A stretch of 64,000 nucleotides of DNA. Origin: an uncultured Methanomassiliicoccales archaeon (GTDB lineage: Archaea; Thermoplasmatota; Thermoplasmata; Methanomassiliicoccales; Methanomethylophilaceae). Shown piece after piece: positions 1-64,000 of this stretch. The translations under genes were made by a program, and so were the position numbers. Where the stretch lies: assembly GCA_949292635.1 (NCBI GenBank), contig CASEZY010000004.1, positions 62,001 through 126,000 of the forward strand. The letters are read 5' to 3'. The notes under the pieces are model-generated. The model was not told where the DNA came from. It did no database searches and saw nothing but the letters and a program-made list of their open reading frames with translations. Within the stretch, counting starts at the first letter, position 1; every line of letters starts with the position of its first letter.

Positions 1-2
1 TG

Positions 3-437
3 GAGAGTTACTTCTCGGCGCGTGTCGCCCTGCCACCGGGCTCGTTCATGAGAAGACAGCGCGAATACCTGGAGAACACGGCCGGCCTCACACCCGAGGA
101 CCTTCAGGACGGTCTGCCCGAGGAGGAGGCGGTGAGGAAGGTGAAAGAGCTCCTGGCCGGGAGGACCGTCACATCCTTCGACATAGGGTTCACGTTCAAG
201 AAATTCCTTCTGTACGACCCCTGGGACATCACGTTGGAGATGTCCATCATGTCCTCCGCATCCGTGGGCCTTCCCCCTTCGTTGAGGGAGAGCGACATCC
301 CGGAGCCGATGATGGTGGATAGGGCTTACAAAGCGCTGTTCCCGGATGACGAGAAGGCCGTCGGCGACGGCAGGTCCGCGTTGGACCTTGCCCTGAAGAC
401 ATCGTTCATCATGCTCGAGATGCGGGCTAGAAGGTGA
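3..437 (+). CDS. 3'-5' exonuclease-like protein, C-terminal part (truncated by window edge)
   Basis: The reading frame is open to the left edge, so only the C-terminal 144 or so residues are seen; the ATG at 48 is probably internal. The visible part has a run like the second half of a DEDD (DnaQ/RNase T-like) exonuclease: a proline-rich stretch, then T-G-L-T-P-E-D-L, a helix, and GRTVTSFDIGF, which resembles the HNxxFDxxFL region of that fold. The expected His-Asn is not present, so it may be a divergent or inactive family member. It ends convergently with the next gene, overlapping it by 11 bp. The family assignment is inference from weak motif similarity. Confidence 0.4.
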   Translation, partial: ESYFSARVALPPGSFMRRQREYLENTAGLTPEDLQDGLPEEEAVRKVKELLAGRTVTSFDIGFTFKKFLLYDPWDITLEMSIMSSASVGLPPSLRESDIPEPMMVDRAYKALFPDDEKAVGDGRSALDLALKTSFIMLEMRARR

Positions 438-837
438 ACAGCGACCTGACTATGGAGTCGAAGGCCTGCAGTGCCAGCATACCGATGAACAGTATCAAGA
501 CTCCTATCCCCAGGACGATGCCCATGGCACCGCCCGAGGTGAAGAGGAACACCAACGATGTCATCAGGAGGATACCGATGGCAAGGAACATGATCCCCTT
601 GCGCCAATCCCTCTGATACAACTGACCCAGACCGAATAGTCCGAACACCGCGGGGATGGTGCTGAGAAGCAGCACGGTGCGATGGCGGGTGAGCTTGGTG
701 GCGGGAGCCTTGTCATCATCGATGATACGGTATTGATCCTTGGGCTCCTCCCGGGAGATCTGACGGTAGCACTTGGGACAGGTGAGGCTGAATCCGGGGA
801 CCCTCTCCCCGCAGTACGGGCATCTCCTGTCCGCCAT
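427..837 (-). CDS. Zinc-ribbon plus TM2-like membrane protein
   Basis: This is a 136-aa protein. The N-terminus is a zinc ribbon with Cys6, Cys9, Cys20 and Cys23. After a charged linker come about three hydrophobic helices (roughly residues 53-72, 82-100 and 103-122), with the G-x-x-G-L-G-Q-L-Y and W-x-x-G-I pattern of TM2-domain proteins. It sits in the cytoplasmic membrane with a cytosolic metal knuckle; its function is unknown. A paralogue with two ribbons lies at 54463-54924. The start ATG is the first in frame, 5 bp from the end of the upstream thioesterase gene, so the two are probably cotranscribed. Confidence 0.75.
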   Translation of the reverse strand: MADRRCPYCGERVPGFSLTCPKCYRQISREEPKDQYRIIDDDKAPATKLTRHRTVLLLSTIPAVFGLFGLGQLYQRDWRKGIMFLAIGILLMTSLVFLFTSGGAMGIVLGIGVLILFIGMLALQAFDSIVRSLFTF

Positions 838-841
838 GCCA

Positions 842-1261
842 TCAACCCCTGTGTATCGCGAAGGCGGTGAACGTCCCCGACGCCACCAGCTTTCCAGCCG
901 AATACACCCTTATATCATATACGCCGAAGGACTTAGACTCGTTGATCTTGTGAGACACCGATTCCAGAGAATCCCCCATGGCGGGACGGTGGTAAATGAT
1001 GTTGGCGCTCTGACCGATGGCGTCCCTGAAGATGTTGCTGGCGAACGCCAGGGTATGGTCGGCGATGGCGTAGATCACCGAGCCGTGGCAGACGCCCAGG
1101 CTGTTCCTGTGTTCCGGACGGAGGTCCATGCGCATGCGCACCTCGTCGGGGGAGATGTACGTGGGCTCTATGCCCATATGCCTGGCGAACGGTGCCTGGT
1201 ACAGCTCCTCCAATCTTGACGTCAGTCCGTCCAGGGACGGGTCGATCTCGCAGTCGTCCAT
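842..1261 (-). CDS. PaaI-family hotdog thioesterase
   Basis: This 139-aa single hotdog domain has the usual PaaI length. The motif NSLGVCHGSVIYAIADHTLAFA matches the H-G-G-x-x-x-x-x-x-D central helix of PaaI acyl-CoA thioesterases, here with HGS in place of HGG. It is a likely cytosolic acyl- or aryl-CoA thioesterase; the substrate cannot be told. It is transcribed leftward together with the zinc-ribbon membrane gene 4 bp downstream. Confidence 0.8.
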   Translation of the reverse strand: MDDCEIDPSLDGLTSRLEELYQAPFARHMGIEPTYISPDEVRMRMDLRPEHRNSLGVCHGSVIYAIADHTLAFASNIFRDAIGQSANIIYHRPAMGDSLESVSHKINESKSFGVYDIRVYSAGKLVASGTFTAFAIHRG

Positions 1262-1289
1262 GATTCCGAACCTCGCTTTTCGTATTTAT

Positions 1290-3092
1290 TCAGTCCTCGA
1301 ACTGGCTGTTGTACAGCTCCGCATAGTATCCGTTCAAAGCCATCAGCTGTTCGTGGTTGCCTATCTCCTTGATGTCCCCGTCCCGCATCACCAGGATCAC
1401 ATCTGCGTTGCGGATGGTGGACAGACGGTGGGCGATCACGAAGGATGTGCGCCCTACGGTGAGGTCGTCCATGGCCTTCTGGATCACACGCTCGGTACGG
1501 GTGTCCACTGACGATGTGGCCTCATCCAATATCAGCAGCGGGGCGTTCTCTATCATGGCCCTGGCGATGGTGATCTGCTGCTTCTGTCCCGCGGAAAGGC
1601 TGGCCCTGTCGTCGAGGACGGTATCCAACCCGTCGGGAAGGGTGTTTATGTAATGAGCCAGACCCACGGCTTCGCACGCTCTCATCACGTCATCGTCGCT
1701 GACGCCCTGTTCAGAGTAGATGATATTCTCGCGGATGGTGCCCTCGAAGATCCAAGTGTCCTGCAGGATCATGCAGAACATGTCGTGGACCTCCTCGCGG
1801 CTCATGTCCGTGGTGCGTACGCCGTCAATGCGGATCTCCCCGCCGTCGGTCTCGTAGAACCTCATCAGCAAATTCACCAGAGTGGTCTTCCCCGCCCCGG
1901 TAGGACCGACGATGGCCACCTTGCTGCCTGGTTCTGCTGTGAATGTGAGGTCGTGGATGATGGTCTTACCCGGGACGTATCCGAAGCGGACGTGGTCGAA
2001 CTCCACCTTCCCCCTGATCTCCGGGACCTTGGCATCCTTGGAGGATTCGTCCTCCATCTCCTTCTCGTCCAGGAACTCGAACACTCTCTCTCCCGCCGCG
2101 GCAGCGGACTGCAAACTGGTGTTGGCCTGGGCGATTATGTTCAGCGGCGAGGTGAACAACCTCACGTAGATCATGAACGACACGATGGTACCGATACCGA
2201 TGCTGCCCTGGACCATGAGGATGGAACCGGTGATGCAAACCGCCACGTACCCCAGGTTTCCGATGAATCCCATCAGCGGCATCATCATTCCCGACATGAA
2301 CTGGGAGCGCCATGCGTTGCCGTACAGGCGGGTGTTGGCATCCACGAAACGCTCGATGGAGGATCTCTCGCCGTTGAACGCCTTGACCACGGTGTGTCCG
2401 GAGTAGACCTCCTCGATCTGTCCGTTCACTTCGCCAAGAACTCTCTGCTGGTCGTCGAAGTACTTCTGGCTGTGACCGATGATCAGGAACATCAGCACGA
2501 AGCCGAAGACCGTGGCAACGATGGCCACGGCGGCCATGACCCAGTTGGTGTAGACCATCATGATCAGACAACCGATCAGCAGGGCCATGGCGTTGACCAG
2601 AGAACCGATGCTGTTGTTCAGGGCCACGCCCACAGAGTCTACGTCGTTGGTGATACGGCTGAGGGTGTCACCGAAGGGATGCCTGTCGAAGTATCCCAGG
2701 GGCATGCGGTTCATCTTCTCGGAGATCTCCGTACGCATCGCCTTGGCGATCCTCTGGGAGGCTGTCGCCATTATGTACCCTTGAATGAAATTGAAGACCC
2801 AGGATGCCACATATATGCACAGTAGCAGGACGGCGATGCCCATGATGGCATCCATGTCGATGGAGCCGAACACGCCCTCGGAGATGAGGTCGGACATCTC
2901 GCCCACATAGTTGGGTCCGATGACGCTCATCACAGCACCCAGGGCGGCGAACACCACAGCCACCATGATCACTGCCATATACGGCCTGCAGTAGCGCATC
3001 AGCTTACGGATGGTTCCGGTGAAGTCCGACGCCTTGTCGGTGACCACCCCCGGCGGCCCGTGCCTCCTCCCTTGAGGTCCGGGCGGACTCAT
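1290..3092 (-). CDS. ABC exporter, fused membrane and ATPase domains, consensus catalytic site
   Basis: This 600-aa half-transporter has an N-terminal six-helix ABC exporter membrane domain (about residues 35-330) and a C-terminal ATPase. The ATPase carries Walker A GPTGAGKTT, an LSAGQ signature and Walker B LLILDEATSSVD with the catalytic Glu. Its start overlaps the end of the next gene upstream on the same strand (stop at 3089), so translation is coupled. With that partner it should form a heterodimeric multidrug or lipid exporter of the BmrCD/LmrCD/TM287-288 type. The transported substrate is not predictable. Confidence 0.9.
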   Translation of the reverse strand: MSPPGPQGRRHGPPGVVTDKASDFTGTIRKLMRYCRPYMAVIMVAVVFAALGAVMSVIGPNYVGEMSDLISEGVFGSIDMDAIMGIAVLLLCIYVASWVFNFIQGYIMATASQRIAKAMRTEISEKMNRMPLGYFDRHPFGDTLSRITNDVDSVGVALNNSIGSLVNAMALLIGCLIMMVYTNWVMAAVAIVATVFGFVLMFLIIGHSQKYFDDQQRVLGEVNGQIEEVYSGHTVVKAFNGERSSIERFVDANTRLYGNAWRSQFMSGMMMPLMGFIGNLGYVAVCITGSILMVQGSIGIGTIVSFMIYVRLFTSPLNIIAQANTSLQSAAAAGERVFEFLDEKEMEDESSKDAKVPEIRGKVEFDHVRFGYVPGKTIIHDLTFTAEPGSKVAIVGPTGAGKTTLVNLLMRFYETDGGEIRIDGVRTTDMSREEVHDMFCMILQDTWIFEGTIRENIIYSEQGVSDDDVMRACEAVGLAHYINTLPDGLDTVLDDRASLSAGQKQQITIARAMIENAPLLILDEATSSVDTRTERVIQKAMDDLTVGRTSFVIAHRLSTIRNADVILVMRDGDIKEIGNHEQLMALNGYYAELYNSQFED

Positions 3093-4876
3093 GACAACTC
3101 CTCCTCCGAAAGCTGGGACAGCGCGATCTCAAGGTAGGTGGGACATGTCTTCAGGAGATCCTCATGCCTTCCCGAGCCCACGATCCTGCCGTCGTCTATC
3201 ACCAAGATGGTATCCGCGTCACGGATGGTGCCGATCCTCTGTGCGACGATGATCACGGTGGCGTCGCCCAGCTCATCCTTCAGAGCGCGGCGCAGGTTGC
3301 GGTCGGTCTTGTAGTCCAGAGCGGAGAACGAATCATCGAAGATGTAGACCTCCGGGTCCTTGCACACCGCCCGTGCTATGGACAACCTCTGCTTCTGGCC
3401 GCCGGAGACGTTCCCCCCTCCCTGGGAGATGCGGGCATCGTAGCCCCCATCCATGGCCTCAACGAAGTCCCTTCCCTGAGCGATGGCGACGGCCTTGCGG
3501 ACATCCTCGTCATCAGTTTCTTCCGCACCGTAGGCGACGTTGCTGCGGACCGTGCCGGTGAATAGGATGGCACGCTGCGGAACGTATCCGATCCTGTCCC
3601 TCAGGGCCTCCTGCGTGTATTCGCGAACATCCCTGCCGTCCACCCTCACCGAACCGGAGGACACGTCGTAGAACCTAGGGATGAGATTGATTATGGTGGA
3701 TTTGCCACAACCTGTAGCGCCGATCAGAGCGACGGTGTCACCCTTGGACGCTTTGAACGTGATGCCGGACACCACAGGCTCCTGTGAGCCCGGGTAGCAA
3801 AACGAGACGTCATCGAACTCCACCGTCCCCTCCTCTCCGGAAACGCCTTCCGTCTCCGTCCCGTCGTGGATGGTGGGCTTGGTGACTATCACCTCCACGA
3901 TACGGTTCGCAGCAACCAGGGACCTGGGGGCGATGATGACGATCATCGTCAGCGACATGAAGGCCATGATGATCAGCATGGCGTAGTTGGAGAACACCAC
4001 CATGTCCGCCAGCAGCACCACCCTCTCGGCGGTGGGCGCCGCATCTATGAGGAACGCTCCGACGATGTAGATGCCCGCGGTCAATCCCGACATCAGGAAT
4101 GTCATGCTCGGCGATATCAGCGCCATTATGCGGTTGACGAACAGGTTGGTGTCCGTGAGCTCCTTGTTCGCACCCTCGAACTTCCCCTGCTGGTAGTCCT
4201 CGGCGTTGTACGCCCTGACAACGCGCATACCGGTGAGGTTCTCCCTGGTGATACGGTTGACGTTGTCCGTCAACGACTGTATGAGCCTGGATTTCGGTAT
4301 GGCGACGAAGACGATCACCGACATGATCAGCACCAGTATGACCAGGGCTCCGCCGGTGAGCAGTGTCCACTCGAAGCTCTTGCCCAGGATCATAGCGAGA
4401 CTCCAGACCGCCATCACCGGCGCCTTCATGATCACCTGCATGCCGACGGCGATGAACAGCTGCACCTGGGTGACGTCGTTGGTCGATCTCGTGATCAGAC
4501 TGGCGGTGGAGAATCTGCCTATCTCCTCCATGGAGAAGTCCAATGTGCGGCGGAAGACTGCCTCCCTGAGCCTCATGGCAACGGTGGCGGCCACCTTGGC
4601 GGCCACGAATCCCGTTACAAGAGCTGCCACCAGGCTCCCCAGTGCGCACAGCATCATCCACATACCGGTCTCCAGGACCTGGGAGGTCTCGGTGCCCGGG
4701 GTGTAGAGCAGCTGCACGATCTCGGACATGTAGCCGGGGATGGTTATGTCCAGGTACACCTGGACCACAACGAACGCGAAGGCCACCAATATCATCAGGT
4801 AGTCCTTCCGGTCGGTGTAGCGCATGAACACGCGGATCTTGTCCATACGGGAGAGCCCCTCGTCACCCTTCGCCAT
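3089..4876 (-). CDS. ABC exporter, partner subunit with degenerate Walker B
   Basis: This 595-aa half-transporter has the same layout as its neighbour: six transmembrane helices then an ATPase with Walker A GATGCGKST and signature VSGGQKQ. Its Walker B reads VYIFDDSFSALD, with Asp in place of the catalytic Glu, as in the degenerate-site subunit of heterodimeric exporters. A TATA-like gttatata (minus strand, about 4900-4908) lies about 28 bp before the ATG, so the message is probably leaderless. It is the first gene of the leftward exporter operon. Confidence 0.9.
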   Translation of the reverse strand: MAKGDEGLSRMDKIRVFMRYTDRKDYLMILVAFAFVVVQVYLDITIPGYMSEIVQLLYTPGTETSQVLETGMWMMLCALGSLVAALVTGFVAAKVAATVAMRLREAVFRRTLDFSMEEIGRFSTASLITRSTNDVTQVQLFIAVGMQVIMKAPVMAVWSLAMILGKSFEWTLLTGGALVILVLIMSVIVFVAIPKSRLIQSLTDNVNRITRENLTGMRVVRAYNAEDYQQGKFEGANKELTDTNLFVNRIMALISPSMTFLMSGLTAGIYIVGAFLIDAAPTAERVVLLADMVVFSNYAMLIIMAFMSLTMIVIIAPRSLVAANRIVEVIVTKPTIHDGTETEGVSGEEGTVEFDDVSFCYPGSQEPVVSGITFKASKGDTVALIGATGCGKSTIINLIPRFYDVSSGSVRVDGRDVREYTQEALRDRIGYVPQRAILFTGTVRSNVAYGAEETDDEDVRKAVAIAQGRDFVEAMDGGYDARISQGGGNVSGGQKQRLSIARAVCKDPEVYIFDDSFSALDYKTDRNLRRALKDELGDATVIIVAQRIGTIRDADTILVIDDGRIVGSGRHEDLLKTCPTYLEIALSQLSEEELS

Positions 4877-4962
4877 GCCGTAAGTCTATCTGTGGTACGT
4901 ATATAACGCTTGCCTATGAAACAAATCCGAATTTATAAACTCTTTATTGTTTATAGTTAATA

Positions 4963-4983
4963 ATTTAATGATAATCGATAAAT
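4963..4983. promoter_or_regulatory. Palindromic operator candidate, copy 1
   Basis: The 21-bp element has perfect 5-bp arms ATTTA and TAAAT and an inner GAT-A-ATC. All but one base match a second element at 6521-6541. In both copies the right arm runs into a TATA-like sequence pointing rightward. Its AT-rich GATAATC core resembles Fur- or DtxR-family operators. Here the rightward promoter has no obvious gene; the site could instead act on the exporter operon to the left. Confidence 0.5.
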
Positions 4984-5087
4984 ATAAGGTTAAAGTACCA
5001 TTGGATTCCGCCGCGGTCAGATGTGAACCAACCTTGATGCGGGAATGTTCTATAATGACGAGGGGTCCTGCAACCCAATTGCCTAAA

Positions 5088-5155
5088 CAGCCATCTTGCG
5101 GAATTTAGTACCAGCCATCTTGCGGAATTTAGTACCAGCCATCTTGCGGAATTTT
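5088..5155. repeat. Three 24-bp direct repeats abutting the TATA box of the next ATPase gene
   Basis: Identical units occupy 5088-5111 and 5112-5135, each beginning CAGCCATCTTGCGGAATT. A third, truncated unit starts at 5136 and merges at about 5152 into a TATA-like tttttaata. That box is centred about 27 bp before the GTG start at 5183. The geometry matches iterons for a DNA-binding regulator at the BRE/TATA, probably of the gene directly downstream. Confidence 0.8.
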
Positions 5156-5182
5156 TAATAAGCCAGACGTCTATATCAAAAC

Positions 5183-6457
5183 GTGAATGGAACCGACGGT
5201 TATACGCCCCGTATAGTGGACGAAGAGATCAAAAGAAAGCTAAGGGATTTCGGTGCGATACTCGTCAAAGGACCAAAATGGTGTGGGAAGACAACGACGT
5301 CAAAGACACACTCGTCGAGCAGCCTATACTTGGAGGACCCTGACAATCGGGACAGATATATCGAAATCGCAGAGATGAAGGTCTCCAACTTGCTAAAAGG
5401 CGATAATCCCAGACTCATTGATGAATGGCAGATCATTCCGAAGATATGGGATGCCGTCAGATTCGATGTCGACAGACGCAACCTCCCGGGATTGTACATA
5501 CTGACCGGATCAACACTTGTGGATCGCAGACAGATCATGCATTCCGGCACCGGAAGGATAGCTACCGTCCGCATGCGCACCATGTCCTTATGGGAATCCG
5601 GGGAATCCGACGGTTCTGTCAGTATATCATCACTTTTCGAATCATCCACCATTGTGGAAGGTGAATCCGACAAATCCTTCGAGGATATCGCGTCCCTAAT
5701 TGTCAGAGGCGGATGGCCGGCAGCAGTCATCCGCAAGGTCGACGGGAACTCGATGGCTGCCGAGTACTGCAGATCAATCATACAACCGTCGTTCTCCTCG
5801 GACGGCAGAAGGAAGAGCCCGGAGAGACTGAGAAAGGTAATGGAGTCGCTGTCCAGGAACATATCCACTTCAGCCACCAACAGCAAATTGCTTGAAGACA
5901 CAACGCCCGACGGTGAACCTGTACCTTCCATGAACAGGGATACTCTGACAGAGTACCTGGACTACCTGGGTGATATCAGTGTCACCGAAGACGTGAGCGC
6001 GTGGACACCAAAGTTACGCTCCCAAGTCAGGATACTTACCGGAAACACAAGATATCTCACCGACCCCTCGATTGCCGCATATTTCCTTGGAGCTTCTGCA
6101 AAGGACCTCGAATACGATCCCGAAACGTTTGGTCTGTTGTTCGAGGCTCTGGTCATCAGAGACCTGAGGATCTACGTCCAGGGATTGGACGGCGAGGTAT
6201 ACCACTACCGTGACAAGAACGGACTGGAGGTCGATGCGATCGTCCACCTTTGGGATGGCAGATGGGGTGCCGTGGAGGTCAAACTCAACAACGCCAAGGT
6301 CCCTGACGCCGTGGAAAGTCTGCTGAGCCTGAGCAGGAAGGTGGACGAGGAGGTCCGCAGCAAGCTCTCCTTCATGGCCGTCATAACCGCAACGGGATAC
6401 GCCTACACCCGCCCGGACGGGATCCATGTGATACCCATCGGATGTCTTAAGAACTGA
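5183..6457 (+). CDS. AAA+ ATPase with C-terminal DUF4143/nuclease-like domain
   Basis: This 424-aa protein has an N-terminal AAA_14-type P-loop ATPase with Walker A GPKWCGKTT and Walker B RLIDEWQ. A middle helical region follows, then a C-terminal DUF4143-type domain whose GLEVDAIV...AVEVKLN pattern is a PD-(D/E)xK nuclease-like core. The start is GTG at 5183, chosen because the TATA-like box lies 27 bp upstream. The close paralogue is at 33917-35197; both have 23-24-bp promoter repeats. Such ATPases are abundant in archaea and of unknown role; toxin-antitoxin-like or mobile-element-linked roles have been suggested only by context. Confidence 0.85.
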   Translation: MNGTDGYTPRIVDEEIKRKLRDFGAILVKGPKWCGKTTTSKTHSSSSLYLEDPDNRDRYIEIAEMKVSNLLKGDNPRLIDEWQIIPKIWDAVRFDVDRRNLPGLYILTGSTLVDRRQIMHSGTGRIATVRMRTMSLWESGESDGSVSISSLFESSTIVEGESDKSFEDIASLIVRGGWPAAVIRKVDGNSMAAEYCRSIIQPSFSSDGRRKSPERLRKVMESLSRNISTSATNSKLLEDTTPDGEPVPSMNRDTLTEYLDYLGDISVTEDVSAWTPKLRSQVRILTGNTRYLTDPSIAAYFLGASAKDLEYDPETFGLLFEALVIRDLRIYVQGLDGEVYHYRDKNGLEVDAIVHLWDGRWGAVEVKLNNAKVPDAVESLLSLSRKVDEEVRSKLSFMAVITATGYAYTRPDGIHVIPIGCLKN

Positions 6458-6520
6458 TAACAATATACAGAATTGAACAAAGGTTGACAACTTCGAATCT
6501 ATTCACGATTCTCATTAATC

Positions 6521-6541
6521 ATTTAATGATAATCGTTAAAT
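6521..6541. promoter_or_regulatory. Palindromic operator candidate, copy 2, overlapping a TATA box
   Basis: The arms ATTTA and TAAAT flank the same GAT-A-ATC core as at 4963-4983, with one base different. The right arm is part of gttaaatac (about 6535-6543), a TATA-like box placed to start transcription near 6565, just before the small gene at 6577. A repressor bound here would block the 6577-7444 operon. Confidence 0.55.
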
Positions 6542-6544
6542 ACA

Positions 6545-6570
6545 CACCTCATCTATTTCAATGCGAGGTG
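6545..6570 (+). promoter_or_regulatory. Hairpin that pairs with the Shine-Dalgarno of the small gene at 6577
   Basis: CACCTC at 6545-6550 is complementary to GAGGTG at 6565-6570, which is a strong ribosome-binding site six bases before the TTG at 6577. If transcription starts upstream of 6545 the site would be sequestered. If it starts near 6565, as the TATA-like box suggests, the hairpin would not form in the RNA, and the inverted repeat may instead be a DNA-level operator. Confidence 0.35.
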
Positions 6571-6576
6571 AGTAGA

Positions 6577-6711
6577 TTGACAGAAGTCAACCGTGAACCC
6601 GAGACCAAAGAGGAGAGCATGCAGAGCGAATACGTGAAGAAGAAGCTCGACTACATCATCATGCTAAGCGCCATGTTCCCCGCCAAGGAAGCGATCAAGC
6701 ACCCGATGTGA
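6577..6711 (+). CDS. Small hypothetical protein, first gene of a DUF2975/XRE operon
   Basis: This is a 44-aa charged peptide with a short hydrophobic helix (LDYIIMLSAMF) near its C-terminus. The TTG start is chosen because GAGGTG sits six bases upstream; a GTG at 6568 is the alternative and overlaps that site. The stop is 6 bp before the next ATG, so it is translated as part of the operon. I do not recognise the family. Confidence 0.5.
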   Translation: MTEVNREPETKEESMQSEYVKKKLDYIIMLSAMFPAKEAIKHPM

Positions 6712-6717
6712 TTACGA

Positions 6718-7224
6718 ATGACTGACAAGATGGAGAGGCTCAGGGACGTCAGCAGGCTGCTGTACCTGCTGTGCATATTGATGACGATAGTGCTCATCGT
6801 ACTTGCGGTGCTGTCGTTCATCGCCGCCGTCTTCCCCGACCTCTCCGTCTTCGATGACATACGCCGGTACCAGGGCGGCAGCACCCCCATGGCCATAGGC
6901 AGCTTCTTCGGAGGCGTGGACGTGTGCCTGATGGCTTTGTTGCTGGGTACGGTGGCCGCCGTGTTCAAGGACATATCGGAATCCCACACCCCGTTCCTGC
7001 AGCAGAATCCCAAAAGGATCATGCTGCTGGGTCATGTAGTGATGTTCATGGCGGTTGCCCTCCCGATAGCCAAGTACGTGGTGTCCTCGGTGACCTTGGT
7101 CGAATTCCACCTGGACATCTCCCGCATCGTGATGATGCTGATCATCGCCATCATCGCATACGCGGTGGCACTCATATTCGACTACGGAGCACAGCTCCAG
7201 AAGGAATCCGACGAGACGCTGTGA
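6718..7224 (+). CDS. DUF2975-like membrane protein
   Basis: This 168-aa protein has four predicted transmembrane segments: about residues 14-39, 60-85, 100-122 and 129-152. The layout and the partner gene, a small Cro/CI-type regulator 4 bp downstream, match the common DUF2975/YozG-type pair found in bacteria and archaea. Such pairs may form a membrane-linked sensing unit; the signal is unknown. It probably shares the promoter upstream of 6565. Confidence 0.7.
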   Translation: MTDKMERLRDVSRLLYLLCILMTIVLIVLAVLSFIAAVFPDLSVFDDIRRYQGGSTPMAIGSFFGGVDVCLMALLLGTVAAVFKDISESHTPFLQQNPKRIMLLGHVVMFMAVALPIAKYVVSSVTLVEFHLDISRIVMMLIIAIIAYAVALIFDYGAQLQKESDETL

Positions 7225-7228
7225 TACC

Positions 7229-7444
7229 ATGATCGTGCTGAGACTCGACCGCGTGATGGCAGACAGGAAGATGACCCTCAACCAGCTGGCGGAGCTGGTG
7301 GGCATCTCCAACGTCAACCTGTCCAACATCAAGACCGGCAAGATCTCGGCCATCAGGTTCACGACCCTCAACGGCATCTGTATCGCCCTGAACTGCCAGC
7401 CCGGGGACATCCTGGAGTTCGTTCCCGACGAGGGCGAAGAATGA
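7229..7444 (+). CDS. Small XRE-family (Cro/CI, YozG-like) DNA-binding protein
   Basis: This 71-aa protein is almost entirely one helix-turn-helix domain: MTLNQLAELVGISNVNLSNI gives the recognition region, and LNCQPGDILEF is the typical C-terminal tail of YozG-like XRE proteins. It is encoded right after the DUF2975-like membrane protein and is its likely regulatory partner. It may be the protein that binds the palindrome at 6521-6541, though XRE sites are not usually so AT-rich; that link is inference. A T5 run follows the stop. Confidence 0.85.
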   Translation: MIVLRLDRVMADRKMTLNQLAELVGISNVNLSNIKTGKISAIRFTTLNGICIALNCQPGDILEFVPDEGEE

Positions 7445-7474
7445 CTTTTTCTAAAACCACTGCATGACGGTATC

Positions 7475-8878
7475 ATGGCCGTCTACAAATGCTCCTTCTG
7501 CGGCGAACTCTACGATGAGGAACAATCCGGAACACCCTTCTCCCAGCTTCCGGAGAGCTGGAGATGCCCTCTGTGCAAGTCCGTCAAGGACCTCTACAAC
7601 AAGGTCAACACCAACCGTGCGCCCCCGTCCCCGATTGGATTCAGGGACGCCAACACCAGCAACCTGGCATACGACCCGGAGTATGTGCTCACCGACGGCG
7701 GCGTGATGGATGAGATCCACAGCATGGCCGTCACCGGGAAGAGCTCCTCCGCGGCCATGGACACACTCGCTGCCAACGCCAACTTCGACAAGATATTGAT
7801 CCTCGGTGCGCAGCTGGACAGGTTCCCCCTGGACGACGATGCCTACGTGGACCTGACCACGGTGATCGGTAAGAACTCCAAGAGGCCGATGACGCTTGAG
7901 ATGCCTGTGTACATTTCCCACATGAGCTTCGGAGCTTTGTCATACAACGCCAAGCTGGCACTTGCCAAGGGATCGGCGGAGGTCAGCACCGCCATGTGCA
8001 GCGGCGAGGGCGGTGCGCTGCCGGACGAGATGCGTTCTTCCTACAGATACATCTTCGAGTACGTACCCAACAAGTACAGCTGCGACGACGCCACCTTCGA
8101 GGGATGTGATGCCGTGGAGATCAAGATCGGCCAGGGGACCAAGCCGGGGATGGGCGGACACCTGCCCGGCGGGAAGGTGACAGAGGAGGTAGCCAAGCTC
8201 AGAGGAAGGCCTCTCGGTCAGGACATCCTCAGCCCCTCCAGGTTCAAGGACATCAACTCCACCGACGACATGAGGACTCTTGTGAACGAGCTTCGCCAAC
8301 GCACCGGCGGGAAGCCCATCGGCATAAAGGTGGCCGCGGGTAACATCGAGGGCGACCTGAACTTCATCGCCGAGACCGGCTGCGACTTCATCACCATCGA
8401 CGGCAGGGGCGGCGCCACCGGATCGTCTCCCGGGTTCCTGAGGGACAACTGCTCAGTCCCCACCGTTTACGCATTGGCCAGAGCGAGAAGGCACATGGAC
8501 GAGAAGGGCATGACCCAGCAGCTGGTGATCACAGGCGGTCTCCGCACCGGGGGGGACGTTGCCAAAGCGATAGCGATGGGTGCGGACGCGGTGGCGATGT
8601 CCTCCGCTCCGCTGATGGCCTTGGGCTGTCAGAGATACAGGATCTGCGGCTCCGGGAGATGCCCCGTGGGGATTGCCACACACGAACCGGAACTGACCGC
8701 GAGGCTGGACATAGACGTTGGGGCAAAGAGGGTCTCCAACTTCCTCTACGCCCTTGCGGCTGAACTGCGCACCTTCGGGAGGATCACCGGACACGAGAAC
8801 ATCCATGACCTCTCCGGGAAGGACATCGTCACCATCGATCCCGAGATCGCTCAGTACGCGAACGTGCGTCACGCATGA
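7475..8878 (+). CDS. Rubredoxin-glutamate synthase (GltB domain 2) fusion
   Basis: This is a 467-aa protein. Residues 1-40 form a rubredoxin-like site (Cys6, Cys9, Cys31, Cys34, with ESWRCPLC). The rest is the FMN-binding synthase domain of ferredoxin-type glutamate synthase, with GQGTKPGMGGHLPG, TIDGRGGATG and a cysteine trio CQRYRICGSGRCPVG that fits a 3Fe-4S cluster. It should reduce 2-oxoglutarate plus ammonia to glutamate, or act as a related FMN oxidoreductase, taking electrons through the rubredoxin head. No glutaminase domain is present. A TATA-like tttttctaaaa lies about 26 bp before the ATG, so the message is probably leaderless. Confidence 0.88.
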   Translation: MAVYKCSFCGELYDEEQSGTPFSQLPESWRCPLCKSVKDLYNKVNTNRAPPSPIGFRDANTSNLAYDPEYVLTDGGVMDEIHSMAVTGKSSSAAMDTLAANANFDKILILGAQLDRFPLDDDAYVDLTTVIGKNSKRPMTLEMPVYISHMSFGALSYNAKLALAKGSAEVSTAMCSGEGGALPDEMRSSYRYIFEYVPNKYSCDDATFEGCDAVEIKIGQGTKPGMGGHLPGGKVTEEVAKLRGRPLGQDILSPSRFKDINSTDDMRTLVNELRQRTGGKPIGIKVAAGNIEGDLNFIAETGCDFITIDGRGGATGSSPGFLRDNCSVPTVYALARARRHMDEKGMTQQLVITGGLRTGGDVAKAIAMGADAVAMSSAPLMALGCQRYRICGSGRCPVGIATHEPELTARLDIDVGAKRVSNFLYALAAELRTFGRITGHENIHDLSGKDIVTIDPEIAQYANVRHA

Positions 8879-8911
8879 CATTTGAAATACGAGTCCGTAG
8901 GTGCATGAAGC

Positions 8912-9091
8912 ATGGCAGTCAAGGATGATGTCATAAAGGCGATGAAGGAAGCAGGCAAGCCCATGAGCGCAGGCGAAGTGGAGAAGGCCACCGGCATCGA
9001 CAGGAAGGAGATCGACAAGGCGTTCAAGGAGCTCAAGGCCGAGGGCGCCATCGTGTCCCCCGTCCGCTGCAAGTGGGAGCCTGCCCAGTGA
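8912..9091 (+). CDS. Small winged-helix-like protein
   Basis: This is a 59-aa protein. The order helix, PMSAGEVEKATGIDRKEIDKAFKELKAEG, then a short strand with IVSPVRCKWEP, is a minimal winged helix-turn-helix. The ATG at 8912 is chosen by frame; another ATG at 8905 is out of frame. A good hairpin terminator follows at 9099. It may be a transcription factor or a small nucleic-acid-binding protein. Confidence 0.65.
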   Translation: MAVKDDVIKAMKEAGKPMSAGEVEKATGIDRKEIDKAFKELKAEGAIVSPVRCKWEPAQ

Positions 9092-9098
9092 AACCCTC

Positions 9099-9119
9099 TC
9101 CCCCATCCGGGGGATTCTT
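9099..9119 (+). terminator. Hairpin terminator whose T-tract is also the next TATA box
   Basis: TCCCCC (9099-9104) pairs with GGGGGA (9109-9114) around an ATCC loop, followed by ttcttttat. The same cttttat is centred about 28 bp before the ATG at 9149 and is a plausible TATA box for that gene. Confidence 0.65.
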
Positions 9120-9148
9120 TTATCAATCCATAGGTGTGAATAGCCCTC

Positions 9149-10132
9149 ATGGAAGGAAGTGTTCGCGCTCGTGTGTACTACGACGGTGCCACCATCATCC
9201 GGGAGGTATCTCCCGTGGACGGATGTGTGGAGATCCCCGTCCCTACCAACATCGATCCTCTTGGGATTAGGACGTCATCGGGGAACTGGGTGATCCGAAG
9301 GGGGCCGAGGGGCGAGGACAATTCCAATGCCGTCATCTCGGTGACCGATGTCGATTCCGATAAGGTCACGGTGACCTACAACGTCCCCGACTCCCACTGG
9401 CGGCCGATGTACAGGGTCGAGGGGGATTCCTTCAAAGCATATGCCTGCGTGACGAACAGCACCGAGGACGAATGGTATTCGGCGACCTTCGTATGCAGGT
9501 CCATCGGAACGCCCATGGCGCCCATCCTTGAGGAGGATCACATGACGGGGCTGCTGAGGGCGTCCGCCGTGGAAGGTCCTGCGGACGGAGAAACCGCCAA
9601 GGAGTACCTTTGCATAGACCCTGTGGCCCTCCGTACCACCGTGTTGCTGAACTTAGACCAACACGCCCTGGACTCCAGACCTGTGCTCCGCTGCATCCCG
9701 GCCCGTTTCCGCTACGGCCTCATCACCGTGGACGTTCCCAACGAATATGCTCCTTTCAGGGGTCGCGTAGGAGCGGTGATGCCGGACGGCACCGTTGCCA
9801 TGACGGATCTCGTTCCCGGAAGGAGGTTCTCCAGGGTGACGATGTCCTCGGACACCTCCATCACCTGCCACCGGTCCCTCAAGAGGAAGAACTCCGACAT
9901 CGGCGTCATCGTCACCGTCACCATCGATGTAGCCAACCGCCACGAGATCTCCAGGGAAATAGTCGTTCAGGAGAGGATCCCCTCCGGGGATCGTGGTAGG
10001 TGCGTCGAGATTGTCGAATGCCGCGGAGCGGAGGTCTCGGATTCCGTCGTCACGTGGAAGCTGAACCTTCCCGCCGGCGATCAACGCACCCTCACCATGG
10101 AATACGAAGAGGTTGAGATCAGACTCGAATGA
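9149..10132 (+). CDS. DUF4139-like protein
   Basis: This 327-aa protein is rich in beta strands. VTVTYNVPDSHWRPMYRV matches the Y-x-V-x-x-A-x-W-x-P-x-Y segment that typifies the DUF4139 domain, and the C-terminal half ends in the usual strand-rich run. Full-length family members also carry an N-terminal DUF4140 domain and coiled coil, which are reduced here to about 70 residues. No signal peptide is seen. Function is unknown. It stands alone with its own promoter overlapping the terminator of the preceding gene. Confidence 0.6.
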   Translation: MEGSVRARVYYDGATIIREVSPVDGCVEIPVPTNIDPLGIRTSSGNWVIRRGPRGEDNSNAVISVTDVDSDKVTVTYNVPDSHWRPMYRVEGDSFKAYACVTNSTEDEWYSATFVCRSIGTPMAPILEEDHMTGLLRASAVEGPADGETAKEYLCIDPVALRTTVLLNLDQHALDSRPVLRCIPARFRYGLITVDVPNEYAPFRGRVGAVMPDGTVAMTDLVPGRRFSRVTMSSDTSITCHRSLKRKNSDIGVIVTVTIDVANRHEISREIVVQERIPSGDRGRCVEIVECRGAEVSDSVVTWKLNLPAGDQRTLTMEYEEVEIRLE

Positions 10133-10284
10133 AATGGCACGAAAGTGGGAACGCTCCCCCTTTCTTACATCTACCTCGAATGAGCCAGATCTGGGATTTC
10201 ATAACTTGTGATTAGCACAAACGTGCCAATCTGAGACATAGCGGTTACATACAGTATTTATCCCAGCCTAGCTTAGACCGGCCT

Positions 10285-11484
10285 ATGCAGAAGGCTAAGC
10301 TGTTCACCAAGGACTTCATGCTTGATGCCAGCATATCCCTCTGCTGCTCGCTGAATTACTTCACGCTCCTGATCAACATGGTGGGCTTCGCCACCGTGAC
10401 CTTCGGGGCCACCGAGGCGGAGGCGGGTCTAGCCGCGGGACTGTACGTCATCGGCGGACTGCTTTCCAGGGTCTTCCTTGGGAAATACATCGAACTTGTG
10501 GGAAGGAAGAGGATGCTGATCATCGCCCTGGTGATGGCGTTGATCATGTCGTGCACCTACTTCTTCGTCAGCGGCACGTCGCTGTTCGTGCTGTTCGCCA
10601 TACGTCTGCTGCACGGGGTGAGCTACGGTCTCGTGAGCTCGTGCACCGGGGACATCATCGCTAAGATCCTGCCCGCCGAGAGGAGGGGCGAGGGCCTCGG
10701 ATACTTCTACCTGAGCGTCACCGTCGCCATGGCCATCGGTCCCTTCCTGGGCATGGAGTTCGGACGCTACGGCGACTACAACCTGGTGTTCTCCGTCGGT
10801 CTCGTCATGTACACGCTGGCTCTTCTGCTGGCGTTCTTCCTGAACGTTCCCGAAGAGACCCTAGACCACGCCCAGGCCAAGGACGCCCACAGCTTCTCCC
10901 TGAGGAACCTGTTCCAGTTCTCCGCCATACCGCTGGCACTTGTCTCGATGGTGTTCTACTTCTCCTACAGCGGGGTCCTGTCGTTCATCTCGACATACGC
11001 GGAGACGGTGGACCTGGTGGAGGTGGCCATGTACTTCTATCTGGCCGTTGCCGCCGGTACGTTCATCTCCAGGCTCACCACCGGCAAGATCTACGACACC
11101 AGAGGTCCGAACATCATCATGCTTCCTGCGTTCGTGGTGTTCATGGTGGGAATGCTCATGTTCGCCAACGTTGACGGCGCGGTGATGATGTACGCCGCCG
11201 GATTCCTGATGGGGTACGGAGTGTCGATAGTCTATTCCATATGCCAGGCCATCGTGGTGTCCAAGAGTCCCGCCCACAGATACGGGGTGACCACATCAAC
11301 ATTCGCAGCGTTCACCGACTTGGGGACCGGACTCGGACCGTCTCTGCTGGGGATGATCGTTGCAGGTTACGGGTTCCACGACATGTACGTGATCTGCGCC
11401 GGCATCGCCGTTGTTAGCCTTGTGATGTACATGGCCCTCCACGGGGCTCGCCACGGCTGGCGTAACGAATCGCAATCCTTCTAA
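10285..11484 (+). CDS. MFS transporter
   Basis: This 399-aa protein has about twelve transmembrane helices and the major facilitator loop 2-3 motif, seen as GGLLSRVFLGKYIELVGRKR. A second, weaker copy FISRLTTGKIYDTRGPN lies after helix 8. It is probably a proton-linked efflux or uptake carrier of the DHA1-like group; the substrate is not predictable. A TATA-like gtatttat is centred about 27 bp before the ATG, which implies a leaderless message. The next gene starts 23 bp after the stop. Confidence 0.85.
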   Translation: MQKAKLFTKDFMLDASISLCCSLNYFTLLINMVGFATVTFGATEAEAGLAAGLYVIGGLLSRVFLGKYIELVGRKRMLIIALVMALIMSCTYFFVSGTSLFVLFAIRLLHGVSYGLVSSCTGDIIAKILPAERRGEGLGYFYLSVTVAMAIGPFLGMEFGRYGDYNLVFSVGLVMYTLALLLAFFLNVPEETLDHAQAKDAHSFSLRNLFQFSAIPLALVSMVFYFSYSGVLSFISTYAETVDLVEVAMYFYLAVAAGTFISRLTTGKIYDTRGPNIIMLPAFVVFMVGMLMFANVDGAVMMYAAGFLMGYGVSIVYSICQAIVVSKSPAHRYGVTTSTFAAFTDLGTGLGPSLLGMIVAGYGFHDMYVICAGIAVVSLVMYMALHGARHGWRNESQSF

Positions 11485-11507
11485 ACTCGCCCGCGGTACG
11501 CGGGGGC

Positions 11508-12131
11508 ATGAAGGTACTGCTCATCAACGGAAGCCCCAACGCCAAGGGGTGCACATACACCGCTTTGGAAGAGGTGGCCCGCGGACTGAAGGACAACGGC
11601 GTGGACGCCGAGATCTTCCACATCGGCAGGAAGCCCATCGAGGGTTGCAGGGCCTGCAAATCCTGCTACAAGACCGGCAGATGCGTCATCGATGATGATG
11701 TAAATGCAATCAGCGCCCGTGCCGACGAGTTCGACGGCATGGTGGTGGGATCGCCGGTGTACTACGCTAGTGCCAGCGGTCAGCTGATCGCCTTCCTGGA
11801 CAGGCTGTTCTACTCCGGCTTCGGAAGGAAGATGGTGGGCAAGCCCGGGGCGTCCGTGGTCTCCTGCAGGCGCGGCGGGGCCACCGCCACATTCGACGAG
11901 CTGAACAAGTACTTCGGCATCACCGGCATGCCCGTGGTCTCCTCCAACTACTGGAACCAGATCCACGGCAACACCGCAGAGGAGGCCAAGCAGGACCTGG
12001 AGGGCATGCAGACCATGTACGTCCTGGGATGCAACATGGCCTGGCTGGTCAAGTGCATCGACGCGGGGAAGAAGGCAGGCATACCACCTCTCGCCCTGCC
12101 GCCGAAGACCATGACCAACTACATCCGCTGA
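11508..12131 (+). CDS. NADPH-dependent FMN reductase / iron-sulfur flavoprotein-like
   Basis: This 207-aa flavodoxin-fold protein begins with MKVLLINGSPNAKGCT, the FMN phosphate-binding loop. CRACKSCYKTGRC has the spacing Cx2Cx2Cx5C, as in archaeal iron-sulfur flavoproteins (Isf), so a 4Fe-4S cluster next to FMN is likely. SPVYYASASGQLIAFLDR is the typical FMN-site strand. Two relatives lie at 22437-22985 and 53897-54466. It probably passes electrons in oxidative-stress or redox reactions of the anaerobe. Confidence 0.85.
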   Translation: MKVLLINGSPNAKGCTYTALEEVARGLKDNGVDAEIFHIGRKPIEGCRACKSCYKTGRCVIDDDVNAISARADEFDGMVVGSPVYYASASGQLIAFLDRLFYSGFGRKMVGKPGASVVSCRRGGATATFDELNKYFGITGMPVVSSNYWNQIHGNTAEEAKQDLEGMQTMYVLGCNMAWLVKCIDAGKKAGIPPLALPPKTMTNYIR

Positions 12132-12701
12132 TCACTCGTTCACGGTGCGGACCTGTTTTGCGGGAACGCCGACCACGACGGCCTTCTCCGGAACGTCCTT
12201 GGTGACCACGGAGCCGGCGCCTATCACCGCGCCGCGCCCCACGGTCACTCCCGAAAGGATGATCGAACCGGATCCTATCCAAACGCTGTCACCGATGGTC
12301 ACAGGTGAACCTATCAGATCACCGCGCTTGGAGACGTCCATGTCGTGGTTGAGTGTGGCGATGATGACGTTGTGTCCGATGAGAACGTCATTGCCGATGG
12401 TGATGCCGCCCTGGTCCTGGAAGCGACATCCGGAATTGATGAACACGTTGTGACCGACGGTGATGTTCATGCCGCAGTCGGTGGTGAACGGCGGGAAGAG
12501 GCGGAAGCTCCCATCCAATTCCTTCCCTATCAGCTCGAAGAACAGTCTGATGCGCTCCTCCGAGGTTTTGTATCCCGTGTTGATCTCCGATGTTATCTTT
12601 ATCGCCCTCTCGGAAAGGCCGTAGATCACCATCTGCTCGTCGGAACCGGCAACCACGTGACCTCCTTCACTGAGCTTCTTCAGAACCGACTCTACATCCA
12701 T
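12132..12701 (-). CDS. Hexapeptide-repeat O-acetyltransferase (maltose/galactoside type)
   Basis: This is a 189-aa protein. A short helical N-terminus is followed by left-handed beta-helix repeats from NITVGHNVFINSGC to GAVIGAGSVVTKDVPEKAVVVGVPAK, with a catalytic-type His in IIATLNHDMD. This matches the acetyl-CoA-dependent sugar acetyltransferase family. A longer frame reaches 12794, but a TATA-like gctaaac about 26 bp upstream of 12701 favours the shorter start. It ends convergently right against the preceding flavoprotein gene. The acceptor sugar is unknown. Confidence 0.85.
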   Translation of the reverse strand: MDVESVLKKLSEGGHVVAGSDEQMVIYGLSERAIKITSEINTGYKTSEERIRLFFELIGKELDGSFRLFPPFTTDCGMNITVGHNVFINSGCRFQDQGGITIGNDVLIGHNVIIATLNHDMDVSKRGDLIGSPVTIGDSVWIGSGSIILSGVTVGRGAVIGAGSVVTKDVPEKAVVVGVPAKQVRTVNE

Positions 12702-12809
12702 GACCCTGCATGCGCATACATGGTTTAGCAATTTGCGATATGCGCTCCGTGCCATAGATGACGACTTCGGTAGCAAGCAGTATATACCATTCACAAGATT
12801 CGTAACAAC

Positions 12810-13250
12810 ATGGAGACCGTAGCCCGTATCGGCGTCTCACTTGAGCCTGAACTTCTGAAGCAATTCGATAAGACGATCTCCGAGAAGGGTTACGTAAGCC
12901 GTTCCGAGGCGCTGAGGGACCTTGTCAGGGACTCCCTGGCCGAGAACCAGTGGAAGAACGAGGACATGGTGATGACCGGCGTCCTCGTGTTCGTGTTCGA
13001 CATCGGTGCCAAGGACATCCTGGAGAAGATCGAATCCGTCATGCAATCCAGGAAGAGCACCGTGATGATGAGCAGCCGCATCTACCTGGACGAGGAGAAC
13101 CGCATGGACATCGTGGTCTCCAACGGGAAGCTGAAAGATTTGAAAGCTCTGGTCACGGACATGATGGCCATCAAGGGCGTCAAGCGCGGGAAGCTCACCA
13201 TGGCTGCCCCCGGCACCGGAATCATGCACCACATCGGACTGAGGGATTGA
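12810..13250 (+). CDS. nikR: NikR-family ribbon-helix-helix regulator lacking the usual nickel ligands
   Basis: This is a 146-aa protein. Residues 1-45 are the ribbon-helix-helix DNA-binding domain (ARIGVSLEPELLKQFD...SRSEALRDLVRDSL). Residues 53-133 are the ACT-like regulatory domain with GVLVFVFD and GVKRGKLTM. By alignment with E. coli NikR, the positions of the Ni ligands His76, His87, His89 and Cys95 are occupied by a basic residue near 81-82, Arg90, Tyr92 and Arg98. A C-terminal MHH (139-141) might offer a new site. It is next to the F430 genes, so it may still control nickel metabolism. TATA-like gtatatac lies 27 bp before the ATG. Confidence 0.85.
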   Translation: METVARIGVSLEPELLKQFDKTISEKGYVSRSEALRDLVRDSLAENQWKNEDMVMTGVLVFVFDIGAKDILEKIESVMQSRKSTVMMSSRIYLDEENRMDIVVSNGKLKDLKALVTDMMAIKGVKRGKLTMAAPGTGIMHHIGLRD

Positions 13251-13323
13251 GTATTCATTTCTTACTGAAGTTGGGTGTTACTGAATCATAAATTCTTAAT
13301 AACGTCAACAGGATGCGGCTCTC

Positions 13324-14100
13324 GTGAGAAGAATAGCCATCTACGGAAAGGGGGGCATCGGCAAGTCCACCACCTCCGCCAACGTCACCGCGGCGATGAC
13401 CGAGATGGGGCTGAAGGTGATGCAGATCGGCTGCGACCCCAAGTCCGATTCCACCAGGCTGCTTCTCCGTGGTGAGAGATGCCCCACAGTCCTCGAGACA
13501 CTCAGGGACAACGGCTCCGTGGACCTGGATGACGTGGTCATCGAAGGCACCGGGGGATGCCTCTGCGTCGAATGCGGCGGGCCGAAACCCGGCACCGGCT
13601 GTGCCGGCAGGGGGATCATCGCCGCCTTCGAGACCTTGGAAAGACTGGGAGCAGTGGACCGCTACCGTCCCGACGTGATAATCTACGACGTGTTGGGGGA
13701 TGTGGTCTGCGGCGGATTCGCCATGCCCATCAGGAACGGCTACGCCAACGACGTCTTCATAGTCACCTCCGGCGAGATGATGGCCCTGTACGCGGCCAAC
13801 AACATCGCCCAGGCCGTGGGCAACTTCGCCGGCGACGGATACGCCAGACTCGGCGGCATCATCCAGAACTCCAGGAACGTGGAGGACGAGGATGCCCTGG
13901 TCGACAAGGCATGCGGGGAGATCGGCACCTCCGTGATCCACCGCATCCCCAGGGACCCCGCTGTGCAGAGATGCGAGGATAGGATGACAACGGTCATCGA
14001 CGGCGAGCCGGATTCTTCGCAGGCTGCACAGTACCGCCTTCTGGCAAAGAAACTCCTGGACCTCTCCGAGGACCGCTCCGGCGGCATGAGAGGCCAATGA
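13324..14100 (+). CDS. cfbC: CfbC, nitrogenase-like reductase of F430 synthesis
   Basis: This 258-aa NifH-like ATPase has the P-loop GKGGIGKST at the N-terminus. The two cluster-ligand cysteines lie in CVECGGPKPGTGCAG and DVLGDVVCGGF. As a dimer it holds one 4Fe-4S cluster and delivers ATP-driven electrons to CfbD, which reduces the nickel-sirohydrochlorin diamide ring. It starts with GTG and is first in the five-gene F430 cluster. An AT-rich box at about 13289-13298 (aaattcttaa) is the probable promoter. Confidence 0.95.
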   Translation: MRRIAIYGKGGIGKSTTSANVTAAMTEMGLKVMQIGCDPKSDSTRLLLRGERCPTVLETLRDNGSVDLDDVVIEGTGGCLCVECGGPKPGTGCAGRGIIAAFETLERLGAVDRYRPDVIIYDVLGDVVCGGFAMPIRNGYANDVFIVTSGEMMALYAANNIAQAVGNFAGDGYARLGGIIQNSRNVEDEDALVDKACGEIGTSVIHRIPRDPAVQRCEDRMTTVIDGEPDSSQAAQYRLLAKKLLDLSEDRSGGMRGQ

Positions 14101-14131
14101 CAAACCCATTCAGATCGGAGAATGTGATCGG

Positions 14132-14917
14132 ATGAGCAAGAGAGGAATCATCATCCTGGGCCACGGGTCCAGCTACGAGTACAACAAGCGCACCATCGAC
14201 GAGCAGGCAGAGCGCCTGAGGTCCATGGGATACGACAACGTCCGTGTGGGCTACAACCAGATGTGCAGGCCCTATGTTGAGGACAGCATGAAGGCATTCG
14301 CCGACGAGGGTGTGGACGAGGTGATCGCACTCCCGTTCTTCATCGCCTCCGGACTGCACATGACCAAGGACCTTCCCCCCAAGCTCGGCCTGGACTACGA
14401 CGCCACCGAGGGATACACCGAGAAGTACGGCAGGAAGATGAAGGTGATCTACGAGACCCCCTTCGGCAAGGACCCCCTGCTCACCCAGATTCTTGCGGAC
14501 AAGTACAAAGAGGCCATCACCCCCGGCAAGAAGTCCGCCGCCATCATCATCGGCCACGGCTCCAAGCTGGGATTCAACAAGGAAGTCATCGAGACCAACG
14601 TGGACAGGCTCAACGACATGGGCATCACCGCCTATGCCGCCTTCAACGAGCTGGACGTCCCCACCATCGAAGAGACGCTTGACAGGATGGTGGCTGACGG
14701 TGCGGAAGAGATAGTCGCCATACCCCTGTTCATCTCCGCCGGCGACCACCTGAAGAACGACCTGCCGGGCAAGCTCCACGTTAAGGATGGGGTTCCTGAC
14801 GGTGTGTTCGAGCAGGACGGCCGCAGCATCGCCATGCACTATCTCACACCCATCGGTGCGGACCCCAGGCTTGTGAACGTCCTCGCTGCCAAGATCGACA
14901 GGATACCCGAGGCGTGA
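14132..14917 (+). CDS. cfbA: CfbA-type sirohydrochlorin nickelochelatase, two-domain form
   Basis: This 261-aa protein has two tandem CbiX domains. The first runs from GIIILGHGSSYEYN to PFFIASGLHMTKDLP, the second from AAIIIGHGSKLGFN to PLFISAGDHLKNDLP. Each half keeps both metal-site histidines. Most archaeal CfbA/CbiXS proteins have only one such domain and dimerise, so this is a fused version, like bacterial long CbiX. It inserts Ni(II), and perhaps Co(II), into sirohydrochlorin. It is 31 bp downstream of cfbC and 3 bp upstream of cfbE. Confidence 0.92.
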   Translation: MSKRGIIILGHGSSYEYNKRTIDEQAERLRSMGYDNVRVGYNQMCRPYVEDSMKAFADEGVDEVIALPFFIASGLHMTKDLPPKLGLDYDATEGYTEKYGRKMKVIYETPFGKDPLLTQILADKYKEAITPGKKSAAIIIGHGSKLGFNKEVIETNVDRLNDMGITAYAAFNELDVPTIEETLDRMVADGAEEIVAIPLFISAGDHLKNDLPGKLHVKDGVPDGVFEQDGRSIAMHYLTPIGADPRLVNVLAAKIDRIPEA

Positions 14918-14920
14918 GAG

Positions 14921-16135
14921 ATGAGGGTGCTCCTCCTGGACCTCACCCACGGCGGCGACATACTGACCTCCCGTTTCATCGAGAACGGGGACGAGGTCAC
15001 CTGCGTGGATGTGTACGGCATCTCTACCCAAGAGCAGAGGGACTCCCTCACCGCCCTGGGGGCCAGGGTGCTGAGGGAGGTGCCGCCGGAGAGCTTCGAT
15101 CTTCTTGCCTCGCCGGCGCACTGTCCCGACAGGTTCCTGAACGGCGCCACGTACGGGTCCAGGATCACCTTCAGCGGTGCCGTCAACAGATTCGTTGACA
15201 ACCCCGTATACCGCATCGAGGTCACCGGTGTCAAGGGCAAGACCAGCACCTGCTACCTGCTCGCCCACATGTTGGACAGAGCCGGAAAGAAGGTGTATCT
15301 GCACACCTCCAGAGGCTCCGGGCCTTATGTCGGCGGGAAACATGACATACAGGTGAAGATGAGCATCGCCCCCACCTCCATCCTCAAGCTTCCCACGGAT
15401 GGTTATGATGTGGTGGTGTGCGAGGTCTCCCTGGGCGGAAGCACCAAGGCGGACATCTCGGTGATCACGAATCTCGTCGAAGATTACGGCATCGCCAAGA
15501 ACACCCGCAAGGCATCGGATGCCAAGGCGGAGATCCTCAACCCGAGAAAGAACATAGTGATCCCCGAGGAGAGGGAGTTCTGGTCCAAATACGGGAGACC
15601 GATCGCCTCACAGTCCGCCTCGGTGACCATGAAGGGCGATGCCGCCATCAGCTCGCCTATCGAATGCAATCTCGTCTATAACGGCAGGACCGCCGATGTG
15701 AGGCTCAGGGGGGACTACCTCGCCCTGCAGTACCTTCCCGCCATGGGCATGGCGGCATCGGTCTGCGAATCCATGGGCATCCCCGAAGATGCTGTCATCC
15801 AAGCGATCGAATCCTTCGCCGGCGTACCCGGAAGGGGAGAGATCTCCCAGGAGAACGGTGTCTGGAAGGTGACCGAGAGGAACCCCGGCATCTCATACAT
15901 ATCGATCGGACGCACCCTTGCCACCCTGAAGGAGATGCACGCCCTGGACGGAGCCTTCGCCATCGTGGACCCAGTGAGCAAGAAGGTCTGCGACAAGATG
16001 GACTCCGCTCAGATCAAGGATGTCCTTGATTCTTACAATGTAAAATACGCATTCACGGACGGCATGGGCTCCGAGCCGGAAGTCCCAAAGGACGCCAAGA
16101 CCGTCATCCGCTTCGTGAAGGAAGGGTTCCAATGA
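14921..16135 (+). CDS. cfbE: CfbE, Mur ligase-like coenzyme F430 synthetase
   Basis: This 404-aa protein has the Mur ligase central ATP-binding motif VTGVKGKTST (about residues 103-112). The N-terminal region is short, and the C-terminal domain follows from about residue 290 (PGRGEI...). In F430 biosynthesis CfbE activates the propionate side chain with ATP and closes the final carbocyclic ring. It starts 3 bp after cfbA and overlaps cfbD by 4 bp (ATGA), which shows translational coupling. Confidence 0.93.
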   Translation: MRVLLLDLTHGGDILTSRFIENGDEVTCVDVYGISTQEQRDSLTALGARVLREVPPESFDLLASPAHCPDRFLNGATYGSRITFSGAVNRFVDNPVYRIEVTGVKGKTSTCYLLAHMLDRAGKKVYLHTSRGSGPYVGGKHDIQVKMSIAPTSILKLPTDGYDVVVCEVSLGGSTKADISVITNLVEDYGIAKNTRKASDAKAEILNPRKNIVIPEEREFWSKYGRPIASQSASVTMKGDAAISSPIECNLVYNGRTADVRLRGDYLALQYLPAMGMAASVCESMGIPEDAVIQAIESFAGVPGRGEISQENGVWKVTERNPGISYISIGRTLATLKEMHALDGAFAIVDPVSKKVCDKMDSAQIKDVLDSYNVKYAFTDGMGSEPEVPKDAKTVIRFVKEGFQ

Positions 16136-17211
16136 AGGTCATCCACCCCCGCCCGAATCCCATCGTGGCCGCACTCTACACACTCAGGGACATGGATGTT
16201 GACGTCGTCCTTGTGCACGGACCCGCCGGATGCAGCTTCATGGCCTCCAGGATGCTGGAGGAGGCAGGAGTCAGGGTGATTACCAGCGGCATGCGCGACG
16301 ATGACCTGATCTTCGGCGGCGCCGAGAAGCTCATCGACGCGATCAGAACGGCTGACGAGAGATTCAGTCCCAAGACCATCGCCGTCGTCGGCACCTGCGC
16401 GAGCATGATCATCGGCGAGGACATACCCGCCGCGGTCAGGAGAGCAGGTGTGAAGGCCAAAACGTTCACAGTGGACTGCCACGGGTGCATGGGGGACAAC
16501 ACCTCCGGCGCCGTTAAAGCGATAGAATCCGGATGCACCGCGGGCATCATCCCCAAGGAGGAAGCCGACCGTCAGATCAGACTCATGACGGCGGCCACCG
16601 ACATGGAGAAGAGGGTAGGCATGGCCGGAAGGGAGTATCTCTCACCGGTGAGAGGCCCCACCAAACTGAAAGTTGCCAAGACCATCGCCCAGGCCCTGAA
16701 GGACGGTAAGAAGGTCGCCTTCTGCATGATCGCCAAGAAGGAGCTGGCGTACCGTTTCGCGGACATGTTCATCGCTCTCAATGAGGCACAGAGGGCCCTG
16801 GGAGGACAGCTGTTCACCGTCGGGAACCTGGACAGGGAGAAGGGACTTCCCAGGATCAGAAGATACTCCGACGACATCCTCAACGAATTGGAAGCAAAGG
16901 ATGCCATGCCGGACAGGATCATCGGCGGCCTGGACGAATACGCGATCATCGGCGAGGAGATGAAGAAGGCCGTGGACGAGTTCTCCCCTGATCTCCTGAT
17001 ACTTGCGGGCATACCGCACGGCTACCCTGGTTATTCTGCAGAGAACGTCCTCATCACCGACCAGCCGAGACAGTTGGCCAACTACCTAAGCATGGGCTGC
17101 GGCCTCGCCGTTGGCGAGATCGCCTCTCATTCCATGGTGATGGGCACACGCTCCATCATTCCGCTGGAAACAGGCAATACACTAAGAGAGGTGCTGGAGG
17201 ACTTCGAATGA
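16132..17211 (+). CDS. cfbD: CfbD, nitrogenase-like catalytic subunit of F430 synthesis
   Basis: This 359-aa NifD/NifK-like protein has cysteines in GPAGCSFMAS, VGTCASMIIGED and VDCHGCMGD that fit the 4Fe-4S ligands of the homodimeric CfbD. With CfbC it carries out the multi-electron reduction and lactam formation giving 15,17(3)-seco-F430-17(3)-acid. It overlaps its neighbours by 4 bp on both sides, inside the cfbCAEDB operon. Confidence 0.93.
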   Translation: MKVIHPRPNPIVAALYTLRDMDVDVVLVHGPAGCSFMASRMLEEAGVRVITSGMRDDDLIFGGAEKLIDAIRTADERFSPKTIAVVGTCASMIIGEDIPAAVRRAGVKAKTFTVDCHGCMGDNTSGAVKAIESGCTAGIIPKEEADRQIRLMTAATDMEKRVGMAGREYLSPVRGPTKLKVAKTIAQALKDGKKVAFCMIAKKELAYRFADMFIALNEAQRALGGQLFTVGNLDREKGLPRIRRYSDDILNELEAKDAMPDRIIGGLDEYAIIGEEMKKAVDEFSPDLLILAGIPHGYPGYSAENVLITDQPRQLANYLSMGCGLAVGEIASHSMVMGTRSIIPLETGNTLREVLEDFE

Positions 17212-18539
17212 AGGGGGTGGTGATAGCAGGCATCGGCAGCGGGGTGGGAAAGACCTCCGTCGTCACCGGGCTGCTGTCATCACTGTCCCACAAGATGAAG
17301 GTCCAAGCGTTCAAGGTGGGGCCTGATTTCATCGACCCCATGTATCATACCGCGGCCACCGGCAGGCAGTCCAGGAATCTCGATACGTTCCTGATGGACC
17401 GCGACACCGTGAGGAACGTGGCCGCCTACGCCTGCAAGGGCGCGGACATGTGCATCGTGGAGGGAGTCCGCGGGTTGTACGAAGGATTGTCCGGGACTAC
17501 AGACGAATGTTCCACCGCGGAGATGGCCAAGATCCTCGGATTCCCGGTGGTGCTGGTGATCAACGCTCGCTCCCTCACCCGCAGTGCCGCCGCCGTGATA
17601 AACGGATTCAAATCCTTCGATCCCGAGGTGGACATCCGCGGGGTCATCCTGAACAACGTCTCCGGTCCCCAGCATGAAGGGAAATTGCGGGAGGCCATCG
17701 AGAGATACACGGACACCGAGATCGTCGGCATCGTGAGACACTCCGGCGACGCGGTGATCCACCAGAGGCATCTGGGCCTCAAAACCATCACCAACGAAGG
17801 TACCGAGGAGATACGCCATCTGGAGACCCTGGTGGAGGATGTGGACATCGACCGCCTGATGGATGTCAGCGGCGATGCGGACTGGATGGAGGAATGTCCT
17901 TCCCCTTACACGGAGCATCACAGCGGACTGAGGGCCGCGGTGCCCATGGACGACGCATATTGCTTCTACTACAGGGAGAACATCGAATGCATGGAGGCCG
18001 CAGGGATGAGGGTGCAATACTTCAGCCCTGTTGCCGGGGACGACCTGCCGGATGCGGACGTGTACTACCTGGGCGGCGGTTATCCGGAACTGTTCACAAG
18101 GGAGATCTCCGAGAACCGTGCGTTCCTGGACGGGATCAAAACAGCTTCGGATGACGGCAAGGTCATCCTAGGGGAATGCGGCGGTCTGATGACCCTGTGC
18201 TCTTCCATAACCGGCAAGGACGGCGTCAAACATCCCATGTCTGATGTTTTCGAAGGCGACGCCGTCATGTCCGGGAGGCACGGACCCTCCTACGTGATAG
18301 CCGACACCACCCCTGACAACCCCCTGTTCAGGGACAAGAGGCTCAGGGGCCACGAGTTCCACTACTCCGAGATAATCACCAACGGAAACCCCGTCTTCGG
18401 ATTCGACGTGGTCCGCGGCACGGGGATCTCCGGGAAGAAGGACGGGCTGACGGTGAGGAGTACCCTTGGCTCCTACATGCATCAGCACGCCCTGTCCACT
18501 CGGGATTGGCTGTCCGGCGTCATCGACCGGGCGGGATGA
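17208..18539 (+). CDS. cfbB: CfbB, Ni-sirohydrochlorin a,c-diamide synthase
   Basis: This 443-aa protein has the CobB/CbiA layout. An N-terminal P-loop domain (GIGSGVGKTSVV) is followed by a C-terminal class I glutaminase-like domain with the nucleophile Cys in GECGGLM and His in RGHEFHYSE. It uses ATP and glutamine to amidate the a and c acetates of Ni-sirohydrochlorin. Homologues act on cobyrinate, but being the last gene of a complete F430 operon points to CfbB. The stop abuts the convergent FmdE-like gene. Confidence 0.93.
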   Translation: MKGVVIAGIGSGVGKTSVVTGLLSSLSHKMKVQAFKVGPDFIDPMYHTAATGRQSRNLDTFLMDRDTVRNVAAYACKGADMCIVEGVRGLYEGLSGTTDECSTAEMAKILGFPVVLVINARSLTRSAAAVINGFKSFDPEVDIRGVILNNVSGPQHEGKLREAIERYTDTEIVGIVRHSGDAVIHQRHLGLKTITNEGTEEIRHLETLVEDVDIDRLMDVSGDADWMEECPSPYTEHHSGLRAAVPMDDAYCFYYRENIECMEAAGMRVQYFSPVAGDDLPDADVYYLGGGYPELFTREISENRAFLDGIKTASDDGKVILGECGGLMTLCSSITGKDGVKHPMSDVFEGDAVMSGRHGPSYVIADTTPDNPLFRDKRLRGHEFHYSEIITNGNPVFGFDVVRGTGISGKKDGLTVRSTLGSYMHQHALSTRDWLSGVIDRAG

Positions 18540-19067
18540 TCATCCGCGGTCGTAGAACTCGAAGCAGTCGGGACAGACTATCTCACCGTTAGAGAGTCTC
18601 GCCTTATCCTCGCGGCACCCTTCGCCGCATTTCGAGCATACCACGGTCTCGAAATGTCTTGCTTTGGAGGGAACGCCCTCTCTGGGGGCTCCGATGGTCA
18701 CGTAGGTGTCCAAGGGGCCCTCCAGGATGTTCTTGATCATCTGTGCGCGATCTTCCACGCGGGGGAACTGCTTGGCCATGACGCGGACGCCCTTGCCGGT
18801 GCGGCGGTCGAAGAAGGTGAAGGCGATCTTGCCTTTGGGCCTGAAGATGAGATTCCCCTTTCCGGCGGTGCAGGACAAAAGGACCTGAACGGCGTCCACC
18901 CCGCAGGCCTCGTTCTCGGCTATGCACACGAGCTCCTCGTCCTTGGCCTTCTCTAGCGGGATCCGCAGGAAATCCATGGCCGCCTCGGTGAGACGGTATC
19001 CGATCGCCAAGCCGGGGCAGGTGTGTCCGTGGAACTCCCCGCACTCCTTCCAAAGTCTCTCGTCCAT
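18540..19067 (-). CDS. FmdE-family protein with C-terminal zinc ribbon
   Basis: This 175-aa protein has the FmdE motif HGHTCPGLAIGYR at the N-terminus, the CGVDAVQVLLSCTAGKGNL core, and a C-terminal zinc ribbon (CSKCGEGC...CPDC). Such proteins copurify with, or sit near, molybdenum/tungsten formylmethanofuran dehydrogenases; the biochemical role is not settled. The frame extends to 19097, but the ATG at 19067 has AAAGGAG seven bases upstream and is preferred. It diverges from the ABC importer, with a shared inverted repeat at 19093-19123. Confidence 0.85.
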   Translation of the reverse strand: MDERLWKECGEFHGHTCPGLAIGYRLTEAAMDFLRIPLEKAKDEELVCIAENEACGVDAVQVLLSCTAGKGNLIFRPKGKIAFTFFDRRTGKGVRVMAKQFPRVEDRAQMIKNILEGPLDTYVTIGAPREGVPSKARHFETVVCSKCGEGCREDKARLSNGEIVCPDCFEFYDRG

Positions 19068-19092
19068 GACGGTTCTCCTTTTTACACAGTAA

Positions 19093-19123
19093 GTCATAAC
19101 CGTATTTTTAGGGCAGTTATGAC
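19093..19123. promoter_or_regulatory. Inverted-repeat operator candidate between fmdE-like and ABC importer genes
   Basis: GTCATAAC at 19093-19100 and GTTATGAC at 19116-19123 form a perfect 8-bp dyad with a 15-bp spacer. The spacer holds an AT-rich block, gtattttta, the probable TATA box of the leftward gene. Spacing of about 15-16 bp between half-sites is like NikR operators such as E. coli GTATGA-N16-TCATAC. The NikR-family gene is 6 kb away. Binding is inference. Confidence 0.6.
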
Positions 19124-19185
19124 GGCTGTTACAATAATTGTTATTTGGTAATACGTTTTATAGTTTTAGTAACATCCTCCCGACG

Positions 19186-20484
19186 ATGAGGGACAAGGTG
19201 TTCTTCGGCGCCATCGCTGTTGCCATACTCGTTCTAGCCACAGGCGGATGGTTCGTGCTGTTCAACTCCGAGGGAGGAACCTCCGGAGGAGGATCGGGAG
19301 GCGGTGGATCCGGCGGAGGAGGCTCCTCCGTTGAATACGTGACCGATGCCGCAGGCAGAGAGGTCCAGATCCCCGATGATCTCAGCAACGGCATCGTCAC
19401 CGTGGGAAGCACCGGACCTCTGAGATTCCTTTCCATATTCGGGGTCCAGGACCTTGTCATCGAGGTGGACGACGGAGATGCCACCGACCCCAAGAACGGT
19501 CGTGCGTACTCGTACGCGTATGACTTCTCCAATGTTGCCACACACCCTGACAACATGCTGTCCGCGGAGACCGTGGAATCCATCGCACAGAAGAACCCCT
19601 CGTTGGTGATCACTCAGCAGAGCGTGTACAGCGGCTACAGGGACCTGGTGGATCTCCTCGCCAGAACCGTTACAGTCATCGTGATCAACGACCAAAACGT
19701 GAAGAACCTATACACCGCCGATTACAAACTGGCGGACTGGTACAAGCAGAACGTCGATATCATCGGCAAGGCCCTGGGCATGGAGATACGCGCGATGGAA
19801 CACGTCAACAGTGTGGAATACATCAACGGCACGGAATATCTGTGGGGGGTGGAGAACATCATCGCAGACATCAGAAGCCTCATCTCCGAGTCCCCATCCG
19901 GTGTCACATACTTGGCAGGGGTCACGTTCAGCGGTTCCAATCAGCTCAGTACCACATTCCCTGTGTATCTGCCACTGAACCTCACCGGCGGCAATAACGC
20001 ATACACCGATTCCAGTACAGCCAACAAGGTCGATCTGTCCGTTGAGGACGCCGTCGGATACATCAGCAACAGCAACAAGATCCTGATAGACCCGTCCTCT
20101 GCAGATATGCTCTCTGAGAACAACAGCCAGAGGGTCCTGGAATACATCTACGGTCTGAACAACGATGCCGATCCGGATAATGACATCCCGCTGTATGTGG
20201 GAATACCAATCGTCTGGGACAGTGTCAACTACGACTGCATTCTTGCGGCGTCTTATTACCTAATATATCTCCAATACGGGACATTGACCTACGAACAAAT
20301 GCTGGAGAAGATCGAATCCGTGTTTGTCGCATTCTACCAGGACCGGGGACATGAGGTGTTCGATTCCATGTGCCAGTTCTTCGAATCCAAGTGTTCCCAG
20401 TACAATTCGGAGATGCCTCTGCTCTCTGAGGTCCAGGTGGTCCTGGAGAACGGAACGTACACCATCAGAGCATTGGGGGCCTGA
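19186..20484 (+). CDS. ABC importer substrate-binding protein (iron-chelate/cobalamin/nickel family)
   Basis: This 432-aa protein has an N-terminal hydrophobic segment (about residues 4-26) that acts as a signal or membrane anchor. A striking glycine-serine linker, (GGGGS)-like, follows at about residues 32-48, then a TroA/BtuF-like binding domain starting VTDAAGREVQIPDD. The start at 19186 is preferred over 19138 because ttttatag lies about 26 bp before it. It is the first gene of a binding protein-permease-ATPase operon. Proximity to F430 genes and NikR suggests nickel or a corrinoid as ligand, but siderophore is equally possible from sequence. Confidence 0.85.
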   Translation: MRDKVFFGAIAVAILVLATGGWFVLFNSEGGTSGGGSGGGGSGGGGSSVEYVTDAAGREVQIPDDLSNGIVTVGSTGPLRFLSIFGVQDLVIEVDDGDATDPKNGRAYSYAYDFSNVATHPDNMLSAETVESIAQKNPSLVITQQSVYSGYRDLVDLLARTVTVIVINDQNVKNLYTADYKLADWYKQNVDIIGKALGMEIRAMEHVNSVEYINGTEYLWGVENIIADIRSLISESPSGVTYLAGVTFSGSNQLSTTFPVYLPLNLTGGNNAYTDSSTANKVDLSVEDAVGYISNSNKILIDPSSADMLSENNSQRVLEYIYGLNNDADPDNDIPLYVGIPIVWDSVNYDCILAASYYLIYLQYGTLTYEQMLEKIESVFVAFYQDRGHEVFDSMCQFFESKCSQYNSEMPLLSEVQVVLENGTYTIRALGA

Positions 20485-20486
20485 AC

Positions 20487-21581
20487 ATGCACGGACCGAT
20501 GCCGGAGATCCCCGAGAACACCGAGACCACAGAGAACTACGTGAAGTTCAGCAGGAAGAAGAACCTCTTCCTTGTAGGTCTGGCTCTTCTGCTGATCGTC
20601 ATAAGTCTGTTCACGGTCACCCTTGGTAGCACCGACCTTTCCTTCGGTGACATCATACATTACATCTTCAACCCGGACGGCTCCTGGGAGAGCACCGTGG
20701 TCTGGGACCTGAGGCTCAAGAACATCTTCGCCGCCATCCTTGCCGGAGCCGGTCTGGGAATAGCGGGAGCGGTCATGCAGGGGATCCTCAGGAATCCCCT
20801 GGCATCTCCTTACACACTTGGTATCTCCAATGCCGCAGCATTCGGAGCGGCGGTCGCCATAATGTTCCTGGGCGGCGGAGCGATCGCTGGAACCACAACA
20901 TTGAACCTCTCCATCAACAACCCGGCTTTGGTCACCATCGTGGCTTTCCTGTTCGCGATGCTTGCGACAGGCATCATCCTGCTTCTGGTGAAGATGACCT
21001 CCTGCACACCGGAGACCATGGTCCTGGCGGGAATGGCCATCAACGCCATCTTCGCCGCCGGATTGTCATTCCTGCAGTACATCGCCGATGACACATCCCT
21101 GCCGGCCATAGTATTCTGGCAGTTCGGCGCATTGGATAAGGCATCGTGGAGCAACATGTACATCATCCTGGCAACGCTGGCACTGGTGTGCGTGTACTTC
21201 TATTACAAGAGGTGGGACTACAACGCCATGGAGGCCGGGGAGGACGTTGCCCGCGGATTGGGTGTGGACATCGGATCCACGAGACTGCTGGGTCTTGTGC
21301 TCTCCGCCGTCATCACCGCGGTGGTGGTGTCGTTCATGGGCATCATCGGATTCATCGGGTTGATAGCGCCGCACATAGTCAAGAGGCTCATCGGCGACGA
21401 CTTCCGCTATCTTCTCACGGGATCCATGCTAATCGGCGCGTTGGTGCTGCTGCTTGCCAATGTGGTCGGAAGCTACGCCTTCGAGATGACCATCCCCGTT
21501 GGAATAATCACCTCGTTCATCGGCGGTCCGATCTTCATCTACATCCTCATCCGCGGATACCGCAGGAGGTCGGTCGTATGA
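20487..21581 (+). CDS. FecCD-family ABC permease
   Basis: This 364-aa protein has about ten transmembrane helices, with LGIAGAVMQGILRNPLASPYTLG and GFIGLIAPHIVKRLIG, the hallmark segments of the BtuC/FecCD family. A hydrophilic 30-residue N-terminus precedes the first helix. It should form the homodimeric channel for the metal chelate delivered by the upstream binding protein. The stop overlaps the ATG of the ATPase gene (ATGA). Confidence 0.93.
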   Translation: MHGPMPEIPENTETTENYVKFSRKKNLFLVGLALLLIVISLFTVTLGSTDLSFGDIIHYIFNPDGSWESTVVWDLRLKNIFAAILAGAGLGIAGAVMQGILRNPLASPYTLGISNAAAFGAAVAIMFLGGGAIAGTTTLNLSINNPALVTIVAFLFAMLATGIILLLVKMTSCTPETMVLAGMAINAIFAAGLSFLQYIADDTSLPAIVFWQFGALDKASWSNMYIILATLALVCVYFYYKRWDYNAMEAGEDVARGLGVDIGSTRLLGLVLSAVITAVVVSFMGIIGFIGLIAPHIVKRLIGDDFRYLLTGSMLIGALVLLLANVVGSYAFEMTIPVGIITSFIGGPIFIYILIRGYRRRSVV

Positions 21582-22411
21582 GCATGCTGCACGTGGATGA
21601 CCTGAGGTTCGCCTACGATTCGCTCCGGGTGCTGGACGGAGTGTCCTTCGAAGCGGATGAGGGACAGATAGTCTCCATACTCGGACCCAACGGTACCGGG
21701 AAGACCACGATGCTGAAGTGCATCTGCAACATCCACCGCCCCCAGGGCGGGAAGGTGATGGTGGACGGCAGCGACGTCCTCTCCCTTGCCGGCAGGGAGC
21801 TGGCGAAGAACATCGGATACGTGCCGCAATCGGTACCGATGTCCCGTATGACGGTATTCGACTCCGTGCTCATCGGCAGGAGGCCGTACATCGAGATCAG
21901 CGCCGGTAAGGAGGACGTCCGCATGACTGCCGAGGTGATAGATGCGTTGGGCATGCATGACCTGTCATTGCGCTACCTGAACGAGATCAGCGGCGGTGAG
22001 TTCCAGAAGGTGCAGATCGCAAGGGCGTTGGTACAGGAGCCCAAGGTGCTTATATTGGACGAGCCCACCAACAATCTGGATATCTCCAACCAGCACACCA
22101 CCATGCACATGGTGGAGGACATCGTCCGCTCCAGGGGGATGACCACGGTGATGACCATGCACGACATCAACCTGGCCATACACTATTCGGACCGCTTCCT
22201 CTTTCTGAAAGATGGTAAAGTTGCCGCCTACGGTGACGTGGACGTGATCACCGAGGATCTTATCGAAGATGTCTACGGCATACAGGTGGACGTGATCGAG
22301 CATCGCGGAGTCCCGTTCGTGGTGCCCAGGCATTCGTCGAAGTACGTACACGAGCACCCGCATCCCCATGATGTGCACGACCATCTGCTGAACGATCGCG
22401 AGAGATTCTGA
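21578..22411 (+). CDS. FepC/BtuD-like ABC ATPase
   Basis: This 277-aa ATPase has Walker A GPNGTGKTT, a degenerate signature ISGGEFQKV and Walker B VLILDEPTNNLD. The start is the ATG overlapping the permease stop, with AGGAGGT eight bases upstream; the same frame is open further upstream but that is a shadow of the permease. The last 20 residues are His-rich (HEHPHPHDVHDHL), a common metal-binding tail that fits nickel or cobalt handling. A hairpin terminator follows directly. Confidence 0.93.
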   Translation: MSMLHVDDLRFAYDSLRVLDGVSFEADEGQIVSILGPNGTGKTTMLKCICNIHRPQGGKVMVDGSDVLSLAGRELAKNIGYVPQSVPMSRMTVFDSVLIGRRPYIEISAGKEDVRMTAEVIDALGMHDLSLRYLNEISGGEFQKVQIARALVQEPKVLILDEPTNNLDISNQHTTMHMVEDIVRSRGMTTVMTMHDINLAIHYSDRFLFLKDGKVAAYGDVDVITEDLIEDVYGIQVDVIEHRGVPFVVPRHSSKYVHEHPHPHDVHDHLLNDRERF

Positions 22412-22413
22412 AT

Positions 22414-22434
22414 GGGACGGCCCTAGGCCGTCCC
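22414..22434. terminator. Perfect hairpin terminator between convergent genes
   Basis: GGGACGGCC and GGCCGTCCC pair perfectly around CTA, followed by GTTTAG. It separates the ABC importer operon from the leftward flavoprotein gene and may serve both directions. Confidence 0.75.
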
Positions 22435-22436
22435 GT

Positions 22437-22985
22437 TTAGAGAGACATTCCCATCTCGTAGGCCTGGATCATCGCCTTGTGGCCCTTGACCTCACCTGCG
22501 GCACCTACGCCGCCGGCGCAGACGGTGCCGGAGAGCTTGGACTCGGGGAAGCACTCCACCCAGCCCTCCACGCCTTTGATGGTGCCCTCGAATGTGTGGG
22601 CATCATCCTCTGCGGCGGTCATCAGCAGGTACACGTCCCTGAATGCGTAGTCCGAATCATACAGGGGGTTGCAACGGTCAAGCATGGTCTTCAGCTGACC
22701 GGACATGCAGAAGTAGTACACAGGGGTCACGAATACCAGTACGTCGGCGTCGTGGACCTTGTTCGCTATCTCCACCGCGTCGTCCTTGATCACGCACCTG
22801 CGGGTCTCCTGGCAGGCGAGGCATCCCCGGCAGAACCCGATGGTCTTGTCCCGGAGGGTGATGATCTCCACGTCGTAGCCGGCCTCCTCCGCGCCCTTGG
22901 CGAAGCTCTCGGCGAGAAGATGGGAGTTGCCGCCCTTGCGGGGAGTGGATGAGATGATCAAAACCTTGCGCTTGTCAGATGCCAT
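22437..22985 (-). CDS. NADPH-dependent FMN reductase / iron-sulfur flavoprotein-like
   Basis: This 182-aa flavodoxin-fold protein starts KVLIISSTPRKGGNSHLLAE (FMN loop). CRGCLACQETRRC has the Cx2Cx2Cx5C spacing seen in Isf-like flavoproteins, and TPVYYFCMSGQLKTMLDRC is the flavin-site strand. It is related to the proteins at 11508-12131 and 53897-54466. Likely role: redox carrier or reductase. The upstream 210 bp lead into the repeat-bearing promoter of the ATPase gene at 23197. Confidence 0.85.
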   Translation of the reverse strand: MASDKRKVLIISSTPRKGGNSHLLAESFAKGAEEAGYDVEIITLRDKTIGFCRGCLACQETRRCVIKDDAVEIANKVHDADVLVFVTPVYYFCMSGQLKTMLDRCNPLYDSDYAFRDVYLLMTAAEDDAHTFEGTIKGVEGWVECFPESKLSGTVCAGGVGAAGEVKGHKAMIQAYEMGMSL

Positions 22986-23084
22986 GGATGCGGCAACAGG
23001 GAATCCGTTATTATCGGTGACGGTGGCGAACGGTTCTTTGGTAGGTCAGTCTCATACGTTAATTGGTAGTAAAGAGGAACGAAC

Positions 23085-23166
23085 TTGATTATCTTCATCT
23101 ATGTATGTTAATTCAGCTTAATTATCTTCATCCATGTATGATAATTCAGCTTAATTATCTTCATCC
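23085..23166. repeat. 33-bp direct repeats abutting the TATA box of the next ATPase gene
   Basis: Units lie at 23085-23117 and 23118-23150, and a truncated third at 23151-23166. Each begins TT(G/A)ATTATCTTCATC, and the full units end ATTCAGC. The third unit is cut off exactly where the TATA box ttataaa (23167-23173) starts; that box is centred 27 bp before the ATG at 23197. The period of 33 bp is about three helical turns and is shared with the repeats at 29392-29500, though the sequences differ. Confidence 0.85.
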
Positions 23167-23196
23167 TTATAAACCATCACGATAATTCCAAGAAAC

Positions 23197-24561
23197 ATGC
23201 TGAGGCGCAAGGCGTATGACCGCCTGATTAATTGGAAGGCCAAGGCAGACAGGTTGCCGCTGTTGGTGAAGGGTCAACGCCAGGTTGGAAAGACGTTCAT
23301 AATAGAGCGTTTCGCCAAGGACAACTACAGGAACTATATCTACGCCGACCTCAGCAAGGATGAGAACGCGAGGAAATCATTCTCCGGGAACCTGGATGTC
23401 AACACCATAATCCAAAGTCTCTGCATGTACAGGAGCATCCCCGTACCCCCGGAGAAAGAGACTGTCATATTCCTGGACGAGATCCAAAGCTGTCCCAGGG
23501 CCAGGGAGTCATTGAAATCCTTCGCCATCGACGGCAGATATGACGTCATCGCCTCGGGCTCGCTAATCGATGCCGTGCACACGACCGATGACGGGAGGCC
23601 GCCTGTCCTCCCCATGGGTTATGAGGAGCACCTCCTTATGCATCCTCTGGACTTCGAAGAGTTCCTTTGGGCCAAGAACACCCCATCGGAGATCATCTCG
23701 GAGATCAAGGAGAACATAGCGTCGCGCACACCGATAAGCGAAGCGTATCTGGACGGATTGCAATCGCTGTTCCGCGAATACATGATCGTGGGCGGGATGC
23801 CCAAGGTCGTCTCCAAGTACGTCTCCGGAGGTTCATATTCCGAGGCCGACGAGGTGATCGGAGAGGTTCTGGAGACATGCAAGGCCGATGTGACAAAGTA
23901 CAATGACGGTATCAAAGGGAAGAAGATCCTAGATTGCCTGGAATCCATGCCGTCACAGTTGTCGCAGTCCAACAAGAGGTTCATGTACTCGCGTATCGAG
24001 AAGCAGCCTTCCAGGATGGCCTCCAGGAAGTATTCGGACGCTCTTCTGTGGATCGCAGACTCCGGACTTGGCATCCGCTGCTTCGCACTGAAGGACCTGA
24101 GTCTACCGCTGAAGGTCCAGTGCGACAGGGGGTTGTTCAGACTGTACATGTCGGACACCGGCATGCTGATGAACATGATGGGGAACACCGCCAGGGTCGC
24201 CGTGTTCGACGGCGACTATTCCGTCAACATGGGTGCGGTGGTGGAGAACGTCGTAGCCGGGTGTCTTCACAAGGTCGGTTATGAGATCTATTACCGCAAG
24301 GTCGCTAACGGGGAAGATATGATGGAACTGGACTTCGTCATCGAACTCGGCATTGAACTGGCGGTGATCGAGGTCAAATCCGGCAAGGACAGGAGCGCAC
24401 CGTCCCTCGGGAAGGTATCTAGATACCCGTCCGTGCAGAGACGGATAATGCTGGAGAACGGTAACATCCATGTGGATGGGGCGGGAGTGGAACACTATCC
24501 GCTTTTCGCCGCCGCATTCATGGATAAGATGGAAAAGGATTGGAGGAGACCGGGTTTCTGA
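23197..24561 (+). CDS. AAA+ ATPase with C-terminal DUF4143 domain
   Basis: This is a 454-aa protein. Walker A is KGQRQVGKTFI, Walker B is TVIFLDEIQSCPRA, and a sensor-like DVIASGSLI follows. The C-terminal DUF4143 domain has MELDFVIEL...AVIEVKSGKDRS, a PD-(D/E)xK-like core. The closest relative in the window is at 29532-30932. A leaderless message is likely from the TATA spacing. The biological role of this archaeal family is unknown; the private repeats in front suggest self-regulation or element-specific recognition. Confidence 0.9.
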   Translation: MLRRKAYDRLINWKAKADRLPLLVKGQRQVGKTFIIERFAKDNYRNYIYADLSKDENARKSFSGNLDVNTIIQSLCMYRSIPVPPEKETVIFLDEIQSCPRARESLKSFAIDGRYDVIASGSLIDAVHTTDDGRPPVLPMGYEEHLLMHPLDFEEFLWAKNTPSEIISEIKENIASRTPISEAYLDGLQSLFREYMIVGGMPKVVSKYVSGGSYSEADEVIGEVLETCKADVTKYNDGIKGKKILDCLESMPSQLSQSNKRFMYSRIEKQPSRMASRKYSDALLWIADSGLGIRCFALKDLSLPLKVQCDRGLFRLYMSDTGMLMNMMGNTARVAVFDGDYSVNMGAVVENVVAGCLHKVGYEIYYRKVANGEDMMELDFVIELGIELAVIEVKSGKDRSAPSLGKVSRYPSVQRRIMLENGNIHVDGAGVEHYPLFAAAFMDKMEKDWRRPGF

Positions 24562-24568
24562 CCCGGTC

Positions 24569-25315
24569 TCACTCGCAGGCCTTGCGGTACTGCTCGTCGT
24601 CAACCGGCTCCAGCCACTTGTTGGAGGTCTCCTCACCGGGGACCTCGATGGCCACGTGGGAGAACCAGGAGTCGGGGGCGGCGCCGTGCCAATGCTCCAC
24701 GCCGGCGGGGATCTCAACGGCTTCTCCGGGCCTCATCAGGATGGCCTTCTTGCCCCTCTCCTGATAGTATCCCTTGCCTGCCACGCAGATCAGCATCTGC
24801 CCGCCGCCGGACTTGGCGTTGTGGATGTGCCAGTTGTTCCTGCACCCGGGCTCGAAGGTGACGTTGTACATCCTCTGGCCGTTGAGGGATATCGGGGCGA
24901 GGTAGCTCTTGCCGATGAAGAACTGGGCGTAAGCGTCGTTGGACTGTCCGATGGGGAAGGGCATGGATGCGGCATGTGCCAGCATGCCGTCGTCGTCCTT
25001 CCAGACCTCCTTGGCCATGTTGAACGCTGCCCAGGCCTTGGGCCAGCCCATGTAGAAAGCGGCGTGGGTGATGACCTCGGCGATCTCCTCCTTGGAGATG
25101 CCGTTGGCCTTGGCAGCCTGGAGGTGGAATCCGAAGGAGGAATCGGTGATGCCCTGGAACATCAGGGATGTCACGGTCACCAGGGACCTGTCCCTGGGAG
25201 AGAGCTCCTCCTCCCTGCTCCATACCTGTCCGAAGAGAACGTCGTCATTGATCTCGGCGAACTTGGGGGCGAAAGCGCCCAGCTGGTCCCTGCCTGCTGT
25301 TACATTCTCTGCCAT
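24569..25315 (-). CDS. Carboxymuconolactone decarboxylase-cupin fusion
   Basis: This is a 248-aa protein. The N-terminal half (residues 20-100) is an AhpD/CMD-like domain with ELSPRDRSLVTVTSLMFQG and ITHAAFYMGWPKAW, lacking the CxxC of peroxidase members. The C-terminal half (about 125-230) is a cupin barrel with NNWHIHNAKSGGGQ and EHWHGAAPDSWF supplying metal ligands. Probable oxidoreductase or detoxifying enzyme; the substrate is unknown. The start ATG at 25315 is chosen for its AGGTG upstream; the frame extends to 25336. Confidence 0.85.
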   Translation of the reverse strand: MAENVTAGRDQLGAFAPKFAEINDDVLFGQVWSREEELSPRDRSLVTVTSLMFQGITDSSFGFHLQAAKANGISKEEIAEVITHAAFYMGWPKAWAAFNMAKEVWKDDDGMLAHAASMPFPIGQSNDAYAQFFIGKSYLAPISLNGQRMYNVTFEPGCRNNWHIHNAKSGGGQMLICVAGKGYYQERGKKAILMRPGEAVEIPAGVEHWHGAAPDSWFSHVAIEVPGEETSNKWLEPVDDEQYRKACE

Positions 25316-25425
25316 TGAAATGCACCTGTGTGCCACTGTCGGAAGGCGGTATTAAACGATACTGTGCAACTTGTTCGGTAGTGCAGGTGTCGACACGTCG
25401 TCAGAAACGATTGGATTGACGTCGA

Positions 25426-26106
25426 TCACGAAGTTTCGGCGTAGTACGGGCACCTCTCCTTGATGCACTCCCTGTTGCCGTCATGACGCTTGCATATGAC
25501 CTCTTCGGGAAGATCCAGTTCGCATCCGAACCTGGATGCGTACTCATCGCCAACCCCCAGTGCGATGTAGGAGTTGCGCTTGCAGCATCTGGATCCTCCG
25601 ATCTCCGCCATCTTCAGCAGGGATTCCGCGGTGGCGCGGTTTGCCTCGGCCCAGGTCTTATCGGAATACGGTGTGGTGCCGGTGATCAGGCTGACGAACG
25701 TTCCCACACTGACGGCTGCACCGCAGTTCCCCATTAGACCGCAGGAACCGGGAGGGACCTTCCTGCCCCTCTCGGACATCTTCTGCAGGAGATCGGATTT
25801 GCGGTCGTCGTGCATGACGTTGCAATAGGCGGCGATCAGCGAAGCGCCGACCGCCACATGGTGCTTGAAATCGTGCATGCGCATGCCGGGTATGTCGACC
25901 AGGGAGTCGAAGATCTCGTACGGGTCTTTTGAGTCGGATGTCTCGCAGAACAAGACTATGCGGTTCATCACATCGTCGTCGAGACACGACTGGCACATTT
26001 CGTGGCCGTCCTCACAGACGTGTATGTCCTTCACAGATCCGCATCTGACACAGACGCCCTCTGAAGGCGCAGTGGGTTTGCCGCACACCCCGCACAGATA
26101 TGCCAT
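25426..26106 (-). CDS. Cysteine-rich DUF5714-like protein
   Basis: This 226-aa protein has two N-terminal zinc knuckles (CGVCGKP...CVRCGS, then CEDGHEMCQSC). A middle part follows with FKHHVAVGASLIAAYCNV and PPGSCGLMGNCGAAVSVG, then KRNSYIALGVGDEY and a C-terminal C-x-x-x-x-C-P-Y. The pattern resembles DUF5714 proteins of anaerobes, often found near radical-SAM genes. No function is known to me. It stands alone; the Fic gene diverges from it. Confidence 0.55.
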   Translation of the reverse strand: MAYLCGVCGKPTAPSEGVCVRCGSVKDIHVCEDGHEMCQSCLDDDVMNRIVLFCETSDSKDPYEIFDSLVDIPGMRMHDFKHHVAVGASLIAAYCNVMHDDRKSDLLQKMSERGRKVPPGSCGLMGNCGAAVSVGTFVSLITGTTPYSDKTWAEANRATAESLLKMAEIGGSRCCKRNSYIALGVGDEYASRFGCELDLPEEVICKRHDGNRECIKERCPYYAETS

Positions 26107-26186
26107 GCCCCGTCATCCATGAATCCGTATTTACTGTTTGAGTTGTGAATCAAACAATCTTCCTCAAACTCATACATTGTTATTCG

Positions 26187-26303
26187 TTCCAATATCGGAA
26201 ATATGATTTTGATTCTTCAATCAGTATGTTAAATTTATTTCCGATATAGGAATATATTTATCATTCAGAACTAATTACAATCGAATTATTTCCGATACAG
26301 GGG
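26187..26303. promoter_or_regulatory. Three palindromic operator copies upstream of the Fic gene
   Basis: Imperfect palindromes related to TTCCGATATCGGAA lie at 26187-26200, 26239-26252 and 26290-26303, spaced 52 and 51 bp, close to five helical turns. A TATA-like aatatattta (26251-26260) touches the second copy, and the third lies between the expected start of transcription and the ATG. The protein downstream has an N-terminal helix-turn-helix, so autoregulation with DNA looping is plausible. Confidence 0.7.
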
Positions 26304-26309
26304 GCAACG

Positions 26310-27179
26310 ATGAGATACATCTCCGTCAAGGAAGCGTCCGAGAGGTGGGGGATCTCCGAACGCATGGTGAGGAACTACTGTGCAAGTGGCAGGATCGATG
26401 GAGCTTTCATAACCGGTAAGACCTGGAACATACCGGAGACCGCCAATAAACCGATGCGCTCCCGGGGAAAGGGCATCTTGGAGACACTCAGGGCAGAGAG
26501 AAGTTCCGGTATCTCAGGGGGTTTGTATCACATCGTGCAGGTAGAGCTGACCTACAATTCGAACCGCATCGAGGGCAGCAGACTTGATCGGGACATTACC
26601 AGGATGATCTTCGAGACCAACACCGTCATCGGCGAATCCCTGAACGCAGATGACGTAGTCACCGCCGCCAACCACTTCAGATGCGTGGACATGATCATCG
26701 ACGATGCACGCAGGAGACTGACCGAACCGTTCCTGAAGGAGCTGCACAGGACACTGATGAACGGCACCTCCGCATCTCGCATCCCGTGGTTCTCCGTTGG
26801 GGATTACAAGAAGGTGGACAACACCGTAGGTGGCATCGACACCGCACCGTCCGAAGATGTGCCGGATCTGATAAGGCAACTGATATCGGAATACGAATCC
26901 AAGCAATCGGTAACGATGGGGGACATCATCGAATTCCATTGGAGGTTCGAGTCCATCCATCCCTTCCAGGACGGCAACGGCAGGGTCGGAAGGCTGATCA
27001 TGTTCAAGGAATGCCTCAGGCACGGCATCGTCCCGTTCATCATCACCGACGAGATGAAGGCCTTCTACTACAATGGCCTGAGGGACTGGCCGTCGGATCC
27101 CGCATACCTGACGGACACCTGCCTCGCAGCCCAGGACCGCTTCAAGGTATGGCTGGACCGCTTCCGCATAAGGTATTGA
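26310..27179 (+). CDS. Fic-family protein with N-terminal helix-turn-helix
   Basis: This is a 289-aa protein. Residues 1-45 are an excisionase/MerR-like helix-turn-helix (VKEASERWGISERMVRNY...GKTWNIP). The Fic domain carries HPFQDGNGRVGR, the full catalytic motif for AMP transfer. An inhibitory motif SNRIEG (S-x-x-x-E-G) precedes the core, marking a class II Fic enzyme held inactive by its own N-terminal helix. It likely modifies a Tyr, Ser or Thr of a target protein with AMP. It is probably autoregulated through the three palindromes upstream. Confidence 0.9.
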   Translation: MRYISVKEASERWGISERMVRNYCASGRIDGAFITGKTWNIPETANKPMRSRGKGILETLRAERSSGISGGLYHIVQVELTYNSNRIEGSRLDRDITRMIFETNTVIGESLNADDVVTAANHFRCVDMIIDDARRRLTEPFLKELHRTLMNGTSASRIPWFSVGDYKKVDNTVGGIDTAPSEDVPDLIRQLISEYESKQSVTMGDIIEFHWRFESIHPFQDGNGRVGRLIMFKECLRHGIVPFIITDEMKAFYYNGLRDWPSDPAYLTDTCLAAQDRFKVWLDRFRIRY

Positions 27180-27252
27180 CGATCCTGTGAACGCCTCCCT
27201 CCCCGCTAGATTTATCTCATATGATTGCAAGACCCGTCACAAGGGATTACCG

Positions 27253-27783
27253 ATGAGCAACATCTGGCATGACATGAGCCCCAAGAGGATCTCTCCCTCC
27301 GACTTCATGGTGGTGGTGGAGATCTCCAAGGGCAGCAAGAACAAGTACGAGCTGGACAAGGAGACCGGACTGCTGAAGCTGGACAGGATCCTCTACACCA
27401 GCACACACTACCCCGCCAACTACGGATTCATCCCCAGGACCTACGCCGACGACGGGGACCCCCTGGACGCCCTGGTCCTCTGCTCAGAGCCCATCCAGCC
27501 CATGACCCTGGTCAGGTGCTACCCCATCGGGGCCATCAAGATGATCGACAACGGTGCGAACGACGAGAAGATCATCGCCATCCCCTTCGACGACCCCACC
27601 TACAACAGCTACAAGGACATCAACGACCTGCCCAAGCACATCTTCGACGAGATGGCCCACTTCTTCACCGTGTACAAGGCGCTGGAGAACAAGACCACCG
27701 CCGTGGACGAGATCATCGGCGCGGACCAGGTCGAGGATATAATCAAAGGAACGATCGAGAACTATCGCAACAGCTTCTGCTGA
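27253..27783 (+). CDS. ppa: Inorganic pyrophosphatase (family I)
   Basis: This is a 176-aa soluble enzyme of the usual size. DDGDPLDALVLCS is the metal-binding signature of family I pyrophosphatases, with KYELDKETGLLKLDR and HYPANYGFIPRT upstream. It hydrolyses PPi in the cytoplasm, pulling biosynthetic reactions forward. The ATG at 27253 gives the normal N-terminus; a longer frame begins at 27187. A strong hairpin terminator follows. It is a housekeeping gene lying between two accessory genes. Confidence 0.95.
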   Translation: MSNIWHDMSPKRISPSDFMVVVEISKGSKNKYELDKETGLLKLDRILYTSTHYPANYGFIPRTYADDGDPLDALVLCSEPIQPMTLVRCYPIGAIKMIDNGANDEKIIAIPFDDPTYNSYKDINDLPKHIFDEMAHFFTVYKALENKTTAVDEIIGADQVEDIIKGTIENYRNSFC

Positions 27784-27791
27784 GTTCCCCG

Positions 27792-27825
27792 GCCCCCCTT
27801 AAGGGGGCTAACACACTTTTTGTTA
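27792..27825 (+). terminator. Hairpin terminator after pyrophosphatase
   Basis: CCCCCTTAAGGGGG at 27794-27807 forms a stem, followed within ten bases by a run of five T (27817-27821). Confidence 0.75.
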
Positions 27826-27874
27826 AGTAAGACTTAACAAAAATATTTTTATTAAGTAACAGTTAACAAAATAC
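27816..27874. repeat. Two 29-bp direct repeats with internal dyad at the promoter of an ATPase-nuclease gene
   Basis: Related units start near 27816 and 27845, sharing TTAAGTAA and TTAACAAAATA. Each contains an inverted repeat; the first is GTTAAG-TAAGA-CTTAAC. A TATA-like aaatattttta lies between them, and the second unit spans the expected start of transcription and ends 3 bp before the ATG at 27877. Binding there would block transcription. Confidence 0.7.
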
Positions 27875-27876
27875 AT

Positions 27877-29340
27877 ATGGATGGTAGCGGAGGCGATCCC
27901 GGATTCATCGGCAGGTCCGAGGAACTGGCAGAACTGGAGAGACTGTACACCAAGGCCGGTTCCGAGACACTGGCGATATACGGAAGACGCAGGGTCGGAA
28001 AGACTGCACTGATCAGACACTTCTGTCTAGAAAAGCACACCCTGTTCATGACCGCCCCGGGACGTACCAGGGAGATGACGTCAGAGGTCCTGAGCAGGGA
28101 CGCCTCGGAATTCTCCGGCAGGGATATTCGCATCAACGACGGATTCGACCTGGTGGGATTCCTGAGGTTGATAGAACATCCCGGAAAGACGGTCGTGGTC
28201 ATCGATGAGTTCCCGCTGCTGGCGGAACAGATGGATGAGGTGCCCCCGCTGCTGCAGAGGTTCATCGATCACGATCTTCCGGGACTGAACATGATGCTGA
28301 TCGTCTGCGGATCCTCCATGAAGGCGATGGGGAGGCACCTCAACGACGGTGACGCACCGCTGTTCGGAAGGTTCATCCAACAGATGAGGGTGCTTCCGCT
28401 CACATACCCGGAGACCCGTGCCTTCCACCCCGGGCTCGATGAGGCGGACCTCGTCAGGATGTACTGTGTGAACTCCGGGATCCCCGCATACCACCGCTAC
28501 ATGTCCGGCAGGGGGGTCGAGAACGGCATCGCATCCGGGTTCCTCGGGAGGATGTCGCTGCTGAGGGACGAGGCCGATAACGTATCCATGCTGGAACTGA
28601 AACCGAAGGATACGTACGAGACCGTGCTCGCATCCATGAGAGGGGGCGTGGCCGATTTGGAATCCCTATCCAACGTCACCGGTCTGAGCAAAGCGGCATG
28701 CCTCGCCATCACCGAGAACCTGGTGCTCCTGGGCGTGGTGCGCAAGGAGATATGCTACGGCATGAAGAAGAGGCAGAGGTTCGTGATGAACGACGGATTC
28801 CTGGACTTCTATCACTCGGTGGTGGTCAGGCACGGCCCCTATGACCGCTTCCCCAACGGGGACGTTGCCTTCGAGTCCATATCCGAGAAGGTCTCATCGT
28901 TCTACGGACATCGCTTCGAGGAGGTCTGCAGACAGTATGTCATTGGCACCGAGAGATGCAGATGGATCGGGAGCTGGTGGGGCTCCGTCCCCATCATCGA
29001 GAACGGCAGGAACGTCACTGCCGAGAACGGAAGGGTGTTGACCGAGGATGCTGACGTGGACATCGTAGCGGAGGTCATGAACGGCGGCGGCACCGACCTC
29101 CTGCTGTGCGAATGCAAATTCACACACAGGATGGCAGGTATCAGGGAACTCGAGGAACTGGTACACAGGGGAGAGTCCGTAAGAAAAGGGAAGCAGAACA
29201 AGAGGTACATGATCTTCTCGAGATCCGGCTTCACCCAGGAGTTGAGGGAATACGTAGAGGACCACTCAGAGATGCGCATCACCTTGGTCGGGATGGATGA
29301 GATCGGCAGATGGGCGGACGGCACGACATGTCCGTCCTGA
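27877..29340 (+). CDS. Archaeal AAA+ ATPase with C-terminal nuclease-like (DUF234) domain
   Basis: This is a 487-aa protein. Walker A is YGRRRVGKTALI and Walker B is KTVVVIDEFPLLAEQ. A middle winged-helix-like section (DLESLSNVTGLSKAACLAITENLVLLGVV) separates these from a C-terminal PD-(D/E)xK-like core, DADVDIVAEV...LLLCECKF. This is the layout of MPH1-type archaeal ATPases with DUF234. It belongs to a different branch from the four DUF4143 ATPases in the window, yet also has private promoter repeats. Role unknown. Confidence 0.88.
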   Translation: MDGSGGDPGFIGRSEELAELERLYTKAGSETLAIYGRRRVGKTALIRHFCLEKHTLFMTAPGRTREMTSEVLSRDASEFSGRDIRINDGFDLVGFLRLIEHPGKTVVVIDEFPLLAEQMDEVPPLLQRFIDHDLPGLNMMLIVCGSSMKAMGRHLNDGDAPLFGRFIQQMRVLPLTYPETRAFHPGLDEADLVRMYCVNSGIPAYHRYMSGRGVENGIASGFLGRMSLLRDEADNVSMLELKPKDTYETVLASMRGGVADLESLSNVTGLSKAACLAITENLVLLGVVRKEICYGMKKRQRFVMNDGFLDFYHSVVVRHGPYDRFPNGDVAFESISEKVSSFYGHRFEEVCRQYVIGTERCRWIGSWWGSVPIIENGRNVTAENGRVLTEDADVDIVAEVMNGGGTDLLLCECKFTHRMAGIRELEELVHRGESVRKGKQNKRYMIFSRSGFTQELREYVEDHSEMRITLVGMDEIGRWADGTTCPS

Positions 29341-29391
29341 TCGCCTCCCGTGACCGATCGGAATGGCTACTCGACTCACAGCAAGATCTAC

Positions 29392-29500
29392 ATTCTGCTG
29401 ATTTTGAGGCCCGAAATCATTCATATTCTGCTGAAAATATGGTCTATTTTCATTTACATTCTGCTGATTTTGACACCGTATTTCATTCACATTCTGCTGA
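29392..29500. repeat. Four 33-bp-period repeats abutting the TATA box of the next ATPase gene
   Basis: ATTCTGCTGA occurs at 29392, 29425, 29458 and 29491, exactly 33 bp apart, and the three full units also end in TCATT(C/T)A-like sequence. The fourth copy is cut off by atattaaata (29501-29510), a TATA box centred about 26 bp before the ATG at 29532. Geometry and period equal those at 23085-23166, but the sequence is different. Confidence 0.85.
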
Positions 29501-29531
29501 ATATTAAATATAGCCAGAGTGATACATCACC

Positions 29532-30932
29532 ATGGGTTTGAAACGCAAGATCCAAAAGGACCTTGCAGAATGGAAGGAACGCAGCGATAGGAAGTCTCTG
29601 CTCATCCGTGGTGCGCGTCAGGTAGGCAAGACCTATGCTATCAGAGAATTCGCCGAAGAGAACTACGGGTCCGTACTGTACATCGACCTGGATGCCGACA
29701 GAGGTGCACATCATCTTTTCACCGGCGACCTGACGGTGGAACGGATACTGATGAACATCTCCGCCAGATATCCGGACGTCGAACTCAGACCCTACGACAC
29801 CGTACTCATATTCGATGAGATACAGGCCTGCCCTGCCGCCAGATCCGCCCTGAAGCCGTTCTCCATGGACGACAGATACGACGTCATCGCCTCCGGCTCG
29901 CTTTTGGGCATCAGACTGTCAGATGTTCCCAGCATACCTGTCGGACAGGAAGACCGTATCACCATGCACCCCATGGACTTCGAAGAGTTCCTCTGGGCAT
30001 TGGGCGTGGGTGCCAACGTGCTCGAGCACATACGTTCCTGCATCAGGGAGAGACGTCCGTTGGGAAAGAGCATGCACGAGACCCTGATGGAATATCTGAA
30101 CTGGTACATGCTGGTCGGTGGCATGCCCGATGCCGTTTCTTCATTCGTCAAGGAGCGCCGCTTCGACGGTGTGAGGCGTGTGCAGAGAAGGATAATCGAT
30201 GATCATAAGGACGATATCTCCAAACACTGCGACAAAGAACAGAAGCTGAGGACGGAGGTGTGCTTCCATTCCCTCAGCAGACACCTGGCCAAGGACAACA
30301 AGAGGTTCGTCGCATCCGACGTTGAACCGGAACTGGGGTACCGCCCATCGGTGGCAAGATATGAATTTGCAATAAACTGGCTCCTTCAGGCCGGCATAGT
30401 GAACGAATGCCGCAGGGTCTCCAACCCGCTGATCCCAGCGGAAGAATCCGGCGTTCCCGATGACGGCGGAGATACAGGCGGATTCAAACTGTACATGAAC
30501 GACACCGGACTCCTGACCAACCTCTACGACCCGAGCATATACTCACAGGTGCTTGCCGGCAACATAGAGGTCAACAAAGGGGCGTTGACGGAGAATCTGG
30601 TCGCATCCATGCTCACAACCCAGGGCCGCAGACTGTTGTACTACGAAGTGCCTCACGAGACCGAACTGGATTTCATTTTAGTGGTCGGAGGGGAACCTAC
30701 GGGGGTAGAGGTGAAATCCGGGCGCAACAGGTCTTGCAGATCGTTAAACAAGGCTATGGCCCGTTTCGGGATGCGGGGGATCATGTTCGACACACTGGAC
30801 ATCTACGTGGACGACAAGGGCGTGGAGCATTACCCTATCTACGCCGCCGCCTTCCTGGATTGCATAGACCCCCCGACGGACACGTCGGTGGATTTCGGGA
30901 GCGTGGACAGACTCAACGAAATGGTCGATTGA
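29532..30932 (+). CDS. AAA+ ATPase with C-terminal DUF4143 domain
   Basis: This is a 466-aa protein. Walker A is RGARQVGKTYA, Walker B is VLIFDEIQACPAA, followed by DVIASGSLLGI. The C-terminal domain has TELDFILVVGG...GVEVKSGRNRS, the nuclease-like DUF4143 core. It is of the same subfamily as 23197-24561, sharing the RQVGKT and PMDFEEFLWA segments and the 33-bp promoter-repeat period. A leaderless message is likely. Cellular role unknown. Confidence 0.9.
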   Translation: MGLKRKIQKDLAEWKERSDRKSLLIRGARQVGKTYAIREFAEENYGSVLYIDLDADRGAHHLFTGDLTVERILMNISARYPDVELRPYDTVLIFDEIQACPAARSALKPFSMDDRYDVIASGSLLGIRLSDVPSIPVGQEDRITMHPMDFEEFLWALGVGANVLEHIRSCIRERRPLGKSMHETLMEYLNWYMLVGGMPDAVSSFVKERRFDGVRRVQRRIIDDHKDDISKHCDKEQKLRTEVCFHSLSRHLAKDNKRFVASDVEPELGYRPSVARYEFAINWLLQAGIVNECRRVSNPLIPAEESGVPDDGGDTGGFKLYMNDTGLLTNLYDPSIYSQVLAGNIEVNKGALTENLVASMLTTQGRRLLYYEVPHETELDFILVVGGEPTGVEVKSGRNRSCRSLNKAMARFGMRGIMFDTLDIYVDDKGVEHYPIYAAAFLDCIDPPTDTSVDFGSVDRLNEMVD

Positions 30933-31055
30933 GCACGGCCGTTCCTTTCCACAGCGGGCGGGTGGAACCCACGTCCGGAACACAGACCGAAAATATCTGT
31001 TGTTGTTTTTACTGTTACAAGGAACGGACTTACGATATACGAATCCGAGGCCTCC

Positions 31056-31376
31056 ATGGACACCCCTGACGGGGTATGCTTCGGCTCCTCATGCATACTC
31101 CTGAACCGGGCGGGAATCCCCGTGAACAGGGTGCTGTGCTCATCCGAGACGGATGTGCAAGAAGGCGATATCAGAGATGCATACGAGTCCGGTAACATGC
31201 TTCCCGCCGCCGACTATGACGGCGTTGCGGTATGCGTGGGAAGATACCCCACCGATCGGGAACTAGCGAACTATCTCGACGTTCCCCACGGGATGCTGTC
31301 GGTTGACAGGACCAGGGGTCCGCCCATGGCCAACGACATGATGCCCCACTGCTTCATCCGCCCCCGCACCTTCTGA
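31056..31376 (+). CDS. ArsD-like protein, copy A (N-terminus probably degraded)
   Basis: This 106-aa protein ends with VAVCVGRYPTDRELANYLDVP, matching the GRYPT-x-x-E-L segment of ArsD-type arsenic metallochaperones/repressors. It is a tandem paralogue of 31419-31772. The homology continues upstream of the ATG in the same frame (LTIYESEAS against MTVYHTAEQK), but the codon where copy B has its ATG is CTT here. So either an unusual start is used or the gene is decaying. The N-terminal CC arsenite site of ArsD is absent. Confidence 0.55.
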   Translation: MDTPDGVCFGSSCILLNRAGIPVNRVLCSSETDVQEGDIRDAYESGNMLPAADYDGVAVCVGRYPTDRELANYLDVPHGMLSVDRTRGPPMANDMMPHCFIRPRTF

Positions 31377-31418
31377 CCGCAGGAAACGGTTATTCGGAAG
31401 CTCGGCCGTCCGGGAATC

Positions 31419-31772
31419 ATGCAGGGTATGACCGTATACCACACCGCCGAGCAGAAGGACACCGACGACGGCATCAGATTCCTGAATTCCGTCCAGGCCC
31501 TGGAGAAGGCGGGCATATCCGTGAACACGGTGCTGTGCGCTTCAGAGGATGACGTTCCGGAGGGCGACATCAGGGATTCCCACGAGTCCGGGGACATGCT
31601 CCCGGCCGCGGAGTACGAGGAGGTGGCGGTATGCGTTGGCAGATATCCGACAGATCAGGAGCTGGCGGATTATCTGGAGGTTCCTGACGGTGTTCTTTCG
31701 GTCGATAGAAGCCGCGGACCCGCCATGGCCAACGACCTGCCCGCCGCCTGCGGGATCAGGGCCAGGTTCTGA
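31419..31772 (+). CDS. ArsD-like protein, copy B
   Basis: This 117-aa protein is thioredoxin-like, with AGISVNTVLCASEDDVPEGDIR and VAVCVGRYPTDQELADYLEV aligning with the C-terminal half of ArsD. The vicinal CC and CxxC arsenite-binding cysteines are missing, so arsenic binding is unlikely without other ligands. It follows copy A by 42 bp and precedes a TIGR04076-like gene by 46 bp, perhaps as one operon. No arsA or arsB is visible nearby. Confidence 0.65.
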   Translation: MQGMTVYHTAEQKDTDDGIRFLNSVQALEKAGISVNTVLCASEDDVPEGDIRDSHESGDMLPAAEYEEVAVCVGRYPTDQELADYLEVPDGVLSVDRSRGPAMANDLPAACGIRARF

Positions 31773-31818
31773 CACCTGCCGCCGTTGGCTTCCGCAAGCC
31801 TTGGAGACGGGTGACCAT

Positions 31819-32172
31819 ATGAACCTGAAACTCTATCGAGGGCCCATGAGAAAGGTCAGGATCACTGTGCTGAAGACCACCCTCGACAAGGAGCTCGCCG
31901 AAGAGTACGGCGTTCCCGGTTTGAGCACCTGCCCGTTCCACAAGCCGGGACAGGTGTTCTACGCGGACTACGCCAAGCCCGAAGGGTTATGCGACGAGGC
32001 GTGGAAGGCGATATACCAATACGTGTTCGCGCTGGCACATGGTGTTGACGGGCCGTTCTACTACTCCGATTGGATCCGGGAGAAGGGGGTAGCCATATGC
32101 TCCTGCAACGACGGACTGAGGCCGGTGATCTTCAAGTTGGAGGCCACGGACGAGGAATCCGTACCGCAGTGA
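31819..32172 (+). CDS. TIGR04076-family small protein
   Basis: This is a 117-aa protein. The order RKVRITVLKTTLDKELAEEY, CPFHKPGQVFYADYAKPEGLCDEAWKAI and CSCNDGLRPVIFKLE matches the TIGR04076 family found in anaerobes. The conserved C-P-F, C-D and C-x-C-x-D-G-L-R-P-V motifs suggest a metal or redox site. Function is unknown. The ATG at 31819 is chosen as the first methionine before the conserved block; the open frame further upstream is a shadow of copy B. Confidence 0.8.
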   Translation: MNLKLYRGPMRKVRITVLKTTLDKELAEEYGVPGLSTCPFHKPGQVFYADYAKPEGLCDEAWKAIYQYVFALAHGVDGPFYYSDWIREKGVAICSCNDGLRPVIFKLEATDEESVPQ

Positions 32173-32177
32173 TCCTT

Positions 32178-32353
32178 ACGGAAGGGGGCACCTCGGCAGA
32201 CGATGACACCGGTGGTAACGACACTTCCGGCAACGGAGGTTCCGACGGTGGCAATGGAGGGGATCCCGCCAACAATATGCTCTTCACGGGATCGGCAGTG
32301 CGGTGTCGGTGATCGTACTGCTGGGTGTCGTGATGCTACTCCGCAGGAATTGA
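32178..32353 (+). pseudogene. Remnant of a surface protein C-terminus
   Basis: One frame encodes a Gly/Asp/Asn/Ser-rich linker (GGTSADDDTGGNDTSGNGG). After a frame change near 32280 a second frame gives GSAVSVIVLLGVVMLLRRN then stop, a typical C-terminal membrane anchor. No N-terminal domain is seen upstream. It looks like the frameshifted tail of a deleted cell-surface protein gene. Confidence 0.5.
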
Positions 32354-32372
32354 TCGAATCAAACCATCCTCA

Positions 32373-32401
32373 CCCCGGGCAATGCCCGGGGGACGTTCTT
32401 T
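32373..32401 (+). terminator. Hairpin terminator
   Basis: CCCCGGGC (32373-32380) pairs with GCCCGGGG (32384-32391) around AAT, then gacgttctttt. It lies after the surface-protein remnant and before the convergent symporter gene. Confidence 0.75.
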
Positions 32402-32419
32402 TCTGAAACAACAGTACGA

Positions 32420-33757
32420 TCATCCGATCCCGCCCAGCAGCGCCCCGGCTATCAGCGCCACTATGGCAAGAGAGCAGTAGACGTACTTCCCCAGAGGAAC
32501 GAACCATCTGCCGACGGGCTTCTCTGCTCCGGTGTTGACGGTCTCCTCCGCGAAGTCCTTCCCGGCCACCCAGAAGAGCATCACCGCCGCCAGTAAGGCT
32601 CCCAGCGGGCACACAAAGATCGACACCGCATCCATCCACCCGGAGACGATCGCCTGTATGCACAAAGCGACCAAACAGCCGAGTGCCAGTATGATGAATG
32701 TGGCCTTCCCGCGGCGGATGCCGAACCTCTCCTGCAGATACGCCACCGGGGCTTCGTACAGATTCATCAGAGACGTCAGACCGGCGAAGGTCACGCACAG
32801 GAAGAACACCGCCGAGAACAACTGTCCGGCGGGCATGCCGTTGAACACGTTGACCAGCGAGATGAACATCAGCCCTGGTCCGGCGGTGGTGAGGTCCCCG
32901 CCCGCGGTGGCCATCGCAGGTATTATCACGAAGGCCGCCAGCAACGCACCCAAGGTGTCGAACAGCGCCACGTACCTCGCTGCGCTGGGCACCGACTCCT
33001 TATCGGACAGGTAGGAACCGTAGATCACGCTGCCGTTACCGGCCACGGACAGCGAGAAGAACGCCTGTCCGAAGGCGAATATCCATAACAGAGGATTCGC
33101 CAGCATCTGGGCGTCGATGGTGAACAGATACGAGTATCCGGAGGAGGCGCCGGGTAGGGTGGAGACGTAGAGACCCAGAGATATGAAAAGAACTAACATC
33201 ACGGGTATCATGAACCTGTGCGCCCGCTCGATGCCCTTGGCGATCCCCATGCCCAGGATGAGCATCGTCACGACCGCCGCCAGTATGACCCAGCCGTTGG
33301 CTCCCCAGGCTGATGCGGTGGATGAGAACATCCCGGTGATGGCGTCCATGTCCTGGCCCAACGCAGCCAGGTCGCCGGTGATCGCCGCCACCGCGTACTT
33401 CAGCACCCAGGCCATCACGCATGTGTATCCGATGGCCAGGGCCATGGAACCCAGCAGCGGTATCAGTCCGATGGTCTCGCCGATCCTGCGGTCACCGAAA
33501 CGGTGTTCGGTGCACATGCCGAATGCCCCCGTAGGACCGGAGCGGGCCCTCCTGCCCATGGCGAACTCGGTCATCACCCCGGAGGATGCGATCAGCACGA
33601 CGAAGATGAAGTACGGGATGATGAAGGACAGGCCGCCCCATATGCAGACCATTATGGGGAAGCGCCAGATGTTCCCCATGCCCACGGCGGAGCCTATGCA
33701 GGATATTATGAATCCCCGCTTAGAGGTGAACTGCTCCCGCTCCTCCGCTACGGCCAT
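32420..33757 (-). CDS. Neurotransmitter:sodium symporter (NSS, LeuT-like) family transporter
   Basis: This 445-aa protein has about eleven transmembrane helices. The first contains GSAVGMGNIWRFP, the unwound sodium and substrate site of LeuT-fold NSS proteins, and helix 6 has FSLSVAGNGSVIYGSYL. It should import an amino acid with Na+. The eleven-helix, 445-residue length fits the prokaryotic group that includes MhsT and Tyt1. It stands alone between accessory genes. Confidence 0.92.
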   Translation of the reverse strand: MAVAEEREQFTSKRGFIISCIGSAVGMGNIWRFPIMVCIWGGLSFIIPYFIFVVLIASSGVMTEFAMGRRARSGPTGAFGMCTEHRFGDRRIGETIGLIPLLGSMALAIGYTCVMAWVLKYAVAAITGDLAALGQDMDAITGMFSSTASAWGANGWVILAAVVTMLILGMGIAKGIERAHRFMIPVMLVLFISLGLYVSTLPGASSGYSYLFTIDAQMLANPLLWIFAFGQAFFSLSVAGNGSVIYGSYLSDKESVPSAARYVALFDTLGALLAAFVIIPAMATAGGDLTTAGPGLMFISLVNVFNGMPAGQLFSAVFFLCVTFAGLTSLMNLYEAPVAYLQERFGIRRGKATFIILALGCLVALCIQAIVSGWMDAVSIFVCPLGALLAAVMLFWVAGKDFAEETVNTGAEKPVGRWFVPLGKYVYCSLAIVALIAGALLGGIG

Positions 33758-33916
33758 GGTCTTCCCATCCCGTGTGTCTTGAAATATGTTGCGACGTAGC
33801 GTGGGTCGAGTCGAGAGGTCTATTGAAGCCCACGGTTCGTAGGGTTCGACGATCGGGCATGGTTTATGATGCTGACAGTACCTTGTCGGTCTTTGAACAC
33901 TCGGTCACGCGAACGA

Positions 33917-35197
33917 TCAATCCCTCAGAGCAGTTATCGGAATCACATATACCCCGTCATCCCGACGGTAGAAGCTCGTCTCCATGCCACTGACCACCCC
34001 TAGGACGGAAGGCATCCTGCGGACTCCTTTGGAATCCATGTAGTCCCTGATGCTCAAGAGGTTCTCCGCCGCAGCATCCGTCTGATGGCTGCCGAGTTTT
34101 ATCTCGAAGGCACCCCATTTTCCGTCAGGCATCTCCACCACCGCATCGATCTCCCTACCGGAAGCATCGCGGTAATGGTACAGATTCCCTCCCGACGCAC
34201 GGGCATATATCTGGAGGTCGCGTTCGCACATAGCTTCGAACAGCAGACCGAAATAATTCAGATCGCCCATTAGCTTGTCCGTGGTCATACCCATGGCGGC
34301 CGCCGATAGAGCGGGATCGGTAAGATGTCTCTTTGGAGACTTCCCGACCCTGACCTCAGACCTGTAATTGGGGTCGAACGCAGGCTGATCCTCGATCAGG
34401 AAGAGCCGCTCCATGGCACCCCGGTAGGAATCCAACGTGCGGCCGTCGATCCGCGACTCGCCAAATTCATCCATGTCCTTCGCGATCTTGGTGTCCGTAG
34501 CCAATGTGCTCTCGTTCCTGGCATATGAGCGGATGAACATCTCCACCTTCTTCTTCGACCTGGAACGTGGTTCACCGGAGGACACGTCCCTGACGGCCAT
34601 CTCCAGATACACCTTTGATGCGGAGATGGCATCCTCGACCTTCAGATCGATGTTGGAGGGCCATCCTCCCCTAAGCGTCAACTCCATCAGACTCTGCAGC
34701 TCACACCTCTCCAAGGAGATCATGTTCTCTGGTGACGACTGGAAAAGGGATCTGAGAGACACCTTACCGCTGGAATCCCCGGATTCGAAGAGGGACATGG
34801 TGCGCATCTGCAGCGTACCGATCCTGCCGATCCCGCTGTGATGAATGCCTTTCTTGACGGGTGTGGATGAACCTGTGAGGATGAACCTGCCCCTCTCCCT
34901 GCTTTCATCGACTATGGACCTCGTAGCGTCCCAGATGGAAGGTATCTCCTGCCACTCATCGATCAAACGGGGAGTATCGCCGTCGAAGATTCTGCGGATG
35001 TCCAACCTAGCCAATAATGCGCTGTTATCGTCTCTAGGGTCGGCCAGGAAGACAGCGCTGTTGCATTGGTTCATGGAGGCCCATGTCTTCCCGCAGAATC
35101 TGGGGCCCTCCACGCATACGGCCCCGAATGTCCTGAGGTAGTCGCCTATCTTGGCATCCACCAGTCTCGGCCTGTAACCATCGGGTGTGAGTGTCAT
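33917..35197 (-). CDS. AAA+ ATPase with C-terminal DUF4143/nuclease-like domain
   Basis: This is a 426-aa protein. Walker A is GPRFCGKTWA, Walker B is RLIDEWQEIPSIWDA, and the C-terminal domain has GREIDAVVEM...AFEIKLGSHQ. It is a paralogue of 5183-6457, sharing IDEWQ-x-IP-x-IWDA and MRTMSL-x-ESG. On the minus strand its start at 35197 is about 31 bp after a TATA-like ttttatatc that ends a set of 23-bp repeats. Role unknown. Confidence 0.88.
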   Translation of the reverse strand: MTLTPDGYRPRLVDAKIGDYLRTFGAVCVEGPRFCGKTWASMNQCNSAVFLADPRDDNSALLARLDIRRIFDGDTPRLIDEWQEIPSIWDATRSIVDESRERGRFILTGSSTPVKKGIHHSGIGRIGTLQMRTMSLFESGDSSGKVSLRSLFQSSPENMISLERCELQSLMELTLRGGWPSNIDLKVEDAISASKVYLEMAVRDVSSGEPRSRSKKKVEMFIRSYARNESTLATDTKIAKDMDEFGESRIDGRTLDSYRGAMERLFLIEDQPAFDPNYRSEVRVGKSPKRHLTDPALSAAAMGMTTDKLMGDLNYFGLLFEAMCERDLQIYARASGGNLYHYRDASGREIDAVVEMPDGKWGAFEIKLGSHQTDAAAENLLSIRDYMDSKGVRRMPSVLGVVSGMETSFYRRDDGVYVIPITALRD

Positions 35198-35230
35198 GTC
35201 CTTATGATCCAGATGTGTTCACTTGATATA

Positions 35231-35314
35231 AAATGTAGGTAATTTCCAAAATAAAATGTAGGTAATTTCCAAAATAAAATGTAGGTAATTTCCAAAATAA
35301 AATGTAGGTAATTA
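35231..35314. repeat. Four 23-bp direct repeats abutting the TATA box of the ATPase gene to the left
   Basis: ATGTAGGTAATT begins at 35233, 35256, 35279 and 35302, exactly 23 bp apart, separated by TCCAAAATAAA. Read leftward, the repeat nearest the gene fuses into ttttatatc, the TATA box of the minus-strand ATPase. This is the same arrangement as at 5088-5155, whose period is 24 bp and whose downstream ATPase is a paralogue. Confidence 0.85.
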
Positions 35315-35383
35315 CAGGAACAATGCCTTTCAGAAGGACCCGAACAACGACGCCATCATCCGATGGCCGCCCTGACCGAACGC

Positions 35384-35857
35384 TCAGAGGCTGTCCATCC
35401 GCTTCAGCACATCTATGGCATCCTGGAAACCCTGGGCGGCGGACCTTTGGAACCATTCCCTCGCCTTGGCCTCGTCCCTCTCCAGCCCGGATCCGTAGAG
35501 GTAGCAGTCGCCGATGATGTACTGGGCGTCGGGCCTTCCCGCCTCGGCGGCCTTCATGTACCACCTGACCGCCTCCTCCTTGGACAGGGGGACACCGTCG
35601 CCGGCGTCATAGCACACCGCCAGGGAGAACTGTCCGTCCCGGCTGCCACCCTCTGCGGCCTTCTTGTACCACTCGACCGCCTTCTCCACGGAGCGCGCCA
35701 CACCCATGCCGCCGTCGTAGCACGCACCGAGCGCGAATTGAGCGTCGGCGTGCCCTTCCTCGGCGGCGTAGGTGAACCACTTGACGGCCTCGGCGAACAG
35801 TTCCTCGTCCTGCAGGCACTTGATACCCATGGCAAAGCACTCGTCGGGTGTGAGCAT
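35384..35857 (-). CDS. Sel1-repeat protein
   Basis: This 157-aa protein is made of about four Sel1 repeats of 36 residues, with the A-x-x-W-Y/F-x-x-A-A-x-x-G-x-x-D-A-Q pattern (AVEWYKKAAEGGSRDGQ, AVRWYMKAAEAGRPDAQ, AREWFQRSAAQGFQDA). The repeats form an alpha solenoid for protein-protein binding. There is no signal peptide, so it is probably cytosolic. Partner unknown; it may be linked to the CARF gene that diverges from it. Confidence 0.9.
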   Translation of the reverse strand: MLTPDECFAMGIKCLQDEELFAEAVKWFTYAAEEGHADAQFALGACYDGGMGVARSVEKAVEWYKKAAEGGSRDGQFSLAVCYDAGDGVPLSKEEAVRWYMKAAEAGRPDAQYIIGDCYLYGSGLERDEAKAREWFQRSAAQGFQDAIDVLKRMDSL

Positions 35858-35915
35858 GCATCCCGTATGAAGATGCGGGGATAATCACTTATCGTTGACA
35901 CCGAACACTTGACTG

Positions 35916-35939
35916 TAATATCACTAATATGAGATATTA
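35916..35939. promoter_or_regulatory. Palindromic operator candidate before the CARF-wHTH gene
   Basis: TAATATC at 35916-35922 and GATATTA at 35933-35939 form a perfect 7-bp dyad with a 10-bp spacer. It lies just upstream of the TATA box tttataaa (35948-35955) of the CARF-wHTH gene, a good place for autoregulation. Confidence 0.6.
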
Positions 35940-35988
35940 TTGAAATGTTTATAAACCAGCGATGTATCTATGATTACGAGGTATTGAA

Positions 35989-36798
35989 ATGTCATCGGGC
36001 AGGAAAGAGAGAGTGGTCATCTCGTGCGTCACGTTCGAGGTGGAGAAGGTAGTGGAGCCGGTGAAGTACTATCAGGCCACCAGGGCCCACATCATCCACT
36101 ATCAGAAGGAGGGTGTGAAGAGCGCCGAGATGTACGGCGAGTTCTACGACCGCGTATGCGACCGCATCCGCGGTGAGGCGAAGATCGATGTGGACATCAT
36201 CGAGCACCAGGAGAGGGTCACCGACTTCAGCGAGATGCTCAGGGTGATGCTGCAGATCATCGACGATGAGCAACGTGCCGGGGACTGCGAGATCTACGTG
36301 AACATATCATCCGGGACCCCGGAGTACGCCGCCGCAGCGACCGTGGCGTCCATGCTGTCCCCCGGCACCATGGCGTTCTCCGTCGGCGTGGAGGAGTACA
36401 CCATCGACGACGACACCATCAGGGACATCTTCTACAAGGACGGCAACCCCGTGGGCATGGCATCCTCCGTGTTCCCGCCCAGGATGCTGCCGGACTACAG
36501 CTTCGACCGTCCCCCGGAGTATCTTGTGAGGGCGCTCAGGCTGTTCGAGGCCAGGACCAGCGCCAGGGAGAGCGTCAGCAGCGCCGTGATGGCCGACATC
36601 ATGAGGGACATGGGCATCTGGCTGAGGGACATGCCGGGAGAGGCCAGCAGAAAACAGTCCGATGCGGTGAACTACCACAGGGACTACGTCCAGAAGTGGC
36701 TGGCCAACGGCTGGATCGTCAAGGACGACGTGCGCAGGAGGTATCTTGTCACGGAAAAGGGGATGAACGTCATCGGCACCTTCTACATCGACTCATAG
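35989..36798 (+). CDS. CARF-domain protein with C-terminal winged helix
   Basis: This is a 269-aa protein. The N-terminal Rossmann-like domain has VNISSGTPEYAAAATVASML (about residues 103-122), the nucleotide-binding loop region of CARF domains, as in Csa3 and HFX_2341-type regulators. The C-terminal 80 residues form a winged helix ending WLANGWIVKDDVRRRYLVTEKG. It probably senses a cyclic oligoadenylate or other nucleotide and controls transcription. No CRISPR array or cas gene is in the window. GAGGT precedes the ATG. Its end overlaps the convergent sbcC by 6 bp. Confidence 0.75.
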   Translation: MSSGRKERVVISCVTFEVEKVVEPVKYYQATRAHIIHYQKEGVKSAEMYGEFYDRVCDRIRGEAKIDVDIIEHQERVTDFSEMLRVMLQIIDDEQRAGDCEIYVNISSGTPEYAAAATVASMLSPGTMAFSVGVEEYTIDDDTIRDIFYKDGNPVGMASSVFPPRMLPDYSFDRPPEYLVRALRLFEARTSARESVSSAVMADIMRDMGIWLRDMPGEASRKQSDAVNYHRDYVQKWLANGWIVKDDVRRRYLVTEKGMNVIGTFYIDS

Positions 36799-39700
36799 GT
36801 CGAGTGACACCGTGCTTCCCCCCTTGGGGGACACCGTCACCAACATCTTTCTGTCTATGCGCTCCTTGAGCTCGGCGACGTGGGAGATGATGCCCACCAG
36901 GCACTTCCCGTCGCTGAGCTCCTCCAACACCTTCAGCGCGTTGTTCAACGAGTCGCGATCGAGGGAACCGAATCCCTCATCGATGAACAGGGTGTCTATG
37001 CGCACACCCCCGCTCATGGCCTGAACGGCATCCGATAACCCTAATGCGAGCGCCAGCGCCGCCATGAAGGACTCCCCGCCGGAGAGGGTCTCCGACGAAC
37101 GGGAGAGTCCTGTCTGCGCATCGTGAACATCCAGATCCAATCCCGTGTAGGACCTGCGGTCCTCCGAGGCCCTGCGGATCTCCAGTGTGTAGCGGCCGTC
37201 GGTCATCACCCTCAGACGGCGGTTGGCGAACGCGAGAACGCGTTTGAAATACTCCGCTTGAACGATGGTCTCGAACGAACGCTTGTCCGAGCCGCCGATG
37301 GCAACGTCGTATATGGGTTTCAATTCGGAGATCCGTTGGGCGGCGGTGTGCATGTCAGCCTCCGCTCCTTCCAGATCCTTCAGCACCCTCCTGTTGATGT
37401 CGATGCGGGTGCGGACCGCATTCTCGGAGACTCTCGCATCTTCGACGGATTGATTCGCTTCTGCGATCTCGATCTCCAGGGATTCGGTCTCCACCGGACT
37501 CTTGCCGGCCACCGCCTTCCGCAGGGAGTCGTGTTTGGAGGTCAGCGAGGCTACGGTGCTGCGGTGCTTGGAGACCGTGTCGTCAAGAGTCTTGGCCTCT
37601 TCACCAAGGTCCTTGGACCCGAGGAAATCCTCAAGTGCCAGCTGTTTGGATCTCAGCGTCTCGGTGAAGGCTTCGACAGCCTCTTGTGAATCCTTCTTGG
37701 CACCCTCCAGCTCGGAAATCTTACCGGTAAGCTGCTTCTCGTTGGTGTCGATGCGGGAACGCACCGATGTGAGTGCGGAATTGGCCTCGTCGATACGTTT
37801 CTTGATATATGCGGCGGCTGCCCGGAGCCTGTTGATCTCCGCCCACTGTTCTTCGGAGGATTCGAACCTGGTCTGGGCCCTGAGCTCCTCCAGCGCCTTC
37901 CTCTCGATCTCCAGCGAACCCTTCGTTTTGGAGATCTGGTTCTCGTACAGAGTGAGTTCTTCGGTGACGGAGGCGAGTTCCTCATCGATCTTCGGGAACT
38001 CGCCGTTGATCCGATCGATGCGGTCGGAGATGTTCTTCAATATGAGCTGCCGCTTCTGCAGGTCATCGAGTTTCGTACCGTTGAGTTCCAATTGCTCCTT
38101 GACGGCCGACTCCATGGCATCATAATCCCTAAGATCCGCAAGACCCAGATCCGCACATCTGGCGATGGCGTTGGCGAGCTTCTCGGATGCTTTGGCCTTG
38201 GCGGCCTCCGCGTTCGATGTCGCTGAACGGTAATCTCCGTCTGCCTCATCCCTGGACTTCTTCAACAACCTCAGACGGGCCTCGTCCACCGTCCCCGGTG
38301 CCAGTTCCGCCTTCTTGGGATGGTGCACCGAACCGCAGACGGGACAGGGTTCGCCGTCCTCCAGCCGGGAGGCCAATATGCCCGCTTGGGAAGCGTAGAA
38401 CGACGCCTCCGCCTCGTTGTATGCGGTGTCGGCGGCGTTCTTGGCATTCAGAGCCTCGCCCTCTCTGCGAACGGCGTCCGCGGCTTGAGCGGAGGCCTTC
38501 CTTCCCTCCAGAATCGCCATGGAAAGTGACCGCAGGTTCTCGCCGCGGACCCTCTCCTCCTTGATCTTGGCCTCGGTGACCTTGAGGTCCTCCTTGGCGC
38601 TCTGATTCTCCTTGAGATAGGCGCGATTCTCAACCACCTTCTGTTCCAGGTTCTGCTTGAGAGAGCTGGCGGAACGCGCCTCACCCTCCATGGACTCCAG
38701 ATTGGCGGTGCCGGAGGATATCTCCTTCTCCTTCTCCTGGATCTGCAGGAAGATGCCGCGCTGTGATTCCAACACAGACGCCTGGGAGGACATATCCTCC
38801 ATCGACTCTCTTCCCTCCTCCGCCATCTTGAGATTCTCGACGAATTCAGATTCACGTTCCCGGTCGTTTACAATCCTCTCTTGGAGGGTGACGATCTCCC
38901 TCTCCAACCTGGAGACGTTCTCCTTGGAATTCTCCGCTCTCAGATAGGCAGGGACGGCCGAGACGGCCAGGGAGATCCTCTTGGACCTGGCTTCCATCTC
39001 CTCGATCTCGGGCTGCTTGGCCTCAAGACCCTCCAGCTCCGTAACCGTCTTATCGAGGTCAGCGAACAGTCCGTTTATGCCGTCGGCATCGGACTTCCTC
39101 GCCTCAAGTTTAGCCAGGGACTCGTTGGCCTCGCGTGTCTTCGCTTCCAGCGATGACAGCTGTGCCAGATCCCTTTGATTCATACCATCGATCAACGACT
39201 TCAGCTCCGGGGCGAAGATGGTTCTGCCCTTCATGTCGTCGAGAACGGCAAGGTCCTCCTCGGTACCGGACACACGGGATGCTATGCCCTTCAGCACGTC
39301 GTTGTGCCTGTTGTAGTCGCCGACCGCCTGATTGTATTCTCCCCTGACCCTATCCTGGAACTGCCTGATGGGCTCGGTGGAGAACACCGAGCGGAACAGT
39401 TCCTCCCTGTCCCGGGTGCTGGAGCTGAGGATCTTGCGGAATTCCCCCTGGGCGATCATCACCGTCTGGCGCCACTGTTTGATATCGAGGCCCAGGATGT
39501 CCCTGATGGCATCGTCCACCTCCTTCCTCTTGGTGCAATGGATGTTCGGACCCTGAAGGTCGTCCTCTCTGGGCTGCTTTGTCTCTCCGGAACCGCGCTG
39601 CTTGGGGCGCATCTGCTCCGGGCTGCGGGTTATGGTGTAATGCAAACCATTGCTCTCGAACTCCAGGGTGACGAAGGTCTTGGTATCAGGGGATGCGAAA

Positions 39701-39903
39701 TCGCTGCGTATGCCCCTGACCTCCCGCTCTCCGCTCTTCTCCCCGTACAAAGCGTAGGTGATCGCGTCGAAGATCGAGGTCTTGCCGGCGCCGGTGTCCC
39801 CGGTGACCAGGAACAGCCCGCTGTTCCCGAAGCCGGTGAAATCGATGACCTCGCGGCCCGCGTAGGGCCCGAATGCGGACACGATGAGTTTGATAGGCCT
39901 CAT
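36793..39903 (-). CDS. sbcC: SbcC/Rad50-type DNA repair ATPase
   Basis: This is a 1036-aa SMC-like protein. An N-terminal Walker A (TGDTGAGKTSIFDAI) is followed by long coiled coils, with a zinc hook CPVCGS near residue 520. The C-terminal lobe has LSGGESFMAALALALGLSD and Walker B IDTLFIDEGFGSLD. With SbcD it forms the double-strand-break-processing complex that opens hairpins and trims blocked ends. The hook form CPVCG-S-x-H-H is SbcC-like rather than classical archaeal Rad50. It overlaps sbcD by 4 bp. Confidence 0.93.
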   Translation of the reverse strand: MRPIKLIVSAFGPYAGREVIDFTGFGNSGLFLVTGDTGAGKTSIFDAITYALYGEKSGEREVRGIRSDFASPDTKTFVTLEFESNGLHYTITRSPEQMRPKQRGSGETKQPREDDLQGPNIHCTKRKEVDDAIRDILGLDIKQWRQTVMIAQGEFRKILSSSTRDREELFRSVFSTEPIRQFQDRVRGEYNQAVGDYNRHNDVLKGIASRVSGTEEDLAVLDDMKGRTIFAPELKSLIDGMNQRDLAQLSSLEAKTREANESLAKLEARKSDADGINGLFADLDKTVTELEGLEAKQPEIEEMEARSKRISLAVSAVPAYLRAENSKENVSRLEREIVTLQERIVNDRERESEFVENLKMAEEGRESMEDMSSQASVLESQRGIFLQIQEKEKEISSGTANLESMEGEARSASSLKQNLEQKVVENRAYLKENQSAKEDLKVTEAKIKEERVRGENLRSLSMAILEGRKASAQAADAVRREGEALNAKNAADTAYNEAEASFYASQAGILASRLEDGEPCPVCGSVHHPKKAELAPGTVDEARLRLLKKSRDEADGDYRSATSNAEAAKAKASEKLANAIARCADLGLADLRDYDAMESAVKEQLELNGTKLDDLQKRQLILKNISDRIDRINGEFPKIDEELASVTEELTLYENQISKTKGSLEIERKALEELRAQTRFESSEEQWAEINRLRAAAAYIKKRIDEANSALTSVRSRIDTNEKQLTGKISELEGAKKDSQEAVEAFTETLRSKQLALEDFLGSKDLGEEAKTLDDTVSKHRSTVASLTSKHDSLRKAVAGKSPVETESLEIEIAEANQSVEDARVSENAVRTRIDINRRVLKDLEGAEADMHTAAQRISELKPIYDVAIGGSDKRSFETIVQAEYFKRVLAFANRRLRVMTDGRYTLEIRRASEDRRSYTGLDLDVHDAQTGLSRSSETLSGGESFMAALALALGLSDAVQAMSGGVRIDTLFIDEGFGSLDRDSLNNALKVLEELSDGKCLVGIISHVAELKERIDRKMLVTVSPKGGSTVSLDL

Positions 39904-40988
39904 TGGTCCGCCTCCATGAGCCTTTGAACAGTGTTCATCTGGCTCTCCGTCAGTTCCGTCCCGGTCTTCTCCTCGAACACCTTGACGAAAAGCTCCATGG
40001 GATCCATCCTGTCAACCGGACCCACGTCGATATCCGAAGTCTCGATGAACGGCACCTCCATGGACACGGTGTTGGGATAAACCTCCCTGAGGCGGGCCAT
40101 GCCGTCGACGGGCTCCTCGGAGAGCACTGCGTAGATGAAGTCGTCCTTCCTCGGATCGTTCTTTCCGTGCTGGATGATGGATTCCACCGTACCGGTGAGC
40201 ACCCTCACGTCCCTCAGAGGTACCAACGGTATGGTGCTGACCGACACCTCTTCGCCTATGTCGATCAACGTAACGCTCTTCTCCCTGTCCGCCTCCGACT
40301 TGGAGTACTTCAGCGGGGAGCCGCAGTACCTGGCGTTGCCGATGGTCTGGGGGTTGTGTATATGACCCAGCGCAACGTAATCGAAGTCTTGGAACACCGA
40401 GACGAGCATGGAGTCCACGTTGCCAACGATGGCTGTCTCCGAGTCGCTGCGTTCGGCACCGATGACGAACTGATGGGCGAGGATGACCTTCCTTCCCGGA
40501 ACGACATCTGAATTCTCCAGCACAGCGGTGACGGCTTCTCCGTAGGAGTCGATCTCCTTGTCGGGGAGGAACCTGCGGACCATGCGGGGGTTCACAAATG
40601 GCAGCATGTACACCTCCACCGTCTCTCCGTCACGGGTGAGGGTATGGCGTTCCGCGATGCCGTGGAAGGGCTTGCACACATGGATGCCGTGGCTGGCGAA
40701 CATCTCTCCGCCGTAGCCCAGCTTCTGCGAGGAATCGTGATTGCCGGGGATCATGAACACCTGACAGTCCCTTTGGGAAAGCGATGTGAGGAAAGAGTCC
40801 AGCATCATCATGGACTCGTTACCGGGTGCGGAATTGTCGTAGACGTCCCCGGCGATCAGGACAGCGTCGGGATGTGTCTCATCAACAATATTCAGCATCT
40901 GATCGAGGATGTGCCTCTGATCCTCCTCCAGCGAGAACTCGTGCAGCCGTTTGCCAATGTGAAGGTCGGAGACGTGAAGGAACCTCAT
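39900..40988 (-). CDS. sbcD: SbcD/Mre11-type nuclease
   Basis: This 362-aa calcineurin-like phosphoesterase has the metal motifs HVSDLHIGK, AGDVYDN, PGNHDS, LAHQF and ALGHIHNPQ in order, followed by the capping domain. It is the Mn-dependent exo/endonuclease partner of SbcC. The ATG at 40988 is preferred over the GTG at 40997 because AGGGTG lies six bases before it. It is first in the leftward sbcDC operon. Confidence 0.93.
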   Translation of the reverse strand: MRFLHVSDLHIGKRLHEFSLEEDQRHILDQMLNIVDETHPDAVLIAGDVYDNSAPGNESMMMLDSFLTSLSQRDCQVFMIPGNHDSSQKLGYGGEMFASHGIHVCKPFHGIAERHTLTRDGETVEVYMLPFVNPRMVRRFLPDKEIDSYGEAVTAVLENSDVVPGRKVILAHQFVIGAERSDSETAIVGNVDSMLVSVFQDFDYVALGHIHNPQTIGNARYCGSPLKYSKSEADREKSVTLIDIGEEVSVSTIPLVPLRDVRVLTGTVESIIQHGKNDPRKDDFIYAVLSEEPVDGMARLREVYPNTVSMEVPFIETSDIDVGPVDRMDPMELFVKVFEEKTGTELTESQMNTVQRLMEADQ

Positions 40989-41108
40989 CTTGTGCACCCT
41001 GTTTCTTCTTGTCGGCGATAGAAGATAAATCTATGCCTTCCCGGAGGTCGTGACGACATGACAGGATTCGTCGTCAGAGAATGTGCCAGCATTAAAATCA
41101 GTATTTAA

Positions 41109-41138
41109 ATTTGCAAGATCTGCAGTCGCACTGCAAAT
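41109..41138. other. Dyad-symmetric element in the sbcD-nucleotidyltransferase gap
   Basis: ATTTGCA (41109-41115) and TGCAAAT (41132-41138) are perfect complements, and inside them TGCAG and CTGCA pair around TCGCA. It lies just beyond the 3' end of the leftward nucleotidyltransferase gene's upstream neighbour region and could be an operator for sbcDC or a terminator-like stem without a T-tract. Confidence 0.35.
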
Positions 41139-41160
41139 CTTTCAAAGGCGTTGTCGACCC

Positions 41161-41901
41161 TCACCACTTCTGCCGCACCGCATCCACGAAGGCCTTCTGA
41201 TATCCTTCCATGGAACCGATGTCGTATCTCCTTCCCTCGAGTATGTGGTGGTGCACCGCATCTCCCCGACGGGCGGCTAGACCGAAGGCTTCAGTGAGGC
41301 TAGCAGTGGGACGCTCCTTCAGTACGTCACCGAGGTGAGAGAACATGGACGGCTCCATTATGTAACGTCCGGCGACGGCGATCCCCTCGCCTTTGTGGTC
41401 TGCGGGCTTCTCCACAACGTCCGCCGCTCTGCAGGGATCGTCGGAGGATGGGATCACTATGCCGTACCTGTACGCTTCCGACTCAGGCACCCTCATGCAT
41501 CCGAGCCCGTTCCCCTCCGGGAAGGCGATGGCCATCTGCTTCAATCCGGGCACATCGGAGCGCAGGATATCATCTCCGAGGACCACGGCGCAGCGGTCCC
41601 TGCCGGCGAAGCCCTCCGCACATGCGATGGCGTCCCCCATGCCCCATCCCTCCCCCTGGAGGATGAATTCCATCCTGACGTCGCGGTACAGCGGGGACTC
41701 GCTCATCTGGATGTAGTCGCGGATGTCATCCGCCCGGTGCTTGAGCACAAAGGCTATCTCCCGGCAGCCGGAGGCTATCACCTCCTCAAGGATGTGGTCC
41801 AACGCCGTGCGGTCGCCCACGGGCAGCAGGGGCTTCAGCGTCACCGCGGTCAGCGGCAGCAGCTTCCTTCCGGTGCCGCCCACGGGCAGGATGGCCTTCA
41901 T
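41161..41901 (-). CDS. Sugar-1-phosphate nucleotidyltransferase
   Basis: This 246-aa protein has an N-terminal KAILPVGGTGRKLLPLT loop, the nucleotide-binding motif of glucose-1-phosphate thymidylyl- and uridylyltransferases, here with Lys where Arg is usual before LLPLT. LKPLLPVGDRTALDHILEEV, VVLGDDIL and VVEKPAD follow in the expected order. It makes an NDP-sugar for surface glycans. The start is at 41901 or 41907 (MGM-K). No lbH extension is present. Confidence 0.88.
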   Translation of the reverse strand: MKAILPVGGTGRKLLPLTAVTLKPLLPVGDRTALDHILEEVIASGCREIAFVLKHRADDIRDYIQMSESPLYRDVRMEFILQGEGWGMGDAIACAEGFAGRDRCAVVLGDDILRSDVPGLKQMAIAFPEGNGLGCMRVPESEAYRYGIVIPSSDDPCRAADVVEKPADHKGEGIAVAGRYIMEPSMFSHLGDVLKERPTASLTEAFGLAARRGDAVHHHILEGRRYDIGSMEGYQKAFVDAVRQKW

Positions 41902-42088
41902 GCCCATGTGATGGGGAAGGTGTTAGAAATGGTGTTCGGAGACACGGATGTACAAAAAGTTGCATAGTCCACAATAATATATACAAGCGGCATTGATTGA
42001 TTATTCAACCAAGGTGATCCCCCTGCGTACCGATGCCGAAGACCGTGCGAGATGCGTTCACAGAGACCGTTCCGGGATCGCCCTCGGC

Positions 42089-42331
42089 ATGGGGAAGCTC
42101 GCAATTCTTGCAATCGTGATCGCGGTCGCGATCGGTGCGGCGGTGTTCGTATTCTCACCGTCGGTCAATCACTATCAGGTGACTGTGGACGTGGAAGGGG
42201 ATGGCAGCGTCACCGGCACCGGGACATACGCGGAAGGTACCGAGGTGACACTGGTCGCCGTCGGTGGTAGCGAGGGATTCTTCAAATGGGGCGACGGTAG
42301 CAAGGATTCCACGTACACCTTCACCGTGTGA
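42089..42331 (+). CDS. Small membrane-anchored protein with one InlB-B-like repeat
   Basis: This 80-aa protein has a hydrophobic N-terminal helix (LAILAIVIAVAIGAAVFVF). One extracellular repeat of the InlB B type follows: YQVTVDVEGDGSVTGTGTYAEGTEVTL...FFKWGDGS. Family proteins normally carry several repeats or a large ectodomain, so this is likely the stub of a truncated surface protein. A short open segment after the stop (to 42393) encodes TIEEMREIVRAHKKQ-like sequence in another frame. Confidence 0.5.
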   Translation: MGKLAILAIVIAVAIGAAVFVFSPSVNHYQVTVDVEGDGSVTGTGTYAEGTEVTLVAVGGSEGFFKWGDGSKDSTYTFTV

Positions 42332-42488
42332 GGGATGATGTTCTGACAATCGAAGAAATGCGGGAGATTGTCAGAGCGCATAAGAAGCAGTAAACAACGA
42401 TAGTTCGGAACTCTTGTGATCCGATACCGTGTTACGGAAGATCCGCCGGATCACAAACGTTAAGATCACAGGATCTAGTAATCAAGTA

Positions 42489-44498
42489 ATGTACAGCTCC
42501 ACCAGCCCTTCCGTAAAATCCGTCGTCATGGACAATCAGATCAAATTGCCCAGATTCCAACGTAAGAAGACATGGAAGGACAAGGCCCGTTTTGAGCTGT
42601 GTATCAGTTTGTTCAAAGGCTACCCATTGGGAACCATTGTCGTCAAAAAAGACGAAAAGGGCGGCAGAACAACCAAATGGCTGTTGGACGGCAGACAGAG
42701 GAAGGATACTTTGGTGGAGATGCAGAATCCCGAAACCATCTACAGGTGGGCAAGAGGGTACCTGGGGTTCCGCATCAGCGATTCAAAAGAAGATATAGCA
42801 AGGATGTTCCGTAAGAAACTGGACGATTACATTCAGTTTGAACATGACTCCGAAGAGGATGAGAATTCCGGAGAGGAGTATCCGGATCAGGACGACACAC
42901 CCGGTAGAGAACCTGAGCTTGATCCGGGATTGAACGATCTGCTGAGGATTATCTGCGCTGTGCACCCAATGAGAGGAAAGAACAGCGAGTTCGGAAAGCC
43001 GTTCCTTTTCGAAGGATACCGCGCAACCTATATTCGCAAAGACAACGAAACTGGAAGGCCATACGTTGACGGAGAGAAACTTGTCAAATGGCTCAGCCCA
43101 TGGATTGACAACGTCGATGCCGAATCGCTGGAAGCTAAAGATATCGAAGAGTGGTTCGATAACGGTGACGATAACCTCCGCAGGGAAGTTGAGAGAAACA
43201 TTGGTGGGATCCGCAATTCGGTGAAAACGCTGCAGTTGATAAACGACAGGATGAACAATGCCCCCATCCTGATGATTGAACTGGACAATTCCTGCGAGAG
43301 CGCAGATTCCAGAAAGATCTTCGAGATTATCAATACCAAGGGAGAACCTCTCACCGGCGCCGAAATTCTATCAGCAAAACCCGACTGGAATGTTCCTGTT
43401 GATGTTGACGATGAAGAGAAAACGGCACACATCAGGAGCCTTTACGGTGTCCTTGGTACGGAAGTAAACGATGCCGTCAGATGGGATATTGCCGCCACTT
43501 TTACCGACAGCATCACCGATGATGCGTCATTCATTCTCGGAGATGTCGTAAAAACTAGGTTCGAAGACTGCCGCAACAACGAGAAGATGTTCGAGCAGAA
43601 AATGACTGCCGGATTCAAGTTGTTGTCCGGGAGGTATCTCAACTCGTTGACAAAGAACGACATAGACCGCCTCCCGAAGACACTCGAAGACGAGGGTGGA
43701 TGGGAGCATATCGAATTCGCTAACGAAATTGCCGGCATATGCAAGGTGCTTCTCTCGGATTCGGCATTCGAAAAATTCAAACGTGCCGACGTAAGCCTCT
43801 GGGATCTTCTGAGCAACGCCATCGCCATGAACTTCCTGCTGTTAATGATCAAGAAGTGGAAGGAACTAGGAAAACCCACAGCAAAAGGCAACCCCAGAAG
43901 AGAGACTATCTCATGTGCCAGACGTTTGTTTGACAGAATGTTCTTCGAATACTGCACCAGCGTATGGCGCGGTGCCAGCGATTCCAGACTCACTCGCAAT
44001 CTGGAAGGCGACCTGGATGCAATGTTCGAGATTGTGCCGGAAGACGAGTGGAACAAACTCATTGACAGTGTCTACACAGACAACAGAATCGGCGGTCAAC
44101 CCGCGTCTCAGAAAATCATGAAGGCGCTGCTGTACTATTTCACACTGGTTCGCAGCAACATCGAACTAGGTGAAGGGTATGAAATGGATCACGTCATCCC
44201 CAAGGGAAGGATAACAAGTTCCAACCAGGATGCCGATTCTCAAGATACAATGATCAATCTGGCACTTCTCCCCAGAGATCTCAACGAAAGGAAAAGCGAG
44301 AATGACATATCCGCTCTCGATCCCGAATCTAGAAGAAGGATCTGTCAGTTCGAAGACCTTGATCCGGAAAATGTTATCGACATGATCAACAAGGCAGACT
44401 TCCCCAGATTGAGAGAGATGAGGAAGAATCTGCCCGACACGATCAAAGAAGACAGAAAAGCCTTCGCAACCTGCTCCGGGCACTGGATCCTGAACTGA
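42489..44498 (+). CDS. DUF262/HNH (GmrSD-type) nuclease-like defence protein
   Basis: This is a 669-aa protein. The N-terminal DUF262 (ParB/Srx-like) domain has LPRFQRKKTW, YPLGTIVVKK and WLLDGRQRKDTL. A long helical middle follows, then a C-terminal HNH-like nuclease with YEMDHVIPKGR and MINLALLPRDLNERKS. This layout is that of GmrSD-like or Type IV modification-dependent restriction proteins. The ATG at 42489 is 27 bp after a TATA-like cgttaaga; the frame extends to a GTG at 42429. It lies directly upstream of a methylase-endonuclease pair. Confidence 0.8.
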   Translation: MYSSTSPSVKSVVMDNQIKLPRFQRKKTWKDKARFELCISLFKGYPLGTIVVKKDEKGGRTTKWLLDGRQRKDTLVEMQNPETIYRWARGYLGFRISDSKEDIARMFRKKLDDYIQFEHDSEEDENSGEEYPDQDDTPGREPELDPGLNDLLRIICAVHPMRGKNSEFGKPFLFEGYRATYIRKDNETGRPYVDGEKLVKWLSPWIDNVDAESLEAKDIEEWFDNGDDNLRREVERNIGGIRNSVKTLQLINDRMNNAPILMIELDNSCESADSRKIFEIINTKGEPLTGAEILSAKPDWNVPVDVDDEEKTAHIRSLYGVLGTEVNDAVRWDIAATFTDSITDDASFILGDVVKTRFEDCRNNEKMFEQKMTAGFKLLSGRYLNSLTKNDIDRLPKTLEDEGGWEHIEFANEIAGICKVLLSDSAFEKFKRADVSLWDLLSNAIAMNFLLLMIKKWKELGKPTAKGNPRRETISCARRLFDRMFFEYCTSVWRGASDSRLTRNLEGDLDAMFEIVPEDEWNKLIDSVYTDNRIGGQPASQKIMKALLYYFTLVRSNIELGEGYEMDHVIPKGRITSSNQDADSQDTMINLALLPRDLNERKSENDISALDPESRRRICQFEDLDPENVIDMINKADFPRLREMRKNLPDTIKEDRKAFATCSGHWILN

Positions 44499-44546
44499 CG
44501 CGATCATCGTTTAATACCGCCTAGACATGATCCGTCCGGAGACCGG

Positions 44547-45401
44547 ATGAACGGCGGATCGCTAAGACCATATCTTAAGTGGGCAGGAGGCAAACGTCAG
44601 CTCCTCGATCCGATCGGAAGACTCGTCCCCTCCTTTGAGGAATATTACGAACCGTTCGTTGGTGCCGGTGCGGTACTGTTCTCTCTGCACCCAGAGAAAG
44701 CGGTCATCAACGATACCAACACCGAGCTCTGCATGACCTACGAAACTGTCCGCGATGATGTAGACGGATTGATAGAACTGCTGAAGAACCACTCCGAAAT
44801 GCACAGACTTCGCGGAGGAGAGTACTTCTACGAAGTCAGAGCGATGGACAGAGACCAGAATTTCCGCAATATCGGCAAGACCGAGAGGGCAGCTCGCACA
44901 ATCTATCTGAACAAAACCTGCTACAACGGATTGTACAGAGTGAACTCCGACGGATACTTCAACGCCCCATTCGGCAAGTACCGCAACCCATCCATATTCG
45001 AAGAAGAGGTTTTGCGTGCCGTTAGCGAGTATCTTAACAAAAACGATGTCAAAATTCTTAATGGCGATTTCTCCGACGCTGTCGAAGACGCCCTAAGGGG
45101 GGGGGGGCAACGGTTCGTTTACTTCGACCCGCCGTACGACAGCCTTCACAACAGCGGATTCACAGGTTATCAGGCAGGCGGATTCTCCAGAGATGACCAG
45201 ATTCGTCTGCGCGATTTGATGGTTAAACTAACCGAAAACGGTGTCAAGTGCCTTCTGAGCAATGCAGCCACCGAGTTCATAGTCACCATCTACTCCGAGA
45301 TTCCTGAATTCCATATCGACTACGTCGAAGCCACCAGAATGATCAACTCCGTAAGTACCGGGCGCGGAAAGGTTCCGGAAGTTCTCGTGAGGAATTGGTG
45401 A
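44547..45401 (+). CDS. DNA adenine methylase (Dam/DpnM class, D12 family)
   Basis: This 284-aa protein has the SAM-binding PYLKWAGGKRQLLDPI at the N-terminus, YYEPFVGAGAVLF, and the catalytic motif FDPPYDSL. These define an alpha-class N6-adenine methyltransferase like DpnM, typical length about 280. A run of eleven G at 45097-45107 encodes three glycines just before the catalytic motif; gain or loss of one G would truncate the enzyme. It is followed 2 bp later by the probable endonuclease gene. Confidence 0.92.
   Translation: MNGGSLRPYLKWAGGKRQLLDPIGRLVPSFEEYYEPFVGAGAVLFSLHPEKAVINDTNTELCMTYETVRDDVDGLIELLKNHSEMHRLRGGEYFYEVRAMDRDQNFRNIGKTERAARTIYLNKTCYNGLYRVNSDGYFNAPFGKYRNPSIFEEEVLRAVSEYLNKNDVKILNGDFSDAVEDALRGGGQRFVYFDPPYDSLHNSGFTGYQAGGFSRDDQIRLRDLMVKLTENGVKCLLSNAATEFIVTIYSEIPEFHIDYVEATRMINSVSTGRGKVPEVLVRNW
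45097..45107 (+). repeat. G11 homopolymer inside the adenine methylase gene
   Basis: Eleven consecutive G encode part of Arg and three Gly, in frame, a few codons before the DPPY motif. Such tracts in restriction-modification genes are known hot spots for slipped-strand phase variation. Confidence 0.9.
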
Positions 45402-45402
45402 C

Positions 45403-46719
45403 ATGTCATCCGATACAGAGGAAACCGGCACAATCCGCAAGAACGAAGATGCATGGGTACGTCTGTTTTCGGAATGTGATATTCTCGGCACAGTGTCGAG
45501 AGACGGTATTGCCCCTGTTACCGCCGAACAGATGAAGAGCATCGGGAAGAGGGAACCTCGCTTAATGGCGAAGATTGAAAACCGGGATTCGATGCCCGAC
45601 ATTCTCCGTGTGAATCATCTGTGTGTGCTGCCTGTAAAGAGCAGAGGAAACTATGCCATAGGGCATTTTGATGCCTTCCTCGATACGGATTACACAGACA
45701 TTACAGTAGAAAGGCTCGCCGTTAACAGAAAGTTCGAAATGCTCGATCCTTTCTCGATTCACAAAGAACCAAGCGTAATTCTTACCGCATTCAACTACGG
45801 CATTTTATCAAAAATTGTCGGACAAGAGGTAGCTATGACGAACTTCGGAAGAGAGTCTTCCGATTCGTTCAGTTACAGCATCGATGATTTGGATGATTCC
45901 ACAACACACATTCTCGAAGTAGACGGTTCTCAGATGGAGATGGATGGTGTCTTCGAGAGCGAAGACTGCATCATCAATATCGAAGCGAAAATGGGCATTA
46001 GAGACAGTTTCCTCGCACGTCAACTGTACTACCCATATCGCATGATGGAGAAGCGGTGCTCCAAACACATCATCAATGTGTTTATGACCTACACACCGGG
46101 ATCTATCTATCTACACACCTATGATGTCAGTGATCCGTTCAGGTACAACTCGTTTGTAGAAACGGGCAGATATCGGTTCGATCTTTACGATCACGTCAGC
46201 CCCAATGACATCCTAGCTGCCGTTAAGAATACAACCCCTGCACCCGAACCTAATCTTCCTTTCCCTCAGGCGGATTCGATGCAGAAGGTGTTCGAATCGT
46301 TAGAGATTATGAGTTCTCAACCCGGCATTACCGATGCAGACCTTGCTTACAGGCTGAGCGTAGATGTTAGACAGGGGGGATATTACGGAAATGCCTGCGG
46401 ATACCTGGGCCTCTCTTATAGAGTTAGAGAAGGTGGCAGAATCGTAAACCGCCTTACGGACGATGGTCTCAAAATGATGACTTTAGGTATGCAGGATAGA
46501 ATCCTTCTGATGACCAAACTGATGGCTAAAAGGGGCGTCTTCCATAGATTCATACCGGAAGTCATCGGGACGGGAACATTGCCTGAAAAACCTGAAATTG
46601 CGGAGTGGATCCGCAACAACATCAGCAGTATGGATCCCGATAAAGGAACCCCAGACCGCAGAGCCGGGACAATCAGGACCTGGCTTGCCTGGATTCTTAA
46701 AGAGTGCAACAATCAGTGA
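45403..46719 (+). CDS. Probable type II restriction endonuclease
   Basis: This is a 438-aa protein. The segment MEMDGVFES...INIEAKMGIRDSFLARQLYYPYRMM is a PD-(D/E)xK nuclease core: D in MDG, E-x-K in IEAK, then a Q-containing helix. The C-terminal part from about residue 300 looks like a winged-helix specificity domain. Placement right behind an adenine methylase gene, with 1 bp between stop and start, makes it the cognate endonuclease. I cannot give the recognition site. Its end overlaps the peroxiredoxin gene by 7 bp. Confidence 0.75.
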   Translation: MSSDTEETGTIRKNEDAWVRLFSECDILGTVSRDGIAPVTAEQMKSIGKREPRLMAKIENRDSMPDILRVNHLCVLPVKSRGNYAIGHFDAFLDTDYTDITVERLAVNRKFEMLDPFSIHKEPSVILTAFNYGILSKIVGQEVAMTNFGRESSDSFSYSIDDLDDSTTHILEVDGSQMEMDGVFESEDCIINIEAKMGIRDSFLARQLYYPYRMMEKRCSKHIINVFMTYTPGSIYLHTYDVSDPFRYNSFVETGRYRFDLYDHVSPNDILAAVKNTTPAPEPNLPFPQADSMQKVFESLEIMSSQPGITDADLAYRLSVDVRQGGYYGNACGYLGLSYRVREGGRIVNRLTDDGLKMMTLGMQDRILLMTKLMAKRGVFHRFIPEVIGTGTLPEKPEIAEWIRNNISSMDPDKGTPDRRAGTIRTWLAWILKECNNQ

Positions 46720-47237
46720 TGCAACGCATCCCTGACCCCACCCATCAGCTCATCCATCGGTATGGTGTCGTTGGGCCAATCCGCCATCCATCTGTACCTG
46801 ACCGTCATATCCTCATCCACGAGGAAGAACGCCCTCCCGGTGTTCCCCAGGATCTTCGGCGATCTAGCTTTTGTGACAATACACCCGAACTGCCTGCTCA
46901 CCGCAGCATCAACATCCGCCAGGTGCTCGTACAGCGCACCGGTGTGCCGCATCCAATCCCGATGGTTCTCCACGGTGTCGTTGTTCACGTGCACCATGGT
47001 CACACCCATCTCACGCAGCTCGTCGAAGCGCTCGTTCATCATGGCCATGTAGTCCGTGCAGGTCTTCCCGAAATCGATCACGTAGAAGTACAGCAGCACC
47101 GGGCCCTTCCGCACCCTCTCGGACAATGTGAACGTACCGGAGGTGGAATCCACCGTGAAGTCCCGCACCCTCTCCCCCACCTCCGGGATATGAAGGCATC
47201 CGGGGTCGTAGGTGTAGACCTTGGCTTCGGTGCTCAT
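46713..47237 (-). CDS. Peroxiredoxin-like (AhpC/TSA) protein
   Basis: This is a 174-aa thioredoxin-fold protein. VLLYFYVIDFGKTCTDYMAMM carries the peroxidatic-type cysteine, followed by VTMVHVNNDTVENHRDWM and a late FFLVDEDMTVRYRW. A second Cys in FGCIVTK may be the resolving residue. Probably reduces peroxides in this anaerobe. The ATG at 47237 gives the MSTEAKV start; the longer frame to 47279 covers AT-rich promoter sequence. Confidence 0.8.
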   Translation of the reverse strand: MSTEAKVYTYDPGCLHIPEVGERVRDFTVDSTSGTFTLSERVRKGPVLLYFYVIDFGKTCTDYMAMMNERFDELREMGVTMVHVNNDTVENHRDWMRHTGALYEHLADVDAAVSRQFGCIVTKARSPKILGNTGRAFFLVDEDMTVRYRWMADWPNDTIPMDELMGGVRDALHH

Positions 47238-47342
47238 ACCCTCACGCATATCATGTGAGATTATAACGTTTGAGTTCAAAATACAATATTACATTACAAT
47301 CCAGAACGCCATCCATTTCAATATCGTCAAAGATGACTGACC

Positions 47343-47849
47343 ATGGACTTCCTTTCCGAGGATCCCAAGAGGGGACTGTACGCCCTGGCATCCGTGAGGA
47401 TAATCATCGGCTTCATGCTGCTCTGGGCGTTCTTCGACAAGATGTTCGGATTGGGCATGCGCACCCAGCCCGGCATGGGGATGATCGACGGCGGTTCACC
47501 CACCGCGTACTATCTTGCGTACGAAGCACACGGCATCTTCGAGGACTTTTGGAACGCCCTTGCCGGGAACGCGGTCGTGGACATCCTGCTGATGTTCGGT
47601 CTGCTCGCCGTGGGTTTGGGGGTGATCCTGGGGATCGCTTCAAGATTCTCCACCATCGGCGTCGTGATGATGATGGTGCTCATGTACTCCCTGTCGGTGC
47701 CGCCCCTGGACAATCCTCTGGTGGATTACCACGTGGTGTATGCGCTGGTTTCACTGGCTGTGCTGTGGTTCGGCGGGTACAAGGTGCTCAGCCTCCGCCT
47801 CAGGTTGGAGGGACTTCCCGTGATCAGGGACCACCCCATCCTGCAGTAG
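47343..47849 (+). CDS. DoxX-like membrane protein
   Basis: This 168-aa protein has four hydrophobic helices: about residues 14-35, 75-95, 99-115 and 125-145. ASVRIIIGFMLLWAFFDKMFGLG is like the first helix of DoxX/DoxD (thiosulfate:quinone oxidoreductase small subunit) proteins. Whether it has that activity is unknown; family members also act as general redox or stress membrane proteins. Divergent from the peroxiredoxin gene, so the two may share a redox role. Confidence 0.7.
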   Translation: MDFLSEDPKRGLYALASVRIIIGFMLLWAFFDKMFGLGMRTQPGMGMIDGGSPTAYYLAYEAHGIFEDFWNALAGNAVVDILLMFGLLAVGLGVILGIASRFSTIGVVMMMVLMYSLSVPPLDNPLVDYHVVYALVSLAVLWFGGYKVLSLRLRLEGLPVIRDHPILQ

Positions 47850-47856
47850 GTGCCGG

Positions 47857-48897
47857 TCACTCGAAGGTGAGCGCCACCTTCATCACCCCGTCCCCTCCCG
47901 ACTCAAAGAGCTCGTAAGCCTCTTCGACACGGGAGAACGGGAACCTGTGCGTGAGCAGGAAGGACACGTCTATCTCGCCCTTCGAGATAAGTGCCAGTAT
48001 CTCCCCGTCCTTGGATGCGTCCACCCCTCCGGTCTTGAACACAAGGTTCTTGCCGTACATGTCCGGCAACGGGAGGCTCTGGGGTTCGCCGTACATGGCA
48101 ACGAGGCACACGATTCCGTTGGGTCTGGCACATCTCCACGCGTCGTCGAATGTACCCTTCCCTCCGGCGGCTTCGACGACCGCGTCGGCGCCACGGCCGT
48201 CGGTCATCCCCTTGATGACGGATATCACATCATCCCGCTTCGGATTGAGATGGATGTCTCCTACACCGTGCTCCTTGGAGAACGTCAGTCTCGAATCGTC
48301 GATGTCGATCATCACCGTCCGCACCCCGAGACGCTTTAGGCATACGGCGGTGCACACACCCACGGGTCCGGCACCGATCACGGCGACCACGTCCCCTGCA
48401 CCGCACTCGGTCATCCCCGCTGCCCAGTATCCCGTCGCCAATATGTCACCGACAAGCAGCGCCTGCCCGTCGGTCACGTTATCAGGGATCCTGTCCAACC
48501 CCGTATCCGCATGGGGAACCCTGACGTACTCCGCCTGTCCCCCGTCGATCCTGCAGCCCAGCGCCCATCCGCCGTCGGGGTCGGTGCAATTGTTCACCCA
48601 TCCCCTCTCGCAGTAGAAGCATGAGCCGCAGAACGTTTCAACGCAAACGGCGACGCGGTCGCCCACGGAGACGTTGCTCACTTCCGGACCAATCTCCTCC
48701 ACCACACCCACGAACTCGTGACCGACGATGGTCCCCGGCACCGCCCTCGGCACGTGACCGTCGCGGATGTGCAGGTCGCTGGTGCAGATGGATGCCATCG
48801 TCACCCTTACTATGGCGTCCTTGGGATCCCTCAGCTCCGGGCGGGGAGCATCCACCACGGCGAACTCCCCCTTGCGCAGATATCTGACCGCTCTCAT
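47857..48897 (-). CDS. Zinc-dependent alcohol dehydrogenase
   Basis: This 346-aa medium-chain dehydrogenase has catalytic zinc ligands in CTSDLHIRDG and GTIVGHEFVG, and structural zinc cysteines in CGSCFYCERGWVNNC. The nucleotide-binding fold reads VVAVIGAGPVGVCTAV. NAD(P)-dependent oxidation or reduction of an alcohol, perhaps a polyol or threonine; the substrate is not clear. Lies convergently with the DoxX-like gene (7 bp apart). Confidence 0.92.
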   Translation of the reverse strand: MRAVRYLRKGEFAVVDAPRPELRDPKDAIVRVTMASICTSDLHIRDGHVPRAVPGTIVGHEFVGVVEEIGPEVSNVSVGDRVAVCVETFCGSCFYCERGWVNNCTDPDGGWALGCRIDGGQAEYVRVPHADTGLDRIPDNVTDGQALLVGDILATGYWAAGMTECGAGDVVAVIGAGPVGVCTAVCLKRLGVRTVMIDIDDSRLTFSKEHGVGDIHLNPKRDDVISVIKGMTDGRGADAVVEAAGGKGTFDDAWRCARPNGIVCLVAMYGEPQSLPLPDMYGKNLVFKTGGVDASKDGEILALISKGEIDVSFLLTHRFPFSRVEEAYELFESGGDGVMKVALTFE

Positions 48898-48899
48898 CC

Positions 48900-49592
48900 C
48901 TACACAGAACCGCGTGCATCCTTAACCCGTTTGCCTCCGCCGTCCAGGATGTACAGCACCGCCGACGAGGCCAGGTCCACCGCGTACCTGGCGGAGACGG
49001 GGTCCTCGATGTCCAGGTCCATTATCATCTCCCCGATCCTCCGGGAGTCCCCATACTCCGACAATGCGGACAGTGCATCCGCCGCCGTCAGGGCGGCGGA
49101 TGCGCACTCCCCCTTCCTCAGCTTGGCGTAGGCCTCCTCCAGCGAACGTTGCGCATCGGCGCATACACCCTCCGGGAGATCCGACGGCACCGGATACACG
49201 ATCCTCCCGCCGGAGAGCCTGCATGCGAGTCCGGAGGATCCCAACACAAGATTCATCGAATCCACGAACGCCTCGTAGCGGCCTTTGCGCAAGAATCTCC
49301 GATTGGAATGTATCATCGAGCATCCCGCATCCGCCAAGAGCAAGAGATCCGGACCATCCGCAGTCTCAGCCTCCAGCTCCAGATCCCTGAGCACGTACGT
49401 GTGCGCTTGGTCGACCCACCTGCCCTTGAGGAACATGTATCTCTTGCAGAGATTCCCGGCCATCCTCCCGGTGACCAGCTTCCCCGACCCCAGCTCCACC
49501 TCCTCCATCGTCCCGTACAGGAGGGCAAGCATCTTCCTCTTCCCCTCCTTTGGAATGAGTATATCGTCGTGACGGGGAGCACCGGGGCGCAT
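48900..49592 (-). CDS. Hypothetical cytosolic protein
   Basis: This 230-aa protein is of no family I recognise. The N-terminal half, from DDILIPKEGKRKMLALLYG to KRYMFLKGRWVDQAHTYVLRDL, looks alpha/beta; the C-terminal third is helical and alanine-rich (SLEEAYAKLRKGECASAALTAADALSAL), like a HEPN or TPR-type helical bundle. The frame extends to 49667, but the ATG at 49592 is favoured by a TATA-like aaatatg about 25 bp upstream. It abuts the dehydrogenase gene (2 bp). Confidence 0.6.
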   Translation of the reverse strand: MRPGAPRHDDILIPKEGKRKMLALLYGTMEEVELGSGKLVTGRMAGNLCKRYMFLKGRWVDQAHTYVLRDLELEAETADGPDLLLLADAGCSMIHSNRRFLRKGRYEAFVDSMNLVLGSSGLACRLSGGRIVYPVPSDLPEGVCADAQRSLEEAYAKLRKGECASAALTAADALSALSEYGDSRRIGEMIMDLDIEDPVSARYAVDLASSAVLYILDGGGKRVKDARGSV

Positions 49593-49684
49593 GCTTGAGA
49601 GAAGCTGTCGGCATATTTCTACACTCGAAAGACTTGACCGTAATGCGGGAAACTGCTTTAACACCATGAACCGATGTTAACGGT

Positions 49685-52252
49685 ATGAGAGCCCGGGCCC
49701 TCTGGCTGATACCGCTGCTGATCCTGGTGATCGGAGCATCCTCGGCAGAGGGTACGGGAACGGCCACCGACGTTCAGTATTCTTACACCGAAACAGAATT
49801 GACCGTGAACAGCGACGTCCCCGACGACTACGCTTGGGATGCTTCCATCAAGAGCGGCGCCACCGTCGTGATCGTCTCCGAAGGGGTTGCATCTGTGGGG
49901 AACAACGCCTTCGCCGATTTCGAAGCTCTGCGTAGGATCGTCATCCCGTCCTCGCTCACATCTCTTGGTGACGGAGCGTTCAGCGGCTGCAACAGGGTCG
50001 TCGATCTGGAATTCTCCTCCAACAACTGTACGGTAGGCACCAACGCCTTCGACGGCCTCGGAATGACGTCCACCGGCGTGTATGTCACCTTCTCTACCAA
50101 CGTCACGACCATCCCCGCAGACCTGTTCAGATGTGACGGCGTGACCAACATCCGCGAAGTCAGATTCCTCGGAACCGTGACGACGATAGGCGCCTACGCC
50201 TTCTACGGATGCACAGGCATCTCAAACGTCCCGGATACGGTGACAAGCATCGGCGAGATGGCATTCTACGACTGCGATGACATCGTGGACCTGGTGCTTC
50301 CCGAAGGGCTACAGTCACTGGGGGATGATGCCTTCTACAGGTGCGGGAACATCGTCAGCATAACCTTCCTCGCTACCGAATGCACAGGTCCGGGGATGGT
50401 GGGTGCGTTCAGGGACGTGGGTTCGGAAACGCTGAGCTTCACCTTCGGACCGGAGGTCAAAAAGATACCCGAACATCTGATGAGCCAGAACTACACCTCG
50501 AAAATCTCGTCCCTCGAGATACCGCCCTCCGTGACCGTCATCGGGGACGGTGCCTTCAAACAGTACGCCGGCCCGGATCCGGTGTTCCTGTCGTATGATA
50601 ACATCACCTCCATCGGAAGGGAGGCGTTCGCCATGAGCTCCGGGATCGAGACCTTCACCATCGGTCCCGGCGTGACAACGATCGGAGACGGCGCCTTCGA
50701 CGACTGCAGGGGGCTGAAGGAGCTGACGATCACCGCATCCCTGAACGATCGCACCGAAGCGGAATGTCTCTTCGATTCCGTGGGATCCACGGACACCAAG
50801 GTATCGTTCACCGGCGCCAGGATACCCTCGTATCTGTTCAAGGGATTCGATGAGATGACAGAGCTGGCTCTTGTCGATACAAGCGTCATCGGCTCACATG
50901 CGTTGGAAGGATGCACCGGCCTGTCGTCACTGTCGATGAGCGGCATCACCCAAGTGGAGGAGTACGGCCTGGCAGGTTCCGGACTGAAGGATGTGACCAT
51001 CCCCGACGGCATCACTCTTGGACAGAACGCACTCACCGGATGCCTGGCGGAATCGATCACCGTCGCCGGCACCCTGGAAAACGTATCCGCAGGGGCGTTG
51101 TCCTCGCTGCCGAGTCTGAAGACGCTCACTGTAATCGAATACCCCGGGGATGTGAGGTTCGATGACATCATGCCAAACATGTGCCAGGGTGTCACCCTGA
51201 TAGTGCAACTGGACGAGATCGGCGACCGCATGTTCGAGGACTGCTCCGGGATCACATCCCTTCAATCGGATGCCAGACACATCGGCCAGAGGGCGTTCGC
51301 CAACACCTCGCTGAATGAGGTGACCGTCGATGCCGGCACATTGAGCATCGGCGGCGGTGCCTTCGCCGATATCACTACGTTAGAGCGGATAAGGTGGGAC
51401 GTGGCCTCCTTCGTCCCACCGGGTGAGCCCATATTCGAAGGCTCTGGCACATCCGGTGGCACCATCGTCATCGGCACACCCTACGTTCCCGCAGGAGTGT
51501 TCGAAGGGAGCACCGTCGGGAACGTGAGATTCACCACCACCATCAACTCCGTGGCCGACGGGGCCTTCCGTAACAGCGGTCTGACGGCCGCGGACATATC
51601 CTTCCTTACCGACGTCCCTAACAACCTGTTCGACGGATGCTCCTCGCTCTCCAACGTAACCTTGAGCACATCCCTCCGCAGCATCGGCGACGAGGCCTTC
51701 CGCAACACCGCACTCACCCGCATCACATTCCCTCCCTCATTGAAGGAGATAGGCGACCGTGCCTTCCGGGACTGCAGGGACCTCACCAGCCTGGAATTCC
51801 TGGGCCACGGCATCTCCGTCGGTGACGAAGGCTTCGCCGGTAGCGGCCTTCTGATGATCACCGTGCAGAGCATATCCTCCTGCGGAAGGGGCGCGTTCCC
51901 AACCTGCGGCGTTATCCTCTCCGGGGACGTACCACAAGGCACCTTCGCCGAAGGCTCCCTCATCTACTGCGACCATCCCGTCGAGGGGTTCGACGTCCGC
52001 CCCTTGCAGAACGTGCACAAGTATTCGATACTCGGAGATGATGTGATCCTCCAGAGTGAATATCCGGAGGAGATGATCCCCTACCCGGACAGGTTCTCGG
52101 GATGGGTGGAGGTCGACGACATCATGACCGCCACTTGGACGGAGATGCCGACACCGTATCAGGAACCTCCCGATCAAACGTGGATAGAGGTGTCCGCCGT
52201 GCTGCTGATGGCCATCGCCGCGGCGATGGTGTTCGTCTTCGCCAGAAGATGA
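49685..52252 (+). CDS. BspA-like leucine-rich-repeat surface protein
   Basis: This 855-aa protein has a signal peptide (LWLIPLLILVIGASSAEG), about twenty LRR_5-type repeats of the form I-x-x-x-A-F-x-x-C-x-x-L-x-x-x-x-I-P-x-S-V/L, and a C-terminal membrane helix (VSAVLLMAIAAAMVFVFARR). It should be anchored in the archaeal membrane with the repeats outside. Such proteins bind host or microbial partners and are common in gut-associated microbes. The ATG fits a TATA-like gctttaac about 26 bp upstream. Confidence 0.92.
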   Translation: MRARALWLIPLLILVIGASSAEGTGTATDVQYSYTETELTVNSDVPDDYAWDASIKSGATVVIVSEGVASVGNNAFADFEALRRIVIPSSLTSLGDGAFSGCNRVVDLEFSSNNCTVGTNAFDGLGMTSTGVYVTFSTNVTTIPADLFRCDGVTNIREVRFLGTVTTIGAYAFYGCTGISNVPDTVTSIGEMAFYDCDDIVDLVLPEGLQSLGDDAFYRCGNIVSITFLATECTGPGMVGAFRDVGSETLSFTFGPEVKKIPEHLMSQNYTSKISSLEIPPSVTVIGDGAFKQYAGPDPVFLSYDNITSIGREAFAMSSGIETFTIGPGVTTIGDGAFDDCRGLKELTITASLNDRTEAECLFDSVGSTDTKVSFTGARIPSYLFKGFDEMTELALVDTSVIGSHALEGCTGLSSLSMSGITQVEEYGLAGSGLKDVTIPDGITLGQNALTGCLAESITVAGTLENVSAGALSSLPSLKTLTVIEYPGDVRFDDIMPNMCQGVTLIVQLDEIGDRMFEDCSGITSLQSDARHIGQRAFANTSLNEVTVDAGTLSIGGGAFADITTLERIRWDVASFVPPGEPIFEGSGTSGGTIVIGTPYVPAGVFEGSTVGNVRFTTTINSVADGAFRNSGLTAADISFLTDVPNNLFDGCSSLSNVTLSTSLRSIGDEAFRNTALTRITFPPSLKEIGDRAFRDCRDLTSLEFLGHGISVGDEGFAGSGLLMITVQSISSCGRGAFPTCGVILSGDVPQGTFAEGSLIYCDHPVEGFDVRPLQNVHKYSILGDDVILQSEYPEEMIPYPDRFSGWVEVDDIMTATWTEMPTPYQEPPDQTWIEVSAVLLMAIAAAMVFVFARR

Positions 52253-52474
52253 TCAGGCCGCCTTGCGCTCGACGTAGCGCACCATGGCTAACGATTTATC
52301 AGGGTTGCCCACAAGGTGCGTCTCCACCAGAGAATACTTCGCCTTGCACTCGGGACAAGTGAGATCCCAAACGGTCTCGAAGTTCCCGTGCCCGTCGGTG
52401 AGATGAGTAGAACGCAGCAATCCCTTGCCGCATTTGCAGGGCCCGGTAATCGTATTGACCGTCGTCCATCCCAT
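52253..52474 (-). CDS. Small zinc-ribbon protein
   Basis: This 73-aa protein has a zinc ribbon: CKCGKG near residue 10 and CPECKAKY near residue 40. The rest is a short beta-hairpin and a basic tail. Function unknown. The start at 52474 is chosen because the longer frame (to 52522) has no supporting signal and begins inside AT-rich promoter sequence. Confidence 0.6.
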   Translation of the reverse strand: MGWTTVNTITGPCKCGKGLLRSTHLTDGHGNFETVWDLTCPECKAKYSLVETHLVGNPDKSLAMVRYVERKAA

Positions 52475-52541
52475 GAATCTCCCACAATGCGAAGGGGATA
52501 TTTTAACCCAACCATATATCACTTATAACAATCATTCCGTT

Positions 52542-52561
52542 ATTGATATCTTTATATCAAT
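52542..52561. promoter_or_regulatory. Perfect AT-rich dyad
   Basis: ATTGATAT and ATATCAAT flank CTTT. It lies between two leftward genes, about 70 bp upstream of the zinc-ribbon start and 100 bp after the hydrolase stop; an operator is more likely than a terminator. Confidence 0.4.
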
Positions 52562-52664
52562 ATCTATAAAAATAACATGTCATTGGACGAATGTATAGCG
52601 ATATAGAGAATCGATAGACGTTAGAAAGGTACGTATCATACCATGGAAACGTCATCCGAATGGT

Positions 52665-53579
52665 TCAGAGAAGACCGGTCAGCCAGTCCGAGATGTCCCG
52701 GTAGACCTGTTCATGACCCACCTCGTTGAGGATCTCGTGACGCATGCCGGGATACAGCTTCACCGTCGGCGAGAGGTTGTTGTTCTCCATGTTCTTGGCC
52801 GCTTTGAGCACGCCCTTGCCGAAGTCCCCCACAGGGTCCTCCTCCCCGGAGACGAACATGATCGGCAGCTCACGGTGGATGCCCACCGGCCCCCTGAAAC
52901 CGATCACGCCGCGGATGAGCCTGAACAGATCCCTGTAAGCGGCGCAGGTGAAGTCGAACCCGCAGAGGGGATCGTCCCGGTATTCCTCCAACGCCTTCGG
53001 GTTGGAGCACAGCCACCTGTTGGGCAGGTCGGGAATGTCGAACTTCTTGTTGTAGGAACCCAACACCATGCTGTTCAGGCCGCTGCTGACGTAATGGTTG
53101 CCCTTGAGCTTGCAGAGGATCCTGGCGTACGCAAATGCGATGGCCACCTTGAACGATGATTGGTTCCCCGTGCCCATTATTATGGCGCCGTCCACCTCGG
53201 TGCTGTGTATCTTCAGGTAATTGCGGACCACGAAGGAACCCATGCTGTGGCCCATGATGAAGTGCTTGATCCCCGGCAGGTCGTCGCGCATGCGACGGTT
53301 CACCTGCTTGACGTCGGCGACCAGCATGGTCCATCCGTCACGCTCGGCGAAGAAGCCCTTCTCCTCGGAGGTGCCGCCATGACCCAGATGGTCGTGGCCG
53401 TAGACCGCGAAGCCTTTGGAACAGAGATACTGAGCGAAGTCGGAGTACCTGAGGATGTGCTCCGTCATGCCGTGGACGATCTGCAGAGAAGCGATGGGTT
53501 CCCCCTCCGGCATCCAACGGTAGCAGTTCAGTTCGTCGACTCCGCTGACCGACGGGATGCGGAAATTATCGGGTTCCAT
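52665..53579 (-). CDS. Alpha/beta hydrolase (monoacylglycerol lipase-like)
   Basis: This is a 304-aa protein. QIVHGMTEHILRYSDFAQYL is the oxyanion-loop region of lysophospholipase/MGL-type hydrolases. The nucleophile Ser lies in MGHSMGSFV, the Asp in VSGEEDPVGDFG and the His in YPGMRHEILNE. It probably cleaves lipid or other carboxylic esters. No signal peptide. It starts with ATG about 160 bp from the next rightward promoter. Confidence 0.9.
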   Translation of the reverse strand: MEPDNFRIPSVSGVDELNCYRWMPEGEPIASLQIVHGMTEHILRYSDFAQYLCSKGFAVYGHDHLGHGGTSEEKGFFAERDGWTMLVADVKQVNRRMRDDLPGIKHFIMGHSMGSFVVRNYLKIHSTEVDGAIIMGTGNQSSFKVAIAFAYARILCKLKGNHYVSSGLNSMVLGSYNKKFDIPDLPNRWLCSNPKALEEYRDDPLCGFDFTCAAYRDLFRLIRGVIGFRGPVGIHRELPIMFVSGEEDPVGDFGKGVLKAAKNMENNNLSPTVKLYPGMRHEILNEVGHEQVYRDISDWLTGLL

Positions 53580-53896
53580 GGACCCCCAATGAACAACTCG
53601 GATATACGGTTAGCGGGAAAAGCAAGCATCCCCGCCGCCGATGAGGATAACACGTCGGTTGTAGATATTGAAGTCATTTATATTACTACAGCCACTCACC
53701 CCTCCATCATACGCGTGCGTCCCCGCACCGAGGGGTGACGAATGACGACAAGCTACGGATCACTGGTCATGCAGACTCAGATGAACTATTCCCGCTACCG
53801 TCGCGTGTACGCGTCCGAAGGGACCCCCGTCGCCCTCACCGCCAAGATGCCCGAGCCTGCACTCACGTTTTATAACGCTAAGCCATCACCGCAGGC

Positions 53897-54466
53897 ATGA
53901 AGGCCCTCGTGATTAACGGCAGCCCCCTCGCCATGGGCAACGTGACCACCGCATCCATGCACCTGTTGGACGCTCTCAACAAGGAGGGCTTCGAGACCGA
54001 CCAGGTGCAGATCTATGAGGAGCACCTGATCCCCTGCAACTGCTGTGCCAGCTGCGAGATGAGAGGGGACGGCAGATGCGTCACCGAGGAGGATGGCATG
54101 AACGACCTCCTGGACCGCATGAGGGCCACCGACGTGATCATCCTCGCCTCACCGTCCTACTTCGGCACCTGCACCGGCCAGCTGAAGATCTTCCTGGAAA
54201 GGGCGGGATACTGCCTCCTCAGCGGGGACAGGGGCCTCACCGGCAAGATCGGCGCCGCCTTCGCGGTGCAGGAGAGGGACGGAGGCCTCAGCGTCTACAA
54301 CGAACTGGTAGACTGGATGCTCAGGAACGGTATGATCGTCGTCGGCTCCAACCCCCTACCGGTGCTCACCGGGAAGTTCCCGGGAGACTGGGAGAACGAC
54401 GAGAAGGGCGTGAAGGCCCTGAACGACCTGGCGGAGAGGATCGTCACCACCGTATTCAGGGACTAA
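53897..54466 (+). CDS. NADPH-dependent FMN reductase / flavodoxin-fold protein
   Basis: This 189-aa protein begins KALVINGSPLAMGNVTTAS (FMN loop). CNCCASCEMRGDGRC is a cysteine cluster in the same place as in the Isf-like proteins at 11508 and 22437, but with a longer last gap. SPSYFGTCTGQLKIFLERAG is the flavin-site strand. TATA-like ttttataac lies about 26 bp before the ATG, so the message is probably leaderless. It ends convergently (4-bp overlap) with the zinc-ribbon gene. Confidence 0.85.
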   Translation: MKALVINGSPLAMGNVTTASMHLLDALNKEGFETDQVQIYEEHLIPCNCCASCEMRGDGRCVTEEDGMNDLLDRMRATDVIILASPSYFGTCTGQLKIFLERAGYCLLSGDRGLTGKIGAAFAVQERDGGLSVYNELVDWMLRNGMIVVGSNPLPVLTGKFPGDWENDEKGVKALNDLAERIVTTVFRD

Positions 54467-54924
54467 TTGGACTCGGCGATCTTGTACGCGTCGACGATCG
54501 CGTAGATGTAGTATCCGAATATGATGACGAGGCCCAGGAACAGTCCTAACCCGCCCAGGACGAGCAGGAACGTGAACACGAAGAGCAGCACGAAGGGCAT
54601 CAGGAACATCATCACGATGCCCTTGGCCGTGTTGCCCGCATACACCTGACCGAGTCCCGGCCATATCAAGGAAAGGATAGCGGCGAACACCGCATTCTTC
54701 CCGCCGTTGTTGTGAGTGTCGGGATCGTACTGGGCACGGTACTCCTTGCCTCCGGTGACGAATGTGCCGCAGGTACGGCAGTATGACTCGTCATCGTTCA
54801 TCATGCGCCCGCAGGAGGGACACGTCCTGACCTCTGATACGTTCACCCGTTTGCCGCAGGAGGGACAGTACACATCCCCGGACTCCAGTGCCTTGCCGCA
54901 TGCGCTGCAGAACCTGTTCGCCAC
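54463..54924 (-). CDS. Double zinc-ribbon plus membrane-helix protein
   Basis: This is a 153-aa protein. The N-terminus has two zinc ribbons (CSACGKAL...CPSCGKR, then CPSCGRMM...CRTCGTF). The C-terminal part has TM2-like helices with SLIWPGLGQVYAGNTAKGI, the same G-x-G-Q-x-Y motif as the paralogue at 427-837. GTG at 54924 is the likely start; the frame extends to 55002. Membrane protein of unknown role. Confidence 0.75.
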   Translation of the reverse strand: MANRFCSACGKALESGDVYCPSCGKRVNVSEVRTCPSCGRMMNDDESYCRTCGTFVTGGKEYRAQYDPDTHNNGGKNAVFAAILSLIWPGLGQVYAGNTAKGIVMMFLMPFVLLFVFTFLLVLGGLGLFLGLVIIFGYYIYAIVDAYKIAESN

Positions 54925-55093
54925 GAGGGAATCACCATGCTGCTGGTAGATAACCCTGTCCAGATAACGAGGCTTAAGACGACATGTCCGAAGTGTACAC
55001 AATCATGCAACAGAAGCCGGCATAAGTCAGCATCTGGGCAATTATTTACTAAATCCATTCAATCACCGTTCAGCACCCTCTACGCGCGACGGG

Positions 55094-55276
55094 ATGATGA
55101 GAATGTCCGAGGACAGATACACGTTGAACAAGGAACCCGCACAGATGCTGAAGGGATGCGTCATAATGGACGTCCCTACCCCCGAACAGGCCGGGATCGC
55201 CGGGACCTACGCCTTCCACCCGGAGCTCACCGGCGACAGCACCGTCCACGACCTCTTCCTGGACATGATCGGATAG
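55094..55276 (+). CDS. Small hypothetical protein
   Basis: This is a 60-aa acidic protein ending DSTVHDLFLDMIG. An AT-rich TATA-like attatttact (55041-55050) lies about 50 bp before the ATG, and codon choice is like that of neighbouring genes, which supports expression. A start at 55103 is also possible. No family recognised; no membrane segment. Confidence 0.5.
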   Translation: MMRMSEDRYTLNKEPAQMLKGCVIMDVPTPEQAGIAGTYAFHPELTGDSTVHDLFLDMIG

Positions 55277-55379
55277 AGCCAGACCGACACTTTTCCTCAT
55301 ATGCGGGGCACAGACGGATATCACCCTACCACGCGTACCCCTGCACAGGATAAATACGTCCTTATCATTCCGAGGAATC

Positions 55380-56789
55380 ATGGCAGACGACGAGACCAAG
55401 GGCCAGCAGCTGGAGAAGGAGCTGCTGATGAAGCCCAAGAACCTGGGAGAGAACGATGCCGGCCTCCTCGAGAAGGCATCCGAGTTCTGCGAGGGATACA
55501 AGCAGTTCCTCTGCAACAAGACCGAGCGCGAGGTCGTTGATTACACCATACCGATCCTCGAGAAGCACGGATACAAGGAGTTCGTCCGCGGAACGAAATA
55601 CAAGGCGGGAGAGAAGGTCTTCCTGAACAACCGCGGCAAGTCCCTGATCATGGTCACCGTGGGCAAGCGCCCGGTGGCGGACGGTATGAGGTTCGGCGTC
55701 AGCCACATCGACAGCCCCCGCCTGGACTTCAAGCCCAACCCCCTGTTCGAGGACACGGACATGGCTTACTTCAAGACGCACTACTACGGCGGGATCAAGA
55801 AGTACCAGTGGACCACAATCCCCCTCTCCATCAGAGGCGTGGTCATCCGCAGGGACGGCACCTCCGTCAAGGTCAAGATCGGCGAGGAGGAGGGCGACCC
55901 CCTGTTCTGCATCACCGACCTTCTGCCCCATCTGGCACAGAACCAGATGAAGAAGCCCGCCCCGGAGATCGTGGAGGGCGAGCAGCTGAACATCCTCCTG
56001 GGATGCTGGCCGTTCCCGGACGAGAAGGTCTCCGGCAAGGTGAAGCTGAACATCATGAACCTGCTGAACGAGAAGTACGGCATCTCCGAGCAGGACTTCC
56101 TGTCCGCGGAGCTGTGCGCCGTCCCGGCTTACAAACCATCCGATTACGGTCTCGACCGCTCCATGATCGGCGCCTACGGCCAGGACGACAGCGTCTGCGC
56201 CTATGCCTCGCTGATGGCGGAGCTGGACGCCAAGGACCCGGAGTTCACCACCGTCACCGTCTTCACCGACAAGGAGGAGACGGGATCCGACGGCAACACC
56301 GGCATGAGATCCCTGTTCCTGAAGGACTTCCTGGAGGACTTCGTCTCCGCCTACGGACTGAGTGCCAGGCATGTGCTGATGAACTCCGTCTGCGTGTCCT
56401 GCGACGTGAACGCCGCGGTGGACCCCGCCTTCGGAGAGGTGTTCGAGAGGAACAACTGCTCCTTCCTGAACCGCGGGCCGGTGGTGTCGAAGTACACCGG
56501 ATCCAGAGGGAAGTACTCCACCAACGACGCCTCCGCCGAGACCATGGGCTTCCTCAGGTCCATCCTGGAGGATGCGAAGGTGCCCTGGCAGGTGGGAGAG
56601 CTCGGTAAGGTGGACATCGGCGGCGGCGGTACCATCGCCGCTGAGATATCGATACACAACCTGGACACCGTTGACATGGGGGTCCCGGTGCTGTCCATGC
56701 ACGCTCCCTTGGAGATCGTGTCCAAGGCGGATGTGTATCTGCTGTACAAGGCGGTGCACGCCTTCTACATGAGCCCCAAGGCCAAGTGA
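55380..56789 (+). CDS. M18-family aminopeptidase
   Basis: This is a 469-aa enzyme of the M18 (aspartyl aminopeptidase-like) family. Zinc-site segments are visible in order: FGVSHIDSPRLDFKP (His and Asp), VFTDKEETGSDGNTGMRS (catalytic Glu pair), and CDVNAAVDPAF. A late VPVLSMHAPLEIVSK supplies the last His. It removes N-terminal residues from peptides in the cytosol as a large oligomer. TATA-like gataaatac is 27 bp before the ATG, so the message is probably leaderless. It is a housekeeping gene. Confidence 0.92.
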   Translation: MADDETKGQQLEKELLMKPKNLGENDAGLLEKASEFCEGYKQFLCNKTEREVVDYTIPILEKHGYKEFVRGTKYKAGEKVFLNNRGKSLIMVTVGKRPVADGMRFGVSHIDSPRLDFKPNPLFEDTDMAYFKTHYYGGIKKYQWTTIPLSIRGVVIRRDGTSVKVKIGEEEGDPLFCITDLLPHLAQNQMKKPAPEIVEGEQLNILLGCWPFPDEKVSGKVKLNIMNLLNEKYGISEQDFLSAELCAVPAYKPSDYGLDRSMIGAYGQDDSVCAYASLMAELDAKDPEFTTVTVFTDKEETGSDGNTGMRSLFLKDFLEDFVSAYGLSARHVLMNSVCVSCDVNAAVDPAFGEVFERNNCSFLNRGPVVSKYTGSRGKYSTNDASAETMGFLRSILEDAKVPWQVGELGKVDIGGGGTIAAEISIHNLDTVDMGVPVLSMHAPLEIVSKADVYLLYKAVHAFYMSPKAK

Positions 56790-56790
56790 T

Positions 56791-57231
56791 TCAGCGGCCG
56801 CATCCGGGGCACCGTTCGATGGTTATCCTGACGCGGTCGCCCCGGCCAAGGCCCATCGCCATCGCTTCCTTCGTTATACAAACAACCAGGGAGTTCCCCT
56901 GGTTGCTTATCCTCTTCTCCACGGTGACCGCATCCCCGGCGGGACCATAGGACCTCCCACCGTACTTCACGTTGCGGACGGTCATCGTCCCTTTGCCCAA
57001 CCTAAACTCGGAAGCGAGGATGGACTCCGCGGCGGCATCTATATCCGGAGTGGATGCGTTCGAAGAATATTCGGCCCACGCCTCTATGCGGTAGGCCACA
57101 TCACCGCCCCACGGGGACCATTCCGTCACCCTACCGAACTCGAAGGACACCTTGGCGCCGTCGTCGGCGGTGCCCGAGTAGGAGTTCACCAGCTCTGCGA
57201 GCTCGTCGTCCGATATTTCGGAGGGCAGCAT
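56791..57231 (-). CDS. Hypothetical protein with C-terminal AbrB/SpoVT-like domain
   Basis: This is a 146-aa protein. The C-terminal 45 residues (TVEKRISNQGNSLVVCITKEAMAMGLGRGDRVRITIERC) match the swapped-hairpin AbrB DNA-binding fold. The first 100 residues are strand-rich with no recognised domain and may bind a ligand or partner. It could be a transcription factor, though AbrB domains usually sit at the N-terminus. The start at 57231 is the conserved-looking MLPSEIS; the frame reaches 57270. It ends 1 bp from the aminopeptidase gene. Confidence 0.55.
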   Translation of the reverse strand: MLPSEISDDELAELVNSYSGTADDGAKVSFEFGRVTEWSPWGGDVAYRIEAWAEYSSNASTPDIDAAAESILASEFRLGKGTMTVRNVKYGGRSYGPAGDAVTVEKRISNQGNSLVVCITKEAMAMGLGRGDRVRITIERCPGCGR

Positions 57232-57739
57232 TATCTCGCAGAGTACGAAAAGGGAGATGTCGGAGGGCATGTTGGATTCTCACATCTTACACATATTTAA
57301 ATCAATTTTAACACAGGGCTTCAATGAAATCGTGTCCGTCCAATCCGAGCGAATAATTCTTCGATCTCTTCCTGATTCATGCTATGGCCTCGGGATCGTT
57401 AAAAGTGAGTCCAAGACATCAATTGAACCGGGTGTTAAAGGCCAGAAGTCTGTTGGGACACCATAAGGGAACCTACATTGCATCGTCTCCTTCAACGAGT
57501 TCAATGTTAGCAGCACGACAAGCGAATGGGAGCACCGTTCCGCGAGAACAAGAGAGCATACAACAGAGCAACACTGTCAAACTCAGACATGACACGTAAC
57601 AACCCATCGATCTTTGTAACCTACACACCCCGAAGATTGCGGGCACCAGTAGAGTAAGGGTGCGCTATCCGCCAATTGGTCATCATTTTTCACTCCCAAA
57701 ATTCCACTATTAATCATCACCCGTAGATGATAGTTCATC
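57232..57739. other. Intergenic region upstream of the ubiquitin-like locus
   Basis: No supported gene is seen in about 500 bp. The left part is the AT-rich promoter of the AbrB-like gene. Short open frames in the middle (for example 57384-57599) have no recognisable product and atypical composition, and may be remnants. A TATA-like attaat around 57709 lies about 30 bp before the ATG of the conjugation cluster. Confidence 0.5.
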
Positions 57740-58102
57740 ATGCTACGGCATGAGGAGCTGGTGAAAATGGTGAAAGGAATCATCAAGACGATAGTGGGAG
57801 AGAGTGTCAATGTGGAGTTCGGGGAGACCGATACCCCCAGGGATGTTCTCAAGGAGGTCAGCCGTGAGAACTTCGAACTCGTAGTTCCGTTCTTCGAGAA
57901 CCGCCAAAAGGCAGAGGAGTTCAGGAACACTGGCGTCCTGGATGTCCAGAACAGCATATTCTCCTTCATCGACGGATCCGAGAAGACGCTGAGACTGGAC
58001 TTTGACATCCCGATCATCGAGCAGCTGATCGATATCAAGATCGACGAGAAGTCCGTACTGACATTCCTCGTCTCGATCAATGCCGTCGTGGGGGCCATCT
58101 GA
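57740..58102 (+). CDS. Protein in the ubiquitin-like position of the conjugation cluster (unrecognised)
   Basis: This 120-aa acidic protein is the first gene of the cluster. It has a helix (HEELVKMVKGIIKTIVG), a central helix (FFENRQKAEEFRNTG), and strands FSFIDGSEKTLRLDFDI and SVLTFLVSINAVVGAI. I cannot recognise a beta-grasp by sequence alone. Its place in front of E2, JAMM and E1 genes is where Bil-type operons encode the ubiquitin-like protein. It ends VVGAI: no diglycine, but a single Gly followed by two residues that a peptidase could trim. The ubiquitin-like role is inference. Confidence 0.55.
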   Translation: MLRHEELVKMVKGIIKTIVGESVNVEFGETDTPRDVLKEVSRENFELVVPFFENRQKAEEFRNTGVLDVQNSIFSFIDGSEKTLRLDFDIPIIEQLIDIKIDEKSVLTFLVSINAVVGAI

Positions 58103-58132
58103 ACAAACATTCGGTCACAAGAAGGCGACGCT

Positions 58133-58711
58133 ATGCTGAGGATGAGTAAAGAGATGCAGGTCTACTCAGCTCTTGCTGAGACCATGCGCATGTACTTCTA
58201 TGGTAAGGTGGGAGTCACCGTTAAACAGAGATCCACCACCATAGAGTTCCGCATCACCGGCATCCCGATTTTCGCTAGTGGGAACAAGGAGATCTGCATA
58301 AGCATTCCTGCCGGGCAGATCGAATTCAATGACGGGGTCAGACTCAGGAATGGGATCATGAACAGTGCAGTAAGCATGAAGATGAGCAATGGTCAGACGT
58401 TCCCTCACCCCCATGTGTGGGATGGTGGGATGCCGTGCTGGAACGGTAAAGGCATCACCAACCTGCAGGGGCTGTTCTGCATAATCATCAACACCATCAC
58501 GTGGAGGAATGTGACCATCGACTCCAAGATGCACGGCCACTTCACTAGTTGCAGGTGTAGTTCGAAACTCTATGCCTCCTCCGACCCCATAAGAACTATC
58601 GAGAATCACAAGAACGCAATCAGCAAAGCAGTCGGATTCGATGTCAGAACCAGGGATCCGGTAGAGGTTTATCCCGCATTCACGAAGAACCTCAGCAAAA
58701 TCATGGGGTGA
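58133..58711 (+). CDS. E2-like ubiquitin-conjugating-fold protein
   Basis: This is a 192-aa protein. An N-terminal helix and strands (TTIEFRITGIPIF, EICISIPAG) are followed by FPHPHVWDGGMPCWNGKG (residues 90-107). That reads like the HPN-x(n)-G-x-x-C-L active-site stretch of E2 enzymes, with Cys102 as the catalytic residue and HPH in place of HPN. A helix, LQGLFCIIINTITW, follows as in the UBC fold. It would carry the ubiquitin-like protein as a thioester. It starts 30 bp after the first gene and ends 4 bp before the JAMM gene. Confidence 0.75.
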   Translation: MLRMSKEMQVYSALAETMRMYFYGKVGVTVKQRSTTIEFRITGIPIFASGNKEICISIPAGQIEFNDGVRLRNGIMNSAVSMKMSNGQTFPHPHVWDGGMPCWNGKGITNLQGLFCIIINTITWRNVTIDSKMHGHFTSCRCSSKLYASSDPIRTIENHKNAISKAVGFDVRTRDPVEVYPAFTKNLSKIMG

Positions 58712-58715
58712 TCTT

Positions 58716-59327
58716 ATGTCCGGTAAAAACAAGAGGAAGAGGAATCCGCGGAAGTCAGAAAAAGGCAGCCGTGCGAACCGCAGGAAAGCTTCGGCACCCG
58801 GGTCGCAACTTATTGTACTTCGTAACGGAGACAATGGTCTCGTTTCCAAGGCATACATGTCGAGAACTGCGTGGAAGAAGATATCAAAGATCGTATACGG
58901 TAACACTCGGAAAGAGTGCGGTGCACTGTTGATCGGGAATCTCTTTCGTGACAGGATCACCGGAGCAACGATGGCATTCATAGACGATGCTTTCACCGAC
59001 GGCGAGTACGGAGGAACCTCGGATTACGTATTCACAGCGGCATCCCAAGCAGATTGCATGAATTATGTGTACAGGGTGTATGGTGAGTCCAAACATGTGA
59101 TAGGGACGGTCCATTCTCACGGCGTCCACGATTCGTTCTTCAGCGCCGTGGACCACACGATGATGACTTCCCGTTGTTCGGAAGAGGTGCATCTCGTCTT
59201 GAGCCCTTCGCACAAGACGTACGTCATAACCTTCAAGGATATGGATAATTGCTTCCACGAGATAGACCTGGACACAACGGCAATCGGTAACGGGTTCGAA
59301 TTCGAGAGGAATACCAATGGCCACTGA
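58716..59327 (+). CDS. JAMM/JAB-family metallopeptidase (deubiquitinase-like)
   Basis: This is a 203-aa protein. The JAMM motif is complete: Glu67 in KECGALLIG, and H133-S-H135 followed by seven residues, Ser143, two residues and Asp146. It is therefore expected to bind zinc and cleave isopeptide or peptide bonds after a ubiquitin-like protein, either to mature the modifier or remove it. The first 30 residues are strongly basic (KNKRKRNPRKSEKGSRANRRK), perhaps for nucleic-acid contact. It overlaps the E1 gene by 11 bp. Confidence 0.9.
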   Translation: MSGKNKRKRNPRKSEKGSRANRRKASAPGSQLIVLRNGDNGLVSKAYMSRTAWKKISKIVYGNTRKECGALLIGNLFRDRITGATMAFIDDAFTDGEYGGTSDYVFTAASQADCMNYVYRVYGESKHVIGTVHSHGVHDSFFSAVDHTMMTSRCSEEVHLVLSPSHKTYVITFKDMDNCFHEIDLDTTAIGNGFEFERNTNGH

Positions 59328-60561
59328 ATACCTGACCGAGGTGACAAGCGAAGTTGTTGTACTTGATGCATACAACATCCCTTCCGAGCCGGACATCGTA
59401 CAGTACACATACACCAAGACCGTGAAATGCGACGATGAGACCAAGGCACAGATGGACAGGAGATTCATCCACTCCGTGGAGAAGCTCCGCGGAAAGAGGG
59501 TGGCTGTCATCGGCTGCGGAACCCTAGGGAACGAGATCGTCAAGAACCTGGCAATGTCCGGCGTCCAAGAGATCACGGTGGTGGACATGGACAGGTTCGA
59601 GGCATACAACCTTCCAAGGTCCACCTTGGTAAGGGCAGACGATATCGGGAGACCGAAGGCAGAGGCCGTTGCCAGGAGAGCAGCGGAACTGTCCCCCTTC
59701 CCCATTGTCGTAAAAGGCGTATACTGTGATGTATCCCGCCTTGGTTATGGGTTCTTCGAGGGCTTCGATACCGTCATCTCTCCGGGAGACTCCTGGAGTA
59801 TGCGTAGTTTCGTCTCCAGAGCGGCCAGGCTGATGGGTGTACCGCATATCTCCTGCGGCACATCCCACCTGAATGTCATGAACGGTATTATGACCGGGGT
59901 GGTGACCGTCGAGCCGCCCGGGTGTGACGCATGTTACGAGTGCCTGGCACCCGGGAACATCAGCGATCAGGAAGCCAAACTCTCCTGCACCAATCACCCT
60001 CAAGAGGTACAACCCCAAGTGATACCTTTCTCATCGGTCATAGCAGGATTCGCATCCCAATGTGTCATACACATGCTTGGAGGAGGATTCCCGTATACCC
60101 GTTCGGGCCCTTCGGATCGTGCATGGTCCTATGCGATCAACGAGATGGGATTCGGAGACGTGGAAGTGGCGATGCGCATCCTGATGTCATCACCGGATCG
60201 CGGATGCGGGTTCCACAAGGCCCTCCGGAAATGCCACGGTTCGGGAATCACCAGGATAAACGCATCCAGGACCGACAGCGTACGTACGATGTGGAGAAGA
60301 CTGTCCGATGCCCTGGGCGTAGATACCCAGTTCGATATGGACTTCGTAACAGACCGGCTCTACTATCTGGCATTCCCCGAAGGCGATACAAGATCCAATG
60401 ACCGTACACCTCCGGTGATGAGCATGATGCTGGATGACAGGGACGATGAGGAGATGGACGCATTCGTATTCTCCAGGCTACCTCCCGATCATGTGTACTT
60501 CATTCGTGATGCATGTGACATGGATGACCGGTGCTGGCAGGTACGCATAACGTTCGAATGA
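59317..60561 (+). CDS. ThiF/E1-type ubiquitin-like activating enzyme
   Basis: This is a 414-aa protein. The adenylation domain has the ATP loop VAVIGCGTLG (66-71), D90-x-D92 with NLPR (98-101), Lys114 in GRPKAEA, and Asp151. Cys203, Cys206, Cys209 and Cys224 are candidates for the zinc site and catalytic thiol; Cys224 in LSCTNHPQE is at the usual active-site place. A 160-residue C-terminal extension is not assigned, and the N-terminal 55 residues may bind the E2 or the modifier. It would adenylate the modifier's C-terminus and pass it to the E2. Confidence 0.88.
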   Translation: MATEYLTEVTSEVVVLDAYNIPSEPDIVQYTYTKTVKCDDETKAQMDRRFIHSVEKLRGKRVAVIGCGTLGNEIVKNLAMSGVQEITVVDMDRFEAYNLPRSTLVRADDIGRPKAEAVARRAAELSPFPIVVKGVYCDVSRLGYGFFEGFDTVISPGDSWSMRSFVSRAARLMGVPHISCGTSHLNVMNGIMTGVVTVEPPGCDACYECLAPGNISDQEAKLSCTNHPQEVQPQVIPFSSVIAGFASQCVIHMLGGGFPYTRSGPSDRAWSYAINEMGFGDVEVAMRILMSSPDRGCGFHKALRKCHGSGITRINASRTDSVRTMWRRLSDALGVDTQFDMDFVTDRLYYLAFPEGDTRSNDRTPPVMSMMLDDRDDEEMDAFVFSRLPPDHVYFIRDACDMDDRCWQVRITFE

Positions 60562-60568
60562 TGGGGGG

Positions 60569-61147
60569 ATGGACATGAGGAATGTGTGTGCCGAATATGA
60601 GGCGAAAGGATATCTGACATGCTGCAGGAGCGGCGACATCATAAAGCACGGGTACTACATGACTCGGAACAGATCGTTCCTTTGCAAGAGGGAGGCTAAA
60701 CGCGAGAATTGTATTCAATCCGAATGGACGATCGTGATACCTCATGTCTTGGTCAAGGAGATAGAAGAAAGGCTGTCGACATCCAAGTATAACGCCTGGT
60801 ACCTGTATGGCAATGAAGTAGGGGCCCTGGGGTCCGAGAAGAAGAGATGGGTGGCGGAACGCATGATTCAATGGGAGCCGGACAGGTACGGCCGGCCATC
60901 ATTCGAACCTGCCAAGCAAATGAATCGGTTGGTCGATGCACTCAATGGGCGGACCTGTATCTGCATTCTGATCACCTCGAGCGTTGTCACCGACCCGCTG
61001 TCCGGATACCCATTGAAGCTAGTCCAGAAGTCCAAGGCACCAAACGTGTGCCTGATCAAGAATGATGGCTCGTGGGAGAATGTTTCGTTCCACATCAACG
61101 GCAATTCCTACGAGATCATGGCAACGATCCTTCTCGGTGAGGAGTAA
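60569..61147 (+). CDS. Possible inactive MPN/JAB-like protein of the conjugation cluster
   Basis: This is a 192-aa protein. Residues 1-50 are Cys-rich (six Cys), perhaps a metal knuckle. From WTIVIPHVLVKEIEERL onward the order resembles an MPN domain: NEVGALGSE aligns with KECGALLIG of the JAMM protein two genes upstream, but the HSH...S..D stretch is replaced by LITSSVVTDPLSG, so metal binding is lost. By analogy with eukaryotic MPN-minus subunits it could be a scaffold or partner of the active JAMM. This fold call is weak inference. Confidence 0.45.
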   Translation: MDMRNVCAEYEAKGYLTCCRSGDIIKHGYYMTRNRSFLCKREAKRENCIQSEWTIVIPHVLVKEIEERLSTSKYNAWYLYGNEVGALGSEKKRWVAERMIQWEPDRYGRPSFEPAKQMNRLVDALNGRTCICILITSSVVTDPLSGYPLKLVQKSKAPNVCLIKNDGSWENVSFHINGNSYEIMATILLGEE

Positions 61148-61179
61148 ACCATATAATCCACCTTTATCTAAGATGCGAT

Positions 61180-62889
61180 ATGGGCTACCATTTTCAAACA
61201 TTGGATACCAAAGAAGGTCATTGCCCCATCATCAACCTGGAACTGGACGACCAGGGTAAGGCGATAACCACATTCATGATTGACCTGGTAGCCTGCCGTG
61301 CCGCCATAGAGCTCCTATCATCCAAGACTGGGATTCCGATCAGGGATCTCATCATCAGAGACGATGGGAGTCTGGATTATGCCGGGTCTGAACGCGAAAC
61401 TCTGGAGGATGTCTTCACAGACTGTCTGAGCCTCTGCGAATTCACGCTCAACCGCATCACACCCCATTCTGATAAGGTCATCAGGGGTCTGATGGTACAT
61501 GTGAGGTTCTCTCTTGCCCACATCTTGAAAGTGGAACCGTCCGACCGGTACGTTCGTTGTGTCAAAGGAAGGGTCCGGAACATCTCCTCGTTTACATTCA
61601 CGATGGGCAGTGACGATGAGTTCAGAGACATATCCCACATCACATATGATAAGAAAAAATTCAGTGATGAGATGGGGCTGGCAGTCGGGTCATACTCGTA
61701 TGCCATGATCGAAGATGCGCTGTCTCTGAGAACGGTCTGTGAAAGATACTACATGTCGCTGTTGTCAGAGACGTCTGGACGTGAACCCGTCTTCCGGGTA
61801 AGTGTGCCGGAAGAGACCCAATTACTGGACGATATCGGGGCTGACGGAGTTGCATCGTTGTCAGAGATCATCTCCAGGCTCTGGAGCATTTGTTCTAGTG
61901 TGCCCCCGCTCAAATACCACGAGGATAGGGACCTTACGGACATGCAGAACAACAGAGAGTGCGGGGATGGTCCCGCCATGGCCAGGGTGAGGGACCGCAG
62001 ATCCGGCCTCGAATCTTCCATGAAAAAGATCTCCGATGTTTGCCGCCGCAACAAGGAATCTGTTATGAACGTGATGAAATACGCTCGTCTGCTGGAAGCT
62101 GTGATGTCTGGGGCCACGGTCAGGAAGAAGGATATCACGCTCGCATTCAGGGACGAATCGATTCTTAGGTTGTTGGACCCGGACATCTTTGGCAGGGGAT
62201 ATTCGACACCTCCGCTTCTTTTCATTGACTGTGATGCGTTGAAGGCAGATTACACGAAGATTATCGATAGGTTCCACAACCCCGCCGGCGTCTGCTGGAT
62301 CTCATCCAATGCTGCCTCTGCTGTGAAATGTCAGTGGAAGTATGCCAAAAGACAGAATGCGGCCACAAGGATCGAAGGAGCATTGTGCTTCATATACAGA
62401 CCCGACGCATTTACTGTCGATAGGATACTGCGCTTGAAGCCAAAGGGACAGGAGGAAGAGACCGCAGAAGTTGGTGAGTCGCCATTGAAAGACCTCCATT
62501 CCCCCGCCATATTGGTCTCTTATCCTCAAGACACGTTCAGGATCCTCTCAGGGCTCTCGGATCCCATCAGAAGGGAACATGCCAAACATGTCAGGATGAT
62601 CGTTGAATTCGATGAGGGGCTAAAAGGGCATACGCCTCTCGTCGTCAGCAACCAGAATTCCGCATACATCCCTGTGGTGACAATATCTGATCTGAAGGAA
62701 CTGTTCACCATACACACAGAATGTGTCCTATCAAAGGTCAGATTAGCAGTATCTGAGATTCAAAAGCAGTTGGAAGGCTTCCGTCCGAGGAACGGCCCCG
62801 AAGAAAGGGCGGTGTCCTTGATCAGAGGATGTTGCAACATCGCGCTGGATGACGTTACGGTCGCGGAAATGAGATTGTCCGACTCATAG
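61180..62889 (+). CDS. Large protein of unknown function in the conjugation cluster
   Basis: This 569-aa protein is of no family I recognise. It has no signal peptide or membrane segment. The N-terminal 200 residues are mixed alpha/beta; the middle (about 255-330) is helical and charged (MKKISDVCRRNKESVMNVMKYARLLEAV); the C-terminal third is again alpha/beta (LLFIDCDALKADY, GALCFIYRPDAF, PAILVSYPQDTF). Position as the last gene of the unit suggests a target, effector or ligase-like factor. It starts 32 bp after the previous stop and overlaps the convergent gene by 6 bp. Confidence 0.7.
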   Translation: MGYHFQTLDTKEGHCPIINLELDDQGKAITTFMIDLVACRAAIELLSSKTGIPIRDLIIRDDGSLDYAGSERETLEDVFTDCLSLCEFTLNRITPHSDKVIRGLMVHVRFSLAHILKVEPSDRYVRCVKGRVRNISSFTFTMGSDDEFRDISHITYDKKKFSDEMGLAVGSYSYAMIEDALSLRTVCERYYMSLLSETSGREPVFRVSVPEETQLLDDIGADGVASLSEIISRLWSICSSVPPLKYHEDRDLTDMQNNRECGDGPAMARVRDRRSGLESSMKKISDVCRRNKESVMNVMKYARLLEAVMSGATVRKKDITLAFRDESILRLLDPDIFGRGYSTPPLLFIDCDALKADYTKIIDRFHNPAGVCWISSNAASAVKCQWKYAKRQNAATRIEGALCFIYRPDAFTVDRILRLKPKGQEEETAEVGESPLKDLHSPAILVSYPQDTFRILSGLSDPIRREHAKHVRMIVEFDEGLKGHTPLVVSNQNSAYIPVVTISDLKELFTIHTECVLSKVRLAVSEIQKQLEGFRPRNGPEERAVSLIRGCCNIALDDVTVAEMRLSDS

Positions 62890-63918
62890 ATACTCTATGT
62901 CGATGTAACAACACCCGGTATCTTCCATGTATGACAGGCAGTACCTTCCACCAATACCCTTCAAGACATCCTCGAGTACCGACGATATGGTGGATCTGCC
63001 GATATCATCGATCAGACGCTCGCATATCCGAAACTCCAACCGGGTCCGCCTACGGGATATGAGGCGGACGAACACATCATGCAGGTCTTCCTCCCTGTAG
63101 ATCACCACTCCGTTTTTGCTGTGATAGTTGTACCTCAGATCGGTCGACTGATAAGCGTTGCTCCATACCCTGGTCTTCCCCACGAGAATGTCACTGATGT
63201 TGAAATAATCGTATTTCGGACGTCCCAAACAGCCCCCCAAATCCCACGTTACGTCCAAATGATAACAGCCGCCATCCAAAAAAACCATGTTCCATGCATG
63301 ATTCTCTCCGGTATTTGTTACGCCTGTGACAATTCCGACGTCAAGCCCGCATCTTCTCATAAGATATGACGCGGCTTTGGAGATCCCATCACAGTTACCG
63401 CGCCCGCATAGCAACGGCCCTGCAACATCATGATACTTCGGAAGACCGACACTGTATTCTACAGAATTCGCCAAATGATCGTGTATGGACAACTCCGCCT
63501 CAAAGGGATCGGCTTCGACAGCTTGGGACACACGATCGCCTATCTCCTCCAAGGCGGACCTTTGACGCTCGTAAGCGACCTTGCTCATTCCGTAGGTGGG
63601 CACGACGGTCAACCGCCTCCCGGATCTAGGGAGCATCCTGATTCCAATCACATTGGGTAACAACGGGTTGTCATACAGGGCTGCGGCCAATACACCCATT
63701 ACGTCAGATTCGGGACATCTGCCCACGCCGATCTCCCTATCCATGGATGCGATCCCGGTGGCCAAACTCGCATACACCTTTTTCAAACTGTCATCAAGAA
63801 GGGAGAACCTGAATGTCGTACCCCCTTCTGGAAGCCCTTTTATCATGTACCGAGTGGCCCATGGGCATGACTCGTCACGGGACGTCGACCTCCCAGGGAC
63901 CATACCTGAAGATGACAT
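62884..63918 (-). CDS. Transglutaminase-fold (papain-like) protein
   Basis: This is a 344-aa protein. Cys176 in GRGNCDGISKAASYL, His207 in GENHAWNMV and Asp222 in YHLDVTWD give the full Cys-His-Asp triad of the transglutaminase-like superfamily, whose prokaryotic members are mostly peptidases. The N-terminal 130 residues hold a helical start and no signal peptide, so it is cytosolic. It meets the conjugation cluster tail to tail with a 6-bp overlap. A peptidase acting on conjugates is attractive but unproven. Confidence 0.8.
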   Translation of the reverse strand: MSSSGMVPGRSTSRDESCPWATRYMIKGLPEGGTTFRFSLLDDSLKKVYASLATGIASMDREIGVGRCPESDVMGVLAAALYDNPLLPNVIGIRMLPRSGRRLTVVPTYGMSKVAYERQRSALEEIGDRVSQAVEADPFEAELSIHDHLANSVEYSVGLPKYHDVAGPLLCGRGNCDGISKAASYLMRRCGLDVGIVTGVTNTGENHAWNMVFLDGGCYHLDVTWDLGGCLGRPKYDYFNISDILVGKTRVWSNAYQSTDLRYNYHSKNGVVIYREEDLHDVFVRLISRRRTRLEFRICERLIDDIGRSTISSVLEDVLKGIGGRYCLSYMEDTGCCYIDIEYL

Positions 63919-64000
63919 GTGATGTCATTGGCACATGCGTATGAATAAGCAAGAATTGGTAAGATGAGATGACTGCCGATTGATGAGGACACAAGATACC

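Follow-up and report, generated by a model that had tools for sequence, protein, structure and literature searches.

A G11 tract in a methanogen adenine methylase gene as a candidate contingency locus for a restriction-modification system

Introduction

Could a run of eleven G residues within a DNA methylase gene of a methanogenic archaeon switch that gene ON and OFF and, if so, how would a cell fare with the methylase OFF beside an intact endonuclease gene? Textbooks describe poly-G phase variation in a handful of pathogenic and commensal bacteria. The locus studied here lies in a 64,000-nucleotide stretch of DNA (the window) from an uncultured Methanomassiliicoccales archaeon of the family Methanomethylophilaceae, which is identified as a methanogen by a coenzyme F430 synthase gene in the window scoring above its curated cut-off. 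An earlier sequence-only reading proposed that the tract makes the methylase phase variable and remarked that such restriction-modification is rarely described in archaea. Our literature searches agree with that remark, as no archaeal poly-G switch was seen in the available portions of the open-licence literature on homopolymeric tracts, contingency loci and phase-variable archaea, and nothing was found there on phase variation in Methanomassiliicoccales or on slipped-strand mispairing in methanogenic archaea. The portions available of a survey of frameshifts in 1106 prokaryotic genomes contain no archaeal case of phase variation (PMC3711429), those of a 99-genome homopolymer study, which included 18 archaea, stress poly(A) and poly(T) (PMC2831843), and those of a survey of archaeal restriction systems use the term 'phase-variable' only for the surveys it cites (PMC10609329). 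A 2025 review, again in the portion available, expects future archaeal surveys to inform explanations of phase variation (PMC11868660).

We consider it likely that the G11 tract is a slipped-strand contingency locus able to toggle the whole restriction-modification system, and that it belongs to a genome-wide set of poly-G tracts. This reading draws on the tract and the frames that it sets, on the OFF allele that a relative carries independently, on the distribution of run lengths in the genome, on the absence of repair genes and on the spacing of the two genes. Coordinates are collected in Table 1.

Table 1. Features of the window and poly-G or poly-C tracts elsewhere in its genome (G000) and in the relative G034; L numbers are sequence loci, with positions counted within each locus
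Feature	Location	Positions	Strand	Remark
GmrSD_N (DUF262-type) protein gene, 689 aa	window	42429-44498		directly 5' of the methylase
DpnM-like D12-class adenine-N6 DNA methyltransferase gene, 284 aa	window	44547..45401	+	ON as assembled
G11 tract	window	45097..45107	+	codons 184-187 (R-G-G-G); proposed slippage switch
DPPY, catalytic motif IV	window	45126..45137	+	codons 194-197; lost upon a one-base slip
Out-of-frame stop for G12 (or G9)	window	45194..45196	+	slip in silico
Out-of-frame stop for G10 (or G13)	window	45217..45219	+	slip in silico
Methylase stop/endonuclease start junction, TGA-C-ATG	window	45399..45405	+	proposed point of translational coupling
Type II restriction endonuclease gene, 438 aa	window	45403..46719	+	Pfam DUF6996, DUF6997, DUF7226
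C11	G000, L132	2382-2392		shortly upstream of a TATA-like box (by eye) of an ABC ATPase gene
G10	G000, L130	2443-2452		between genes, within a hairpin resembling a terminator and next to a short T run (by eye)
Tracts	G000, L125, L127, L128			within or next to the leaders of large proteins that have signal-peptide-like segments; BspA repeats in L127
Tract	G000, L126			at the 5' end of an HTH_10 regulator
Tracts	G000, L129, L131, L133			in or near reading frames without identification
G10	G034:C17, L175	4031-4040		splits a Type I specificity (HsdS) gene

The methylase and its tract

The methylase reading frame matched Pfam PF02086 (E 2e-61), TIGR00571 dam (264.8 bits against a cut-off of 114.85) and the PADLOC model MTase_II for Type II methylases (E 3e-90). 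Its closest solved structure, aligned over the full length, was PDB 2dpm (DpnII M1; E 5.3e-75), which we take to be DpnM of Streptococcus pneumoniae. The catalytic motifs of the window protein are intact, with EPFVGAG and DPPY conserved in an alignment with 12 homologues. The neighbouring GmrSD_N gene is likely a separate, Type IV-like defence gene.

An in-frame run of eleven G just before DPPY was the starting observation of the sequence-only reading, and it was confirmed, with the motif lying ten codons downstream. The tract is the sole run of G or C of at least 8 in the whole window, and the four overlapping G8 matches that the window contains are not an unusual number (mean of 5.62 in shuffled sequences, at least four in 72 of 100 shuffles). 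The Gly-rich insert that it encodes was missing from all 12 aligned homologues, and in the alignment with DpnM the three Gly-rich residues fall opposite a gap. In an AlphaFold2 model (mean pLDDT 80) the tract residues form a loop between a helix (residues 175-184) and a strand (189-193) that precedes motif IV. Both its absence from the homologues and its position in a modelled loop suggest that the enzyme tolerates the insert, which would suit a switch.

When tract lengths from 8 to 14 were computed, a full-length methylase was obtained only with G8, G11 and G14, so that homopolymer length sets the coding frame, as in a contingency locus. With G10 the product was 223 aa and with G12 216 aa, both frameshifted before DPPY, and the endonuclease reading frame was unchanged at every simulated length. 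The proposal that a single-base slip would truncate the enzyme ahead of its catalytic motif and leave the endonuclease gene intact was thus borne out in silico.

The partner endonuclease and the OFF state

The gene adjoining the methylase matched the PADLOC model REase_II PDLC03513 (E 2.7e-60, residues 13-434), and its Pfam domains distinguish it from the DpnM system. An alignment of endonucleases, which omitted two loci with an in-frame stop at their given coordinates (L086 and L093), contained four invariant residues, E179, D181, E194 and K196, in an E-x-D and E-x-K pattern. A search of solved structures returned nothing significant and a fold search nothing below E 1e-3, the top matches being the Cas4-family protein ACE1 and winged-helix regulators; no copy was found in viral contigs. 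Among 80 methylase loci from named genomes, 43 had an endonuclease homologue 3' of the methylase. With a methyltransferase whose motifs are intact and a separate endonuclease gene adjoining it, the pair is classed by sequence as a two-gene Type II restriction-modification system, whose shared DNA site is a prediction. In genome G001 an endonuclease homologue lies at the extreme end of contig C18 (L166) and no methylase was found in that genome, whose assembly may break at the methylase.

The sequence-only reading had warned that the OFF state would be dangerous unless the two genes were coupled. This concern is answered in part, in that the close spacing stood up and the coupling itself is something we infer. 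The endonuclease start lies 1 nt past the methylase stop both in the window genome and in the relative G034, where the junction reads TAA-C-GTG, and in each of 22 further loci considered, out of the 43 that have the pair, the closest endonuclease start was located between 26 nt before and 22 nt after the methylase stop, an 8-nt overlap being common. A slipped methylase would stop approximately 184 to 207 nt ahead of the endonuclease start. Given that the endonuclease starts right beside the methylase stop, premature termination of the methylase would probably also halt translation of the coupled endonuclease; cells in the OFF state would translate the endonuclease poorly and could survive.

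The gene pair in a relative

Searches of 102 genomes of the family returned a methylase match in 12 and an endonuclease match in four, the window's own genome being included in both counts. The best methylase match outside the window genome was in G034, a member of a different genus, where the protein was 61-63% identical to that of the window and was followed by the same endonuclease (48% identical, frame intact). The G034 methylase has a G11 tract of its own, located near codon 30 as opposed to approximately codon 185 in the window, and neither genome carries a tract at the site used by the other. As assembled, the G034 methylase is OFF, with a product of only 39 aa, and G10 or G13 would give 283 or 284 aa. 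With one genome per species, the methylase is found ON in the window genome and OFF in G034 by way of different tract sites. Such a pair of tracts, placed differently in the one gene and leaving it ON in one genome and OFF in the other, would be expected if switches are gained recurrently, and the reading of the methylase as phase variable is supported by this second allele together with the computed frames.

The frameshift in G034 could instead be taken as fixed decay, in which a tract arose by chance in what is merely a pseudogene. We regard this as very unlikely, since the G034 frame remains open for 250 codons past the tract at approximately 61% identity, with the invariant columns kept and the endonuclease intact.

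Among 86 methylase loci (match at E 1e-20), a run of at least nine G inside the gene or within 60 nt of it occurred elsewhere only at the G034 locus, which is represented by two entries (L032 and L173). Two other methylase loci contained A9 runs (L051 and L034), and the bacterial homologue from Jeotgalibaca caeni (L104) had a G8 run at position 1227, in the 5' part of the gene. In a different family of the class, five methylases with the same pair (L241, L242, L243, L258 and L260) contained no tract of at least nine, the G9 of L241 being outside the gene. A second copy of the window tract and its flanks, with variable tract length, was sought in viral contigs and none was found.

Poly-G tracts across the window genome and G034

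Runs of G or C of at least 6 numbered 380 in the genome of the window; 25 were exactly 7 long, length 8 was missing altogether and ten measured 9-12. The means under an order-3 Markov model, with the window sequence as training data, were 112 runs of exactly 7, 25 of exactly 8, 7.6 of at least 9 (maximum 14) and 0.6 of at least 11 (maximum 2), the last compared with five observed. The spectrum is therefore one of depletion at 7-8 followed by an isolated peak at 9-12. Runs of 7-8 are far below expectation, as if slippable runs were selected against, and under this model chance does not account for the shortage at 7-8 or for the surplus at 11 and above, whereas the bare count of runs of at least 9 is within its reach. 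The tracts are thus longer than the genome predicts but, counted from 9 upwards, not exceptionally frequent.

One of the ten tracts is that of the window methylase, and the others are distributed among leaders, a regulator, intergenic DNA and further reading frames (Table 1). At L128 the frame is open from the leader ATG. That of L125 is closed when read from its leader ATG, with another ATG following the tract, and that of L127 is closed from the upstream ATG (read by eye). The C11 of L132 could tune transcription of the ABC ATPase gene. A homologue of the surface protein of L125 in a genus-mate (G094, L207; 50% identity over 395 aa) has a similar start region, but its tract lies upstream of the ATG, unlike that of L125, pointing by sequence to a further case of independent placement. 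A codon-usage score intended to assign genus-mate tracts mostly failed (5 or less in 19 of 21 loci), and no Pfam match was obtained for eight of 20 tract-flanking pieces from the window genome, genus-mates and G034.

Tracts were far more numerous in G034, with 97 of at least 9 compared with a simulated mean of 2.5 and a maximum of 5. Lengths were tabulated for 27 of these, contained in 20 stretches selected for having tracts: two of 9, two of 10, seven of 11, 14 of 12, two of 13 and none of 8. Nine shared a common leader layout, consisting of an ATG, about 16-21 codons, a G11 or G12 tract and a signal peptide (loci L168, cut by a contig end, L169, L174, L176, L177, L178, L179 and L180 among them), and tract length differed between these paralogues. 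Both of the leader loci scanned with Pfam, L174 and L178, contained BspA-type repeats. Elsewhere in G034 a tract comes between a signal peptide and a periplasmic binding protein (L181), another interrupts a ResIII helicase (L185), and the split HsdS gene of L175, both halves of which match Methylase_S, is a second candidate restriction switch. The one-contig genome G012 has a glycosyltransferase split by G10 (L222) and another tract in a repeat-domain protein (L221), and such tracts also occur in the one-contig genome G014.

All nine G034 leaders are closed (OFF) from the leader ATG as assembled, L169 having an alternative in-frame ATG upstream, a uniformity that might point to a different use of the tracts or to assembly bias. 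One such use would be productive slippage during transcription or translation, so that every cell would contain full and truncated protein in a fixed proportion. The uniformly OFF leaders fit this explanation, and transcriptional slippage on A and T runs occurs in bacterial IS elements, according to the available part of one report (PMC1088944). Since the window gene is in frame in the DNA, slippage of this kind would only lower its output, and tract lengths vary between the G034 paralogues; we give productive slippage very little credence. Errors of homopolymer assembly or base calling might likewise be suspected in a 21-contig draft (G000) and an assembly of approximately 70 contigs (G034) with some tracts at contig ends. 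Against this, the window tract is in frame in a conserved protein that is otherwise intact, similar tracts are present in the one-contig genomes, and a family of leaders with a single layout is not what random error would yield, making an artefact highly improbable.

Mismatch repair and the proposed switch

None of the 102 family genomes had a MutS_V match over the cut-off, one giving a weak match short of it, and 11 of 14 controls were positive; NucS_C was found in none of the 102 (controls positive in 7 of 14); completeness was at least 90% and contamination at most 5% in 45 of these genomes. Having neither MutS over the cut-off nor NucS, the family is predicted to experience fast, uncorrected slippage in long G runs. 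The link between repair loss and tracts is correlative and may not be specific, as further families of the class have long G runs too.

The same absence of repair raises the question of neutral hypermutability, in which G runs drift and a tract that happens to lie in a tolerant loop slips with its switching unselected. The depletion of 7-8 runs, as if slippable runs were harmful, would agree with this, as would the tracts that are intergenic or in genes without identification, which also weigh against our own reading. An isolated peak at 9-12 beyond a gap at 8 is not the decay curve that drift would leave, however, and two methylases acquired tracts at different sites. The identified tract genes, moreover, encode surface, restriction, glycosylation and regulatory functions, classes known for phase variation. 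On balance we judge purely neutral drift to be unlikely.

Under the switch reading that we prefer, slipped-strand mispairing at replication would add or remove one G from the tract and would go uncorrected in a lineage lacking MutS and NucS. The methylase would then toggle reversibly between the full-length (G8, G11 or G14) and truncated forms, and with coupled translation the whole restriction-modification system, and with it the methylation pattern of the cell, would toggle together. The G11 locus would belong to a collection of poly-G switches spread over the genome, with surface proteins among their targets.

The mechanism is of a known kind. A CpG methylase of Mycoplasma agalactiae, reported to be phase variable, also has a mid-gene poly(G) whose length decides truncation, although that organism is a bacterium and the enzyme a cytosine methylase, whereas the window gene is an archaeal adenine methylase followed directly by an endonuclease (PMC9465063, available part). 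Helicobacter pylori likewise combines homopolymer-switched ON/OFF methylases with switched surface-protein genes, but it is a bacterium and the enzymes described there are Type IIG and Type III enzymes and S subunits (PMC3936762, available part). Campylobacter phasomes resemble the present case in having many hypermutable simple repeats per genome, in bacteria rather than methanogenic archaea (PMC6321876, available part). What is new is the use in a methanogen, apparently at one of many loci, in a lineage without mismatch repair.

A broader proposal, to which we lean only slightly, is that a methanogen family lacking both known mismatch-repair routes runs a bacterial-style phasome, in which reversible poly-G slippage would toggle surface proteins, glycosylation, regulators and whole restriction-modification systems made safe by coupling, with tracts arising repeatedly in the same genes. 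If this is true, surface make-up and virus defence vary from cell to cell in these archaea. With as many as 97 tracts in a single genome and no mismatch repair, this methanogen lineage makes archaeal phase variation directly testable. We make no claim that tract richness is unique to the family of the window, as class-wide counts did not single the family out, a run of at least 9 being present in 207 of 300 genomes of the class (the family included). Another family of the class (f14) has many tracts of at least 9, with up to 77 in one genome.

Follow-up and report, generated by a model that had tools for sequence, protein, structure and literature searches.

A probable single-glycine ubiquitin-like modifier in a divergent E1-E2-JAMM operon of a Methanomassiliicoccales archaeon

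The protein P0001, encoded on the forward strand of the window (the whole stretch of 64,000 nucleotides that was analysed) at positions 57740..58102, probably serves as the modifier for a conjugation operon of a divergent E1-E2-JAMM type. It would be a divergent ubiquitin-like protein (Ubl) that is conjugated through a single glycine, and the operon would represent a novel version of a cassette type that is already known. This reading draws on the position of the gene, on the enzymes encoded downstream of it, on its C-terminal tail and on a limited resemblance of its N-terminal half to ubiquitin.

An operon encoding E2-like, JAMM and E1-like proteins

P0001 heads a same-strand run that continues, in order, with P0002, P0003, P0004, P0005 and P0006. 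None of the six ORFs is disrupted, and codon scores mark each of them as coding. P0002 (58142..58711, +; 189 amino acids, with a possible alternative upstream ATG at 58133) is an E2-like protein with the motif HPHVWDGGMPCWNG and the candidate catalytic residue Cys99. It has no match in Pfam and lies outside the family E2 HMM. In local alignments, it scored 57 against the E2 of the stand-alone cassette L049 (z 7.8, reached by 0/200 shuffles) and 55 against the E2-like phage protein of locus L127 (z 6.0), while hhalign placed residues 89-123 on the E2 family with E=0.0027, and a HPHV...C region is common to P0002 and the cassette E2s. P0003 (58716..59327, +; 203 amino acids) is a JAMM/JAB protease with intact KECGALLIG and HSHx7SxxD motifs, matching Pfam Prok-JAB (E=2.6e-7, 31 bits, at a cutoff of 25) and, by hhalign, the JAB family (95.8%). 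The gene for P0004 (59317..60561, +; 414 amino acids), which overlaps that for P0003, encodes an E1-like activating enzyme that matches Pfam ThiF with 122.9 bits; a residue-by-residue alignment with cassette E1s revealed that it keeps the GCGxLGNExxKNLA, NLxRS and CxxC...CxxH motifs as well as the 'SC' cysteine (Cys224). With their catalytic signatures intact, the E1, E2-like and JAMM proteins of the operon appear credible as judged from sequence.

The two remaining members, P0005 (60569..61147, +; 192 amino acids), which starts 7 nt after P0004, and P0006 (61180..62889, +; 569 amino acids), have no family match in Pfam, NCBIfam or PADLOC, and for P0006 no relatives were detectable in viral contigs, plasmids, libraries or fetched cassettes. 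They may act as target, adaptor or regulatory partners. By eye, P0005 could pass for a JAB domain without metal ligands; however, its profile comparison was not significant, and aligning it pairwise with P0003 gave nothing meaningful.

Coding character and start codon of P0001

P0001 is a real coding sequence. Scored against the window's own long ORFs, it reaches 0.43 log-likelihood units per codon, and none of the five alternative frames over these positions exceeds 0.05. A 175-amino-acid ORF antisense to it (57583-58110, -) was dismissed on codon usage (-0.07 per codon).

From its first codon (ATG1), P0001 comprises 120 amino acids. The sequence GAGGAG, which falls within the His-Glu-Glu-Leu codons at positions 4-7, lies 9 nt 5' of a second in-frame start codon at 57767 (ATG10). 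Given this spacing, translation may begin at ATG10, yielding a predicted form of 111 amino acids (57767..58102, +). Alternatively, ATG1 could serve as a leaderless start; a TATTAA sequence is located ~28 nt upstream of it. The length of 111-120 amino acids is to be seen against the 78-95 amino acids that are usual for modifiers. The initial annotation had pointed to an N-terminal helix as an oddity for a minimal beta-grasp protein. This objection loses weight here and may be an artefact of a wrong start, since translation from ATG10 would remove nine N-terminal residues and thereby account for the odd helix. Counted from ATG10, P0001 resembles the first hairpin and helix of ubiquitin and would begin close to the ubiquitin-like beta-1.

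P0001 occupies the position of the modifier gene in related cassettes

For comparison, related cassettes were gathered by scanning about 85,000 species genomes for an E1 signature and by adding relatives from within the archaeal order. Many of the resulting E1 loci are Ubl-E2-JAB cassettes, and for the relatives, a reading of the E1 matches as housekeeping ThiF/MoeB proteins proved wrong, the loci being Ubl-E2-JAB cassettes as well. In 52/62 of the related cassettes, counted over E2s with a recognised upstream neighbour other than an E2, the Ubl is encoded immediately before the E2. P0001 lies immediately before P0002, in agreement with this rule. The earlier statement that the gene sits where the modifier should be is thus correct, given the E2-like, JAMM and E1 proteins (and two more ORFs) encoded downstream on the same strand and the prevalence of Ubl genes directly before E2 genes. 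This position is the strongest evidence for a modifier role of P0001. Despite the fitting position, the family Ubl HMM does not recognise P0001; it may work like a Ubl of these cassettes, but its membership of the Ubl sequence family is at most putative.

Stand-alone prokaryotic E1-Ubl-E2-JAB operons have been described by Iyer et al. 2006 (class 6d and relatives; PMC1779556). With operons of this kind (L033, L036, L049, L103, L104 and L113), the window operon shares the four kinds of genes and the candidate modifier before the E2, the E1 signatures (GCGxLGNExxKNLA, CxxC...CxxH and the 'SC' cysteine), a JAMM protease and tails in which a single Gly is either terminal or followed by a few residues. 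However, its genes are arranged as Ubl-E2-JAMM-E1 rather than as E1-Ubl-E2-JAB, the family HMMs capture neither P0001 nor P0002, two additional ORFs lack relatives, and P0004 lacks the additional C-terminal Cys pairs found in several bacterial E1s.

A second, order-wide cassette in the same genome

The genome (G000) encodes a further E1-Ubl-E2-JAB cassette on contig C15 (L122 1915-3905, -), the Ubl of which ends in DPEGGCRWDFPALC. Among its relatives, a family Ubl was found beside the E1 in 29/29 loci examined (L003-L031), and this type of cassette, with a DPEGG tail that is often extended by extra residues, appears to be conserved across the order. A targeted literature search found no published description of it. 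The window operon and the order-wide cassette agree in enzyme set, host group, the placement of the Ubl before the E2 and, in part, the presence of residues after the Gly. In contrast to the window operon, the order-wide cassette has the DPEGG tail, a shorter E1 (~253-276 amino acids) and a Ubl that is recognised by the HMM. A search with the E2 did not find the window operon in other genomes of the order (147 genomes).

The presence of this cassette gives rise to the main rival reading, namely that the enzymes encoded in the window use the C15 Ubl in trans, which would leave P0001 as an accessory or regulatory protein. The C15 cassette is complete, and the family HMM recognises its Ubl at E=1e-32 while leaving P0001 unrecognised. 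However, the cassette comes with an E1, an E2 and a JAB of its own, and its conservation across the order extends to genomes in which the window operon was not found; stand-alone cassettes, moreover, normally bring their own Ubl before the E2. Because the C15 enzymes are thus provided for and a gene already stands at the modifier position of the window operon, we consider the use of the C15 Ubl in trans unlikely and P0001 the better candidate for the modifier of the window operon.

The single-glycine tail of P0001

The C-terminus of P0001 reads ...SVLTFLVSINAVVGAI before the stop codon (...DEKSVLTFLVSINAVVGAI), with the tail NAVVGAI. As the initial annotation had described, there is no Gly-Gly at the mature end, and the protein finishes in VVGAI, with a single Gly followed by Ala-Ile. 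The three codons concerned occupy 58091..58099 (+), where the Gly (Gly118) is the proposed conjugation residue and Ala-Ile the tail that the JAMM protease would remove; this assignment combines sequence and a MAFFT alignment, in which, unguided, the Gly of P0001 falls on the terminal Gly of the Ubl family.

Lack of a diglycine had been regarded as exceptional, a view that the related cassettes do not support. Of 61 distinct family Ubls, 59 had a tail that could be classified, as Gly-Gly (36) or Ala-Gly (23); 30/59 stop at the Gly and 29/59 extend 1 to 12 or more residues beyond it, as does P0001 with its two residues after Gly118. Hence, a single Gly followed by a few removable residues is nothing unusual in this group (23/59 Ala-Gly, 29/59 extended). 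Close analogues of VVG|AI are PLLEAG|A (L103), PVLVAG|ALHGSD (L104) and PEITAG|AIEF (L059), and an unrelated phage Ubl-like ORF ends in LKHG|R. Across these cassettes, a candidate for a prokaryotic modifier should not be discarded for want of a diglycine, given how common Ala-Gly tails are in this E1 family. It should be noted that the tail alone is weak evidence, since ~15% of unrelated long ORFs have a Gly within their last three residues.

Of the explanations offered earlier for the unusual end of P0001, trimming of Ala-Ile by the JAMM enzyme is the preferred mechanism; closely similar tails occur in the related cassettes, and the cleavage as such is a prediction. For an archaeal pro-ubiquitin, JAMM trimming has been experimentally established in the ubiquitin operon of Caldiarchaeum subterraneum, which, like the window operon as proposed here, comprises an archaeal E1, an E2, a tailed pro-modifier and a trimming JAMM protease (PMC5654768). 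The Caldiarchaeum system differs in its diglycine, its nine-residue tail and its RING-type E3.

Fold of P0001

Residues 15-40 of P0001 (IKTIVGESVNVEFGETDTPRDVLKEV) align without gaps to residues 5-30 of ubiquitin (score 43, z 3.1, p 0.012), a match that is one among several comparisons made. Only 10/1381 background ORFs reach this score, among them 5 Ubl genes of Bacteroidales clusters (105-107 amino acids) and 4 cassette E2s, and the genuine Ubls of the family reach a median score of 45 against ubiquitin, with 41.5% of them below the score of P0001. While the N-terminal half of P0001 beats 99.4% of the background, the C-terminal half cannot be told from background, 83% of which scores as well, and both halves together are only within the top 4% of the background, with 13% of shuffles as good. 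The family Ubl HMM gave P0001 a noise-level score, which 47/1381 background ORFs and 81/1000 shuffles equal.

Structure prediction with AlphaFold resulted in a pLDDT of 45.6 for the single sequence and of 46.5 for P0001 from ATG10 with an alignment of 16 cassette Ubls; with values of ~46 in both runs, no fold was called. The second model, which is biased by its alignment, has the order strand-strand-helix-helix-strand-strand-helix-strand, and its Foldseek neighbours are largely beta-grasp proteins, all with E>=0.05 and none significant. We treat a beta-grasp fold of P0001 as putative.

A modifier without such a fold has to be considered. In the CBASS system of bacteria, Cap2/Cap3 act on cGAS, which has no beta-grasp, and a single conserved C-terminal Gly or Ala suffices for its established conjugation by E1/E2, from which a JAMM-type deconjugase releases it (PMC10097602). 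By analogy, P0001 might be conjugated through its C-terminal Gly (or through Ala after trimming of Ile) and be a non-beta-grasp protein, in keeping with the missing confident beta-grasp signal in the HMM search and both AlphaFold runs. The conjugated protein in CBASS is, however, a nucleotidyltransferase, unlike P0001, and Cap2 combines the E1 and the E2 in one protein. P0001 has no family match in Pfam, NCBIfam or PADLOC and neither an enzymatic nor a cGAS-like nucleotidyltransferase domain, and its N-terminal half is more ubiquitin-like than nearly all background ORFs. We therefore regard a cGAS-like substrate as improbable.

We likewise give little credence to the notion that P0001 is unrelated to conjugation, for example a small regulator or inhibitor, and that the modifier is hidden in P0005 or P0006. 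Both are operon members without detectable relatives, and P0005 ends in ILLGEE, likewise with one Gly and two residues after it. Yet P0005 and P0006, at 192 and 569 amino acids, greatly exceed the size of typical modifiers, neither is encoded before the E2, and neither exceeds shuffles in comparison with ubiquitin (p 0.20 and 0.17, respectively); the N-terminus of P0006, examined as a hidden Ubl, was no better than shuffles either. Finally, conjugation of the full-length C-terminal Ile, or a decayed and inactive system, would fit the rarity of the operon and its diverged sequences but is highly improbable with six intact, coding ORFs and intact E1, E2 and JAMM signatures.

Proposed conjugation cycle

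With P0001 as the modifier, the operon would work as follows. A P0001 precursor would be made, probably from ATG10, and the JAMM protease P0003 would remove Ala-Ile and expose Gly118. The E1 P0004 is predicted to adenylate Gly118 and take the modifier onto Cys224, from where Cys99 of the E2 P0002 would receive it for transfer to a target, at a lysine or another nucleophile; P0003 may also reverse the conjugation. A four-component logic of this kind is shared with the bacterial ISG15-like Bil system (BilABCD), where it is the JAB enzyme that makes the modifier's C-terminal Gly accessible (PMC11354881). BilA consists of two Ubl domains, whereas P0001 (120 amino acids, or 111 from ATG10) is too short for two.

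Going further, the operon might constitute a new self-contained archaeal conjugation system apart from the order's own cassette, with a beta-grasp modifier carrying an inserted helix, a JAMM-released single-Gly tail, a remote E2 and P0005 and P0006 as dedicated partners. We offer this wider proposal tentatively and with some doubt. If P0001 is indeed the modifier, one archaeon with a 1.5-Mb genome would run two parallel ubiquitin-style cascades, one with a diglycine and one with a single Gly. Nature would then have set up a test case for the way in which E1 and JAMM proteins discriminate between modifiers and for the minimal need for a Gly-Gly tail.

Relatives and genomic setting

Orthologues of the E2 P0002 were found neither in 147 genomes of the order nor in viral contigs, plasmids or genome contigs, where scans with a single protein reach close relatives only. 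Searches with the E1 P0004 covered 390 genomes of the phylum as well as viral contigs, plasmids and phages and yielded no orthologue. P0001, P0002, P0005 and P0006 had no matches in the fetched cassettes. Over all the data searched, neither an orthologous operon nor an orthologue of P0001 for comparison of the Gly was found, which does not prove their absence, since the E1 signature scan would miss E1s that lack the exact motif.

The operon is located in a variable region, as indicated by a neighbouring gene encoding 159 amino acids, which is missing from 30 relatives, and by a drop in GC content at the operon from ~0.58 to ~0.51. Just past the window, near the contig end, a transposase-like ORF was recognised by eye (L124 8824-9540, -, on contig C4 of G000), in keeping with a mobile or variable setting of the operon. 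MCR alpha is encoded in the same genome, which marks the host as a methanogen.

Two further proteins in the window deserve mention. A transglutaminase-core protein (Pfam, 48 bits; 62884-63918, -) is encoded convergently to the operon and has distant homologues in 4/5 same-genus genomes and one other. The 855-amino-acid protein encoded at 49685-52252 (+) has numerous repeats of the leucine-rich type and a membrane segment at its C-terminus; by eye, it is a BspA-like surface protein in an archaeon.

Ubl genes in secretion clusters and viral contigs

The search for related cassettes also led to loci of other kinds. In Bacteroidales, a family E1, a Ubl of 105-107 amino acids and an E2 are encoded inside a type VI secretion cluster (matches to VasE/TssK and gp25), as in locus L093 (426-6689, -), where the Ubl tail is PDPFPG; similar arrangements occur in L045, L080, L088, L105 and L108. 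A literature search found no published account of Bacteroidales Ubl genes in type VI secretion clusters.

Among viral contigs, the 99.9-kb phage-like contig of L127 encodes, at 190-3561 (-), a JAB protein, a 378-amino-acid protein with the E2-like motif HPHVVNGRPCWGG and the 71-amino-acid Ubl-like ORF ending in LKHGR, while a further viral-contig match to the E2 motif (L126) was a chance match. Another viral contig (L036 5926-8501, +) carries a complete E1-Ubl-E2-JAB cassette with the Ubl tail PVLVAG, located downstream of a gene that, by eye, resembles a portal-type gene.
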